Shown here piece by piece: positions 1 to 64,000 of a stretch of DNA of 64,000 nt. Origin of the DNA: Saccoglossus kowalevskii (Eukaryota > Hemichordata > Enteropneusta > Harrimaniidae). The notes under the pieces were generated by a model. The model saw only the letters and a list, made by a program, of their open reading frames with translations. It had not been told where the DNA came from and made no database searches. The position numbers and the translations under genes were made by a program. Location: NCBI RefSeq assembly GCF_000003605.2, contig NW_003105600.1, forward strand, positions 313,961 through 377,960, written 5' to 3'. Within the stretch, counting starts at the first letter, position 1; each line of letters starts with the position of its first letter.

Positions 1-1929
1 CACACAGAACCAAAACAAATCATCATGTAATTAGCGAATGCAAGACGATAAGCCACCCATGGATGAAAGACATTTTTAGTGAATCAATAGTGTGAAAAGG
101 TGTACGCCGGTAAATTATTTGAAAGTAGTGTATAAATGCGAATATATGTTATGGTGGAACCATTGTCACAATGATCCAAAATGTAAACAAAACACTTAGA
201 AGAGAAAAAAAAATTATCTATAAAGACAATTCGGTGGTACAGAGAAATATTAGCGGGAAAACTCAATGCAAGACTAGAAATTGAATTGGCAATTGACCTT
301 TATGCGATGTTTTGAGTATGGGGGAGAATACAGCAATTACAATGCAACCTTACATGTCATAGTTTCACTTTGGTGGCAGAGGTCACATGCATCATTCATA
401 TATATATATATATATATAAGCGCAAGGACGGGGTGTCAGATGTTTAAACAAATCAAATTAATTGGTTCGAATAGTTGTTATCAGGTTCATGCTCTATTGT
501 TACAAATGTATTTGTCATATTTTCCTGTTTTGTTGAATGATTTCACAAATTACAGAAGTGAATTCTGGGAAGGGTACATTTGAGCTATTAAGCAATATTT
601 AAGCAAAGTTTATAATTAAATAGCAGAGTATTCAATAACACTGATACAAATGAGATTATATTGTTCAGTCACATTAAACAACTATCGATACACAATTGAT
701 TTTTTTTACCTATATGCATTAGAATCGTGTCGCTCAACCACGTGAACCGCTTGTTCGCTGCTAAGTTGATGGGTCGTAGAAGTATATAACTATTTTTCGA
801 ATGTTTGATTTAATTTAATTTAATTTAATTTAATTACACATGAGTATGGAAGGGACAATAACCCTAGTGTTATTGTATAACCAACACAGTCACTACAGCT
901 GTGTGTGTCGTAATATAATAATAATCAACGATGGTAATTTTCGACATAATCGTTCCTCAAACTGAGGGAGTGGCAGATAGAGTTGATAGATTGCGAGTGA
1001 CGTCATATTGCAACTGATGAAAAGTGCATTGGTCTGATAAGCGAGCCATCCAACTTTTATATAACTGTTTAGATTATGTTTGAAACATACTACGAATGAG
1101 ACGTGTTTCATTCATGTAGTGATTCGTTTAGTTATTTGCTCTCGTAGATCTTTTGCACAAAAACGAACTCTCTGCAATTAGTTCCTTGAATATGTACAAA
1201 TGCGTCATGCAAAACTTAGTGAGTCGATTTCTTGTATATAGCTTAGTAATCTCGGCGGAGTAGAAGTGCTCCAGAAATTTGTAGGACCTATGAAGAATCG
1301 TCGTTCGCATAGAGGACAAATAACAGATTTACGTTGCATCATAGAATACATGTATATTGCACTGTAACACTGAACAAAACATTAATCAAGGACATTCCTT
1401 TAGTCTACAGAGACGAAACAGAGACTTCGAATCGACGGAACAACTATTCTCGAATATGAACACAAATCCAAGTGCTTGTTCATTTCATTGATCCGAAACA
1501 AAAACCATATATTTTAGAAACAGACGGTGACTTATTGAGCCAGGGAGCAAATACAGTATAAAAATATCGCATGCATATGCCAGCTGAACTTTAATGCGTG
1601 ATAAGGCAGTCTAATCATATGTATGACTCCATGTTGAGCTGTATGAAAGAGCTGATGATTTCACACAGCGTACCCCATGTAGCCAGTCAAGTGTTCATAC
1701 GGCGATAATACTTTTCGCGCTTTGTCGCATTAATGTATATGATCTAGACAGTCAACAGTACATATACCGCTCTTTGCATTTGCACTAATGAGGCGGAGGT
1801 AACTACACTAGTTTATGTTGGCAACGAGCTGTCTTCATTCAATGTAAAGTTGTCGCTTTTGATAATTAGAATTAAACGACAGCTGAAATGCTCACAAACA
1901 ATTCGGTTAAGGCAATATATGACGGGACT
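1..1929. other. Non-coding stretch, no gene seen
   Basis: AT-rich sequence with stops in all frames every few dozen codons. No reading frame shows a recognisable domain or a splice pattern that links to another. It holds a short (AT)n run near 393-418 and five copies of a TTTAA pentamer near 807-835. Nothing else is supported. Confidence 0.6.
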
Positions 1930-2134
1930 GGCCGCCGAGATCTCGTTGAGAGAGAGATTTAGCCGTGAGAGTGGATTTAGTGCATCAAATAGCAATACGT
2001 TCTCTCCCGTCATCGCGTCTACTGTGTCCCTGATCTATGTAGTCATGTAGCAGTGAACGCGACGACTAGAACACTACTTCGGGAGGCAATACAAGTCTCG
2101 TGTCTCTCTCGTCTGCAACGAGATTTCGGCGGCC
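1930..2134. repeat. Short foldback/MITE-like element with about 20-bp inverted ends
   Basis: The left end (1,930-1,950, beginning GGCCGCCGAGATCTCGTTG) reappears inverted at 2,116-2,134, ending CGAGATTTCGGCGGCC, with one substitution across about 19 bases. CT/GA-rich sequence extends the similarity inward (1,947-1,958 against 2,102-2,112). The pair brackets about 165 bp. This is what a small non-autonomous DNA transposon or a stem-forming element would look like. I see no convincing target-site duplication, so a chance or regulatory palindrome remains possible. Confidence 0.45.
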
Positions 2135-5100
2135 ATTAGCGTATACGGTCTATTACTAGGCATATTGCTGTATATATCTATATGGAGTCTTGTTAAAATC
2201 AAAATGAATAATTTCATCGCAGCAAAACAAGACAGTTTAATTTAATTCAGTAAGCAGCATTCAACAATACTGTGTCGGTTGCCGGTCTTCATTATGTTTT
2301 TTTTTCTTTCACACCACATAGTTTCTATGATAATAATGATATAATGATAGTTTCCATGATAATGAGGTTCCCATTAGCGACATCATGTCGTTTTTTAAAT
2401 TGTACCAGACCTGATATTCGAAATCTAATAACAATACGTAATCAATTGCCGGAACTTACGTCAGTCATTTTAAGAATATTTGATAACATATAATAACGCA
2501 ATTGTTAGATGTGGTCTTTTTAACATAATTGCTACCACGGGCTAGTAATTGACAGCTAATTAACTTAATTAAACGGAAGATAATACAGATTGCTAGAGAT
2601 ATTAGTATTGACATGTTTTTAACAATGTACACGTTTCGTAATGTATTATAATAAACAAATCACGGGCTAGAAGCATAGCACCGGAGTACCATGTGGTCGT
2701 GTGACATTGTCAACATTTAAATCTTAGATTTTAGATAGGTACGCAAATACCAATAACTTATCTCCCAGTAGATTAGATAGTCATTTTCCCTCTGCTATTT
2801 AACGCAAGGACACCGGTTGTTACGGCGATGTCGCCCTTACAATTAATCTGTGTGAGTGGTGTCAAGCTGTGTGATAGATTATATGACCAACTCTTATAAA
2901 ACTATTTCAGTGAGCCGATTCTTGGATGATTAGAAGAAATACAGGCACTCGCCATATATCACATACATACAAGCTGTCGGTGTTACAAAAGGCGAAGTTG
3001 TGGACATTGATACATTGATTGTGACATATTTCACGGATGTCACTATAAGCTGTGACCGTTCCTGTAAACACATACAGAACACCAACGTAAACAGTGTATG
3101 GTATTTAAACGCTGGGTGATCGGGAAGGCGTTCATTATATTACATGTATTACTATGTAACGCAGTGAAATACATTGTTAAATGAAGAAACAATCGTTTGT
3201 GTTTTCTATAGAAATCTGACCACGAGATTTGGCCTTGTACGTTTATACATAAGTGAATTATTTATTGAAAACAAAGTGCAGCGACCTTTCGTGCAGTAAC
3301 GTCATTGCCGCATTATAGTAATTGTAAAGACGGACCCTGGACAAAGTACGACTCAACCATGCGCATTAGAAGTTTCCAAATTAAAGCTATGTGGGTGATG
3401 TTGATGTCGAATGTAACCATGCAAGTTCATCGATGACAACGACGTATTCGACGACCAGTTTTCTTATCGCGAGTTATCGGTAAATATAACTGTTGTCCCT
3501 ATATAATTTTTTTCTGTATTTTTTTGTTTTCATAGTTAATATTGCCTATATACTGACACATATCTCCACGTCATATTTACTCTATGCCAAACTGTGAAAG
3601 TTTATCAGCTTTCATATTTGTGATTATTTTTGTCGCTGCATATACCGTGGAATTGCCACATTGATCACATCCATTCACAAAGTTCAAGGGCATGCGAATG
3701 AGAAGAACCATACAAATAACTAAGGTAGTTTATTTAATAGTAATGTGCTGTTTGTGACTACCGGCAAATATTCACTTCTATTCTATGTAGCAAAACAATT
3801 ATGGCCTCGATTCAGTTTACACCCATTGTAGTAACCCAGTCGTATCATCTCTTACAATCTCTGATAACTGTACGACATTCAATCATTTAATTCAAAATAT
3901 GAAGTATTGAATAGAATGGTGCATCCTTTCCATTGCCAGTGTTAATGATTACATAGATAGGGGGACATAAACAATTTATGCAATGCTATTTGAATGTTCG
4001 AAAGCATAACTATCAATGTTGTCACATTACAGTAATTGTGCCGTTAAACAGAGAGATGAAACCCGTGTTCCAAACTTTTCACGCACATGTAGTTCTGAAC
4101 CTCAATGTCACTGAATTCATTAATATTAATAGATTATAAACTTAAAACGTGTATTGACAGATATGTCATATTTGTTACGTAACTAAGGCAAAACACTAAT
4201 CCTAATTATGACGTCATATATAACATATAGTGCCTGTAGAATTTCACTCCAGGGTTTAGTATATTGACCAATTATGACGGGTGTTATTGTTTTAATGGAC
4301 TGCACGGATTAGGATTATCGATTAAGTTACGTGTGACGTCTTTCGTAGGAAGCGATGAAGGGGGATTTTCTTTCTGTCTTGCACAATTAATCGCTGTTGT
4401 ACAATATCTCTCTTGCTGTCCAGCGAAAACAGATGCCACCTTTAATCCTACATATGCTAGAGTTGGAAGAGCTACGTTCTATACGTCATGTGTCATTATC
4501 AATTAAGCTTTATCGTTACCTCCACTCTTGTCAGTAAACACTACTTCTTTCGATACACTGTTAATAAGCACGTACTGAAATTCATACGAAGCAGACACCA
4601 TGAAATGTATCTCAACTGGTTCAACCCACACGCTTAGTCAAGCAAATGCGAAATGTACTATTATATGCAAGATCATTGTAGGGAATTTTTTGAACTAACC
4701 AACAACTCTGCGCCATGTCAATGGTGTGAGTGGTTTACAGTTTATATACAGCAAAACGGTTAGAATGCAAATTCATTGAAATACAATAACTTAGTTGAAG
4801 CAAATGTGGTACGACGCTCATACAAGTGTTAGCCGCCGCTCAAACACATGTGTGCACGTATGACCGCAGTTTCAGTGTCGTAATATTCTTTCAACTGATA
4901 TGTGAAGACCGAAACCTGGCACAACGCGATGTACGTGCGCGGGCTAGGCGTTTTATATTACTATAGTAGTAACGAACTTGTTGCGAGCGTCTTCCCAAGT
5001 GTGTATAAACAAATGTACCATCAAAGTGATTCCGCGAACGAGGTGAATTCGACCGACATGTACTTAGAATACAATTCGCTCTCCTGGGATATGCTCTGGC

Positions 5101-6681
5101 GGTCAATTTTGTCTTTTTGCTACTTTACTATAATTAAATGAAATCAACACTGTACAGACAGCCTTGAATCTTGCTACATTAAAGGAAGCATACATGTTAA
5201 ATCTCAGGAGGGTTATCGATCATAATTGTTGTGAACGCTGTAGATATGCGACCCCTCCCTCTCCCCATTAATCATTAGTATTCGCATCATTATACAGGTA
5301 TCACCTGGTCACATCATGCTATCACAGAAATTTCCTGCACCACATTAGAATAATAACAGTAATTGCTTTGAAGGATTGATGAATGCTATGGGTAAAACTG
5401 TAGACTTTGCAGATCAATCGCCCCCCGACACATCAAACCACCCGGCTGACACATACGATAAATCAAGCAAGCTTCGACGATGCTTTCAGTAGCACGGCAA
5501 AGTGTAACTGCTCTTTATATTACTAAAACAACGCAGAATACGGAGTATTTTCATTCGCTTATTTGCTGTTTAGCTATCTCCGATTTACTTGGAAAAAGAA
5601 AAACACTCGTCACATTATCACCTGCTTGTATTAACTGGATGGGCTTGTGATAATACCAAATAATGGAGTAGTAAATTTACACCTTTACACTTTTTTCAGA
5701 CTAAGACTATAGTTACAACAAGTAACTTCCTAATATATATACTTATTTTTGTTCTTATTCATAGGCTGAATTACTACAATAACTACATGAGTATAAAAGT
5801 AAATATAAACAAAAAAAACTTTGATCCACGAAAATCTTTAACCAAAGAAAAACAAGCTAAACACAAACAACAAAGAAATATTGCAAAAACATATTGTAAT
5901 ACATTACCAAACCAATGTAATATATACATTGCATCTGTACTATGACATAAAATTGTATTTTTACTATACGACTGTTTCATGCCAATCTTCGTTCGAGTAT
6001 GCTATTTACGCTACTGTTTCTGATTTTGAATAAATTCCAATGTAAATTACTTAGGGAGAACGTCAAAAGATCGATGTCGGATAAAAAACTTATTTGCTTT
6101 AGTTTGGGGGTGGGGAGTTTTGACTTTAAAAAGTTTCCATCCTACAAAAACGATTTTATTTTTTAATGAAGTCAAACAAATCATGGAGTATTTGTAGTTT
6201 GTTTTTTTCTATCCAATCATGGAAAAAAATAACAGAAAATGAAAAAAACACATCAAAGACGAGAAAATGGTTTTGTCCGAGTGTAAATATGTGCGTCCAA
6301 TGAGGTCAATTTCAGGGTATGTACCTAGAACCAACTGCTATATATGCCATACTACTGTCCGATTGTCAATTTGTATTTAATGGTGAATGTAGTCTGACGA
6401 CGTGATCAATATTTATCAATTAAGTTTCAGTGGGGGGTAGGGGGTTTGGGGAAAAAACTAAAGGAATTAAGTTTTTTATCCTACATTGAACTTTTGATGT
6501 TGTCCCTTATACATCCTGTTTTTTTCAAACAAGGATCTGTATAACCAAATAACGTGATTCTCCAAACCTGTACTATCATTTGCATATTTAATAGTATTTT
6601 TCACGCTGGGTTAGTTTAACACGTAAAGTATCTCTGGAGACATTATGCATTTGTTTTTGCAGCTCAGTTTTTTGCAGCTAG
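2135..6681. other. Non-coding stretch, no gene seen
   Basis: AT-rich, with no frame longer than about 80 codons and none that resembles a known domain. It contains short homopolymer-rich patches (G-rich near 6,105-6,115 and 6,431-6,450). No RNA gene or mobile-element protein is recognised. Confidence 0.55.
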
Positions 6682-7081
6682 ATAACCGTTGTTATCGCAA
6701 CTTCTTTTTTAGTGAATAAGGGGACATTCGCAATATCTTATTTAGGGGCCAAACTTTGGAACAGCATATCAATTTCTTTAAGGTCTAAACAAAAACTTAC
6801 ATTCAAAAATACTATACGGGAAAATTCAATGTCAGAGTATTTAGAATAGAAATATTTATTATAAATGTATGTATATACATATATATATATTATTATATTA
6901 TCATATTTGTTTATTTGAAATATACTGAGGTGTAACCTACTGTCAGTCTTAACTTAAGTCATTAAATTCAAGTTATGTCAGGGATCTGACTCGACTAGCT
7001 TTTAAGCTATTTCAGATTCCATTTTACCTAGACTGCATGTACAATTTTGAGTATTGTATGAAATATTTTCTAGGTAAATAA

Positions 7082-7179
<98 letters not shown>
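6682..7179 (+). mobile_element. 5'-truncated LINE (non-LTR retrotransposon) 3' end with (ATT)n tail
   Basis: The plus strand from 6,682 to the TAG at 6,847-6,849 stays open and includes the peptide GAKLWNSISISLRS followed by TFKNTIRENS. This matches the C-terminal motif of many LINE ORF2 proteins (G-x-x-LWN-S-[LI]-P, then FK). About 230 bp of 3' UTR follow, ending in AAATAA and a pure (ATT)n run at about 7,083-7,179. That is the usual tail of several LINE clades. Everything upstream of the final ~55 codons is missing, as expected for 5' truncation at insertion. The proline after LWNS is replaced. The clade (CR1-, L2- or RTE-like) cannot be told from so little protein. Confidence 0.7.
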
Positions 7180-7180
<1 letters not shown>

Positions 7181-10100
7181 AGTACCTTCTTATGTTAAAG
7201 ACGGTGTGGTAGCATTCCGAGACACACATATGGACTTGAGTTTCTTGTGTACCATTTATTTGGGTATATATTGGGATATAGTTCTAGTCAAACATTGGTC
7301 ATTCTCTTTGGCTTTTTTGAAGTTGTTGTAACAATTCAATATTTTAAACATTGCAACGTCCTTCTGTGATTATTAATTACAATGATAAAGTGGAGATTAT
7401 TGTTAAACCATTGCGGGGATGTCATCACGTTTGCTGTTATATTTGCAGGTTGGGTTTCTGGTTAATAACGTAGGTACCTTTGTAGGCCAATTATAATACG
7501 CGCTGACACTTGAAACTTCTTGGTAATTCCTGTCATGAATCAAGCCATGCATGCATTACCAGGTCGGGAACAGTTAATTAAAATTTTACTGGATATATTT
7601 TTACATCCCTCATGCTTCTGGTTTGATAGTTATCCGAACCAATGAACCCATCGAAACTATTCTTTGTGTGCAGTCATACATTTCTGCCAAACATGCTCAG
7701 AAGATCTTGGCAGTTTATGGCAACCTCAGTCTAACCCTTTGACGTCATAGTTTACTTCAGTGAGAATGTTCCACGTGTTAATTCAATGACGCATATGACA
7801 CTGCCTTGTAATACGACCACTCTGTCGCTAGGCAACGGCACGCCAGCTCACGTTGGTGCAATGATGAATGCAAGATGAAGTTTGAAGTACACTACATCTA
7901 ATTCAAAAAAAACTTTTTCAGCTAGTAAAAAAATCAAAACAAAGTATATTTAATATATTAAGTTATTATTTATTTCGGAGTGAGCAATTTACTAGGAAGC
8001 ATGGAGCCAATTTATTGAACCATATCGCACGCGCGGAGAGGTACGCATACCAAAATAAGTCATTTATTTCATAATGAAAACTTTTCATTATGAATACATT
8101 CACATAAAATGGATCTGCCGATTTTTAAAGATATTTGTGTGCAAGTGTATGTATTATCTCCAGTGCTAGAAAAGTTGAAATTTTGAATCACAGAATGAGA
8201 AATTCGTTAACACTAAACTCAATACTCGGAAGGATAAAACAAAAAAACAATACAATCAATCTAACTATGCCTATCACTCAGATCGTACAAACAATATTCT
8301 GATATGTCATAAATCATATATCATATTTAATTGCTATCGTATTTGATGTAATATAATAACCGCAACCACGTGACTAACATAATAAAAGTTGTTCTTCTTT
8401 GTTTCTTTCAAAAAAGTAACGGATGTCTCGGATAAGCAATTGAATTTGTATTGAATGTTGAAACAATACTTGGATATCTATAATTTGTTTAACGGGTTGC
8501 AGTCGGGTCGATGTGGGTCCCATGCGGCGTATGAAACGTACGTAACAATTATAGATCAATTACACCTGCTACACGCCAAATATGGCGCTTTATACGGCAC
8601 AGAATACGCATTATTGCAAGGTATCATTGCAGATCTCGTGGTTAGTTCTAATCTGTGTATTGTCTTATTTGAAGATGAAATGTATTAGAATGTAGAGTGT
8701 GTGCTATCGCTAATGGCATTTTGATTGAATGGGCATAGTATATACTCAAAAGTGCATATTAACTTGATCCGTTGAAGCGATAATGTTGACCATCAATGCC
8801 AACAAGATTGGTGAACATCGTTGAGCCATTTTTAAAGTTAAATCGCATAATGCCGCACGAAGCATCTTCCGCCTCAGCAGTATTAAACAATACGGCCGAA
8901 TATAGCCATAGATGTCACACACAAGCGCTGCGTACACACCGCGTATTTGTATCGGCAAACAGCCACGTGTAAAGTCGACGGCGCGTGCCAATCAAACCAA
9001 TTTTTATTATTGCAAATTGACATAAATCACGTCAATCGGTTGTTTCTTTTAATGAAACCTACATTACCAGTACGTTTGATACCTGACTTTGTGAGCATTT
9101 TAGAGAATCTCGATCTCGCCTGAATAGCTATATATAACATTATATTAAAAAATATATACCCGCAGCAATTGCATTGCATTGATCGCCGGAGAGAAGAGAA
9201 GCCGCGGTTTTTGATATAAAACGGGATTTCAATTAATTGGTGGAAATTTACAACCGGTTTCTTACAGAGTTAATAACGTTAAAAGCATAACGGGGTTTGC
9301 CTGTATGGCGCGTTTATTTTGAGATTGTGAATTGTTTAATTATATTCTAACATATGTTTTTTTGGGAAGCAATATAATGAATCTGTAGTTCGGTACACAC
9401 TCGAAAATTATATTCTGGTTTTCGATCCCAATAATTGACATGGAAAATTGTACAATTTAACTTTGTATTCAACTCTGCGTGCTCCTTGTCTACGAGCATC
9501 TTTTCTTTCGGTAGAGATTGTACAGGCTTTCAGTCATACATTCGTCTTCTCTAATCAACTGTATTATTTAGTAGTGTTTCGAGAAGTATTGTGCAGACTA
9601 TTGGCGATGTGTACGCTCTTTGATCCCTTGCCGCATTTGTTCACGGAGAAATGACCCCGCTATTTAACAAGGTATTCGTGTAAGGCAATTATAATATGAT
9701 GTTTATATCGAATTGACCTCCGTATAATCGAAATATGTATTTGGAAAAAAATACGGGCTTCCAAAGTCACGCAATTTGAAACAGTCCTTACGTTGACCCT
9801 CTCTAATGTAAGGTCTGGGTAGTTTGCTTCCTTTTTACATTGTAATTTATGCGATATAACAGAATTTACACATTTCACAACTTTTTACACAAATTGACAA
9901 GTAAAGGTTTGTTGAGGTGATTATTTTCTGTTTGTATTTATTCTCAAAAATATTAAAGTTAACATTGGCCGTTTTAAAACAATGTGACAGTAGTCGCACC
10001 GTATCGATATTTGCAACATTAGACGTATACGTGCGTGAAAAAAACCTCGTAATTCGAAACGTGTGCCAACACGACGCTTAAAAAAGGGCACGTTAACGTC

Positions 10101-13100
10101 GAACTCCACATTATGCAGATTCCCTGACACTAGTTTTAATAACGAACACAAATGCTATGGTAGAGTCTGGAATGTTTGTGTCACATTCACTACATTTATA
10201 TTATAATTAAATTATAACAGAATTTATTGTGTTTATATGTTTCTTAGGAATCTGTGTGAAATAAGGATAATGTTACCTATCTATCGAGATGTATATGTGG
10301 CCACTGACTCGCGTTATCTTGACAATAGTGGTGTCATTTATAGCGAATTAAGCGAATTAATTTGTTTATAATTCATCAACATTCTTAGTGTACAAAGTTG
10401 ATAGGTACAACACAGCTGCTGGCCATTGGGGGGGGGTATTTTTTTGGATAAAATGTGTATAATGATGTGATACAATGAAACGTAATGCCAACATCGGTGT
10501 TGTATGGCATAAAACAAAATGTGATATGTTTTTTTGATATAATGTTCAAATTACGTAATTTTTTCGAATTGTATTCACGACTGTTATTTCTGTGTATATA
10601 CTCCGACTGTCCATAAACAAGATGGCGCATTTGCTGGGGTGTCCGTACAAAAATAACAAACCACAAATGCTCACAGGAATAGCTTTTAAAAAAACATTCT
10701 TGTTGTCAGTACACAAAAGCGTGAGATGCACAAGTTGTCACACTATGTAGAAAATTAACCCACTAAAATAAATCACAATATAAATATATTCATATGTGAT
10801 GTTCGACAGTGTGGTTATTTTAACGCCATGACTATAACCACATCCACAATAGAGTTAAAGTACTTTATAAATGACAGAATCAACCATTAGTTGTGATATA
10901 TACGCCATTTGGGATGTAAAACATGATTTGTCATAACACGTGTTCCCAATTTGTTCAGATAAAATCTGACAAATGCATTTTTACGCGACTGTAAATTATA
11001 TTATATTGTTCACGATTTCACGACACAAATCATTATATCTGTGTTTAATCTGACAGCTATTTTATGTGTTATATTTTTTTGCGACGCAACAAAGTCAATT
11101 AGGTCAGCTTGTTCTTTGTTGTTAGAGTCCAACAGCTGGTTGTGATCTGTTTCCGTGGAACATGCTTTAAATATTTATACTTTTGATATATACTTTCATA
11201 ATTATGTGCATTTGCTCATGACCTGTCACATTAAAAACGCTGATTGTTGTTTATGTGTTTTTGTGTTAGCTTGAGACACTCTGTGCAGACTTAGGGGCAT
11301 CAAACAACCGAAAATTATCTCGGCGGACGTGATAATTTTTCCTTTCCTATTATAATAATGGAGTTTGCCCGAGTAGTATTTGAGGCTCGCCACTGTACAG
11401 AAATCGGAAGCAAACGATATTTATTGTCGCCAAATTGACATCCGGAGAAAAAGTTGTTTACTATTCATCAACGGTAATATGTCTTACAGCATATGCTCGT
11501 CATCTGTTTTGCAATTTGAGCCAATATAACCTAGGTCAACGCCGATTGGATACCCAATTTTAACACATATCAGTCAAGACAATCGTAAATCAGCTTGCTT
11601 TTGGCGATTTTTAGTCAACGAATCGAATCCTGCCTTGACAGCTTCGAATCAACTGCGACCCGTCGGTAATCAGTACGCGTTCGACCAGCAGATGTCTAAA
11701 TATTAATTTGCCTTGCCACTGTGACGCGCAATTTGGCATTACCTTGCCCATAGCAACGAATATATTGCAGTTTTAAAACAAATAAATAATATATAAATGT
11801 TTCTTCTTATCTCCGGTGTATATTGATGATTACAGGCGTGCAATTTGTACACGTTGCAATATTTATGACACGATTAATAGATATACTCATACATAGGCCA
11901 CTGAAGATTAATAAATAATTCATTCAAACAGGAAATTTACATCGAAATCAAAAAGTCGTTATTTGTAAACAAGTTCAAACCATATTGTTCTAGAAAAAGA
12001 TACATAGATTGAATACATTGTTTAAAAAACCCAAAATAACTTATTTTTTCACACAATATTGTACATGTAACATGTTATTTGCATATGACGTGTTGTATGT
12101 TACATAACCATGGTAACTATTACAGAATGGCGCTCATAACCTAATGCTTGTTGTTTTCTATTGTGTCAGGGAAGTAGCATTCACGAGCGAAAAAAACGGA
12201 ACTTTGCCTGAAATATTTTGATTTAATATTAATCTAATATAATGCATCCAAACATTTGTTGAATGATTAATTGGCTCCTACATGAACAGCAGTTTGATAG
12301 GGTAGCAGTTATAAACCATTTAAAAAGGACAATACATTGGATATTATATAACTCCACTCGCTGTGTCTATAATTTCATTATACGACTTTATCAGTCACTG
12401 CTCGTATACCAATTGATATGTGTCGACAAATTGCTGGATGTACTAGTTCAACACAGCGAACTGAAACAATTCATATGACGTGTACGTATGCACCTGTAAA
12501 CCATGGTGTGAATAGTATGTTATTAAAATGATCTATTTCAATCCTGCCTTACTTTACTGCAATTCTTGTTTTGCATTAAGCCAATTGCTTTTTTTTTTTT
12601 TTTTTTTTTTTTTTTGAGGCGAGGAACGATTAAGCGCCAATGCATCGGTCTGATTTCATACAAACGCTTTGGAAAATGATACGTATGTAACCAATCTTTT
12701 ATAAGCCGACTACTGCAGATGAGCTATAATCGTAATCGTGTTTCTGATTTCATTAAATATTTCCCCCTCATAACGATAAATCAGTCCAGGCGTGTTGCAT
12801 ATATCACCATAACAGTAACATTATGAAGTATTACATTTGAATTACGCAGTACATAATATGTTGTAAATTTATTCGTCGAAATTAAATCGCTCTATCCATT
12901 CTGCGTTACCAATATCATTACCTTAGTTTCTGGGAAGAAATATCATCCGTATCCATAGCAATGATGGTGTGTGATTTACGATAATGGTCTACTTGATCTA
13001 CTGACATGGTCTGTATCACAGAGAAGCGGATGCAAATGATTTTCGGTGAAAAATTGCATAGTAGTTGGCTACGGACAGGCGCTGACTGAAAAAGGTTGCT

Positions 13101-16100
13101 ATAAACCTGTCATCTGACTAAATAACTGCATTGCACCACTGCTTCAAAACTTAAACATTGAGTAAGAGTTACTAAGGCGTACGGACTAAACAGCGAACAT
13201 ATTGTGACTGCAATGAATCCAGCATTATAATACAAGAAATAGACAAGAGATGAAAGCATAAGCCTACAGTGAAGAAGTGTGTAATGCAAAATAAAAATTA
13301 GTCTATGTGTTGTAATTATGAAATTTAATGCATCGCAACAGTGTCTGTACAATTGAATGAATGGATGAATGAATGAATGTACAACAGAATGAATGAATGA
13401 ATGAATGAATAAATCAATGAATGAATGAATTAATGAATCAATCAATGAATCAATAAATCAATGAATCAATGAATGTGGTTAATGGCTAAACATGTATAGA
13501 ACTCTATTACGTCATCATACAGTTTATGGCACACACATACATACTTATGCAGTTATTGTTTAGAAAGTATCTTTATTTGCTGGCATTGTCTTGTTGTATA
13601 TTACTTGTGAGATGAACGATTGTATCATTTATTTTTCTTTCACAACAGGACGATATAATTTATATCTTGATATGTGTAATTTTATGTTTGTTATTAAATT
13701 ATCGTTTACAGAATCTTTGTACAAGCCTTCTTATATTCTGTCTATCTACCACGATAGTGATCAGTTGGTGTTGATGAATCGCTAATCTACCCACTTTCTC
13801 AGCACATTCACATGGTAACATTGTGATACATACAAGACTTCCATTCTAGGAAACTATTCATTTTGTCTGCTGAGCAATTCGCGTGTTTGGTATCTCCGCG
13901 AGATGACTAACTAACCATTGACAACTATTAATGTCAAGATCAAATATGGTCTTATGCATAATAAAATTACACATATATATATGTTTTATTGCAAGACTCT
14001 TTGAAACTTGTATAATAAATACAAAGTTATCAATATTCACAAAAACGGACATACTCTGACTGAATGTTGTGGTTGTCGCGACTGTTACATAATTAGAATT
14101 CACCACTGTACGTTGCTAACGGCTTTATTATATCACATCATGCATCTATAATGCAGTGCCTCGGGGAGAACAATTACAATTCTCACTGTTATTAGTGCTT
14201 ATAACGCGCAGACGTGTTCTCTTCAAGGGCACGCACACTAATCAACATAAACACGCTCCAGTTATTTCTCGCGAGATTGTCGCATAGTTGCTCGTCACGG
14301 TTTCCAATGATATGTGTAACATATCTCTGCATATTTACATATTACCACAAGCGTTTTTTTTCTCGGATCAGTATTGACGATCTGGTAACCTCGAGCTCCT
14401 ATCTCATAACACCTGATAATTCATGGCGTTAAATAATAGATGAGCATCTTCATTTTCTGATTTATGCCTGGAAATTAAACGTCATGGGGGCTATCAACGA
14501 ATAGTAAAAGTCAACACGGGTATTTATAAATATACATTTTATTTGCATTCTGCGTCATATAAAGAAATTGGCATATGTTATGCACGACCTCCAAAAGGTC
14601 ACACATCCTGGTACTTTCCGGGAAATCAGATTCACTATTAATGAGTATAGCCCCCCACCCCCACCGTTAGTAAAAATGCAAGCAGTTGTTATTGAGGTTC
14701 AAAAACAGATAAACATGACGAAAATTGGTGTATAATATTGAAAATTATTTTTGTTATGGACCAATGTTTTGTTTTATCTTTACGATAAATCACAAATCTT
14801 TTTTTTTTTAAATAAAATGATATAAACGAAATAAACACATAGGCATGGTGACTCAACGATGTATTTTACAAAACTAGCATGAGAGCATTGTCGTGCATTT
14901 TATACAAGTTCTATGGGATCACATCCTGGTACATTCATTCGACTAACAAGTATTTTGTATAGGGATGTTACGAAATAAACGACAAAACACATGATGTGAG
15001 GGAAGTCTCGAACTGCTCGCTAATTAATGCAACACACGTAAAAACACAAACGCATTAATATTCATTCACCAACATCATAAATTATACTTTATCGCATCTC
15101 ACGGCAACTCCTGATTCGTTAGCATTAACTTTTTGTGCGTGAAGAATCCTGGAAATCAATTTTATTTTTTACTACCTCTCTTGAACCTAGACGCCTGAAT
15201 GTCAAGAAGATTCATAGGTTTAACGCAGTCACGTGACGTGGGTGTATTAAGTTAGGTTGCTCGTATTTAATGATATGTGGAATTACCCCCTCCCCCGCTC
15301 CCGCCCCGCTAAATCTGCAACGTCACAATTACGTGTAAGCAACAACGTTTTTACATTCAGGTTAACAGTAGTGCGCATATTGCACAATAACTGAACTGAA
15401 TCATATTTGACTACTATTGATATATGTATTATATTTTATTTTATTTTATTAAATAACAATTATCTGAATCAAGTATGAGTTTATCGCAACCGGTACCCAG
15501 TTCGCATTAGCCAGATTGAAATTTACGTACATATCTGATTGGATGTTGATATCATTTCTATCTTCGATTGCTATTATTAGATATATAAGTTAATTGTGTA
15601 TTTGAATGGGGATAATTCAATTTATAATGCATTGCCTATATCTTTATTATTTCATCAAAAACGGAAATATTTAATCATTTTTAGCAACGTGTTCAAAAAA
15701 GGAATCGCTGAATTACTTAGGACCATCTACATAAATGGCTTGCTGGCTGCAAATGAAACAAACACCGAATGTTGGATTTTGATTGTTCGTCTATATAAGA
15801 AAGGGAGTATTCGGCTATTGTCTGTATAATCCTAGAGAGTGTGTGACCATAGCAAACCCATGGGATATATGCTAGCTTTGTTGCATGTAACGGTGTACGC
15901 AACGACTGCTAACACTGGGTATAATCAAATGGGCGTAGTATATAGAGTTGATTCTAAGGTCGCCATCCGTGCGTATTTGGATACATTTCTCTCTTATACC
16001 TACACCGAGTATAATTAAGTTAAAGTTTCGTATGTTTTATTTTTTGCGTTTATGTTGCCATCCCAGCATTAATTCTGATTAGAAATAAACAGTGCTTACC

Positions 16101-17187
16101 TAATAGCAGTAATTTGACTTCTCTATCTGCTCGTTGTTTTGCGGCTTTTATGTCCCTGTCAATGAGTTTAGAATGATGAGCCGCACGTCGGTCCTGGTAG
16201 CTATTTCCACAGCACGTTACCATAGTGAACCCCTTTACCATGGTGAGAAAAACGCATCAAAACGACGAACGAACACTGCCAATGATCTATGGTTTCAACG
16301 GCAAGCGGTTTTGTGCGACAACTCCTGTGTTTTATCCACGTTTGTGTCGCTTTTCTGTTCAGTAATATGCATGGGGTATTTCCAAATCAAGGCTCTAAAT
16401 TTATGAAGTTCGCAGTCGAGCAACGTCAGATTACTCCTCTATCTACTACAGATACAGATGTTCGTTTTAGATGTCGACACAACTGGTATGTTGAAATCCA
16501 TGTAAGACTGTATTAAATCCCAGCGCGATTACACGACTGATGATACCGGCGTCGAGTCTAACACAGCGTTAAACCGAAGAACATTATGTGGCCGGGAAGC
16601 CTCCACAGGCTTGGCAACTAACGGCGATGAAGGTGCACTCGCCTTTAAATAATACCTTCCCCCAAACCGATTATGACACTCTTCCTCCTACAAGAGAAAT
16701 TAATACACCTTGGAACGTGTTTGACTTTGCACGCGCTGTGTACGAAGTTGACAGGCTACACACATACACGATATAGTCAGAACTACGCAGAAGGCGCACC
16801 CAATACAAAAGGGCATGGGTAATGTTTGTAGCTTTAACTGTGCGAATGATGATGATTCGGCAAGCCGGGGAGAAATATTATAGTGCGACGGCTGCTCAGT
16901 TCTGCTTCATTTACAGCGCCCTCTTGAAGGGAATGTGAGAGATATCATTTCTCCCAACCGATATTTTTAGATTTTTTAGTTAGATAAATCTCAATAAAAA
17001 CAGTTCGATTCAAATGACAACAATTTTTGCCGTAGATGGTAACAAGCTGAAATGCTCATTATCTCGTGATTCGTTTCCATTGTTCACATAACATTAACAT
17101 ATTAAAGATATCGCAGGTGGGCGATGTTAGACTGAACAGTCAACATATTAATATTTATGACATTTTCAAGCAGACCACTGAATTCTT
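7180..17187. other. Ten-kilobase non-coding stretch with simple repeats only
   Basis: No supported gene. Simple sequence includes a poly-T run of about 27 at 12,589-12,615, imperfect (GAAT)n from about 13,350 to 13,475, C-rich patches near 14,651-14,663 and 15,287-15,310, and (TTTTA)n near 15,431-15,451. A frame at 8,455-8,688 (plus) is unusually even in composition, but I recognise no domain and see no flanking splice pattern. A frame over 13,110-13,445 is only the translated GAAT repeat. Confidence 0.5.
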
Positions 17188-17384
17188 GGTAGATCAAAAG
17201 ACAAGAAATCTTCCTTCGAGCTAATAGTTGTGAGTGTCAGCCTAATCATGAGTCTAGTACAGTTAATTCAAATGTTTGTGATACCTAGGTATCAATAGTC
17301 TGATCATGAGAGCAAAGTCTCGCCCTAATGCATGATGTCAATCGGTTCTGGAGGATCTACACATTTATTTTGCCATCCTGGTAT
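17188..17384 (+). repeat. Left arm of a large inverted repeat
   Basis: About 197 bp that returns in reverse complement at 18,133-18,329, at roughly 75-80 percent identity by eye. Shared blocks include ATCAAAAGACAA, TTCGAGCTA, CCTAATCATGAGTC, TATCAATAGTCTGATCATGA, CATGATGTCAATC and TTTATTTTGCCATCC, in the same order and spacing. With the other arm it brackets about 750 bp without coding sequence. It could be the long terminal inverted repeats of one non-autonomous DNA transposon, or two copies of a short repeat in opposite orientation. Confidence 0.7.
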
Positions 17385-18132
17385 AAAAACCACGTTTACC
17401 ATGAAGAAAAGACTAAATAATTAAACAATTACCAGCGCATTTAATTTGGCCCAGCAACACATACTCGAGCCTAGTGAGACATTTGACATGAACTATACAT
17501 ATAACCTTATGTAATATCTGTATTATCTTGAAACAGTTGGGCTTGTACACTGGCAAAGTGTCGATGTCATTCTACGCCGTTCTGTGATGAACATCAGGAA
17601 CATATGTTTTTGTACTTCCCCAATTCTTCAATCGCAAATTCTTTCGAAGATAATATGTTATTTATACGACACATAATTAAAATTTTAAAGCCATATAATA
17701 TTATATTATATTATATTGTATTATTTAGAATTGTATTTCTATTAATTTTAATATTGATCCTTTTTCATTTTAACACCTGAACACTGCATTGATGAATATA
17801 TTATTTAAATTTTCAAGATTAAACCTGACTTTTGGAGTGTTTAAACAATCTTATTCCTGAGAACTAACTTGATTATGTACATTTTACCATCGACTTACGC
17901 ATTACTGTAAAACAAGTGAATAGACTAAGTTTATCTAATTAATAACTAAAACACCATGATCAAAAGGTCAAAGGTTATGTGTTTCAAAACCTGAGGACTC
18001 AAGTCTTACTGATATTTTGACTCCAATCCTTGAGCAGTGCAATAACAATGACAGGAAAAAAAAAGAAAATTCGTCCCTCGTATCAAAGTTCGTTGAACTG
18101 CGAACAGAGTTGTCAAATTAAACGAATGTTTC
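17385..18132. other. Interior between the inverted arms, no gene seen
   Basis: AT-rich sequence with a (TATAT)n-like run near 17,698-17,724 and no open frame of note. No transposase-like protein is visible. If this is a DNA transposon it is non-autonomous. Confidence 0.5.
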
Positions 18133-18329
18133 ATACAAGGATGGCAAAATAAATTTGTTGACCCTACAGAACAGATTGACATCATGAATTAAGTTGCGAC
18201 TTTGCTTTCATGATCAGACTATTGATACCTACCTATCACACATATTTGAAGTGAACTGGACTCATGATTAGGCTGGTAATCGCAACTACTAGCTCGAAGA
18301 AAGATTTTTTGTCTTTTGATTAATACCTC
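18133..18329 (-). repeat. Right arm of a large inverted repeat
   Basis: Reverse-complement partner of 17,188-17,384. The outer ends (GGTA..ATCAAAAGAC on both arms) and inner ends (GCCATCC-T/G-GTAT on both) line up, so the two arms are full-length relative to each other. The divergence between them points to an old insertion. No clear target-site duplication is seen just outside. Confidence 0.7.
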
Positions 18330-21300
18330 ATATAAAGAATACAAACTAACATTTCAATCGAAATATTATAAATATATTTCTGCATATGCCCATGAAACAG
18401 TACCAATGGCGGTAATATTGTTGCCAGATGTTCATAAGTTACCTGGACTCGTACGTATGCATAATTACCCACACATTTACAAAGTAAAAGGCCGCTGGCT
18501 TTATTACGGTGTATTCGTGATATCATTGTTTCATGCTGAGAAAGTACATTACACTTATAATCACAGGGTTTCCACAAGGTCGGTGATAAGAGTAAACAGT
18601 TAACACTGACTAACATTGATGGCACGATAGAAATACACATGAGGTCGCGTGTAATTTATGTTGTGTGTGAATATCCTATTACGGGAGTACCATGTATTTT
18701 GTGTAGGTTTTCTGTTCCCAATTATGACATCACAGACCTGAATTTCCCGGGATTGTTTGTTCGTTATCGTTGATTTGTTCACCATGTACTGGCTGGTTTT
18801 AACTAAGGTATAGAAATATTATATCATTAATGAAACGATATAGACCATACAGTAAAATATCACCCCATATTCGATTACTCCGCATATTCTAGCTAGTGTT
18901 CAACGGTCAGCTGAGAATAAGTACTCAAACAGAAAACACGGCAGTTTGCGGAGGTTGAAAAGTGAATAACGTTTGGAACGTTATGTTATAACTTGTGTAG
19001 CCGCTTTCACCGAGACATTCCATTAATCGCACAGGTAAATCCCATAGTTTATGAGTAATTTAATACTTTCCCGAATCGTTAATAAAATAATACAAATAAC
19101 GTCATAATCAGGTATGATTAACATTAATTTATTCCATGGATAGTTTTAAATCAAATTTGTGCAATAATACGATAATTCCTATAAACTATGAAGTGATCCA
19201 AATGCTCTGATTATGAGCGTGCGGGTGTACTGATCACAGTTTATTTTCCATGCGCGCAATTAGCGGTGCACCAACAAATAAAGGATTCTACTGCACATAC
19301 TAGCAGCCGGAAATTGTGTCCCAGTAACAACAATTTTTATATTCGATGGTCTCTGAAAATACTATTGATAATAATTTGTGTTTTTTCTTTAAACATAGCT
19401 TTCAAAAGCCGTGATAGGTATATCGCAGTCATTAAAGAATTCCACGTGACATTACTTATAATCTTAACTGACAAGCCTGGCGCATTTGCGGAAGCTCCCT
19501 GACAAAGCAGAATAATATTTCCGGTGATGATCCTTATAAAAATAGGAATTTTTCGGGATGCTAATTAGCGGACAACAGACTACGTCAAAGTACATCACCT
19601 TAATCAACACGGTAATTAGATTAACACATTTACAAACGTGTGTAACAATGAATTGTCATGGTAAATATGTATATATTAACAGTGTCAAACAGATACGCAG
19701 AAATCTCAATAAGTTAGCATGCGTTCGTCGTCTCCCAGGGTTCAACTTCATGGTTATCTGTGCAAGAGTGTTAGGGTTCAAGAATGTAATTAACATCGTT
19801 ACCAGTAAAAGCGTCCAACAGGCCTGTTGCTCTGTGAAGCACATCTTTTTTTATGACTAGCACGGATAAAATATACGACCCATCATCAATTCTTTAATAG
19901 GGGAGGGGTAGAATCCACATTACTGTATCTCCAGGGGGAACCCGATCGAGATGAGCTCGTTATTATTGCAGAATACCGGGTGTGGGTCATCATGCGTGCA
20001 CGATCTGAGGTCAATCACATCATCGCCATCGTGGAAGTCTCTCGTAGGATTTCCATCCCACGTACTCTGTGATAGTTATCGTACTTTTTTTTATAAACAT
20101 GCCTTCATGGAAAACATACATGTGTTCAGAATGCACGACGCCGATATTTGTGTGGTATTTACGATATATTTGTTTGGACTTTTTGAACATAAAGAGGTAA
20201 TTTTCAGGCGCCAACATGTCTACTTTGGAGCTTATTCCACCCGCAATTTTCTATAGCAATAAATTGTCCACGATTTCATGTGTTTTTTTATACAAGCAGA
20301 TACACGTATCGACTCTTGATAACGGTGTACTGGGCGCCGCGTTGTAAACATAGCCGCGGCTTTTGAGTGGTAACAGTAATAGAATAAAATGGACACCTAT
20401 CAACAACCTAGTATCGCTAACACTGCTGGAAAATACGACTAATTGTCACATTTCATCGCGGCCCGGACAAAAAGATGTTTACAAGCAAGCGTATGTATAA
20501 ATGACAAGCAATATCAAACGTGTCATAGTTTTCTAGTTATCACATAAATAAACGCAGGTGCCATATTGAAACATGTGAACGTGAGTGGACAATTCAATAT
20601 TGTGTTTAAAATTGATGGAACTGTCAACACTCTGTAGTGCTTGAAATATATTTATGGAATATATAACATAACCTAGCCTCTCTAACTAATACAAAACTAG
20701 CGTATACGTAGCAAATATATTTCAAACGTGAGTAGAATGTTTACACTGGGGATCAGAGGTCTGTGCTGTTGAAACCAGCGGAGCATGACATGCAGAGATA
20801 CATTCACCGACACAGTTGAACGATAGTGTTTCAATTTTTGGAAGGAGAACACATCGGTATATAATTCAGAGCATTGACTCGAAAAGCGTATAGCTACTTT
20901 TTTAGTTCGTATCAATAATTAATATTGATAATAATGTTGTTCGCCCCCCAAAAATGGTGTGGGTATATAATAAACCTGATATATCGAACACTAAAATACT
21001 AAATACTCTAAGTTATCCGTGCTTGGAATCAAGGTACCTGGTAAAAACACCTTTACTTTCACAACGCAGCTGACATTAGTCGCATTGAACGTTGTATCAC
21101 GTCTGTGAACTTTGCCCCAACAACTGCCTGGGATTTATAAATTCAGCAGAAGTGGGGATCATATTAAAGTTGTGTGCAATTTATTAATCCGCACGTTTCA
21201 TAAAGACCCCGTGATGACGGGTATAATGACTCGATTCAAATGAAATCTGACAGTTCGGTTAATAGTCTAAAGTAGCGTTATATTAATGCGTGAAAACGCT

Positions 21301-24300
21301 AGTAATAATTTCATTTAATACGCATCTTCTCCAGGAAAGTAATCATAGTAGTAGCGGATATATATCTCTAACAAATCAGTGATTCGCTAAACTTGCAATT
21401 GTCTACATACATCGATTATTATACACGTAGGAACGATTTGCCTAATAAATATGTAAAGCAGTGTTAGATTGGGGATTCTCTTGTCAATTTCCCACGTCAA
21501 CTTGATGTATATCAAATATAATTGCCTTTAATAACACGCAGTATTATCAAGACAACGTAATCTGGTTCTTTGGAGACTAAAATAGACGTCAGTCTGTCTG
21601 GTGTGTTATTCTGCGTAGCGTTTTATATGTTATCACAAATGTATTATACACTCAAAGTCATATTATTGATACAAAGGATGATCGATCGAGTTTCACAAAA
21701 ACATTGAGAATTTTCTCGTTTTTGGTACACTGGACAATTATTATCTATAAGTATTTATATAAAATGGATAACACTTATTTTGTTTTCCAGAAAATTGTAT
21801 ATTTGAAGTACATAGGCTGATAAAGTAAAACATCATTCTTACAAAAATAATAAAAAAACAAAAATCTTTGAAACTCGGGGTAATGATCATTAATAAACTC
21901 GCCAATGGAGAATCCCGTTCGCGTTTTTAATTTTTGTTAGCGCAGTTTAATTTAAAATTGCATGTTCTGGTTGTACGTGCTATAAAAAGAAAGGTTCACA
22001 CACAAAAATATACAAATACGACACCGTAAAAGTTGCAATCATGTGATCAACTAGCTAATTTCTACAAATAAAAATAATGAGTCACCGACCATTGTCTAAA
22101 CGGTAGTCATATTAATTAAATAAAATTTGCGAAATCCGACCGGTAACACCTCTGTGTCACCGAATTACCATTTAAATTCAATATTCAACGAATTGACAAA
22201 CGTGAGTCTGCTGCTGCATCCAAATTGAGGATTATCGAGTTTTTTTTTTACTTTCCTATTCAGCTCAACAACATAGACATAGTGTGACACTAATCAAATC
22301 GGCGTAAGCAATTGTGTGTATATACGATTTTAGAATTAGAAATGCACGTCGTGATAAGTGAGAACCGGCATTTGTAATCGATTAAGCGATTTTCACACAT
22401 GTACACATCGGTAAAGGCATGCATTGCATAAATACGAATAGTACCCCTTCACATCACACCATCACAATGAGACTCAATGTACCGTGTTTCACATATATAC
22501 CACAATATCACAAAACAAATTGAAATCGAGCTTGCGGAATAACATTCACCAGGAAAATAATATTCACTATGCTAGAATGTTAGAAATTGTAATTCATATT
22601 ACGTAATTCATATTTCCTGTCCTTTTTATGAAGCTGAGTAAAGGGTTAAAACATACAAAAAGCAAATTCGTTCAAATACAAACACAAAAAAATATGTCGT
22701 TAACATTCACCGTTCATCATTTTGTGATTCGCGTCAGGTATGAGGTCAAATGTCATTTGTGATGACGGTCAATAAGAAGATTCACACTAATTTGTACAGA
22801 GAAAGATAGGCAAAGTTATAAGAAATATGTAATTTATACTTGTGCATATATATATTATAAGTATTTGCCTTGACACTTGTACACGAGTAAATGACTGACG
22901 CAGATGTACATATGTACTCCGCGTAATGTAATAATAATAATAGTGCGTATTCTTACCAAGTGTAAAGTGCCCACTTTGGTGGACATGCGCAGAAACGCCT
23001 CGACATGATAATTGAAAATTTATGTTATTGATACATCGTCATAAATATAGCATTATATATCCCAAAACAAACACTGTATCATTTATACAATTATTAAATC
23101 TTACAAAATACCATGCAAAAAAATATTAAACAAAATCTATTGAACGACGTTTTATGTAATATATATATATATATATCATACACATTGGTAGATACGTCTG
23201 TCAAAGTAATACATTTGTATTGTAATTGATATACAATGTATTCTCATGGATTATTGAAATTGTATTTAATTAATTGTATTTAACCATTGCGGTAGTATGA
23301 AGTGAAAAACTAGCATATGTACATTTGAACAGACATTCCCACAATCGAATTTGCAGAACAGCAGTAGATTTCCAAATAAACTCTGTGAACTTTTAATAAT
23401 GCCTTTATAAAAACCGCCGCATAAAAATGTAATCCCGCCGATCCATACACCCATCTACCTTACGAATGATACAGTTCATCACTCGATCGATACAAAATAC
23501 GTTTTGCGGTTGTCAGCTGCACCTGACATGCCTGTGCACGACTGATAAATATACACCATACTCGAGAGGTAACACATAAACGAATCATTGACAAGACATA
23601 ATAACAACGTGAAAATTAGACGTCCAAAACGAGAATTCATGTATATGTCTTGATAAAGACAGCTAAAGAGAATTAAGATGCCAATTTGGCTCATTTATTC
23701 TTATTAACGAGAGCATGAAGTAAAGAAATTTATTGTGGTCGATAAAAGGTCACGATCGTATCTTTGATTAAAATCACTGAGATAGCTTCTATGAAACAAA
23801 TGAACACATAACGAGGGAGCAGTGTTCTAATTGCATGCATCTACTAGGAGTACGTTTGCAGGATTTCCATTATAAATGCACCATATCTTATTTTTTGCTC
23901 TCGTTATTTAATTTAATTTGTGACCTCAAATTGTATTAACTGCACCCTTTGATTAATTGCGTATTAGAATTATTCTCAACTACTATCTGACTTATTTCGT
24001 GTGCTCTCTTGACTTTGACGGGTTTAGAAGACATTGCACTATCATGAGTTAAAATTAGACATTGTCAAGAATCTGATTGATAGGAACAGAATGAGATATG
24101 ATAAACGCCTCTCCGTTCAAAATCAACATATCCAAAAAACATCGGCTGTTTGCTTGGTTAGTTAAAGAAATAAAGTAGTGTTCACCATTTTAATTATATA
24201 TACAGTATATTAATTGCATTTCAATTGACAAGAGAGTTCGATTGTTATCATACATCCAAGATACTAGTGGTTCTTCGAAACGTACGTTGATCACTATTAC

Positions 24301-26239
24301 CATGATTGGGCACCACTAAAACAAGTTCAGATTCGGCGCCTTAGAACATGTAATTGCATGTGCATTGTGAGGGCAAACTAAACACGCCAATTTTTCTCTA
24401 TTTTTATGTGAATACTATCTGCTTTCACTGTCTTATTGTCTGTAATCATTGCGAACCTCGATGCACTGGCACCTGCTTGTTTCTTTCGAGCATGTCAGTG
24501 TTTTTTGTGATACTGTGGACATGCAAAGTGAAAGAATTCCGTCCGAGATCCAGGTGCACATAGAAAACGACAAAAAAACATCTCTTTTCACTATAAACCA
24601 CATGCGGGGACGAGATGTTTGCTATTGGCTTGTCATATGACATAAATCACAATCACCTTGATAGAAGTTCAGTTTGATTATCACTAATCGAATACGTTTG
24701 TTGAACCACACGAATGCCAGTTACCTGTATTTACCCATTCATTCACGGTTAATTCATATCATTTTTGTGTGGTCATCACCAGTAAACTTGCGTACGTTGG
24801 CAAAGGTACTGTTTTGATTGAAATCGAAGGTGGCCGTCACCAAATTGAGAACATACGTATCAGATAACAAACACCAATGGCCTCCAACCCGTTTAATTTA
24901 ATCTGAACTTGATTTACATTACCCCCCCCCCCCAAATGGATGACGAAACCCAGAACAGTCTTGTTCCATATGCTGTCGGAAACACTAAATTACCATATAC
25001 ATTTTTACAAAATACATGAAGTAACACATACACAGGAAGTCTCATACAAGATATGGACAGGTTGCATTTGAAAAACAAAACTGCGGTGATTCGCAGAGAA
25101 AGAGTCGTAATACTGTACTGTACTAGATACTGTAATAGATGTGGGATATCACAAGTCACATCGAACACTAATTGACGCTATACCCAGCAATAGCGAATTA
25201 ATGTGGCAATTGTTTACTTTCCATTACATTCTATGGCTTATTAGTAATTTGACTGGGTCGAATAGCTTACATTTTCAACAGTAAGCCATTGAAGTCAGCT
25301 ATATCTTTAGGCAGAAAAAGTAAATTCGCATTCTAGCCTGCATGTAAATGCTAGTCATCTGAAAATAACGTTCTATCACAAGCTACGACTTCACGGAGCA
25401 AATAAAAACAAGCTTTTTAAACAGTGCAAAGGATATAGTTAAAAGATAATGGGAATATTTTGAAATATTTTGTTTTGGTGTTCCATATCGATACACATCC
25501 TGCTTATTATTCTGGTAAATAAAATACATTGAATTTCTGGTACGCACCATTAATCGGTGTGTTTGCATAGTTCATTCTGTCGTTCCTCCAACGAGGAGGC
25601 ATTTTGTATGTAGTCAATGACAAGTCACAAACCCGCGTGAATACCGGAAATACTAATAAAATGCTCTTTAAATATTGTTTTGCTGAAAATAAGTGTTTAT
25701 GTAAATTATCACAATGATGTATGTGACATTCACATCATCACTATGTCGCTCGAATAATATTAAGTAAATATTAGTTTTATATGTACGTGTGAGATTTAAA
25801 TTCTTTTCAAGTATGTTTATAGTATCATTTAAATAAATAACTTTCTAATGTTTAATAATATTTTAGCTGTGGTTATATTTTGCGGTATTTGATCTTTGCA
25901 ACGATCCAATATATACCCGGTGTTATTGTTTGACCCAGGACCAAAAAGTATAAACGATAGCGCAACTCGAATCCACAGACAGTAATGACTCGCGAGATTT
26001 TGATGGTTTTCGGCAAAGAACCATCGCGAGAATATAGAGCCAGCTATATGACGTCTTGTTCAATGGACTTTTCCCACTTGATTACTTTCTCGTGTGTTTT
26101 GTGATTGTATTACTGATACAGTTACACGTTAAATAAATCACGTCGATCAAGTGTCAAACTAAAAACCAGCTGATTGTGGCTACCTAAAAATAAAATCATG
26201 AAACTGTCAATAATGCCATATATAAGCAATGCGGACAAG
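18330..26239. other. Non-coding stretch, no gene seen
   Basis: AT-rich and gene-free as far as I can tell. It holds short (TA)n at about 23,157-23,176 and a run of about 14 C at 24,921-24,934. Overlapping frames around 18,316-18,640 and 24,354-24,643 exist on both strands, look random, and match no domain. Confidence 0.5.
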
Positions 26240-27330
26240 TAATATCGTCACCCACCCAATGTCTTGATTCACATGGTGTGAACTTTAATTGACCACGTTC
26301 GTTTTTATACCAATACGCCAGCGTCTCCTCCAGCGTCCGTATTTTTCTTGAACACCCACTATCGCATATTAGCGAAAGCGCGGTGGAATGGTAACACACT
26401 AATTATTTAATAGTTTAATTGCAAATAAAGCAAGTCAATAAATTACTATTAACTAATTCATTTAGTCTTAATAACATTGACATTAAAACAGACTTTGCCT
26501 AATATCATTAAAATGTCACCGTTGAAGAAAAAGAATGAAAACAAAAACGTCATGGCGGTTTTGAGGCAACTAGTTACCTGTTGCCGCAGTCAGTTGCCTC
26601 GTGAACACAGTTCGTCATTTTGACCTTCGCCAATGCACGAAATAACGTCGTACCTATCCGGAATGCAATTGCTATTAGTTTTGAATATTGGTTAATAGGT
26701 AAAATTTATTTATTATTTAGACGACAGTTATCATTTTCATGATTTCATTTGATTGTGTTGAAAACGTTTTGAGGAAAGTCTTGTGTTAGGTTTACTTGCT
26801 TATGACAAGCAGTATGAATTAAAGAATTGGTTTGATGAAAATTATAAATAAGTATGATAACCATGGCAACATCTCCTTTCCCTGCTGCCGTGTCATTAAA
26901 AATGTCATTTGAATTAAATTGAGTATAATTAAGAAATAAATATATTTTTTCACGCGTTTTAGATTACTGGTGTTAAAGTGAAAACGATTAACATTCATCT
27001 ATAATATACCACCAGAATGGTCACCAACAATTGAAAATGCGCGGCAAGGAATGGGCGATACGATATTATTCCGCCAAATACATGTGCAAAACGGGTGATT
27101 TGAGCGACGGGTCGTGTCTTCAGTTGTCTCGCATGACAAATGTTGTCATCTGCAAGCTACGCGATGCCTCGTGTAATACGGCTTAGGTTATGTATGTATA
27201 GATTTGGTTGCGGTGTATTTGCGTCAGCGCTGTACCAGGTGCAGTGCGTGTGTTTTACTCGCCTTATTGTACATTAATAATACATATAAAGGTAACGTAA
27301 GCCGATTGCTTCGTGCACCGACAGTAGCAT
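26240..27330. repeat. Direct duplication, copy 1
   Basis: Three blocks recur in the same order downstream: 26,246-26,335 matches 27,408-27,495 (shared CGTCACC, CATGGTGT, AATTGACC, CGTTCG, CGTCTCC); 26,491-26,517 matches 27,628-27,657 (GACTTT, AATATCATT); 27,228-27,330 matches 27,868-27,970 (AGCGCTGTACC, TGTACATTAA, ATACA, ATAACGTA). Copy 1 carries about 500 bp more in its middle than copy 2. No coding capacity is recognised. Either a segmental tandem duplication or two head-to-tail copies of an unclassified repeat would explain it. Confidence 0.6.
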
Positions 27331-27399
27331 CCATTGCAACAGGGTGTGTATATGTGTCACTTCTGTTGTTTGGATGACCTAGCATCTTATTCGATGTTA

Positions 27400-27970
27400 T
27401 AGTATGACGTCACCTACCCCATATGTCGATACGCATGGTGTAAACTCTAATTGACCCCGTTCGCCCTAATACTAATGCGCAATCGTCTCCATGTGCTGTT
27501 ACAATCTCTATAAAGGATTGCCGCACACAGTGCCAGGCCCTAGGCCTGCTTCAATGATAAATAAAATAATAGCACAATTTTTTGGTATCACCAGCCAATG
27601 ATAGAATGATTTTTTTTAAATCAAAGCTGACTTTCCGCTGAATATCATTTTACATGACAAGATGGAAAAACAAGGAGTACATATTGGATTGCGATGTTGA
27701 TTATTTACGAGACATGACGAGAACCAACTGCGATTAGTTCGCAAATTCGTGATTCAAAAACCAATCTGTCGTAATCGCTATGACGTATAATTTCCACTTA
27801 AATGTAAATCAAACATTCATATGATTGGTATATATCTATTTAAATGAGGTTACGTTGTTCTTGCCACAGCGCTGTACCTGGTGACGTGCGTTTGTTGTAT
27901 TCGCTTCACTGTACATTAACAATACACATGACGATAACGTACGCCGACGGCTTTGTACAGTAACAGAATT
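27400..27970. repeat. Direct duplication, copy 2
   Basis: Shorter partner of the 26,240-27,330 copy, with the three matching blocks at 27,408-27,495, 27,628-27,657 and 27,868-27,970. The two copies abut, have diverged strongly, and differ by a large indel in the middle. That suggests an old event. Confidence 0.6.
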
Positions 27971-30351
27971 ATGTATCTGTGTTTCAAGTATTAATGTACA
28001 GGCAAGTTGCTTGATAAATTCCGGAAATCTTCTTTCATGTTGTGTTGCATTTTTTTTAATCTACCGATTCGACATCTCCCAATATGTGAGGATAATTTGA
28101 CCAAAAATTGCGATTATTTTCCGAAATTCCAATCTGCGAAACTTTGGCATTACATTTGGTTCTCACTCACCCAGGTGGGTTGGCAAATTGTTGATTAGGT
28201 AGTCTATAGTATGTTTATTGCTGCTCATCATGTTGTCAATCGCCGAAGCTCACACTAGCAAAGGGGGAGTAAACCGAAGTAAAGTAAGAGTCACTGCGTC
28301 ACGTAGTATTATTCACTCAATCGCTGAATTGTTCAAAATATATCGTATTTTACAGAGTCAACAGCGGCGGCGGCACAGGGAGGGCGGCAGAATGGGCAAC
28401 ATTTGTTTCAGCAACATTTGCCCCTCAAAATGTAAGAAATAGAGTTTCAGAGAGTCTAGATTTCAATTTTTTCAAATGGGAGCATGCCCGGACCTCTTAG
28501 TAAGATTGCGCCTTTGGCGCAAGGTTGGTAGGCAGATCTTGCCCCCTCATGCATAATGTCGTGCCGCCGCCTCTGGTCAATCAGAACGCATGAATAAAAA
28601 GTGGCGGACATTTTGTTAGTTTTAAAACCTTTTTGTCATTGATTGTTCAGATAAGATATGTCACAAATAATGTGTATATCGTTACTGTCATGGTAATTGT
28701 TATTGTCCAGAATTACATTTAATAAATAGGTTAAAATTGAAATAATACTTAATTGAATAATATCACCATGTGCTATGGAAACTATCCTCAATATGGCAAA
28801 TTATACAAATATTTGGCCAGATTTGCTCATTTATCATTATATCACACAACATTGTTTCTATGTGTTTTTCTACTAACTGGACTGTAACTACATGAACACG
28901 CCCGGTACACATTGAAGTCTAGTACAACATTGTAGACACGCACGGAACATGATACAATACCAGTGCAATAATATAAGGTTATTACGAGGATACCTCAAAG
29001 TATGCACGAATACAGTACAGCGGGAGTATCGACCGACGCGCAGAGGAGGTCGATGCGACGGCATTGCTTAGAAACAATGCCTAAGATTGGATACGTTCGG
29101 TGCGTAACTTACGGACAAAGCTCGGCGACACATGTACATTATTTCTAAACAAAACAAAAGTTATACATCAATATATTATTTTTTTAACGGTTGTTGGCAT
29201 TTTCCACGTGAAAAGGTAACACCATATTTGACCTGATTTAGATTTATTTAAAAAAAATTAAATTAAATTGAATTTTTGTCCATGGCCCTATGAAAAAAAC
29301 AATTGTAATTGATTTGTTTTCAGTTTTGTGTGATAATAAAATATCATTTTAAATAAAAAGGCGAAAGTAGTAACTTTACAGACGCTAAGGACGGTGGCGA
29401 CAAATGTACCAAAGATTTGCCTCTTTGGAATGCATCCAAAACTGATTTGTAAGCGCACATAGTTTTTTTGGATCACTGAGGCTACTGAGGCTATCATTCT
29501 TTTCAGCACCTTAACACGTAAACATCCGATCGATGCTCTAAGCCACATCCTGCGGGAGAGTATATTATGTCGAATCTATTTGGTGAGTCATCATCCCAGA
29601 TGTTAAATGATTATCATCACCAACAGCAATCAACTGTACGGGATGATGTGTAGACAAATTCTGTCCCAAGTGTAGGGATTACTTCAGTGACAGGTTGTAT
29701 TGATTTCAGCTGTGATGTGCTAATGTTAGTCACTGGTGTATACATAGTGATCGAATTCACGTGTTGCGAGTGCCAACACAGTGTTAATGCTTTCAACTAT
29801 TTTGCGGATACACATTTATGAGTAAAATGTTGAATCAAATGTGGGATTTTGCCATCGCTTACATGAGCAGCACAATAATTAAAAGAAAGGACATTATGTA
29901 ATACAATAAGACATTATAGAGCATTTATGTTGTAACATATTTAAATATACGTTTATTAAAATGTTAAGTCTGGTTATTAGCAAGCAAGCTGAATACAAGA
30001 TGGAAAATTCAACGTGAATAAATCGTCCCCCTTTTCAGTGGTTCATCGTATTGTATCATTAGGCGCCCTCGGTGGCAGCATCACATATAAATTCACAGAA
30101 ATGAGTATAGAGGGAGCTATTATATATAAATAATGTGTGAGTCTACCGTTTATTAAAAAATAGAAAACAATCATTGTACCCTGTCCTGTCCTGTCCTGTG
30201 GTGTTTAGTAAAGCAAGTTTTGGCAAGATTATCAAGAGTAATGAAATAACTATGGAAGTTGATAATAATAGAATAATAATAATAATAATACTAGAACGTC
30301 ATCATAGCCACGCCCTGATTTATGTGGAGTATGGTAATTAATTGAACACGT
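27971..30351. other. Non-coding stretch with small hairpins and simple repeats
   Basis: Holds a perfect 7-bp hairpin with a TTT loop at 28,506-28,522 (TTGCGCC/GGCGCAA) inside a GC-richer, repeat-like patch (28,340-28,600). A 7-bp hairpin lies at 29,060-29,081 (GGCATTG/CAATGCC). A CCTGT pentamer array sits at about 30,178-30,199, and an AAT/AATAAT run near 30,265-30,290. No gene is supported. Confidence 0.5.
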
Positions 30352-30422
30352 GATGCGGTATATTCTGTGGTTGTATTCGCACGAGCAAAGCGAGTGAAAA
30401 TACAGCGTGGACACATCGCATC
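30352..30422. repeat. Compact imperfect palindrome
   Basis: Nested inverted pairs: GATGCG (30,352-30,357) with CGCATC (30,417-30,422), and TGTATT (30,372-30,377) with AATACA (30,399-30,404). The centre reads CGAGCAAAGCGAG. The arrangement suggests a short foldback element, or a stem-loop if transcribed. No ends or target duplication can be fixed. Confidence 0.45.
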
Positions 30423-31507
30423 AGTCGCATTTACTCGATTTCCATCATTATCAAGTGACGTCATCGATGCCTTTCGTTCCTAAAGGGCGTAATTTATTTG
30501 AAATGTGTAGCGGAAACCGACATAGTCTGTCAAGTAACATTCAAAACGATCGCAGTAATTGTTGCTAAAGCGCGGTGGTCGTCGCGCAGTGCGTGTTCGA
30601 ATTTCATGTACCGGTAAATACACAATGTATTTTTAACACGCTGCGGGACGACTGCCTCCCATTAATGATTTGAGTGAACCGAATTGTGTCCTTATTATAA
30701 TGGTGCACTATTATTATGAAACCAACACTGTTTGCATACACATTTTTTTCATTATATATCTGGTATTCAAGATTGGCAGAAATAATCGTCGTCAAATATA
30801 TCTGTATTACAATATTGCAAATTTGTAGTATATCATGAACTATACCACAGTTTTGTTTCTCAGTTCCGAACAAATTGTTGTCCACTACGATTAATTGGTT
30901 CTTGACTGATTGTAAACAAAATGTGTCTACTGTATATTGGCTTTCGTTAAACTGCCTATTTTTCCTAGAATGACGTCATTTTGCTATTTTTTTAGACAGG
31001 CGTACGTTTCAATGACCTCATTGTTATGTCACTCTTAAATGTTATAACACCTAATGCAAAATGCTAAAAGTGCACTCAATAAATTTCTAGAACATACTAG
31101 GATTTTACAAAATATATAAATCCAATAAATAATAAAATATGTGAAACAAAAAAGAAATAAAATCAATTATTATTGCTGACACATCCTCTATTCAACATGT
31201 TATCATTTATATTCCCGACTGCTTGATTACTTAGAAGAGTATACGTACTCTATAGTCTGATTTTCAGCCAATCAGGCCAAAATAATTGGAAATTCACTGA
31301 GAATTGTAAATCACGCACGAATTGTGTAATTACTAGCATTATTGATATAGCTAATAGTAATGTCAATAACAAATTACCAACATCAAAATCCCCACACATT
31401 AAATATTCTTGTCAAATTTCTATCTGAAAATACTATTATATAATATTTACCATATGATCTTTTCTATGAAATATTATTTTACAAAATAATTAAACAAAAA
31501 ATACTGT
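30423..31507. other. Non-coding, 3' flank of the GPCR gene
   Basis: AT-rich sequence downstream of the stop codon of the minus-strand gene, so it should include its 3' UTR. I see no minus-strand AATAAA within the first several hundred bases, so the polyadenylation site is not placed. Confidence 0.4.
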
Positions 31508-31651
31508 TTAGTTGTTCCTATCATCTTTATGTTCTGCACACATTAATCGGTGTTTCAATTCTTTTAACTTCTGCAAATCTTCTTCTATATTGTAATCAGA
31601 AGCTTCCTTCAGAGAACTACCAAGTAGTAAGACAGCGCCATGTGGGTTAGT
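31508..31651 (-). CDS. Last exon: C-terminal tail
   Basis: A 144-nt coding part ending at TAA (31,508-31,510), entry phase 0. [13 protein letters not shown] follows the kinase-like NMII, where a kinase would have ..gaVkLaDFG. The DFG Asp-Phe is replaced by Leu-Leu. It ends with a charged helix, [20 protein letters not shown]. The domain stops well short of a full C-lobe, which supports loss of catalysis. Confidence 0.65.
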   Translation of the reverse strand, partial: TNPHGAVLLLGSSLKEASDYNIEEDLQKLKELKHRLMCAEHKDDRNN

Positions 31652-34600
31652 CTACAAAAAAAAATTACTTCGTTTTTATTCACATCTCGCTAAGGCCACT
31701 ATGCTTCGACAGAAAAATGCTCAGTTCACTATGTCTGAGGTATGGACACAACTGTTTACTGTGAACAATTACTAGTTTTAAGATGAAACTGTTGAATTAT
31801 TGACTCCAGTGTCATCAGTGATGGTAATCAACATTCTTGGTCAAATCTAGCACATTAAAATCCACGTGCCACTGGAGTATGCCGAACGCGGCAAACTTCA
31901 CATTTATATAAACAATTCAGAACGAAGAAAATAAAAGCTAACTTACAATGATCATATTTTCTGATAATTTCAGATGACTGTAGCCTTCTTCATGCAGTAT
32001 ATCTACAGCAGCTGATACGTCTTCGATTAGTCTTGTCTTAGTGGCGGTGTTATATGTATTATGTACCGAATTCATTGTATAGGTCTTTGCTTTCAGAACG
32101 GATTTCTGCGTCAGAGGCCAGTACATCCGACACTCCCAGAGATATGTTCTCAGTATATCAACAAACAGATCTCCTGATGTGAAGAGGAATATAACATGAG
32201 GTGGTGTGATAGAGAATATGAGTGCGCCTACAATACCGAATTTATTATATCGTTTGTATAGGCTTAGACAACTTAATAGATTTGTAAAGCGCTTGTTCAT
32301 TTACGACTTTTGTTAACATATCTACGGTTGGGTACGTTATCTCTACTGGTTTGTACAAACTTTTCATTTAATTTGGCATGTAGAAACTAATTAAATCTGT
32401 GCACTGCATTCAATAGTTAATATCTTCAAGAATCTCATTTATATGAGCATTGGTTACATTAATTTATTTTTGTTATCTCATTTTTTTTAAAAACAATTAC
32501 TTCATTGACTAATAAGATTAATAAATGAAGAAGTTCGGTTATTAAATATCTTACATCTACTCAAATGACATTGTCTTTATGGCAAATAAAGATAACATTT
32601 CAAAACGTATTGTGAAATTGCTGTTTGAGTTCATCTGTAGGTGGGACATCAATATACACAAATCAAAAAATTAATGTGTGTAGTGTTTTGTGTTTTAATT
32701 TGAAAACAAACTTATTCAAACCGTGAGTTCTTATGAATATTTAGGATGAATTGGGTCACAAATGTGCTCATGGCAACGGGTGAGTTTTCACTTTAGAAAA
32801 CATGCATACAGATTATTGCAAAAGAGATTCAGATTTAGCAAGGACTATTTCATCATATAGGGTTTTGGGAGATTGTGACTGGCTACTATACTATACTATA
32901 TGGCAGTCACATTACTGCATGATATAAAGATAACAAGGGACAGCAAGCAAGATATAGTTATGATACATACACTAGAAATGTCAATAGGTGTCAGGGGTTG
33001 TACATTACACTGTGAACCAAGCATTGATATACAATAGAGCGCAACAATGGCCGTAGTCTTTATGATGCATATTATTTCAAAACAATCGTAATTAAAATAC
33101 TCTATATAAGGAGCAATAAGTTCTCTTTTTGGTGCATATTATATCAAAACCAGTGTTCTGTTTCGACCCTTGAACGCGAAATCAACGTGCTCGCGGCTAT
33201 AGAATATATATAACACCTAGCTTCTGTCGATCAGATGCCTAGATTCAGACCAAGCATGTTGTAATCTATCATATTATCATAAGGGGAACATGGTCTGTGT
33301 TAATTATAACATACCCAATGTTTCCTGCTTTTTGAATTTCATTCTCATGTATAACCTCATTGCAGTCCATGCTTCGAGTATATGCCCAACTGCAGTGTAT
33401 ATCAACGGGTTGGTCAACGATATGACAGGGAGTATCATAACCACAACCCATCCGTTCACGACAGAGCCCACGTCTACACCAAACAGTCCACACACTGTTA
33501 GAACAGTGAATGGCAAGCAGGCGACCAGAACACTCATTACTATAACGGCCATGTTGAATACAGTTTTCAATTGCAAACGCTTCTTCCTACTGTTCCTAAC
33601 AGCCGACTGGTGACCAACGATTGCGCGATACATAATCAGGTAGCAAACAGTTATTGTGATACCACAGCCGACGTCGACCACCATGAATGAAATGAAAGAA
33701 TAATCCCACCTTGTCTGTATACTAGGACGATGAATCACGGTTAAACACATTTCGTTTTGACCGTAAAACATGCTTCCGAATTGAGGCGTGTAGTAAGCCA
33801 GGAGCGTGACACTCGGTAGCACCAGGCAGAACAACCCCCCTATCAGCATTCTGCACTTGGCGACGTCTAGCCGGAGTTGTTTCATGGGAAAAGTTATCAC
33901 TAATGTGCGATCGACAGTCATAGCCGAAAGAAGCAACAGGGACATATGGTTCGAAGTCTTTGCAATGATTCCAACCACGGTACACAGTATGTTCTCGCTC
34001 CACCGACGATTATAGAAAAGGTAAACTCCTCGATAATATGTATCAGCGTACCCAATTACAAGCAAGTATACTCCCATGAGCATGTCAAATATAGCCAAGA
34101 TGGTTGTAAACGTTGAATCAACCGTCGACTTCGATTGTCGAGTTAATCTGTAGATGACCACATATGCATTAGCTACTATAACTAGAGCGGCGATTATCCA
34201 AACAGCTTTTTGCAAAACATTGGTTGATAAAAGATCGGACTGGCAATGTGATGGCCAGATTACCGCTGGACCGCATTCTTCAAGTGTGATTTGCACAAAC
34301 TCACTCAAACAACAAATGGTGACATCATCTGTAAAACTAAAAATAGTGTAGTTGGTGAAGTGAGAACAGATCGGACACACATACACACAATTGACGGTGT
34401 AAATAATCACTAGACACACTACGTATTCAGTGACACATTGAATTGATGAGCCCGTATAGTTGCTTGACTGTGTAATAGGTGTCAACGGCGCATCCCTCTA
34501 AAACACAAGCCATTGATGTCATTGTGTTAGGTGGAAATTCTCTGACCATGTTAACGTTTCAATGTATGCTTTTCCTCTTAATCAGTGTCAGATATTCTGT

Positions 34601-37600
34601 TGAATTTTACTTACAGAACTTTCAATTGAGACATTCTTTGAACGTATACTCCATGTAGAGGACAATCGGATTGTGTCGTAAATCCTGAAACATAAATTTT
34701 AGGTATTTAGACGTTCCAATTGTTATGATCACTGTGATTTTGTGAAGACTACTTGCCATGGGGTTATGAAACATGGAATGTGTTTTGTCACTGTTGTGCT
34801 TGACATGGTTGAGAACGTAATTTGGCGACTATATTTATTTTTAAAAAAATCCGGAATTGTTCTATTCTTTCATATTTCTGAAGGTCGAGGATTAAATACA
34901 GATTGTAATTACTTCCAGTTCCAATAACACTCGAAGTCCTGAAATGCCGCGATTGTCACATGATTTCGCAACCATATGAAATGAAATGTACATCGTTCAT
35001 GTGATATGTAACTTCAATGTAAAACGACTTGCCACAACCTGTACATACGAACCACGCAATGTATATCCTAAAAGAACTTAAAATAGTCAATAAACCGTTC
35101 TAAAATAAACTATAAGAGAGTTACTCACAAGAATTCTAGTTTGTCAATTCCTGTCATATGGGCTTGGCTGAGAGCAGAGAGTCTGTTGTGAGAGAGGTCC
35201 CTACCAAACAAATTGAAGTAATAATAATTTGTAATAGTACAATTACTGGTAATTACCATGCAATATCAAACTGTTGTATGAAATGTATACAATAATAAAA
35301 ATGGAAATGAGAATGAATATCATTCAGTTAAAATACATGGCATGTAGATACTTACATATGTATTAAATTAACCAGGCCAATGAAGACCCCATCTTCCAGC
35401 TCAGGAATGTCATTATGAGAAATATCCCTGATAAAATTATAATATAAACTACGTTTAATGCGAAAGAATTATTCTCAAACTACGTGAATCCAGTGTGTGA
35501 AAATACGTTAGTATCATTCACAATATTTAGTAATGCCAAATAATAATTTTAATAATAACTTACAACAATCCAAGCCACATTAAATCCTCAAGATCCAATA
35601 TATCACCAACTGAGAAGTTCAGAAATTGCATTTGCAGAGAGCTGAGACGTCTTGAAAAAAAAGATGAATGTTGAAATAAACATTTGGCATAAAATATAGA
35701 TGCAGTGTAATCAAATAATTTGTTTTTGTATTTACTGTCAAATGTGATAGGTAGTACAAGTCAGTGTAATTCCTAGTGATTTTTGTTTGAAACATGTGAA
35801 GAATTTAGCAGGGTGTACGAACACAAAAAAATATCTGTATAAGATGTCAAGAAAATGGACTTTATTTGTTTCTATGTAATCTGCCAGATTATGTATATGC
35901 ATTTGTGGCATATGTGAAGCGTGGAGCAGATGACACGCACTGTCAATCAGACATTGCATTGATTGTAATTTATTGATTTTATGCTCACAAGCTTCTCACA
36001 GAAACGCTGACGTCCAGGCGTGACGTCACAACAATTCCAGAACAATTAGCATCATAACCAACACAGTAACAGCCAATGGGACACTGGAAATCTAAATAAA
36101 GGAAAACTCAGCTTAGATATACACACGCCACTATGACACACTTTGTTTAAGATCTAATTTAGACATCAGTCGCGAATGTATTAATATAATAAGAATTTTA
36201 CATGCATGTCACATTACCACAAAACATTTCATCATCTTGAAGGTCACAGTGGTTGATCCCGTCACATATATATGCAGTATCCACACACTGTGATGTGCTG
36301 CTGCATTTGTAAGTTCCTGTTATACACTGGTGGTTCTCTGACAAGTTCAACAATATGTACATCAGTAATTTAAAATTATTTACAATATAGGATGATGTCA
36401 ATCATGAAATATTATTTAAAATTGTTACGATTAACGTGGTATATCATTCAAAATGCACGAAATACTTCCGTTGGTCATTGTATTATACGCTGTACACGTT
36501 TTTAATGTTTCGCTGTATTTTCAGTACATCAATATATAACATGTTTAGTAACAGTAGGGAGGAGAGCAGCATTCACACTAATAAACATTTACTATGATCA
36601 TACGTTCATCATAGAATATTAGCGGTGTATAATTGTAATGCATACCGCAATGATGTTCATCTTCTCCCATTGGGCAATCTACCGCGCCATCGCATCGCCT
36701 ATGTAATGGAATGCAGTAAGCATCTGGACACTTTAAAGTCATAGGGGGACACGGAGATGATTCTGAAAGAAAGGAATGTACATCATATAATATCATATAT
36801 CTCTCCGAGTATCTCAGCTGCAAGGATATTAAACTACATGTATGTACTGTGATGTATTTCTAGACGGTCACTGATATTATCAATATCTTTATTTATTTTT
36901 TTGTTTTAAACGGAATGTAAGAATTGATGCAAAATATTCTTACCACAATTCTGCAAGTGCGATGCATCCCGGCACCCAATGAGAAATCCGTGTTCATCTA
37001 AATCATAAAGGCAGTGCATCTTCTGAGAAGCACACACCCCGTTTTTGCAATGAAAACCACCATCATCACATTCATCATATACGCCTACACGATGATATAT
37101 TATATAAATAGTATTGTATTGTATAGTGAAATACGAATTAATCTTTAAAGTTGAAAATATTTTTATGAATTGAGATATCTGTTTTATGATATATGAATGA
37201 GATACGAAATTGCTGTTGAAATAAGTTGTCATTGAAATAGTTACAACTGCAATTGGAGGGAAAGGTAATCAAGACTATATTGTATACAGATGTGGATTAT
37301 GTTTTCATTGTTTAACATACCACATTGTAGATACTCGTCTGGTGACATTTCTCCTGGGCAGTATACACAGTCATCAACGCCATCGCACTGCACCGTGTTA
37401 GGCAAACAAGACCCATCTAAACACTCAAAACCGTTGCAGATATCTTGAGTGGGTGATAAAACCATAACAAAACAGAATCAGATTTCCTGCGTTGTACTTC
37501 AAATAACAGAATGCGAATAACACAAATTATGCAATAATATTGTTAATTAGAAGTCAATGTCTAAAGGTCAATATAATTATAATTAATAATATGTTAATCG

Positions 37601-40600
37601 CTGTCTATTCTATTCTATTCTATTCTATTCTATTCTATTCTATTCTATTCTATTCTATTCTATTCTATTCTATTCTATATTGTATTCCAACCTTCACACA
37701 TAGTAACTAATTCATCACTGTGATCCAAACACTGACTCTTCTTGTCGCATATTTGATTGAGAGGAATACACTGACCATTGTCACATTGGAAAGCTTTACT
37801 GATAGAGTTTTCACATATCTGGTGTTCTAAAGACAATAGCGTAAAAATAATATGATAGAAATATGAAAACGTTGGTAAATGTCTGGTGGAGATATTTGAC
37901 TAAATATACCGAACTGGTGGACTTCTTGTCGTACATAACATAACACAGCTAATCGATTTAAAATCTCCTCTTTGATTACAAATGGCATATGTCATATGGA
38001 AGTAATATGAGAAATCAATGCTGTATCACAAACGGAACAGCTGACTATATTATTATTATTAATGTTACCAATGATAACTTTTACTTCAATAATGGAAACC
38101 GAGTAACATAATACTACGTAATACAAAGTGTACTTGGACATGAAAAATATGTCAAGAGCATAAAATTTTTTATGAAGAGTTTGTTGATATCATGATTCTG
38201 TTGTATTAGTTTCAGAAATAAACTGTACAAAGTCTTACCGCAGTATCGTTCATCTGAATTGTCGTCACACTCATTGATATAGTTACAATAGTATGAAAAC
38301 GGCAGGCATCGACCATTATCACAGGTGAACTCGGAGCATTTAGTAAAGTCTGAAATACAAAACAAGTCACTGAGCACTATATTGATTTTAGTAGTATTGA
38401 TGTCCATCGACGCAAATACGTATAATGTACAATTACTACATGGTATACTGTTTAGTTTACTGAAACATGACTTTTACGTATCTCACCACAATTCAGTTCA
38501 TCACTACCATCAAAGCAATGTTCGATCTGGTCGCAAATATATACACGCTGAATGCATTCACCACTTTGACACATAAACAGGTGCGCAGGACACAGGTTGT
38601 CTAAATATATGGTACAACAAACGTAGCTAGCATTAGAGATTGCAGAGAAGAAGTTATTGTACAGTTATTGAGATGACATTATTATAAATATGCTGAATTA
38701 TGGATAAAATAAATATATTAATAGCTCGGTGATACAAATAAAACTGTTATAATATTGCATATCTAAAAACATAATTTGCAACAGGAATATTCAAGGTTGT
38801 ATATAATAATATCGATAGACGTATCAGATGAGAACAATATTACCTTTACCACTGACAACCGTTTCTGTAACTCCGAGGGCAGTAGACAGTTCTAGTAATA
38901 AAATATCATGGTAGTTTTCACATTTTACAACAGACCAAAATTGTCCAGCTAATCAGCGAATCAGTAATATCACAAGCACAATTACAAGTCAGGTATCGCA
39001 TAAAGTGAAAAATTAGTGTTGTACTTGAAACAAACATAGTGCATAGACATGATGTATATTTCATATTCATAAATACTGCTGCACAAATCCAAAGAATGAT
39101 CTAACCGTCTAATTTTTGTCATGCACCATTAACTGTCTACGTACTGGGAAATTTGTGTTAGATATGCAAATATATGGGTCAGGCATTCAGTAAAAGGCCA
39201 TCGAAAATTATTGACTTCACTCGTTTATAAAATGCCGCGTGGACGTATTGGAAAGTGTTTCAGAAGAGTTAAAATGTCCTTCATATTTGGAAAGTGTACG
39301 TCAGGTTCACGTCAAATTCAAACCCTTTCTGTTGTTTATATAGGACGCAAATAGAATCGCGTCACTGAACGCAGACGTTCGGTACGATCGCCGTACTGCC
39401 TTTTTACATGCTTCGCGGTGTTCTCGTAATAACCTGATATTTTTAGCTTTTAGGCTTTTCACTTTCATCCTAACGCCTGTATTTAAGACCTCATTTCAAA
39501 TTCTTCCAACCTAAAGTTCTCCGCGCACATAAATTTGATACATCCATGGCTAGTGGCGATTTTTCACGGATTGTGAAACTGTCACGGTTTGAATCAGGCT
39601 CAACATTAATGACTATGTTACAAATGCATCACAGAAAGCGTCTCTAAAAGTAATCATATTACTTAATCACAAAATGGTAAACTAACAGTAATCGGCGTTC
39701 ACGTGGGGCGATGTAATTGTGTAAATGAGCCAGAATATCGATACGATGTATTGAATGCGTCTACAATTACTGCGTTAATTTTTGGCTCTAGAAGCTACGA
39801 GATGCACGAGATAATAATGATATAAAACTGGTGTAGTAATTTTCATTTTTTTTTCGACTCTTTGTGTTTCGTGGATCAAATTCTTTTCGATGACCCTAAT
39901 TTAGATACCGTTTGGAAATGTTATTTCTACTCCTCTAATAATAACAATTTGTTGATTACTCACCATTCTCACTGATAATATTAGCTGCTTTTTCACATAC
40001 AATTTGGTTCGTAATAATTGAAGTACAACTGACATCATGCCAAGCATCGGTTGAGTGCAGTTTAGCGAGATAGATGGAAACACAATTCTCATATTTTCCT
40101 CCATTTGGCTGGGCACTGAAGATTAATAATTAATAATTTGTAATAATAATTTGTCACGGAGCACATTAAAATGACTGTAAATAATATGACATTAGCATAT
40201 TAGCATAGTACACATGTATATAGTATATATAATTTGAACGCTTTGTAAACCATAGACTTAACATTACCAGTGATTTAATACTACAGTGATGTTTTCATTT
40301 CGCAAATATTGTTTTGTTACACATCAATTTCTCTCGCATGATATCCAGGAAAACAAAACAGTCGGTGTGATGTGAAAGAAAGGGATTTTACAAATAGAAA
40401 CGAGTAGTTATGTGACAACTGCAGAAACCGTGATGTGGACGATGCCAGGATGCCACTGTGCATTGTACATATTGAACGATGAATGTATATGTTAGTACTT
40501 ATTACTGTGACCATATAATACACACATATGTATCCAGTAATAAAATATTATGAATTACGTCAGCACGTACATTCTCATTTAACAATATACAGTATTACAT

Positions 40601-43600
40601 AATGTACCTTCCAACACTCCAATCACTATAATGAAAAGGTGTTCCATCATTCCATCTGTATCGACCTTCAGCGGTTTCATCTGTTAAGCCTGTGAAGTAA
40701 AATAATATTATTTTGGTGACTATTTGCCTACTGATGGGTACGTTGTTAACTAGTAGCTGTACTGCATTGATAATGATAGAATACAAACAAGTGTGCATAT
40801 CTCCTTACATGGGTGACTGTTTTTAAACAGTTTATCATGCACAATTTTTAATAGATATTGAGAAAAATTAGGATTCATGAAAATACGATATACTCAGCAA
40901 CATAATATGTAAATTAGAAAACATTTCTGAGACTTTGAAATGGCTTCAAAACCCATTATCAGATTGTCAAGAAAATGTTTTCAAAAGTGTAGAAATGACC
41001 GTAAAATTTACTGAAAGTATAATATAAGCAAAACATCAAAATATAATCTCGTCCTGATCTCATTCATTTATTAATTGCCCTACATAGCACAAACTCGAAT
41101 ACAATTTTTCGAGCTATTATCTGCTTTTTTCGAAAATCAAACCCATTCCATACGCATTTTAACGTGGTTGAAATCTACATATATATTTTAACATGCTCAC
41201 ATTGATGATGTTTGTGATAATCGATTGGACATTGGATGGGCTAAAGCAAGAGATACGTCACGTACGCATGAGTCAGAAGGCCATAGCGTGTCATTGTTTA
41301 CAAATAAGCGGCTCCCCATGAACTATGCGTTATTAGCGTGCGTTGTTAACATCGCGTGTGACTCAATTTCCGCGCGTGCGCAGGTGACGACCCTCCCACT
41401 TTAACTAAAACATAATTATTGACCAAACGTACAGTTCAATAAAAGGATTTAAGTCGACTTACTTACCAATATAGGTGTATGTTAATGGCTTTGATGCGAG
41501 CACTGAATGTATAAACATAGCTACTTCTTCATCACCTATACTGACTAAATTCGATGAATGTTGTAAACAATACTCGTCTGCGTCATACCAAGTTATTTTC
41601 TTGTTCATACTCGTCTGTTTATAGCATTGTTTTTTGTACATCAACCACTCGGCGTCACACGAATAATCTAGGTCAATGACAGATATACACGAGATACTTT
41701 CACATGATGGAAAACGGGTTAGAGTATTAGTGATCAGCATTGTCCTTTATTGCGTGGTAACCCGATCAGAAAAAGGATGTGCATAATAATGAGTCAGAGC
41801 TAGTGGATCGCATTATTTAAAAACCCAATACACTGAATTGAATATACAATCAACGGTAGTTTGCAACAAAAAAAGAAATTGACATGTACACATCGAACGT
41901 TCACGAGAGCAAACAACCAGCACGCTCATGGGCAATGTGAAAGAGTACTGTTATAGAACGTTTGTTGTTCAAACAATTTGTGCAACTATCGGGTGATTAT
42001 CAAGTACATTCACCCTCTTCTTCGGATGATCGTGCATTGGTCTTTCTAGTTATCACCTTTAAATATAGCTAGGCGTAACGGTGGTGTCGATCAATCATTA
42101 TGAACCCGGTCTTTTAATAATAAGATAAAATAATAAACGTGATACCTTTTGTGTCGTTTTCTCCAACATAATTAACGGCATGATGATATGTGTAGTTAGC
42201 AAGAAACCCTATGCTATTATCTCTGATTCCATCTGATATGAATGTTATTAATAACTCATTTAGATCAGATAATATGGGCTGTAATGGTTGTGAAGCTCGA
42301 CAGTAACGTCCATGTTTGTAACCATGTACACTCGAATTACCACTAAATACTTCAATATAATCAAATCGACATGATTTCTCCACTCGGCCAATATCACACT
42401 GAAGCACGTTCAATTGAATATAGGATGATGTCGGAGCTTGTAAAAGCCAAGAACAGCGACTGTCAATCGGATATGGTAACGGGTAATCAATTGATGAGAC
42501 AATGCCTTCAGTGGAGTCGCACAACATTGTATTCATACATACTCTTGAAATGTTTGCACAGGAATATACATCTGTCAGGAAACGTTATTAAAAGATACAG
42601 ATAATAAACAATGCATCAAGTAGTTCTTGAATGTAAGTCCATGTTTTGTTTTTGTTTTTTTGTAAAGTAAAACGTGAAATATCAGGATAGCAACATATAA
42701 CGACTCAATCTGTAGCGTCATTGAATTGAAAGACCAGAGGAAGTAGCGATACCAGAAGCTGTTCTCGTTGGAAAGTTGTACTTACCTTCAGTGAGGCGAA
42801 TGTGGTAATCGACAGAAACGAAATCGTAGAGCGGAGCCACTTTTTCATACATCCAATGCGTTTTGGCTCCAAATTCACAATACCCGTTCTCCTCCCCATA
42901 AATAAAGTACCGGCAAAAAAATTCACTTTCCGTTAGGCAATAATGTTTGCATTGTACAAATCCAAATGCAATGAACATTTTTACCTCTTGGAAAGGAATC
43001 ACAGAGTGCAGATCCCAATCCACTTTCATTCCATGTCGCACAAAAAAATGTCCAGCTTGCTCTACAACAAAATGTAAACAGTCGCCAATGATAATGCTTC
43101 TTATATTTCCTAATTCCGAGAAAACGCAGACAGTGTGAGAATCTGACAGTATAGGTATAATAGTACTTATAGAAACTGATTGTGCAAAACGTAAATGTAG
43201 ATGGAACTTGCCTTCATTGTATGTTTCACATTCATATAACTCGAAAACACCTCCAGAAAGTCTTTTAAAGTCGTTTGTTGCTACTTCAAAGCGTAAGAAT
43301 CTTGTTGTTAATGTAGGGCATAGAGATGTGAAAAACATCTCGCGCCCTGTGCGCACTTGAAAAACCTACAGGTAGTAAACTCACATCGTTATTATTTGCA
43401 TCGTTAGTGTTATTACCATCACCCCTAGCCCATAATCGTCATCCATCTTCCCTTTGATTCTATCAATAGAGCGAGCTATTTGAGTTTACCATTTTTTGGC
43501 GAGGTCAAAGACACCTCAGTCATAGCTGTAACGAGTATTAAACATATTAATTATTGCACAAATCTATATTTCAATAATGCGCGTAATCAAATACTGTGTG

Positions 43601-46600
43601 CTTATAGATACTTACGATTTCCCGATTTTGAGAGTTGCTATAGCTGACCCAGTTGATTCCATCTTCACTGTGCTTAATAAGTAACGTTTCAGCGAGTACG
43701 GGAAATACCCACAAGTGTTGAATGCTATCACTGTCTGTGTTAAGCATTCGTGCCACTGACTCATGCAAATAGACGTCAGTTGTCATAATAGTGAGTGTGT
43801 CAATAGAAAAACCTGTCAATTCTGTATTCACCCCAAGATCCACTTGATAATACGGTGATTGGTCAAACTCTGACGGACAGAGAAATGCATACAATAACCA
43901 ATCCATGTCATAATCCAAGAACGTCGTCAGTAGAAACGTTAAAGCGTAATTGGGGGTATAGGAATGATCAAATCTCCCATACAGTTCACTTGACTTACTG
44001 ATCTGACTAGCAGCTATACGCCTGTCTGCCAAACCAAGTGGTCGAAAACATGACATGCATTCCCAATTATGTTGTTCTGAGAAATAAAAATATATATATA
44101 TATTCGTGAAAGGTGTGTTTCAGACGCCATCATTATTATTATTATTATAACTAGTCAGATATCATATAGTAGCTACGCATTCAAGGCATATAATAACCCT
44201 CCTGTATATTGAGAATTAATATCATAATATTATTATTATGGTAACATTCCTATAACGCTAAATAGCACACTATTCAAATAATACATTAACTGACAAGGAG
44301 AAAACTACTCATAATTAATTATGGCATTATATATAACTTACTGAAAGTATAATTATTGGAATATCCCCGAAACGCCGACGAGAAATACTTAATAATGTAG
44401 TAACACGGGGGGAGGGGATGTTAAGCATGTTACTATAATAGCCTATACATCATCTGAAAACATAGATATAAGCAAATATAATGAGGACACGGGGCATATG
44501 CCGTACCAATGTTTGTCTTACAGGATAAATTATAATAACGTTGCATGACAACGTCTCTAATCGTAAACAAATAGTTTATTGGTTATGTTGTTAAAAAGAT
44601 AATATATGAGTAAAGTTTCCTGTAGATATATACATTGAATAGAGATATGTTCAGTAAGTATTATCATAATTACAATTAACATACTACTATATTTGTCAGT
44701 CCATTACCTTAAAATTCTGAACTGTAAATTGATTACAATTAATTGACATTTGCACATATTTTCGTAAAAAATGTTACCTTCGGATGATACTTTTGGCACA
44801 CATAATACGGGGGCTAATCTTTTGATTCCCCCACTTTGCGCATCCACGATGTGATTCTGAGCTCCCCCACAGTAGCTGGACTCGTACAGCACACGGCGAA
44901 GAACTCTTCCCTGAGTCCAGTAAAATTGACATGATTGAAAACCAAAACGATACAGATTAGATACATCTTCCAGTGACGCTATGCTGGCATTGTTGTCCTT
45001 ACATGCCATGAGAGCTGCTTCATACGTGAACGGTCCAGCCAGAGGAATTGGTATGGCTTAAATCAAGAAATAGAAAACGTTCATTTGTTCTCATTTGTTG
45101 GAAAACGTGGTTGGAATGGCAGTTCGTCATTTGATACATAGTTGGTGGCATTATATAATTCAGAAAATTATATTAAACACATTTATAACACTACATATAA
45201 ACCTTACCTGTTTCACATATGACTCCTGTGAAACCTGGCTGACAGATGCAAGTGTGGCTATTCAATACTGGTACACATGTGCCCGCGTTGAGACAAGGGG
45301 TATTCACACATAATTCATAATTTGGATGCTCTGCAAACAATGGCATGAAATTTTGAAGGCAACATTATGACATAATATTGAAGACTGAATATACTGTGTT
45401 GAAAATTAATGAATGTTAGTGTCAGATAATACCACAGTCTGTGCATTTAACTTTACTGATATGTAAATGTATTCGACGAAGTATGTATAAAATTACAAAT
45501 ACCGCAATTTTCCCCAGGAAGGCCTACATTGCACATGCCAAACTCGAATGGTTCATAGCTTGTTCGACACCACAACCCCGGGAGTGCAAGGACTTGTGGG
45601 TTTCTGCAGTATGGCCCTTCTAACATTCCTTCGATTTCCAATGCAAAGACAAAATCAGATGGTTCTTCTGCTAACTCCTCATCAGTAAAAATCTGGATGC
45701 ACTTGACGCCATCTTCCGTCACTGACACATTTCCACGATAGTCATAACCAGCAGGTTCATTGTAACATTCATCTATGCCGCCTAAATGAGAAACAATATC
45801 GGAATCAAAACCGTTAATTCCTAATAGTAGTTGCTCAATAGACATTATACATGGCCATCTAATTTGCATAAAAACACATCGAGATAGAAGATGGGACATA
45901 ATAACTGTGTTTTGAACTGACGTATATATATATATCATTTATCTGTACATGGGTTTCAGTGCGAGTAGCGTCTAGGCCTCTAACATGGCTGTGCGCCCTC
46001 CACCAATCAGATCGCCGGATTCACGATTTATATTCTCTGTATAAATTGAGAGAAGTTAGTTAGAACATGGATTTGTCAGCTGATCTTGATTGAAAGGAGA
46101 TCGTCAAAAGAACACACATGATTAGTTAATCTAATGCAACATTTTATTAACCTGAAACAATGTGACATAATATTGTATAATATACTATTTCCATTTTTGA
46201 ATCAATGATTTCTAGCCACGAAGTCAACTGTATCGCGCAAAACAAAAATAAAATTGAATAAATTGTTTCAAATTGTTGCCATGTTAGAAGCCGGTCATAA
46301 AATTTGTGCACGGCCGTGACACAATGAGTCACATTACCAAAAACATGGTTAATTTCGAATTTAAAGAATATATATTTCATGGAAGTGTCTTCAATAATAT
46401 AAGAAATTTAAAACAACTGGTCTACACCGGTGCCACTCAAGGTGGGCTATATATGAATTAGAGTATAAATAAGAATTTTAGTTGTAATGATTTTTCGTGT
46501 ATATATGATGTTCAAGTTACAAACAAAACCCATTTAAGTATTCGTGGACATACTAAAAATAAAACGTGACGTAAAACGCGTTAAAGTGCGTGAATTATGT

Positions 46601-49600
46601 CATATAAATCGAATCATTTGAATCGAATGTTTTTATGAATAATTTATCGCATGACGTAATGCTTAAATTATTTATTATCTCGCACCTGACAATAGTGAAA
46701 ATGCACGTGTTTCAAGAATATTCCCGAACGGGCGACTGTTGTCATTGTCTGAACATGCAAATCTTCCATGTTTCCCACGACTGACGTAATTCAAAATGGC
46801 GCAAACAAAATGTTTAAAAGTGTACTTTCTGTGATATGTAAAGGTGACAACTTTAATTAACCGATCCCCGGTAATTAAAATTGTCATTTAGATTTTATAA
46901 CAGCAATTGTGTTTTCTAAAATAAAATAAAATTGTAAATATATTATGCTTTCTACTAAAAACAATTAAATTGATATGAATAATTGAATTCACACATAAAG
47001 TTGTATTTCGATATGCAGTCCTAAAACTCGCTGATTACATCGCCATATTTGATGCAAATTAACTAAAAAATCAAACTAATAAGACAAGTTAGCAGCTTGC
47101 TATTAGCATGTATAACAAAGACATTTTTATTATTGTATTGTTTGACTTTCCACTTCTTACGTCGTCTATGTTATATTTAATATACTAAATTACGCCTTAT
47201 TTTTTGCTGTGTGTTGTGTTTCTTTCTGTGTGTTGTGTTGTTTGCTGAATTGTTGTCAGGTATATTAGTCATTTTAATTCTGTTCTGTACTTGTGAATAT
47301 ATTAATTGGAAAATGTTGATTGAGTGGGTGTATTTAATTTTATATAACATGGTCGCTTGACTCACCATATGTTGAATATACTTCGATTTCATATATAGAC
47401 AATGCGTGAATTCCCGGGAAATGGGTCATGAATATATGGTCTGTCCTCATGTAGCAGTGAATGTTGATCCAAACAATATCCCCAGATACTCGACTCATGG
47501 TTATATCATCGCCGTACCCTCTACGGATGACGTCACTAGATAAGGACGTTGTACATGTGAAAGTACCGCCATTCTGATTCGTGAGGATGGCAAATGACGC
47601 CAACTGAGGCACTGCAGCAATTTAAAGAAAAACAAAGAATCCTAATGTCTGGTGTGTACATATATTATTTATTTATTTATTTATTTATTTACGATCACAT
47701 CGTGTTATTCGATTACATGGAATGAAATAATATTCAATTCAGTATTCTTTTTTTATACATGCCATCATGGCAACCCGAGAGCGCAACCTCCAAGTACTTA
47801 ACCTTACAGTTAGACTGGCGCAGTCGGGACGATTAATTTGTTTTCGTAGTTTAAATAAAATTAAAAAAATCGCGAAATGGAGGTATTAGCGCGAAATCGC
47901 CCTGACTGGTTTATTCTGCATATTCAACCATAATATTTGTGTTTCAATGTGAATAGATATATACATTTACCTCTTGGTGATTTGGTTATTTTTTCTCGGA
48001 TGTTCATATTTTGATAAATCACGGTAAAATGTTCTGTTTTTTTTTTTGTTTTTTTTGCAGTTTGTGATTGCGGTGCTTAAGTTAGTGTACGCTCAGCTTC
48101 GTTACTAATTGTCCAAGGTGTGAACGGATTATTTAGCCCGGGAACAATAGACTGCGACGCGTTTCCAGACCGTGAATAGAGGGAATGTGCAGTAACACTA
48201 TCTGGCAATGGTGAAGAAAACTTCCAAAATATTTTTCCATCGATATCTGGTCTAGATTTCCTCTAGCTTCTATTCAATTAGTTATTCTATCAAGGGTAAT
48301 CCCTGATCACAGACAAACTAACAACATTCCAGTTCCCAGTGCAGCCTCATCCAAATTTCTCCCAAACTCTAATCTAGTGGTGATTGTCTTCATGGCAACC
48401 AGCACCTGATTTGTCACTGAATCTAATTGTTTGGTCATTTTCGCAAGCTAAATGTCTTCTACTAGACTGCCAAAGCCTCATTGTGAGAAAGAGGACTACG
48501 TGACTTGTTTTTGTCTCTCAAGTATGCATTCTCCAAGCCTCGACTAATTACTGTCGTTGGTGGCATAGTTCAGGGTCTAGAATCATCGATTCAACGAGTT
48601 CAGTCCTTGCTTGGAGAATGACAAATATGGTTTCATTTTTGCCGCCACTGCGTCTACTGTTTTAAATACCATGTTTTATATTGGCCGGTGCACAGTAGAC
48701 ACGATGATCATAGAGAATGTAACACTATTTGGGGACAAAAACAAGTTTCTCGATTCTCTCCCGCTCTCATTGAGATCTCAGTGGCAATAACGCCCAGTTC
48801 CCATTTTCTAGTATCATCGTAATAAGCTCATATACCGGTAATCTGTAAAAATGATATACTAAACCAAGATACGTAACAGTATGGGAACTCACGGTCAATT
48901 GTGTCTGTACAAATCCTGACCAATTCAACAATCATGATATCGCCAAGTATTATTTCAATATCCCGGTGCCAATCATACTGTTTATCTGTGAAACACTTCA
49001 TGTCCACACTATTCCTGGCGATAATGTTGGTGTGACCGCGAAACACGTCCCCATACTCTCTCCTGAACGTTATGGACCAGTCGACTCCCATTGATCGTGA
49101 ATGCGCGTTTGGATATCTACCATCGTTGTACGACCAACAGTTGAACAGTTCGTTCGCACACCACATGGCTCGGTTCAGGGCCACATTGTGGAAAACTTGA
49201 AATGTAATGAAAACGCCACGTAAACATGCTATCTTAAAATATCCATTAGTAAATATGTGTATCACTGTTATTAAAGTCTTACTAGAATAGATTATTTTTA
49301 AACAAGTTGGTAATGAAAGTCAAACTATTTGTGGCTACATAGTCTACAAATGTAACGGTTTCAATACTATTGTCATCTGCATTTTGTTTTTGGTTTTGCA
49401 GTGTTTGTTCAGTAAGTAAGTGTCATAAATTAGTTTACGCGTATCTGTTGACCGACTTAATTAGCTGATTACGAGCGAATTGCTGTGTTATGTCTGTCAT
49501 CGTTTAGGCCTATTTGAAGTTTTGGACGGAACTTGGCTCAGTGATTTGGAACTAATTACGAGATAACCGTAGCTATTCAGACTATTATTTCTGACAGTTG

Positions 49601-50273
49601 GTATCCGTAGTTATTAATGTAGTGAACGATTAATCAAAAGATATGATGTATTCAGTACTTAGTGTGATTGGCTTTATGATTGAAGGTTACGCCTTAGAGT
49701 CTTTTTACTGCTTTGTAATTGGTTAGAGTTTTGAAAATGAATAAAGAGAGTTTTGAGTTGGTCTTGGCGAGTACTCCACGATAGACGCAGTCCAGCCTAG
49801 GAGAGTCTAGTCGAGTCCTGGAGAGTCTAAGACAGTCTAAGCACAGTCTTGGGCCAGCCTTGCAATAGTCTTGGGGATTTTTCCCCAGGGCGCTGTGTCT
49901 TATAGAGTGCTCGACAGACCGACTAAGACGAGAGTTGAAACGTATTTCGTTGTGTGTGTCTTATTTGACTGTAAAGTTAAGTGACTTTCCCGATCCCGTA
50001 CCTCAAGGGGACGAGATATAGAGACGAGACAGGATTCCCCCCTGACACGTGTGGAGAACCCCAGAAGAGAAGTATTTTCCCCTGATATAAGCAATGTTAT
50101 AATGATGTAATGTAAGCGATGGCACAAAAAGTGATGAAGGTGCTCACCTTTACTGCTGGTCTTAAAACACGTCTGTCTGAATGCATCCCAACAACAATCG
50201 TTATCCTGGCAAGCACTCTCGTCCAGCGGCCACATTGCACATTGTGTTCTGTGCTTCGGGGCTGTCCAGCATG
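31508..50273 (-). CDS. Mosaic LGR-type GPCR, relaxin receptor/GRL101-like (5' end not found)
   Basis: Twenty-eight exons, read from high to low coordinate, give a membrane receptor of about 2,050 residues. Order: trefoil-like, F-type-lectin-like, kringle, EGF, Link, F5/8C, PAN/apple, CUB, C-type lectin, seven LDLa, LRR N-cap, four LRR exons, seven-helix domain, kinase-like tail. Ectodomain introns are nearly all phase 1, the classic pattern for module shuffling, and LRR introns are phase 2. LDLa-LRR-7TM is the layout of type C LGRs (relaxin receptors, molluscan GRL101). Those receptors sit in the plasma membrane and signal through G proteins. The lectin and CUB modules suggest binding of glycans or matrix, but the ligand is unknown. 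The first placed exon starts in phase 1 after an acceptor, so signal peptide and start codon lie further upstream. Two fused or adjacent genes are the main alternative; I see no terminal or first exon in between. Confidence 0.8.
31947..32227 (-). CDS. Exon: partial protein-kinase-like tail
   Basis: A 281-nt exon, entry phase 1 (matching the 7TM exit), exit phase 0. [19 protein letters not shown] resembles the kinase hinge and alpha-D region (P.lI.ey...GdL...L). [20 protein letters not shown], then SENMII resembles alpha-E and the catalytic loop (diA.al.yLH..g..HrDLK..Nil). The catalytic HRD Asp is not present (HLKLSEN). No N-lobe is seen. A degenerate or inactive C-lobe fragment acting as a cytoplasmic docking tail is the best reading. 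A chance resemblance cannot be excluded. Confidence 0.6.
32228..33314. other. Intron between 7TM and kinase-like exons
   Basis: About 1.09 kb. I searched the minus strand for an exon coding for a kinase N-lobe (glycine loop, VAIK) in phase 1 and see none. It is AT-rich and featureless. Confidence 0.45.
33315..34497 (-). CDS. Exon: seven-transmembrane GPCR domain (LGR class)
   Basis: One 1,183-nt exon codes for the whole helical bundle, like the last exon of glycoprotein hormone receptors. About 85 residues lead to [20 protein letters not shown], the hinge and TM1 step known from relaxin receptors (DLL.n..LR..vWv). TM2 holds [13 protein letters not shown] with the sodium-site Asp. TM3 starts after a Cys (about exon residue 172) that can pair with ECMC-like Cys 251. 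The DRY motif reads VDRT. TM6 has ACLPF, and TM7 has NPLIYT (about residues 363-368). Spacing and motifs say rhodopsin-class LGR. The exon leaves in phase 1 at TTGG before GTATGT. Reading through that donor would end the protein three codons later. Confidence 0.9.
34615..34684 (-). CDS. Exon (or decayed exon): LRR 4, 70 nt, frame conflict
   Basis: Flanked by good splice sites (TTTCAG and GTAAGT) but 70 nt long, not 72. Its first part reads [15 protein letters not shown] in one frame and its end reads MSQLKVL in another. Both are LRR-like, as if two bases had been lost from a 72-nt repeat. Entering in phase 2 from LRR 3 uses a third frame, open but not LRR-like, and exits in phase 0. That fits the 7TM exon if its acceptor is at 34,498/34,499. 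Skipping this exon also keeps frame, by using the acceptor two bases on (34,496/34,497). An assembly error is a further option. Confidence 0.5.
34685..35128. other. Intron, nothing recognised
   Basis: About 440 bp, AT-rich, between LRR 3 and the 70-nt LRR-like exon. A frame at 34,742-34,927 on the other strand has no domain. Confidence 0.5.
35129..35200 (-). CDS. Exon: LRR 3
   Basis: A 72-nt exon, phase 2 on both sides. [20 protein letters not shown], then KLEFL. It follows the canonical LRR consensus. It exits with TT before GTGAGT, so the next exon should enter in phase 2. Confidence 0.88.
35356..35427 (-). CDS. Exon: LRR 2
   Basis: A 72-nt exon, phase 2 on both sides, exactly one 24-residue repeat as in LGR genes. 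[20 protein letters not shown] shows the LxxSxNxIxxLxxxxFxxLxxL pattern. Confidence 0.88.
35564..35650 (-). CDS. Exon: LRR 1
   Basis: An 87-nt exon, phase 2 on both sides. [20 protein letters not shown], then [10 protein letters not shown], an LRR-like hydrophobic pattern with the phase-2 borders used by LGR genes. Less regular than the next two repeats. The 338-bp intron upstream shows nothing else. Confidence 0.7.
35989..36091 (-). CDS. Exon: LRR N-terminal cap
   Basis: A 103-nt exon that switches intron phase from 1 to 2. [20 protein letters not shown] has the four cysteines of an LRRNT cap (C-x3-C-x-C-x6-C), then a first strand. The same cap follows LDLa in relaxin receptors. Confidence 0.78.
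36218..36337 (-). CDS. Exon: LDLa repeat 7
   Basis: A 120-nt exon, phase 1 on both sides. [18 protein letters not shown], then [19 protein letters not shown]. Six cysteines and an intact CDG..HCD..DDE cage. It is the repeat next to the LRR block, the position the single LDLa holds in relaxin receptors. Confidence 0.88.
36646..36762 (-). CDS. Exon: LDLa repeat 6
   Basis: A 117-nt exon, phase 1 on both sides. [17 protein letters not shown], then [19 protein letters not shown]. Six cysteines, and the CDG..DC..GEDE cage is intact. Confidence 0.88.
36944..37084 (-). CDS. Exon: LDLa repeat 5, degenerate
   Basis: A 141-nt exon, phase 1 on both sides. [18 protein letters not shown], then [23 protein letters not shown]. 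All six cysteines remain, but the SDE cage is replaced by a longer ..DASHLQ.. segment. The usual calcium site is probably altered or absent. Confidence 0.72.
37321..37443 (-). CDS. Exon: LDLa repeat 4
   Basis: A 123-nt exon, phase 1 on both sides. [15 protein letters not shown], then [25 protein letters not shown]. It has seven cysteines and a few inserted residues between the CDG..DC part and the PDE acidic end. A variant, but clear, LDLa. Confidence 0.82.
37598..37679. repeat. (TATTC)n pentanucleotide microsatellite
   Basis: About 16 uninterrupted TATTC units inside the intron after LDLa repeat 3, only about 12 bp from its splice donor. Length variation here could plausibly affect splicing of that exon, but this is inference. 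Confidence 0.95.
37692..37826 (-). CDS. Exon: LDLa repeat 3
   Basis: A 135-nt exon, phase 1 on both sides. [20 protein letters not shown], then [20 protein letters not shown]. Six cysteines and an intact D..HSDE cage. The donor reads GTTGGA, weaker than its neighbours, so the 3' border is a little less certain. Confidence 0.82.
37827..38238. other. Intron, nothing recognised
   Basis: About 410 bp, AT-rich, no exon seen. Confidence 0.5.
38239..38349 (-). CDS. Exon: LDLa repeat 2
   Basis: A 111-nt exon, phase 1 on both sides. [20 protein letters not shown], then [13 protein letters not shown]. Six cysteines and the DDNSDE cage are intact, although the first cage Asp (CD) is CN here. Confidence 0.88.
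38487..38600 (-). CDS. Exon: LDLa repeat 1
   Basis: A 114-nt exon, phase 1 on both sides. The peptide [17 protein letters not shown], then [19 protein letters not shown] has the six LDLa cysteines and an intact CD..xxC.DGSDE..C calcium cage. LDLa modules in relaxin receptors help trigger signalling, and elsewhere they bind ligands. Confidence 0.9.
38844..38891 (-). CDS. Exon: short linker (16 residues)
   Basis: A 48-nt exon, phase 1 on both sides, acceptor ATTACTAG and donor GTAATA. It encodes [17 protein letters not shown], a Ser/Thr/Val-rich linker between the CTLD and the first LDLa. Splice sites and phase fit, but a short exon of this kind could be chance. Leaving it out keeps the frame. 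Confidence 0.5.
38892..39963. other. Largest intron between lectin half and LDLa half
   Basis: About 1.07 kb separating the CTLD from the LDLa repeats. I looked here for a stop codon with terminal exon, or a first exon with signal peptide, that would split the locus into two genes, and see none. The sequence is otherwise featureless. Confidence 0.45.
39964..40115 (-). CDS. Exon: C-type lectin domain, part 3
   Basis: A 152-nt exon, entry phase 2, exit phase 1. It reads [15 protein letters not shown], then AWHDVSCTS and NQIVCEKA, the end of a CTLD with its last three cysteines. The sugar-contact motif is QPN, a mix of the EPN (mannose type) and QPD (galactose type) signatures. The WND position reads WHD. 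Calcium-dependent sugar binding is possible but the preference cannot be inferred. Confidence 0.85.
40608..40689 (-). CDS. Exon: C-type lectin domain, part 2
   Basis: An 82-nt exon, entry phase 1, exit phase 2. It continues [19 protein letters not shown], then YSDWSVG, the WIGL.d...g.f.W.DGt...y..W..g core of the fold. The odd length is balanced by the next exon of 152 nt, which supports the model. Confidence 0.85.
40690..41466. other. Intron, nothing recognised
   Basis: About 780 bp between CTLD parts 1 and 2, AT-rich except a GC-richer patch at 41,320-41,395. No exon is seen. Confidence 0.5.
41467..41667 (-). CDS. Exon: C-type lectin domain, part 1
   Basis: A 201-nt exon, phase 1 on both sides. 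The peptide [19 protein letters not shown], then [20 protein letters not shown] gives the C..gW....CY....  ..W..A...C...gs.L.si start of a long-form CTLD. It ends YTYIG, the start of the WIGL strand. Parts 2 and 3 are at 40,608-40,689 and 39,964-40,115. The 477-bp intron upstream (41,668-42,145) shows nothing else. Confidence 0.85.
42146..42541 (-). CDS. Exon: CUB domain
   Basis: A 396-nt exon, phase 1 to phase 1 if the acceptor is the second AG in TTTCAAGAG. It shows all CUB steps: [72 protein letters not shown]. The acidic DYIEV and ..SDG.. positions used by calcium-binding CUB modules are kept. CUB domains mediate protein-protein contacts in secreted proteases and receptors. Confidence 0.85.
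42786..43365 (-). CDS. Exon: end of F5/8C plus PAN/apple-like domain
   Basis: A 580-nt exon, entry phase 0, exit phase 1. The first ~45 residues close the discoidin fold ([12 protein letters not shown], then [10 protein letters not shown], matching aRyiRi..El.GC). The rest, from about residue 90, has [40 protein letters not shown] and [12 protein letters not shown]. That fits a PAN/apple module (s.e.C...C....Crsf.Y....C.l) used for protein or sugar binding. The stretch between the two domains (about residues 46-90) is unassigned. Both domains in one exon is unlike the rest of the gene. Confidence 0.7.
43616..44076 (-). CDS. Exon: F5/8C (discoidin) domain, main part
   Basis: A 461-nt exon, entry phase 1, exit phase 0. 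It begins with the family signature ..[20 protein letters not shown] (C-x-x-PLG-x-x-x-x-I-x-x-S-Q-I), then [18 protein letters not shown] and [12 protein letters not shown]. These fit the W-x-QVDLG..xxxxGI and Y-S-x-DG-xx-W steps. F5/8C modules bind cell-surface sugars, lipids or collagen (DDRs, neuropilins). An insert of about 35 residues lies between the SQI and QVDLG parts. It joins 42,786-43,365. Confidence 0.8.
44077..44777. other. Intron, nothing recognised
   Basis: About 700 bp, AT-rich, with ATT-type short repeats near 44,132-44,150 and 44,231-44,240. No exon is seen. Confidence 0.5.
44778..45056 (-). CDS. Exon: Link (hyaluronan-binding type) domain
   Basis: A 279-nt exon, phase 1 to phase 1. 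The peptide [20 protein letters not shown], then [28 protein letters not shown] and APVLC carries the four Link cysteines and the eA..aC...ga.iA.. and dG.vrYp..CGG patterns, with LRRVLY in the YP position. Link modules bind hyaluronan in CD44, TSG-6 and lecticans. The proline of the YP motif is missing, so ligand binding is uncertain. Assignment from pattern only. Confidence 0.75.
45208..45330 (-). CDS. Exon: EGF-like domain
   Basis: A 123-nt exon, phase 1 to phase 1, coding one EGF module. Cysteine pattern: [14 protein letters not shown], then [15 protein letters not shown], all six cysteines with the C-x-C and GFTG-x-x-C signature. The calcium-binding D-x-D/E start is absent, so it is probably a non-calcium EGF. 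It sits between kringle and Link modules as a spacer. Confidence 0.9.
45503..45781 (-). CDS. Exon: kringle domain
   Basis: A 279-nt exon, phase 1 to phase 1. Six cysteines sit in the kringle order: [42 protein letters not shown]. The YRG, YCRNP and PxWC signatures are all visible (here ALPGLWC). Kringles bind proteins and lysine-like ligands in clotting, growth-factor and ROR-type receptors. The loop before PYCRNP is long and acidic. Kringles on GPCRs are not a combination I know of. Confidence 0.85.
45782..47365. other. Intron, nothing recognised
   Basis: About 1.6 kb of AT-rich sequence between the lectin-like and kringle exons. Frames present are short, lack paired splice sites in phase 1, and show no domain pattern. 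Confidence 0.45.
47366..47611 (-). CDS. Exon: F-type-lectin-like domain, second half
   Basis: A 246-nt exon, phase 1 on both sides. It ends ..[15 protein letters not shown], which fits the LTLCEVEVYG end of F-type lectin domains, preceded by the G..V.I.C strand pattern (VWINIHC). Joining CTG across the intron gives ..TIDLPQLAS. The domain is complete over the two exons, about 180 residues, longer than the usual ~140 because of the first-half loop. Confidence 0.6.
47612..48892. other. Intron with short hairpin
   Basis: No coding exon recognised. A perfect 12-bp inverted pair, CATTCTCCAAGC near 48,525-48,540 and GCTTGGAGAATG near 48,612-48,623, brackets about 75 bp. A short TTTA run lies at about 47,665-47,692. 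The GC-richer part (48,060-48,800) may be old repeat DNA. Confidence 0.4.
48893..49195 (-). CDS. Exon: F-type-lectin-like (fucolectin fold) domain, first half
   Basis: A 303-nt exon, phase 1 to phase 1. The peptide starts [10 protein letters not shown], matching the NVALG(K)PA start of F-type lectins and F5/8C relatives. It ends [19 protein letters not shown] then VELVRICTD, matching the family pattern C-x-H-T..W-x-VDLG..I..V.I.NR. The loop after the first strand is longer and cysteine-rich. The usual His/Arg fucose-binding residues are not evident, so sugar binding is uncertain. It joins 47,366-47,611. Confidence 0.6.
49196..50147. other. Intron containing a repeat-like, GC-richer patch
   Basis: The part at about 49,720-50,095 is richer in GC than its surroundings. 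It holds degenerate 10-11-bp tandem units around AGTCT (49,790-49,870) and an AATAAA at about 49,739-49,744. It looks like a fragment of a mobile element, possibly a lone LTR fossil, but I cannot fix ends or a target duplication. No host coding sequence is seen. Confidence 0.35.
50148..50273 (-). CDS. Exon: trefoil (P-type)-like module
   Basis: A 126-nt exon, phase 1 on both sides (acceptor TTACTAG, donor GTGAGC). The peptide contains QCAMW, then [11 protein letters not shown] and QTCFK. The CC-W-D and C-F-K pattern is that of P-type/trefoil modules, which bind mucin-like glycoproteins. It is shorter than a typical trefoil between the first and second cysteines. The acceptor shows this is not the first exon. 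In-frame sequence upstream of it has no ATG. Confidence 0.6.
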
Positions 50274-51359
50274 CTAGTAAGTAACAGAATAAAAACAACC
50301 GAGATACTTCATAAAATGTCCATTTATCCTCTTTCCTCAGCTCCCGAGAGCGAGGGTTCTTTGTATTTATGTTGGCGATCGTCGCTGTGTCTGTGGAAGT
50401 ACTATGGGAGATTGCATGACGTGATAGTCTTTTGATCAGTAAAATAATTTTATAAAAGTAAAAAAGCTGGTTGAAGATGTTTTTAGAGGGGTGACTCGCT
50501 AGAAGTATTGATTTCGCCGTGACTCCGGACTTTTCATTCAGTTCTATACAACACTTGTTGTAGAGACATTGTTTTTGAAAGTGTCCAACGTCATCCGGTA
50601 AATAGAATGGACAGCATTTTTAAACCACATGTTGCAGAATATGTTACAATATTAGGTTTAGTTTCCGAGTTTCATTATTTATTGTTCATAGTTTCTAAAT
50701 TTCAGTTTTTATTCACATAATTATTCACTGTAATAAATTTACTGTTTTCCGTTTTGAAACCATTCCCAGTTATTATGATTGAGTATATGGCAGCTTTCCA
50801 CCACACACAATAAGACAATATGAAATGTACGGATATGTGTGAGTATGTCCTTTGCTTCAATTCCAACCAGGCTCTCTGATTAATCTATATCTCTGGAAAT
50901 GTCACTTGTTGTTTATCATTCATATTTCGATATCCAACAATGTCTCGATTACGTGTCTGGTGATTCTAACTACTATTTTGCAAAATTTGTCCAACCTTGC
51001 TTCTACCAGTCATTTAAGTCAATTCCCATATTGTCATTCACAGTGTAGGTTAAGGTAGTAGCCTACTCATGATTTCAAATACTCAGAATTTATTCATTTT
51101 CCAATAAATTGTACTTCCGAGCAATATACGGATATTGACTTGAAAAAAGTTGGGGTCGTAATTTTCGAGAATATTATGTTTGTATTTTAGAAGATATTGG
51201 TCATTTGGCGCTATTATAACGGTTTTACCACAGGTTCCTATGGCAGATATAATACGCCATATCTTGAATTGTAGGCTGGTGACCAAGGCTTAAAAAAATA
51301 TATATTGTAAATGTTGGGGTACTTTTTGTTGGTCTCAATTATTTTAAAAATCAAGTGTT
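50274..51359. other. Upstream of the placed GPCR exons, no gene seen
   Basis: The missing 5' exons (signal peptide, start) should lie here or beyond, but I cannot identify them. Several short minus-strand frames exist, none with an ATG plus hydrophobic leader followed by a phase-1 donor. Confidence 0.4.
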
Positions 51360-51375
51360 CCGCCCTCATCCACTT

Positions 51376-51472
51376 GTTGCCAGGCAACCAAACACAAACA
51401 GGCTATCGGACCAATATTTCGAATCCGAAGTGGACGAAGGGGGAGCATAAATTTTCCCTCACTGTATAAAAG
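51376..51472 (+). promoter_or_regulatory. X-box-like motif followed by a TATA box
   Basis: GTTGCCAGGCAAC at 51,376-51,388 is a near-perfect RFX-type X-box palindrome. TATAAAAG at 51,465-51,472 follows 77 bp later, then a GC-richer stretch. It could be a core promoter for an unannotated transcript, or the promoter of a mobile-element fossil, because the ~1.6 kb after it looks repeat-like. The only ATG close by (51,528) opens a three-codon frame. Confidence 0.4.
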
Positions 51473-53123
51473 GGGGCCAGCACACACGGTCCCCAGAGAA
51501 CGGTCCTCTCAATCCAAATCAAGGACAATGGATAAGTAGTGTCCAACCAGCTCTAACCGTACCCACAAACACGCTAGCACAAATAATGAGACCTTAATAA
51601 TTCTAAACAACAAACGGTATATTATCAAACAACTAGCAGTCATGCAATGCAAGATCAGTAAACTGCAATACATCAGCAGCAACATTAATCACAAATCACA
51701 GCTACTATTACACAGTTGTGACTGAAACAGCACTCAATGCACAAAAATATCTCTACAGTTCAGTGAAACAAGTAATCAAATATCTCTTTACAAATGTCAC
51801 TGCACAAACTATCGGCCAGCACTATACCACGCTCTGCACCAGTACAGTCTCGATCAGCTACCAAGTGCGTGCAACTCCTTATATGGCAATAGTCTTAATG
51901 ACGTCACAATACTTACTAATCGCAATAACACGCAACGAAACAGAAAGGTAACATATCACAAGTTCAACAAAAGTCAATAAACTTCAAAGCTTATACACAT
52001 CAAACTAAATCAGTGGAAACCAGCAACCATGTTGTTGACATATTTTCCGTTCAACTTGAGCAAGTGTCCAAAATTCGCGCGCTGGTGAATACAATTTTGG
52101 CGGCAAACAAACCACAAATCCAAAATGTAATGCTTGCACTCAAGATCCGACACGGACAATATCTCAGCACAACAACATTGAAACAATAATTAACCCCGGG
52201 AAACCGAAACAGGAGCGGTGGGGAAATAACCCAGGGAGAGAGTGATTTTGAGCTCGCTAATAAACGGTCATTACATCACATCCAACTCGTCGTCGATCTG
52301 AGTATCACTACAGTTTATTGTGACAAATGTAATACTCGGTTATGGCGAAGTCGGCCTATCACACATGAATCAGACGGTTTACCTCGGAGTCTTCTTTCGA
52401 TTTACTCGCTTACCAGCAAATCCCACGCCGTCTTGATCACTCGTCGATGTCCCAAGCTTACCACACAACAGCAGGCAACCGATCGGGGTTACAACGTCAG
52501 CCTCGTGGTTTCTGGGAGCGCAACGTCTTTCATTCATGGAAAGTTCGTTTCACAGGATCCAAGACTCCCTCAGCCTCACAGCTGACCCCAGCGGCGACTC
52601 GGATGATTCCCATTCTCTGCCACAAGTGTTCAGTCAGGAATCAATGCCGTTATTCGCCTGATTTAGATGAATCTTCACCCCGCTCACTTTAAAGTTCAGA
52701 TTTTCCGGCCATTTTCCTGTCCCGCTTCTAGCGCGTTCCTTCAACCAATCCGACAGCTCGCCTCTCCAGGTCAAAGGTCGGTCACTCTCAATTAGCATAA
52801 AAACTCCAAATTTAGGAAAGACATCCCCAACCCGTGTCTCGCTCCTGTACACGGTGAATTCCAACAGTCTAAAATACGCCACATACCATGGCATTGGGCA
52901 AACACCATGGCAACCAGTGTCCACATAAATACTAACCCAAAAAGTGATCCACACTCATTTAACCGGTAATAAAGTAGCATTTCGTACATCATTTAAATAC
53001 TGCATAATAGTACACTCAGTTACCTAGTCAACGCTAATACTACGTGTGACACAAGGTTTTAAAAAGGTCAAAAAATGTAATTTGTCTTGAACATTGTGTT
53101 CTATGGAGTGTTATATTATATGG

Positions 53124-53129
<6 letters not shown>
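51473..53129. other. GC-richer repeat-like stretch, unassigned
   Basis: Composition differs from the AT-rich flanks, most clearly at 52,200-52,950, with an AATAAA near 52,259. Frames on both strands (for example 52,447-52,692 plus and 52,634-52,954 minus) show no known domain. It may be a mobile-element fossil. Family and ends cannot be fixed. Confidence 0.35.
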
Positions 53130-53156
<27 letters not shown>

Positions 53157-53171
53157 CTCCCACATCTAGAC
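53130..53171 (+). repeat. (TA)n run plus 16-bp element end, next to the assembly gap
   Basis: A TA run of about 26 bp is followed by ACTCCCACATCTAGAC at 53,156-53,171, and then the gap begins. The same 16 bases occur inverted at 63,113-63,128, again beside (TA)n, where they end an element with a hammerhead ribozyme. I read this as the extreme 3' end of a second, almost wholly 5'-truncated copy. Confidence 0.6.
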
Positions 53172-53221
53172 NNNNNNNNNNNNNNNNNNNNNNNNNNNNN
53201 NNNNNNNNNNNNNNNNNNNNN
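53172..53221. other. Assembly gap (50 N)
   Basis: Fifty N, a placeholder length. It sits between a (TA)n-linked element end and a LINE fragment, so the missing sequence is probably repeat DNA. The start of the LINE fragment may lie in it. Confidence 0.99.
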
Positions 53222-53800
53222 AGTAACTCAGACACTACAACTACTAACTAGCTAGTGCCTGTTTTATTGACCTTCGAAAAACGTTTCATAGTGTTTGGCA
53301 TGGTGGTTTGCGTCTGACATTACTCAAGTACGATATTACATTGTACTTCATACTGCTTCACCTAATTGATAACATTGTCAAATAAATTTAAAGTTTTCTG
53401 TAAAGAAGTTTAACATAGCAATTGTAATTCTAATGTGGAGTTAAACAGGCAGACTTCTTTCAACCCGTTTCTAAATGACTTACCTATCAGCTTCAGCTCT
53501 AAAAATGTGACCTTCAAGTACTAGATAACTCATCTGTCAGTCTATGGTCATGACACTGTGATACTTTTCAGGACAAAGCAATGTCTATAGAAATGTATTG
53601 ACAAGAATTTGAGGCTTACTCTCAATACAAAGAACCAAATGTCATTGTTTTCAATAAATCGATTGGATGCTTGTATAACTCATTCTTAATTGAGGGTAGC
53701 GAAATTAAAACAGTGAAAGCACGAAATAATCATGGTTTAACTATTAGCGCTAATTGTAAGTTTAAGGAAGGGCTAAACAAATTGTGGTAATTCCAAACCC
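53222..53800 (+). mobile_element. Decayed LINE reverse transcriptase fragment
   Basis: The plus strand shows ordered RT pieces in shifting frames: ACFIDLRKTFHSVWHGGL (RT motif a.fiDl.KAFDsV.h..L), FNPFLNDLPI (LSP.LFn.yindLp), VYGHDTVILF in the place of YADDtvil, LTLNTKNQMSLFS (L.lN..KTK.mvF), and HGLTISANCKFKEGL (YLG..is.nG.f...). The active-site YADD reads YGHD. Several frame changes and stops show an old, dead copy. The 5' side is lost in the gap. It is a different fragment of LINE protein from the one at 6,682. Confidence 0.7.
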
Positions 53801-56800
53801 GAGTATCACTTCATCTTCATATATTTCATATAAGTTTATTCGACCTGTTCATATGTTTGTGATGTCTAATATGATGAGTTTTCGACCACACGTTTTTTAT
53901 ATATAGGAGTATCTAAGTCAATCATGGGCCTATCAGGGGCTCCATTGGCGCATCCCGCTCAATAACAATAAAAGAAAGCATTTTCTTCTTTCATTTTTTT
54001 TTCTGTTTGATTTTCTTGTTTTTTTGTGTGGTTCCGGTGTCTGTGACTCTGTGACTCAAATTTGTTCCAGTGATAACTCAAGATCTACAATTTCAATTTA
54101 AATGAAATTTCGCACATAGCTTATATATGATGAGTAGATGTACTGTAGATTTTGGTGCACTTCCATGCATATTAATTAGCTAATTATTGCATTAAATAAT
54201 TTATAACCTAGTGGTCTTTGAATTGAACAAATATTTTGACTTGGGTGAATAGCCCAATTTGCATATTGCGACAACACATTCTGTCGCCAAATATACTGGT
54301 AATATTTCATTGGAAGGTCTGAAAATTTACAAGTTTTAGTATATAATGATTTAATATGTCACGATAGATGTTATTTACACAGCGACTAAAAACATCAAAT
54401 TTATGGCTTATGTAGGCCTTTGTTTTGCAAGGATGAATAAGCGAATAGCGTAAGACAGCCTGTTTTAAGTGGCTGAACAGAACAATACGTGTGAAATGAT
54501 CGATCCTAAACGAGTATCCTGATACCGGTATTCACCGGCGGGTCTGTGGACCCTTCGGTCTACTTTCAAGCACGAATATAGAAAACCGTTGACTTTTTCA
54601 GTAGCGTTCCAGACATTGCGAGATATATGTATATATATCTATATATAATAATAATAACAGTGATCACTACTATTTTGTTTACAAATTATTCACGATCATT
54701 CAACTGACTGTACTAACCTTCACCGCTATTGCGACGCCACGAGCAGAGAAACAGAAGGCTACACTTAATCCATGGATTAGGTAAACACCCGACAGCAACC
54801 GTAAGGAAGTTTGTCAGTTTTATTCAAGATATACATTTTCTGTTTTATGCATTGGAGCTACACAACGTGACAGAAAGCCTTACGATGTGATCTTATCTGT
54901 AAACAATCTATTTGCACACGAATCCAAGTGTCTTCTCCTCGAGCAGACAGTAATGTTTTACATTCGTTTTTGCATGGTTCCCATCTTTCTCAAATAAAAC
55001 AAAGCATTTCTATTGTATTCAATGTTTATTGTCGTTTCATATTTTAAACAAAATATGCACTCATTAAATAATTAGTAAATATGCGACTTTTTTGTTTTTA
55101 CCGAACGAGGACAAGGAAGACAAAATGGCAGCAGTTTTGTGTCGAGTCGATCGCGATCGTCGGTTTGTATCAAAAGCACGTCTCACAAGTGAGGAACTTT
55201 TTTTACAAACGATAATTTGATAGCAACTAAACAAATTTCAATCGTTGGAGTGTGAAAGGGCTGGACCACTTAATATTCAGGGCTCAAAGTCAGAACGAAC
55301 ATTAAACCGCGATGTTTTTATTTACTTTATCTAGGTATGTTGTGCAGACTTTGTAGTTGTACGAAATGTAATTAATTTAAGTATTTTGATGTTTCAGTGC
55401 ATATTTCACGAATTTGTCAAGGAAACAATCTGTTTTATTGTTATTTTACATGTTCACGTAGGTTTAATTTAGCAGATTGTACTTGTCAGCGAAAATAGCG
55501 AAATAAAATCCCAGTGAATAATTGAAGCATTCACAGTAATTAAGCACAAAATACTTTGGACGTATGGACACGTAATGTCCTCGATTTAATAATCACACTA
55601 TCGTTTATGATGATGATAACCATGATTTAATAATAACAATTAACCTGAAACTTCATTACAGTTGTCTTTATTACATGAATGTTATGTCTATGTGAATTCA
55701 TACCCTATTCTCTGGTTAGCATAACAATAGATACGGTAATTAAAACTTAAATTTGCATTCTCGTTATTATGCTAATTATATTGGGGAGAACACCAGCAGC
55801 TGGTTACATGTATTTGAGTTAATAAAATTACCGGGGACAAATGTAGTTAGGTTTGTTAGAGTCGGAGCAAAGCCGGTGGAATCACAAGTGCTCGTTGCCG
55901 GTTTTCTGCCAAAATATAAGAAAATCATTCTTATTTGCAAATTTATTGTAATAAGAGAACCAGTGAGATATTTAAGAGCCACTTTATTCATTATAAAATG
56001 AAAATCTTCCGTAAAACGTACAAATACGTGACAACTGCTGCGATAAAAAAAACAAAAAAAAAACAGGTGGTGTCACAAATATCACATAATACTAGATGTA
56101 GCCCAAATCACTTGAAATAAATAAATTTTACGATTGTCCGTAAAAAAATGACGAGAGTACCGGTATCTCTATACAAGCAGCTGTTTTTACGGTGATAGTG
56201 TCCTCACATGTTTAATATTTTTTTGTTCTTTTTAAAGCGATATTTCAGATTTTGTCTCTATTACAGTTAACTTTCACAGTGCCTTTTGTTTACAAGTATA
56301 GTGTCCTCACATGTTTTTTTTTAAAATACCCATATCAAAATCTAGTGTTTCCATATATGTCATAGTTTCTCAGACATCTTGATCAATTTTATTGATATTT
56401 GGTAAAAGTATGGATCGACCTACATGCAATTACATTCACTTATTATGCAAAGCCTATACCTTTATAATACTTGCTCCGATCACACGGGAGCTATTTACAG
56501 TTTAACTTTGATTGTTCATTAGTTGTAACTATTTCTCTTCTGGAAATTGAAATAAGTGTTAATAAAGATTGATTTGTATGCGCATGCCGAGACAGCGTAC
56601 ATTAGCTGTTGTAGACAGTGATGAAACCATATGAGAATTAATGTTTTCTGCACTATGTTTCCGGTCACAAACCAAAGAATTAATTGCTCATTTGTGCCTG
56701 CACAAGTTTGTGAAGACAAATAACCCCTGATCCATGATCAAGGACTTGTTAACCGCGAAAGCATATCTGTACTAGATAATTGCGCCGCAAAATTCGATGT

Positions 56801-57399
56801 CGATTCCTCAGCTGATTCGACCAGCTTCACAGGATGTAATGAACGCTACTCGAAGCGGAAGTTGAATAACGAACTCACAAACGCAGGCAACGACATCAAA
56901 TGTGACTTTCCATGAGCCGCGATCGGGTTTCGACTTACCGTGTTTAATAAAGCTGGTGCTGGAGCCATGTTATGCAAAACAGATATGGTGGATGCAATTT
57001 ATTGGTAGGAGATATACTACTTTTTTGTGCGTTTGTCCTACGGGTGCCGTTCAAGTCCCAATATCTTTGATCATTTTTCATGTGAGATTTTTGGGATCGT
57101 AGAAAACAACTATGACATCGTCCATCTGATTGACTTACCAACTGCGGATTCAGAAATAACCATGGCACTCTTGACTTCTCAAACGTCTAGGCATACCACT
57201 AGCATCCCAAAAAACAGTAGGCCCTAGGTGCACGATCAAATATTTAATTCGAATCGAATCGAATTGAACATGCAAGCCCGCCTTCTCATGAACAAATTTA
57301 CCCACATTCGATAAATTTATTTATTATTACGAGTCTGAGTCTACTTGTCACTCACCGCCTTGTCATTCTAGCAGCCCCTAATTTCAGGCTGAACATATT
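53801..57399. other. Non-coding or unassigned stretch between the two genes
   Basis: No supported gene. One weak candidate for a first coding exon begins at ATG 55,124 (AAAATGGC context) and reads MAAVLCRVDRDRRFVSKARL to a possible donor, A-GTGAGG, at about 55,188. I cannot link it to any downstream exon. The upstream exons of the DEG/ENaC gene (TM1 and the post-TM1 FPAVTICN motif) were sought here and not found. Confidence 0.4.
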
Positions 57400-58310
57400 C
57401 CTTGGTCCATTAACATTATTGACGATTCTCTATCACGTTTGCAGGTTCGTCGTGTCCGGAAAGCAGCCCTTTTATTGCTTTAGCATCTGCATATATTTGC
57501 ATCTTGGTCCACTGGTGTTCGCACCTTTGCTACCTGTATCATGGACCACACATGGCTGTCCCAAAGGCCCGAGGCACTTCCTCTTCCCCTGTGTTTCACA
57601 TATTAATGTCATCTCACCATCATTCCTCTGCCACCAGGCTGTACATGGCTGTCCTATAGGCTTGCTACGACACCCTATGTCCCTCATTTTATGTCCCCTG
57701 GGCTGCAAGAAGTGCACAGTTTAGTTATCTTATTTTTAAGCAGACCATGCAGATCGAGAACGTCTGTTCCTTCTGTTCAAGTTTGAGTCACCCCTACTAA
57801 CCGTTCATTTCTCTTCCAGGTGTTCTGCTTTTGAGTGTTTTATTTTCATGCGGGAGGGGTGGCACTTTGGCTCCACTAGTTGCCCGTTATCGTCCATTTC
57901 TAGGTTGGCAGCCTCATGCAAGCTTCCCTCCTTATTTTGATCTCGAAATCCATTGCTCAGGGGGATCAGGCTGTCTTGGTAGGTAAACGTTAGCCCCCTG
58001 CCCAATTGTGTATTGTATTGATTCTGTAATTTTATTTGGCGTGCAGTATTTATCTGCGTCTGTAAGCTCGTGCTGATGATGTATTTAACCAACCTTTTAT
58101 CAATTATTTTGTTTTGGTCATTGGCCTGAATTCTGCATGGAGTGTTTTTTTTACAAATGCAGAGGGTAATGTTTAAACATACTATAAAAGGTACGTGTTT
58201 AAAAGCAATAGTAACGATATGTTCCCTAACGGTATGACTTAAATCACAGTTCAAATGCAGCTGCGTGGCGCTGTGAACATATGGCAGTACAGTGACTGGT
58301 GAAGCCATGG
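57400..58310 (-). other. Coding-like but unassigned segment
   Basis: Less AT-rich than its flanks. The minus strand has a 167-codon open frame (57,805-58,308) and, further on, another of about 80 codons (57,472-57,717) with a repeated phrase (PIGQPCTAWW and PLGQPCVVHD). The tail of the first frame is Lys/Glu-rich. I recognise no family. It may be part of a mobile element or a lineage-specific gene. No function is assigned. Confidence 0.3.
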
Positions 58311-58941
58311 AGCTTTAACGACTGTAAGCAAATTTGCCAAAAATTATAACACTAACATTATAATCATTTGAGGCAATAAATTATCAAATATTTGTAAATA
58401 TTTTCTACTGTATTTTCGGATTGGACTTCACAGAAGAAACATCTTAGACTAGAAAATGAATAAAAAATGTCATGCGGTACTAGCACATGTATCGATGTAT
58501 TATACCATGTAGAACTTTTTAACACTAACTTACTTAGCTTGTTAGTGCACATTGTTATATTAATTACTAACAGTGTTTCTTTTACATCAAGTAAAGACAA
58601 GTGTAATAGTTACTGATTACAATGTCATTGAATTTGTTACCACCTCTAGAACAATATTCCCAATAATACCAACTTGTCAAATCATTCGGAATGTTAAAGT
58701 GACATTGTTTTCCCATTAATAGTTGCATTATGGCAATAACCGTCTACATTGACATATTGTTGTATAAGTTGCCGATGATGATGATTATGCTAATAAAATT
58801 AATTATGTTTTTGGGACGGGTTATGTTGCTTTAACTTACACCAAATAGTTACCATTGATTGTTGCATTGCGATCTGTAGGCAACTGTACTTTGTGCAGAA
58901 TATTCAGGTAAATGTGTATTTCGAATTTCGTTTGGCAACAG
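58311..58941. other. Non-coding, upstream of the first placed DEG/ENaC exon
   Basis: AT-rich. In-frame stop TAA at 58,909-58,911 limits the next exon on its 5' side, so the exon must start after an acceptor below that point. Confidence 0.5.
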
Positions 58942-59136
58942 TCAACTATTGAAGTCGTTGCTGTGATACCCGGCAACATATATTTGACATATTTGAATAT
59001 GATTGATGCACGTCGTATGCTACACACTTTTCAGAAAAACACAGCTCGTAAGGCATGGCCATATGGCAATTGTACACATGGACAGACCGAACAAATTGTG
59101 CATGACCAGCAACGTAATACTTCATACTCAGTGCTT
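58942..59136 (+). CDS. DEG/ENaC exon A (palm to finger segment)
   Basis: A 195-nt exon, acceptor GGCAACAG, donor GTAAGT, phase 0 out. STIEVVAVIPGNIYLTYLN, then RKAWPYGNCT fits the family steps (i.V.PG..t.i.l...e..rL..PYG.C). Entry phase is set as 0 by the in-frame stop upstream and by the acceptor chosen. Other acceptors would run into that stop. Confidence 0.78.
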
Positions 59137-62100
59137 GTAAGTATGTATTCATAATTCATTGTGTTCAATTATAGAAATTAGTAATAGCTGAGAAAGTATG
59201 GCCTCATCCTGATGCTTGTTGTGAAGTATTATTTTGGTACAAATATATCGCAACTCATCGATTTTGTTTTGTTTCCTTTACTTTTGACTGATTAGTGGCA
59301 ATTTTAGACACAAGTTTTGAACATGCCAGCAATCATTTCATGGGCATGGTACATGTATTTTACATATATACTGCCCACTGATGCATGTCGATTTGTTTCG
59401 TCATTTTTGAATCGTCGACTGCACCCCTGTTAATTTCATTTTCAAATACAGTGTGTAGTGTTTTATGCATTTCATTTCACAGTTCTCAGGCGAGACATAA
59501 TAATATATGCATGTTGATTTATTTTGCTTTTTAACAATTTTTGACTGGCAGCCACTTTTGCTTGTAAAACTGCATTTGTAGATGCCAGCAATCTTTTCTT
59601 CTGCATACATTTAAACATTAAATCTTACAATTTACATTCCCCATGATGCATTTCTGATGCATGTTATTTTGTTTCTCGATGTTATTAAAAATGACCAACT
59701 GGTGGCCTTTTTGTTTACACGTTTTTCAGATTACAAAATATTAACAACCGTTTTTCAAGCATGTCCAGGCCGATTGCATTCAAACTTGATATGACCCTCT
59801 AAATAGAGCAAATAGTGGTCTTGTTTTTATTTGCATGTGTTCTTAATAATTTTTCAGACATAGCTTCACATATTATGTTTATTTTTACTACGATATTTTG
59901 CTTAATGTGTCAACGCATGTACCACATTATGATTATCTGTATTGTTCTTACCACGTAATTGAACCTCGTATGTTATATATCCATGCTAACACAGTCTAGA
60001 AATGTGTTTTACTAAAGTTTAGTGTGACAATATGTTATTTACCATATTATGTTTTATTCAGGATTTTATTGCACGTGATAGGTCAAGTTGTGATACTACT
60101 AATATTTTGAACTTTTGTTACTTATAGTCATGTGAGAAGGCATGCTCAGAAAATGCATTGATACGCTACTGTGGTTGTGCTGAGTACATATTCACTGAAG
60201 CACCACGCTGTCAACTTCTTAATAAAACGCAAGGTATGTTATGTTGGGTGTTGTTGCAACTCACTAGTAATTGACGCGCACATTTGGCGGGTTCCCTCCT
60301 CAAGTGTCCTGGCATACCAAGCCACAAGAGGCTGGTAACTAGTAACGAATCCTGCATTTTTATTGGTCCATCACTTTGTTGTTGCTTGTTCTATTTCCTT
60401 TGACGTCAGCGCTTACGCTCGTGGCCATTCAGGGGTTTCTTTTTACTTTCGAAAGTTAGGCGAATATAAACTGTTTTTTTTTGTTATACATTTACACAGA
60501 AACATGTAAATATGTAAGTCTACGCAGGCAGAATGTATGAGCATGGTTTTATTGTAGTATTACAGACACATTTACGCAGAAAAGAACATGGAATGTTTTC
60601 AAATTACGTCACTCAGTCACGTGGAACAATATGTCGATTACTAGTTACGTGCGTCCTACTCGCAAGGGTCGCCGGAAACCAGTGAACGTGGACATACGGC
60701 GACGAGCCGAATCTGTGACGTAGCAAACGACTACATACGTAGTCAAGTGGTCATGGTCAATATGGTCTACTCAATTACGATTGGCCGGGAGACAATTATA
60801 TATCTAGTAGCATACAACAATCTATTATTGGTTCTCATTGCAGGCAAAATGTTGTTATAAACATACGAACAATATTTAGGGCTGTCTTCAATAATAATTT
60901 TTTATACATAATTGTAATTTACTGAAAAAAAAAATAATAAAAATACTGATATCATGCGGACATAACCAACAAACCGCAAAAGTTACAATCAATATCAGGT
61001 AGTTCGCCTAACAATAATGTACAATAGGAATCATATTGATTTAATACGTACAAAGTCGCACTATAAAATGACATGGATTCAAAAGCTTATTTATTTGAGA
61101 AATGTTATATAATGTTATATATCATGGTGCAATTATTCAACAGATTTATGTCGACAGTTGACCAAATATTTGAATAATATCAGTAAAATTAAATGCAGCT
61201 GTCCTTCACCATGCAAGTAAGTATTACATTTCATCAACAGATAACATTCATTTGTTGCCGTGAACGTGGTTTCTAAAATATGGACGTGGCCATTGTTGTA
61301 ACTCATAACACATCATCTCGGCAAACAGGAATTTAAAGAAACAAACGTTAAGAAACACACTTACTTATATGAAATGCGTAACATTTGACTCCATTTTCAC
61401 TGTATAATGGTATAAAAAATACACATATTCTTATAATATATTGTCGTAAATCGAACAGTGACACCTTTTGTACCAGGTAATAGTTTACAGGTATAAGGTG
61501 TAATTTGAATTTCCAAATAATTTATTAGCACCTCTGCCCTTCGTTAATGTTGAGTTCAACATATCCGTCATTATGACACGATTTTAACAAGCGTTTATTA
61601 ACAAATATGCATAAGTTCTATAACATTATTTTGCTTATATGTATGTAAACATTTATTTTACAGAGAAACCAATTATGACATAACTTCATCCCAGTCGCAG
61701 TGGCCATCAGATGTGTATCTAGTATGTAGTAACAATACAGTAATATAATAAAAGAGTAAATTTCTAACTTATATGTAAGGCCAGACTTTTATTATTTTTT
61801 GTTTCGCGAACCCGCCGAATGAACAGGAGCCGAAAATGAAATAAAAATAAAATTTAATTTCAGCGTAATTTCCGCCGACTGTAAGCGCAACAAATTGCTA
61901 AAAAAATATTATTTTTATCTTCATTTTTTTTACCGCCCGCCTCATACCAAATTTAAGTTGCATTTTCGTGGGAGTATCATGATCAAAGTACTGAAGTCTC
62001 GCGCAGATGAGAAACAAGGTTATACATGGAATAACATTTTATTTCATTTCATCTCTCCGATCAATGATCTCACTTACAATTCTTTGAGAATCACACAAAT

Positions 62101-63028
62101 CTAATGGAAAAAAAGAATTAATTTTATTTGTTTCCGCCCTCCTTAAAAAAATTGCCTTATGAAAACTCGAGAAACAAGGAATAAAAAAAGTTTGGCCTAA
62201 ATGACTATGTAATAACGTAATGAAGAGGACACATTTCAAGTACTTCGTTAGACAACAACACGTATTTATGTGTTCGTTAATATTAGCTAAAATTCAATAT
62301 AGTACTTAGAGTTATATATCATGCCCACTTACTTACTTACTTTGTTACTAACTCGGGGTTCGTTAATCATTGAAATCGTTTTTAAACATTTCATTTATAT
62401 TTAATAATATGACAACTTTACTTTATTGACGAATATCCCGGCATTATTATACTCACAACAGTAAAAAAGTTACACGGTGCCGAAGTTACATAGTGGTGTT
62501 TACAAATGTCGAGCTACTAACTTAAAAATCTCAAAATGGTCATCAGGAATTTTGAGTATAAAAATTGTGTTGATATCCCAAAAAATGGGGCAAAAGTTGA
62601 AATGGTCGATCAAAAGTGGATGTAGTCAGGTAAAACAGGGAAAAATTAGACAATGGACATAATCTATAACTTGGTGTCTATAGTCATAGTATAGCAGCTC
62701 CGCATTTGATGATTAGCCTTAATATGGCATTGAAGAATTGAAAACATACACATAAACACTGTAATTAATAATAATATTATTAGTTGTGCAATTTACTATT
62801 AGGAATGAACAAATACATTTTAATTTCTTTTTCAGGACAAGCTTCTAAAAACTTTAAAATGGAAACATTCAAAGTTAAAGAACGTGAACGATATGCAATC
62901 AGCGAGGTAACGGACACACAATTTATGACTACCATATCCTTCATTTTCGTTTGGTATGTTAACAAATCGAGTGTTGATATATTCTCGTTGACATATACAA
63001 ACATAATAGACCATGTATTGATGGATCC

Positions 63029-63116
<88 letters not shown>

Positions 63117-64000
63117 AGATGTGGGAGTCGATTATTCCAAAACAAAAGTGCTCAATACAAAGTATATGTAGAGCGAATAAATGCGGTAATAGAGGAATTG
63201 AATACACAACTACATGAATATTGAAACTCGACAGCACTGTTTCCTAAGGTACAAGTACCTCACTCATCAGGAGCACCAACGAGCATACATATACTTCGCA
63301 AATTAACATATTAATTAAAAATAAAAAAACATACAGGTTTAAGTGTTACATAATAAGGCTTTTGATCTGTGTCGGCATGATGATACGAGTTCATTTCTTT
63401 TGTTTAGTGTGGAGTGGTGAGGTCTAAAAATTATTATAAATTTTTCCTTCAAACATAGAATGCATCGTTTGCTGGAGCTACTGTACGGGCTACCACGAGC
63501 AAGAATTTTCCATGTTATTCTGTGCTCAATATTTTTCTATTTATATATATATATACAATATTAAAACAAGTTTCTCTACATTCGCCACTGTAACACAAAA
63601 AGAATGCTATTCCACGGTGCCACGAGACAATAGCTTCACGGTTTTACGCAATAACAACTTTCTGAAAAATTAGGCGTTGGCTTCTACCTTAATGCAGATA
63701 TATTGTAAATTACACAGAGGTAACACTACAATACATTCCCATTTACATTCCCTTCCATTACACAACAGTTTTTGTGCTGAGGCAGTTATGGTTCACAACC
63801 ATCACCAGTTTTCTTGTATTTATTGTTTTCCACGCAGACTAGAGGCTTGTTTTCTGGCAAATCCACGTTTTCATGGTTTCATTCAGCAGTTTTCAGTTAT
63901 ATATAAATCACTATAATTTTGTATCCGCAATTCCAAAGTATCTATAACATTCTTGTCACTATTAAATATTTATGGTGTTTTCAGAGAATCGAAACTGTAG
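58942..64000 (+). CDS. DEG/ENaC (ASIC-like) sodium channel subunit, partial gene
   Basis: Six exons (the last cut by the window end) code for the middle and late extracellular domain of an amiloride-sensitive-type channel. Exons: 58,942-59,136; 60,128-60,233; 61,144-61,216; 61,664-61,721; 62,836-62,906; from about 63,987. Splice phases agree throughout (0, 1, 2, 0, 2). The cysteine-rich finger/thumb order C..C.C..C..C.C.PC..Y..S.SqWPS is a hallmark of the family. These channels are trimers in the plasma membrane gated by protons, peptides or mechanical force. TM1 and the FPAVTICN segment lie upstream, unfound. TM2 and the GLS/GxS filter lie past the window. The subtype cannot be told. Confidence 0.85.
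59137..60127. other. Intron with diverged tandem units
   Basis: Units near 59,264-59,360 and 59,512-59,610 share GATTT.TTTTG, TTTTTGACTG, and ATGCCAGCAATC in order, about 248 bp apart. A partial third starts near 59,664. It is probably an old local tandem duplication. No exon is seen. Confidence 0.45.
60128..60233 (+). CDS. DEG/ENaC exon B (cysteine-rich thumb start)
   Basis: A 106-nt exon, phase 0 in, phase 1 out. SCEKACSENALIRYCGCAEY, then PRCQLLNKTQ matches the C...C......CgC.....p......C pattern that starts the disulphide ladder of the thumb in ASIC and ENaC subunits. Confidence 0.88.
60234..61143. other. Intron
   Basis: The palindrome GTAACTAGTAAC at 60,335-60,346 has a close match, ATTACTAGTTAC, at 60,637-60,648. 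The 300 bp between are richer in GC than the flanks. A small inserted element is possible; the evidence is thin. Confidence 0.4.
61144..61216 (+). CDS. DEG/ENaC exon C
   Basis: A 73-nt exon, phase 1 in, phase 2 out. DLCRQLTKYLNNISKIKCSC, then PSPC carries the C.C..PC knot that precedes the WPS step in this family. Confidence 0.88.
61664..61721 (+). CDS. DEG/ENaC exon D
   Basis: A 58-nt exon, acceptor TTTTACAG, phase 2 in, phase 0 out. KETNYDITSSQSQWPSDVYL has the Y..S.SqWPS signature seen in nearly all DEG/ENaC subunits. Confidence 0.88.
61722..62835. other. Intron, nothing recognised
   Basis: About 1.1 kb, AT-rich. Frames at 61,895-62,104 and 62,477-62,662 are open but show no family pattern or splice support. 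Confidence 0.5.
62836..62906 (+). CDS. DEG/ENaC exon E
   Basis: A 71-nt exon, acceptor TTTTTCAG, phase 0 in, phase 2 out at GAG before GTAACG. DKLLKTLKWKHSKLKNVNDM is the charged helix expected between the WPS step and the strand that leads to TM2 (..d.e..rdN..kv.iYf). Moderate sequence conservation, but position and phase fit. Confidence 0.75.
63034..63112. repeat. (TA)n microsatellite
   Basis: About 78 bp of near-pure TA in the intron after exon E. It directly abuts the 16-bp element end at 63,113-63,128. Confidence 0.97.
63113..63290 (-). mobile_element. Penelope-like element fragment, (TA)n-linked
   Basis: On the minus strand this stretch runs from a hammerhead ribozyme (63,227-63,275) to the terminus ACTCCCACATCTAGAC and then (TA)n. 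Hammerheads of this minimal type and insertion into or beside TA-rich DNA are known from Penelope-like retroelements and from retrozymes. No reverse transcriptase is seen, so this is a short, dead fragment. The outer border beyond 63,290 is not fixed. Confidence 0.55.
63227..63275 (-). ncRNA. Hammerhead ribozyme
   Basis: On the minus strand the conserved core CTGATGA lies at 63,270-63,264 and GAAA at 63,243-63,240. Stem II between them is a perfect AGGTAC/GTACCT helix with a TT loop, plus a T-A and a G-T pair. A G-G mismatch sits at the stem base, where G-C is usual. Stem III is the very short CAG-TG-CTG (63,239-63,232). The cleavage triplet GTC ends at 63,230. Stem I begins CTC/GAG on either side. 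The short stem III is the minimal type found in Penelope-like elements. It lies antisense to the channel gene, so it would not cut that pre-mRNA. Confidence 0.75.
63291..63986. other. Rest of the intron
   Basis: AT-rich, no exon seen. A short (TA)n lies at about 63,541-63,554. A frame at 63,677-63,916 has no domain. Confidence 0.5.
63987..64000 (+). CDS. DEG/ENaC exon F, cut by window end
   Basis: With the acceptor TTTTCAGAG, the AG left from exon E plus A gives Arg, then IETV, the start of the strand leading to TM2. Using the first AG of CAGAG instead would reach a stop within six codons, so the second is preferred. Only 14 bases are visible. Confidence 0.55.

Follow-up and report, generated by a model that had tools for sequence, protein, structure and literature searches.

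Does one gene join a long chain of carbohydrate- and matrix-binding modules to the seven-helix domain (7TM) of a relaxin-receptor-like GPCR, and if so, what kind of receptor does it encode? The question is raised by the minus strand between positions 50273 and 31508 of the 64,000-nucleotide stretch of DNA analysed here (the window). An independent rebuild from the raw sequence gave 29 exons (Table 1), of which 28 join in phase into one frame over 19 kb, the exception being exon 26. The single frame of the preliminary description stands, with 28 of 29 exons in place of its 27 of 28. Introns are GT-AG throughout, except for one GC-AG intron at the exon 8 donor. Exons 1-25 comprise 1,449 codons with no stop, against 59 and 132 stops in the other two frames of the same join, and the frame runs on through exons 27-29 until the stop codon at 31508. 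Omitting exon 26 yields an open protein of 1,913 residues, not approximately 2,050 as first proposed; retaining it brings a first stop at residue 1477. The intron phases are as originally claimed: ectodomain introns are in phase 1, save for the phase-0 intron within F5/8C and a phase-2 intron within the C-type lectin domain (CTLD), LRR introns are in phase 2, and all of the 7TM lies in one exon. The modules run in the order trefoil, the domain of exons 2 and 3, kringle, EGF, Link, F5/8C, PAN, CUB and CTLD, followed by seven LDLa and the LRRs; the single exon of the LGR-type 7TM comes next, and two exons of tail close the gene.

The 1,913-residue model is without a signal-peptide exon. Four candidates for this exon were found in about 28.7 kb, one of which looks good; this putative exon (+ coordinates 64158 to 64038) lies just beyond the window edge. 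The paralogous locus C4310 has one signal-peptide exon candidate of its own. Upstream of the receptor, on the same strand, an open frame at approximately + coordinate 75865 from the window start resembles an NXPE-type (PC-esterase) gene to our eye, and could mark the 5' limit of the receptor gene. A GAATA-type pentanucleotide tandem repeat occupies window positions of about 37604-37677, in the intron after exon 17.

Table 1. Exons of the receptor gene model, in order of transcription, with window coordinates and the basis of each assignment.
Exon	Feature	Coordinates	Strand	Basis
E1	Trefoil (P-type)	50148..50273	-	Phase 1 both sides; Pfam below cut-off here, above in C4310
E2	First half of a domain without Pfam/PDB match	48893..49195	-	Open, phase fits; C4310 counterpart
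E3	Second half of the E2 domain	47366..47611	-	As E2
E4	Kringle	45503..45781	-	Pfam 34.7 bits vs cut-off 34.3; genome scan
E5	EGF	45208..45330	-	Pfam 1.5e-8
E6	Link (Xlink)	44778..45056	-	Pfam 33.1 bits vs cut-off 27
E7	F5/8C (discoidin), first part	43616..44076	-	Pfam below cut-off; PDB DDR2/FVIII/neuropilin
E8	F5/8C, last part; GC donor	43212..43365	-	Pfam below cut-off; PDB
E9	PAN/apple	42786..43061	-	Paralog Pfam matches; three-sequence profile
E10	CUB	42146..42571	-	Pfam 1.9e-16
E11	CTLD part 1	41467..41667	-	Pfam Lectin_C 8.4e-19 over E11-E13
E12	CTLD part 2	40608..40689	-	Pfam Lectin_C over E11-E13
E13	CTLD part 3	39964..40115	-	Pfam Lectin_C over E11-E13
E14	Short linker exon, phase 1/1	38844..38891	-	Open, phase fits; this basis alone
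E15	LDLa 1	38487..38600	-	Pfam Ldl_recept_a, 7 stretches
E16	LDLa 2	38239..38349	-	Pfam Ldl_recept_a
E17	LDLa 3	37692..37826	-	Pfam Ldl_recept_a
E18	LDLa 4	37321..37443	-	Pfam Ldl_recept_a
E19	LDLa 5, long type	36944..37084	-	Pfam; CRDxxHLxxC end common to three paralogs
E20	LDLa 6	36646..36762	-	Pfam Ldl_recept_a
E21	LDLa 7	36218..36337	-	Pfam Ldl_recept_a
E22	LRR N-terminal cap, phase 2 end	35989..36091	-	Phase; paralog exon models
E23	LRR	35564..35650	-	Phase; Pfam
E24	LRR, 72 nt	35356..35427	-	Phase; Pfam; paralog exon models
E25	LRR, 72 nt	35129..35200	-	Phase; Pfam; paralog exon models
E26	LRR exon, 70 nt, frame broken in assembly	34615..34684	-	Phase; paralog scan
E27	LRR cap/hinge and all seven TM helices	33315..34336	-	Pfam 7tm_1 5.1e-17; PDB RXFP1
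E28	Tail: kinase-like hinge-alphaE-catalytic-loop piece	31947..32173	-	PDB, tail alignment, profile searches
E29	Tail end and stop	31508..31651	-	Alike last exon in other loci

The domain search bore out part of the proposed chain directly. In the window copy the kringle (2.3e-8), EGF (1.5e-8), Link (7e-8), CUB (1.9e-16), CTLD (8.4e-19), seven LDLa (7.5e-41), LRR_8 (4.6e-9) and 7tm_1 (5.1e-17) all lie above their Pfam cut-offs, whereas the trefoil (19.2 bits against 21, E 0.0011) and F5/8C (20.1-21.7 bits against 28.2, E 2.3e-4 to 7.3e-4) fall below and PAN has no Pfam match. F5/8C is backed by PDB matches to chains of DDR2, factor VIII and neuropilin (best 6.9e-4), and a profile of three PAN sequences reaches plasminogen at 0.0092; an AlphaFold model of the single PAN exon was uninformative (pLDDT 42). 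In C4310, trefoil, PAN and kringle are above the Pfam cut-off (23.2, 26.7 and 40.6 bits, respectively). C4150 has PAN at the cut-off (21.4 bits), kringle (23.7 against 34.3) and Link (21.1 against 27) below it, and, in the same place, a candidate F5/8C which has no Pfam match and aligns to that of the window at 1e-6 in a pairwise test. The domain of exons 2 and 3 is 32% identical to its C4310 counterpart. It had been called a lectin, a name rejected here as searches of both Pfam and PDB came back empty; read by eye, its end motifs suggest a fold that is perhaps F-type-lectin-like. The calcium-site motifs of the CTLD, QPN and WHD, are only partly canonical. On Pfam, PDB and paralog evidence, the original claim is upheld that a single receptor stacks six or more distinct adhesive folds on a core of LDLa, LRR and 7TM.

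The core itself places the receptor amongst the LGRs. Its 7TM carries DRT at TM3 and NPLIY at TM7, and finds RXFP1 as its best PDB match (9.1e-28), followed by glycoprotein-hormone receptors; the marks of Adhesion GPCRs, GPS/GAIN or 7tm_2, were absent at E<=10 from the pieces scanned with Pfam. The earlier label of a relaxin-receptor-type protein is too narrow, as the seven LDLa exceed the limit of one, at most two, for RXFP (type C1) receptors. A plain relaxin receptor is therefore rejected; the tree agrees, albeit not firmly for so long a branch. Since seven LDLa are combined with few LRRs (four LRR exons, one of them, exon 26, broken), the layout is that of GRL101, and by this layout the receptor is GRL101-like (type C2). 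The tree comprised 14 7TM sequences from this genome, each 200 residues or longer (three shorter ones were dropped), together with human RXFP1 and LHCGR, and 3 of its 13 inner branches are firm. It sets the window copy within a group of eight (91/87: C46, C4150, C4224, C167, C4310, C2733, C1352 and C814), apart from the pairing of C1365 with RXFP1 (96/98) and that of C3459 and C3619 with LHCGR (100/100). Within this group no branch is longer than that of the window copy (1.9), the place of which is flagged as unsure.

A search of the genome with the 7TM returned 17 loci at E<=1e-8, itself included, and contig stretches of three of the other 16 (C4310, C4150 and C3325) were compared by tblastn. 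The 7TMs of C4310 and C4150 are about 30% identical to that of the window copy, and both loci are co-linear with it on one strand, the aligned pieces being roughly 24-63% identical. C4310 presents trefoil, E2, E3, kringle and EGF, then a 10-kb run of N where Link and F5/8C would be expected, then PAN, CUB, CTLD, LDLa, a weak LRR match and 7TM. C4150 presents kringle, Link, PAN, CUB, CTLD, LDLa, LRR cap and 7TM, as well as EGF, with no N run from kringle to 7TM and a 4.7-kb gap just before the kringle. Because of these gaps no paralog displays the full chain. C3325 has CUB, CTLD, LDLa and 7TM in the window order; upstream of it, two more CUBs above cut-off and a below-cut-off EGF-like piece are candidates for the same gene. 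Seven LDLa could be modelled in each of the three paralogs, the fifth always of the odd long type, with boundaries that in C4310 are partly weak. When phases were left free, those of the window were chosen in 16 of 20 exon tests (one a tie), and in the other four the best two choices are 1-4 score units apart, on scores of 106-132; a 21st test, on exon 1, was dropped as its start had been set wrongly. Parts of the chain recur elsewhere: C1266 has kringle, EGF and Link, the last of them below cut-off, ordered as here, and C4224 has a weak Link upstream of its 7TM. Matches to the CUB part fall on at least 14 contigs (51 of 705 candidates scored), and 7 of the 14 are without a 7TM at E<=1e-8; parts of the chain may therefore also exist without a 7TM.

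Several other features of the genome came to light in these searches. On C1938 (1521087-1535500, + strand) a kringle, the best Link match of the genome and a weak CUB lie close together on one strand, perhaps as another multi-module gene. The minus strand of C4110 bears C-type lectin exons every 8 kb or so, with another CTLD between them on the plus strand, and is a tandem array of a two-lectin unit. CTLD-like and CUB-like matches occur in very long frames (5,929 and 3,278 aa) at C4613:481026 and C1598:134283. On the mitochondrial contig C4830, COX1 occupies one strand and ND1-like and COX2-like frames the other; COX1 reads TGA as Trp, with eight ATA codons at places where Ile or Val is usual and a single AAA at a place usual for Lys, a codon usage that argues against an echinoderm.

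Beyond the 7TM, within the interval covered by the preliminary description and unmentioned there, lies a kinase-like tail. The window tail searched singly matches only kinases in PDB (15 of 15), albeit weakly (best 0.045); in Pfam it matches no kinase, Acetyltransf_2 at 0.055 being the only match, and against the genome it finds itself alone. Six other loci have an exon after the 7TM with an alike segment, recognised by eye and by motif and then aligned. Where it is readable (C46, C4310, C4150, C3325, C814 and C167) a phase-1 donor follows the 7TM, a matching tail acceptor and a phase-0 donor are splice options in common, and an alike last exon is found in C46, C4310, C4150 and C167, with a broken copy on C1342. 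A profile of the seven tails, aligned in one consistent register, reaches MNK1 in PDB at 7e-6 and 381 sequences at E<=10. In the best 60 of the 381, 59 are kinases or of kinase fold and the exception is TLP2; two entries named 'MGC80376 protein' are counted in the 59 as IKK-beta. Without C3325, its best member, the profile reaches MNK1 at 2.6e-4, and 40 of 40 PDB matches are of kinase fold, as we presume RNase L and Bud32 to be. The reversed-profile control gave two matches, neither of them a kinase. The C3325 tail alone amongst the seven matches a Pfam kinase family well (PF07714, 25.6 against a cut-off of 23.1 bits; Pkinase appears in two tails, best 0.026). Its 17 PDB matches at E<=0.01 consist of 12 JAK2, two tyrosine kinase and three IKK-beta entries, with JAK2 chains among the best (0.0017); several of these we take to be the JAK2 pseudokinase domain.

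The kinase match spans approximately 50 residues. The window tail has only about 45 residues before alphaE, and is more degenerate than other family tails; exon 29, in our reading, occupies the beta8 to alphaF position of a kinase. An N-lobe was not recognised in the tails read, nor DFG in the last exons read, and the HRD aspartate is absent from six of the seven aligned tails, that of the window included, C814 having an Asp at or near the place. Thus kinase homology is present C-terminal of the 7TM, and a complete kinase domain with an N-lobe is absent. The profile evidence makes it very likely that the tail descends from a protein kinase, of which it is probably a shortened, inactive form. 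Nor is the receptor a one-off. Searched against the genome, the C167 tail finds nine places, itself included, and the C3325 tail finds itself and C1468, each of them adjoining a family 7TM. Adding the window brings the total to 12 places, and at each the tail adjoins a 7TM match on its own strand. Of these, 11 sit next to members of the 17 7TM loci, among them the C1342 tail, which runs 30 bases into a partial 7TM match bearing stops; the twelfth is next to weaker 7TM pieces on C4150. Six 7TM loci (C1365, C2734, C3459, C1571, C1047 and C3619) are those where a tail was not found. At C4150:33968-34847 (+) there is another 7TM piece, likewise with a tail, on the strand opposite to the nearby family member.

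The best overall explanation, to which we assign a probability of about 0.7, is that of one GRL101-like (type C2) gene encoding a module chain, a 7TM and a kinase-like tail, with a role in recognition. The module chain would bind several features, of carbohydrate, membrane or matrix, on microbes or tissue. This binding would be relayed to the 7TM through the base of LDLa and LRRs, in the manner of RXFP receptors, and the 7TM would then turn on a G protein. The tail, predicted to be incapable of phosphorylation, would serve as a docking surface. It is attractive to consider, although we rate this at somewhat below even odds, that the GRL101-type LGRs of this genome are GPCR-pseudokinase fusions bearing up to about ten kinds of glycan or matrix module, a diversified recognition family which pairs G-protein coupling with a kinase-derived dock. 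Such fusions would fall outside the groups of PMC12716839 if the animal is not a sponge, choanoflagellate, oomycete or amoebozoan.

Is this one intact gene? The preliminary description had doubted the introns 39,964-38,891 and 42,146-41,667, which might separate a secreted multi-module protein (exons 1-13) from an adjacent, plain LDLa-LRR-7TM receptor, and their lengths in the window (CTLD-linker 1,072 nt, CUB-CTLD 478 nt), like the seven CUB contigs devoid of a listed 7TM, leave some room for this. In the paralogs, however, the corresponding introns are short: CUB-CTLD introns measure 155, 653 and 118 nt in C4310, C4150 and C3325, and CTLD-LDLa introns 511 nt in C4310 and 388-406 nt in C4150, albeit 2,026 nt in C3325. 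Since order and strand are also the same in all three loci, and snail GRL101-like genes join CTLD and LDLa in one protein (PMC12297450), the two-gene reading is rejected as exceedingly unlikely, the worry largely falls, and the architecture is in all likelihood that of a single gene. Whether this copy is intact turns on exon 26, which falls two bases short of the 72 nt of its neighbours and breaks the frame. In C4310, C4150 and C3325 an LRR exon of 72 nt stands in its place and is in phase, the scan having looked for in-phase exons only, so that it could find no others. The assembly holds no second copy of the stretch to judge by, and assembly error, decay or exon skipping may each be responsible. 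The broken exon, the longest branch and the more degenerate tail mean that the window copy could be decaying, a pseudogene of an otherwise functional family. We regard this as unlikely, as 28 of 29 exons are open and joined over 19 kb, skipping exon 26 restores the frame, and assembly error explains the defect as simply as decay.

The two remaining questions concern the tail and the ligand. A chance likeness to kinases in a short helical piece would accord with the weak E-values of the single window tail, the good Pfam kinase match of one member in seven and the low-confidence fold of a single tail piece (AlphaFold pLDDT 59, uninformative). It is nevertheless quite improbable, given the strength and single register of the profile, the persistence of its kinase-fold matches without C3325, the clean reversed control and the above-cut-off score of C3325 itself. 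More open to argument is the possibility, which we rate as less likely than not, that the receptor answers to a peptide hormone: the LRR/LDLa base would bind a peptide of insulin/IGF/relaxin type, and the extra modules would merely place the receptor in the matrix. The retained base and the closeness of the 7TM to relaxin receptor 1 are consistent with this, and IGF has been proposed as a GRL101 ligand (PMC8286064). Against it stand the short LRR block and the existence of a separate RXFP1-like locus (C1365), whilst several divergent copies, C3325 amongst them with its CUBs and CTLD before the LDLa, fit recognition better. Recognition of microbes or matrix rather than of a peptide hormone is put forward tentatively, at rather less than an even chance; the imperfect calcium-site motifs of the CTLD count against it.

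If transcripts confirm the gene model, it would describe a GPCR with an ectodomain very rich in modules, and provide a route for invertebrate LGRs to act in recognition, for which there is already a hint in the snail schistosome-resistance locus. LGRs would, through the kinase-like tail, join the GPCRs with kinase homology, and the tail prompts the question of whether the same feature has gone unnoticed in other published GRL101-like receptors. With binding modules, a 7TM and a kinase-like tail in one protein, cells could have a means of sensing microbes or tissue matrix. Among the matches listed in the open-licence literature there was no LGR with kinase homology and, in keeping with the preliminary description, no GPCR uniting kringle, Link and trefoil.

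A number of parallels can be drawn with known systems. RXFP1/2 (type C1) offer the closest 7TM of known structure, but have one LDLa, against seven here, and a longer LRR block, and RXFP1 is paired with the separate locus C1365; starfish type C1 receptors have one or two LDLa in the account drawn on. Lymnaea GRL101 and type C2 LGRs share many LDLa, few LRRs and an LGR 7TM, whereas GRL101 is described in the passages cited with twelve LDLa and six LRRs only, and the ambulacrarian species studied there have one type C2 ortholog only, in contrast to the several related loci found here (PMC8286064, PMC11863921). The Biomphalaria SudRes2 GRL101-like receptors bring together CTLD, LDLa, LRR and 7TM in one protein, and the CTLD N-terminal of the rest that marks this type is present in the window receptor too; the snail receptors likewise form a multigene family with a proposed role in recognition, and RNA aligned to 11 of 12 of the genes (PMC12297450). 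Unlike the present receptor, they are not described in the parts of that paper drawn on with trefoil, Link, F5/8C or PAN, and kringle, CUB and kinase have no occurrences in its main text (PMC12297450). The new part is consequently the modules before the CTLD, since the CTLD-LDLa-LRR-7TM arrangement is already published in Biomphalaria. Amphioxus GPCRs bear modules of the same kinds (kringle, C-type lectin, CUB, LDLa and discoidin), but are of the Adhesion class, with no Link or trefoil in the sections cited, whereas here the 7TM is of the 7tm_1/LGR type and accompanied by LRRs (PMC2246102). Finally, GPCR-TK and GPCR-TKL/K proteins occur in choanoflagellates (GPCR-TKs also in sponges), their authors having found none in other metazoan lineages according to the part of the paper drawn on, and the lineages named for GPCR-kinase fusions also include oomycetes and amoebozoans (PMC12716839). 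These share with the present receptor a 7TM with C-terminal kinase homology; there it is a kinase domain, whilst here it is a shortened kinase-like piece on an LGR (PMC12716839).
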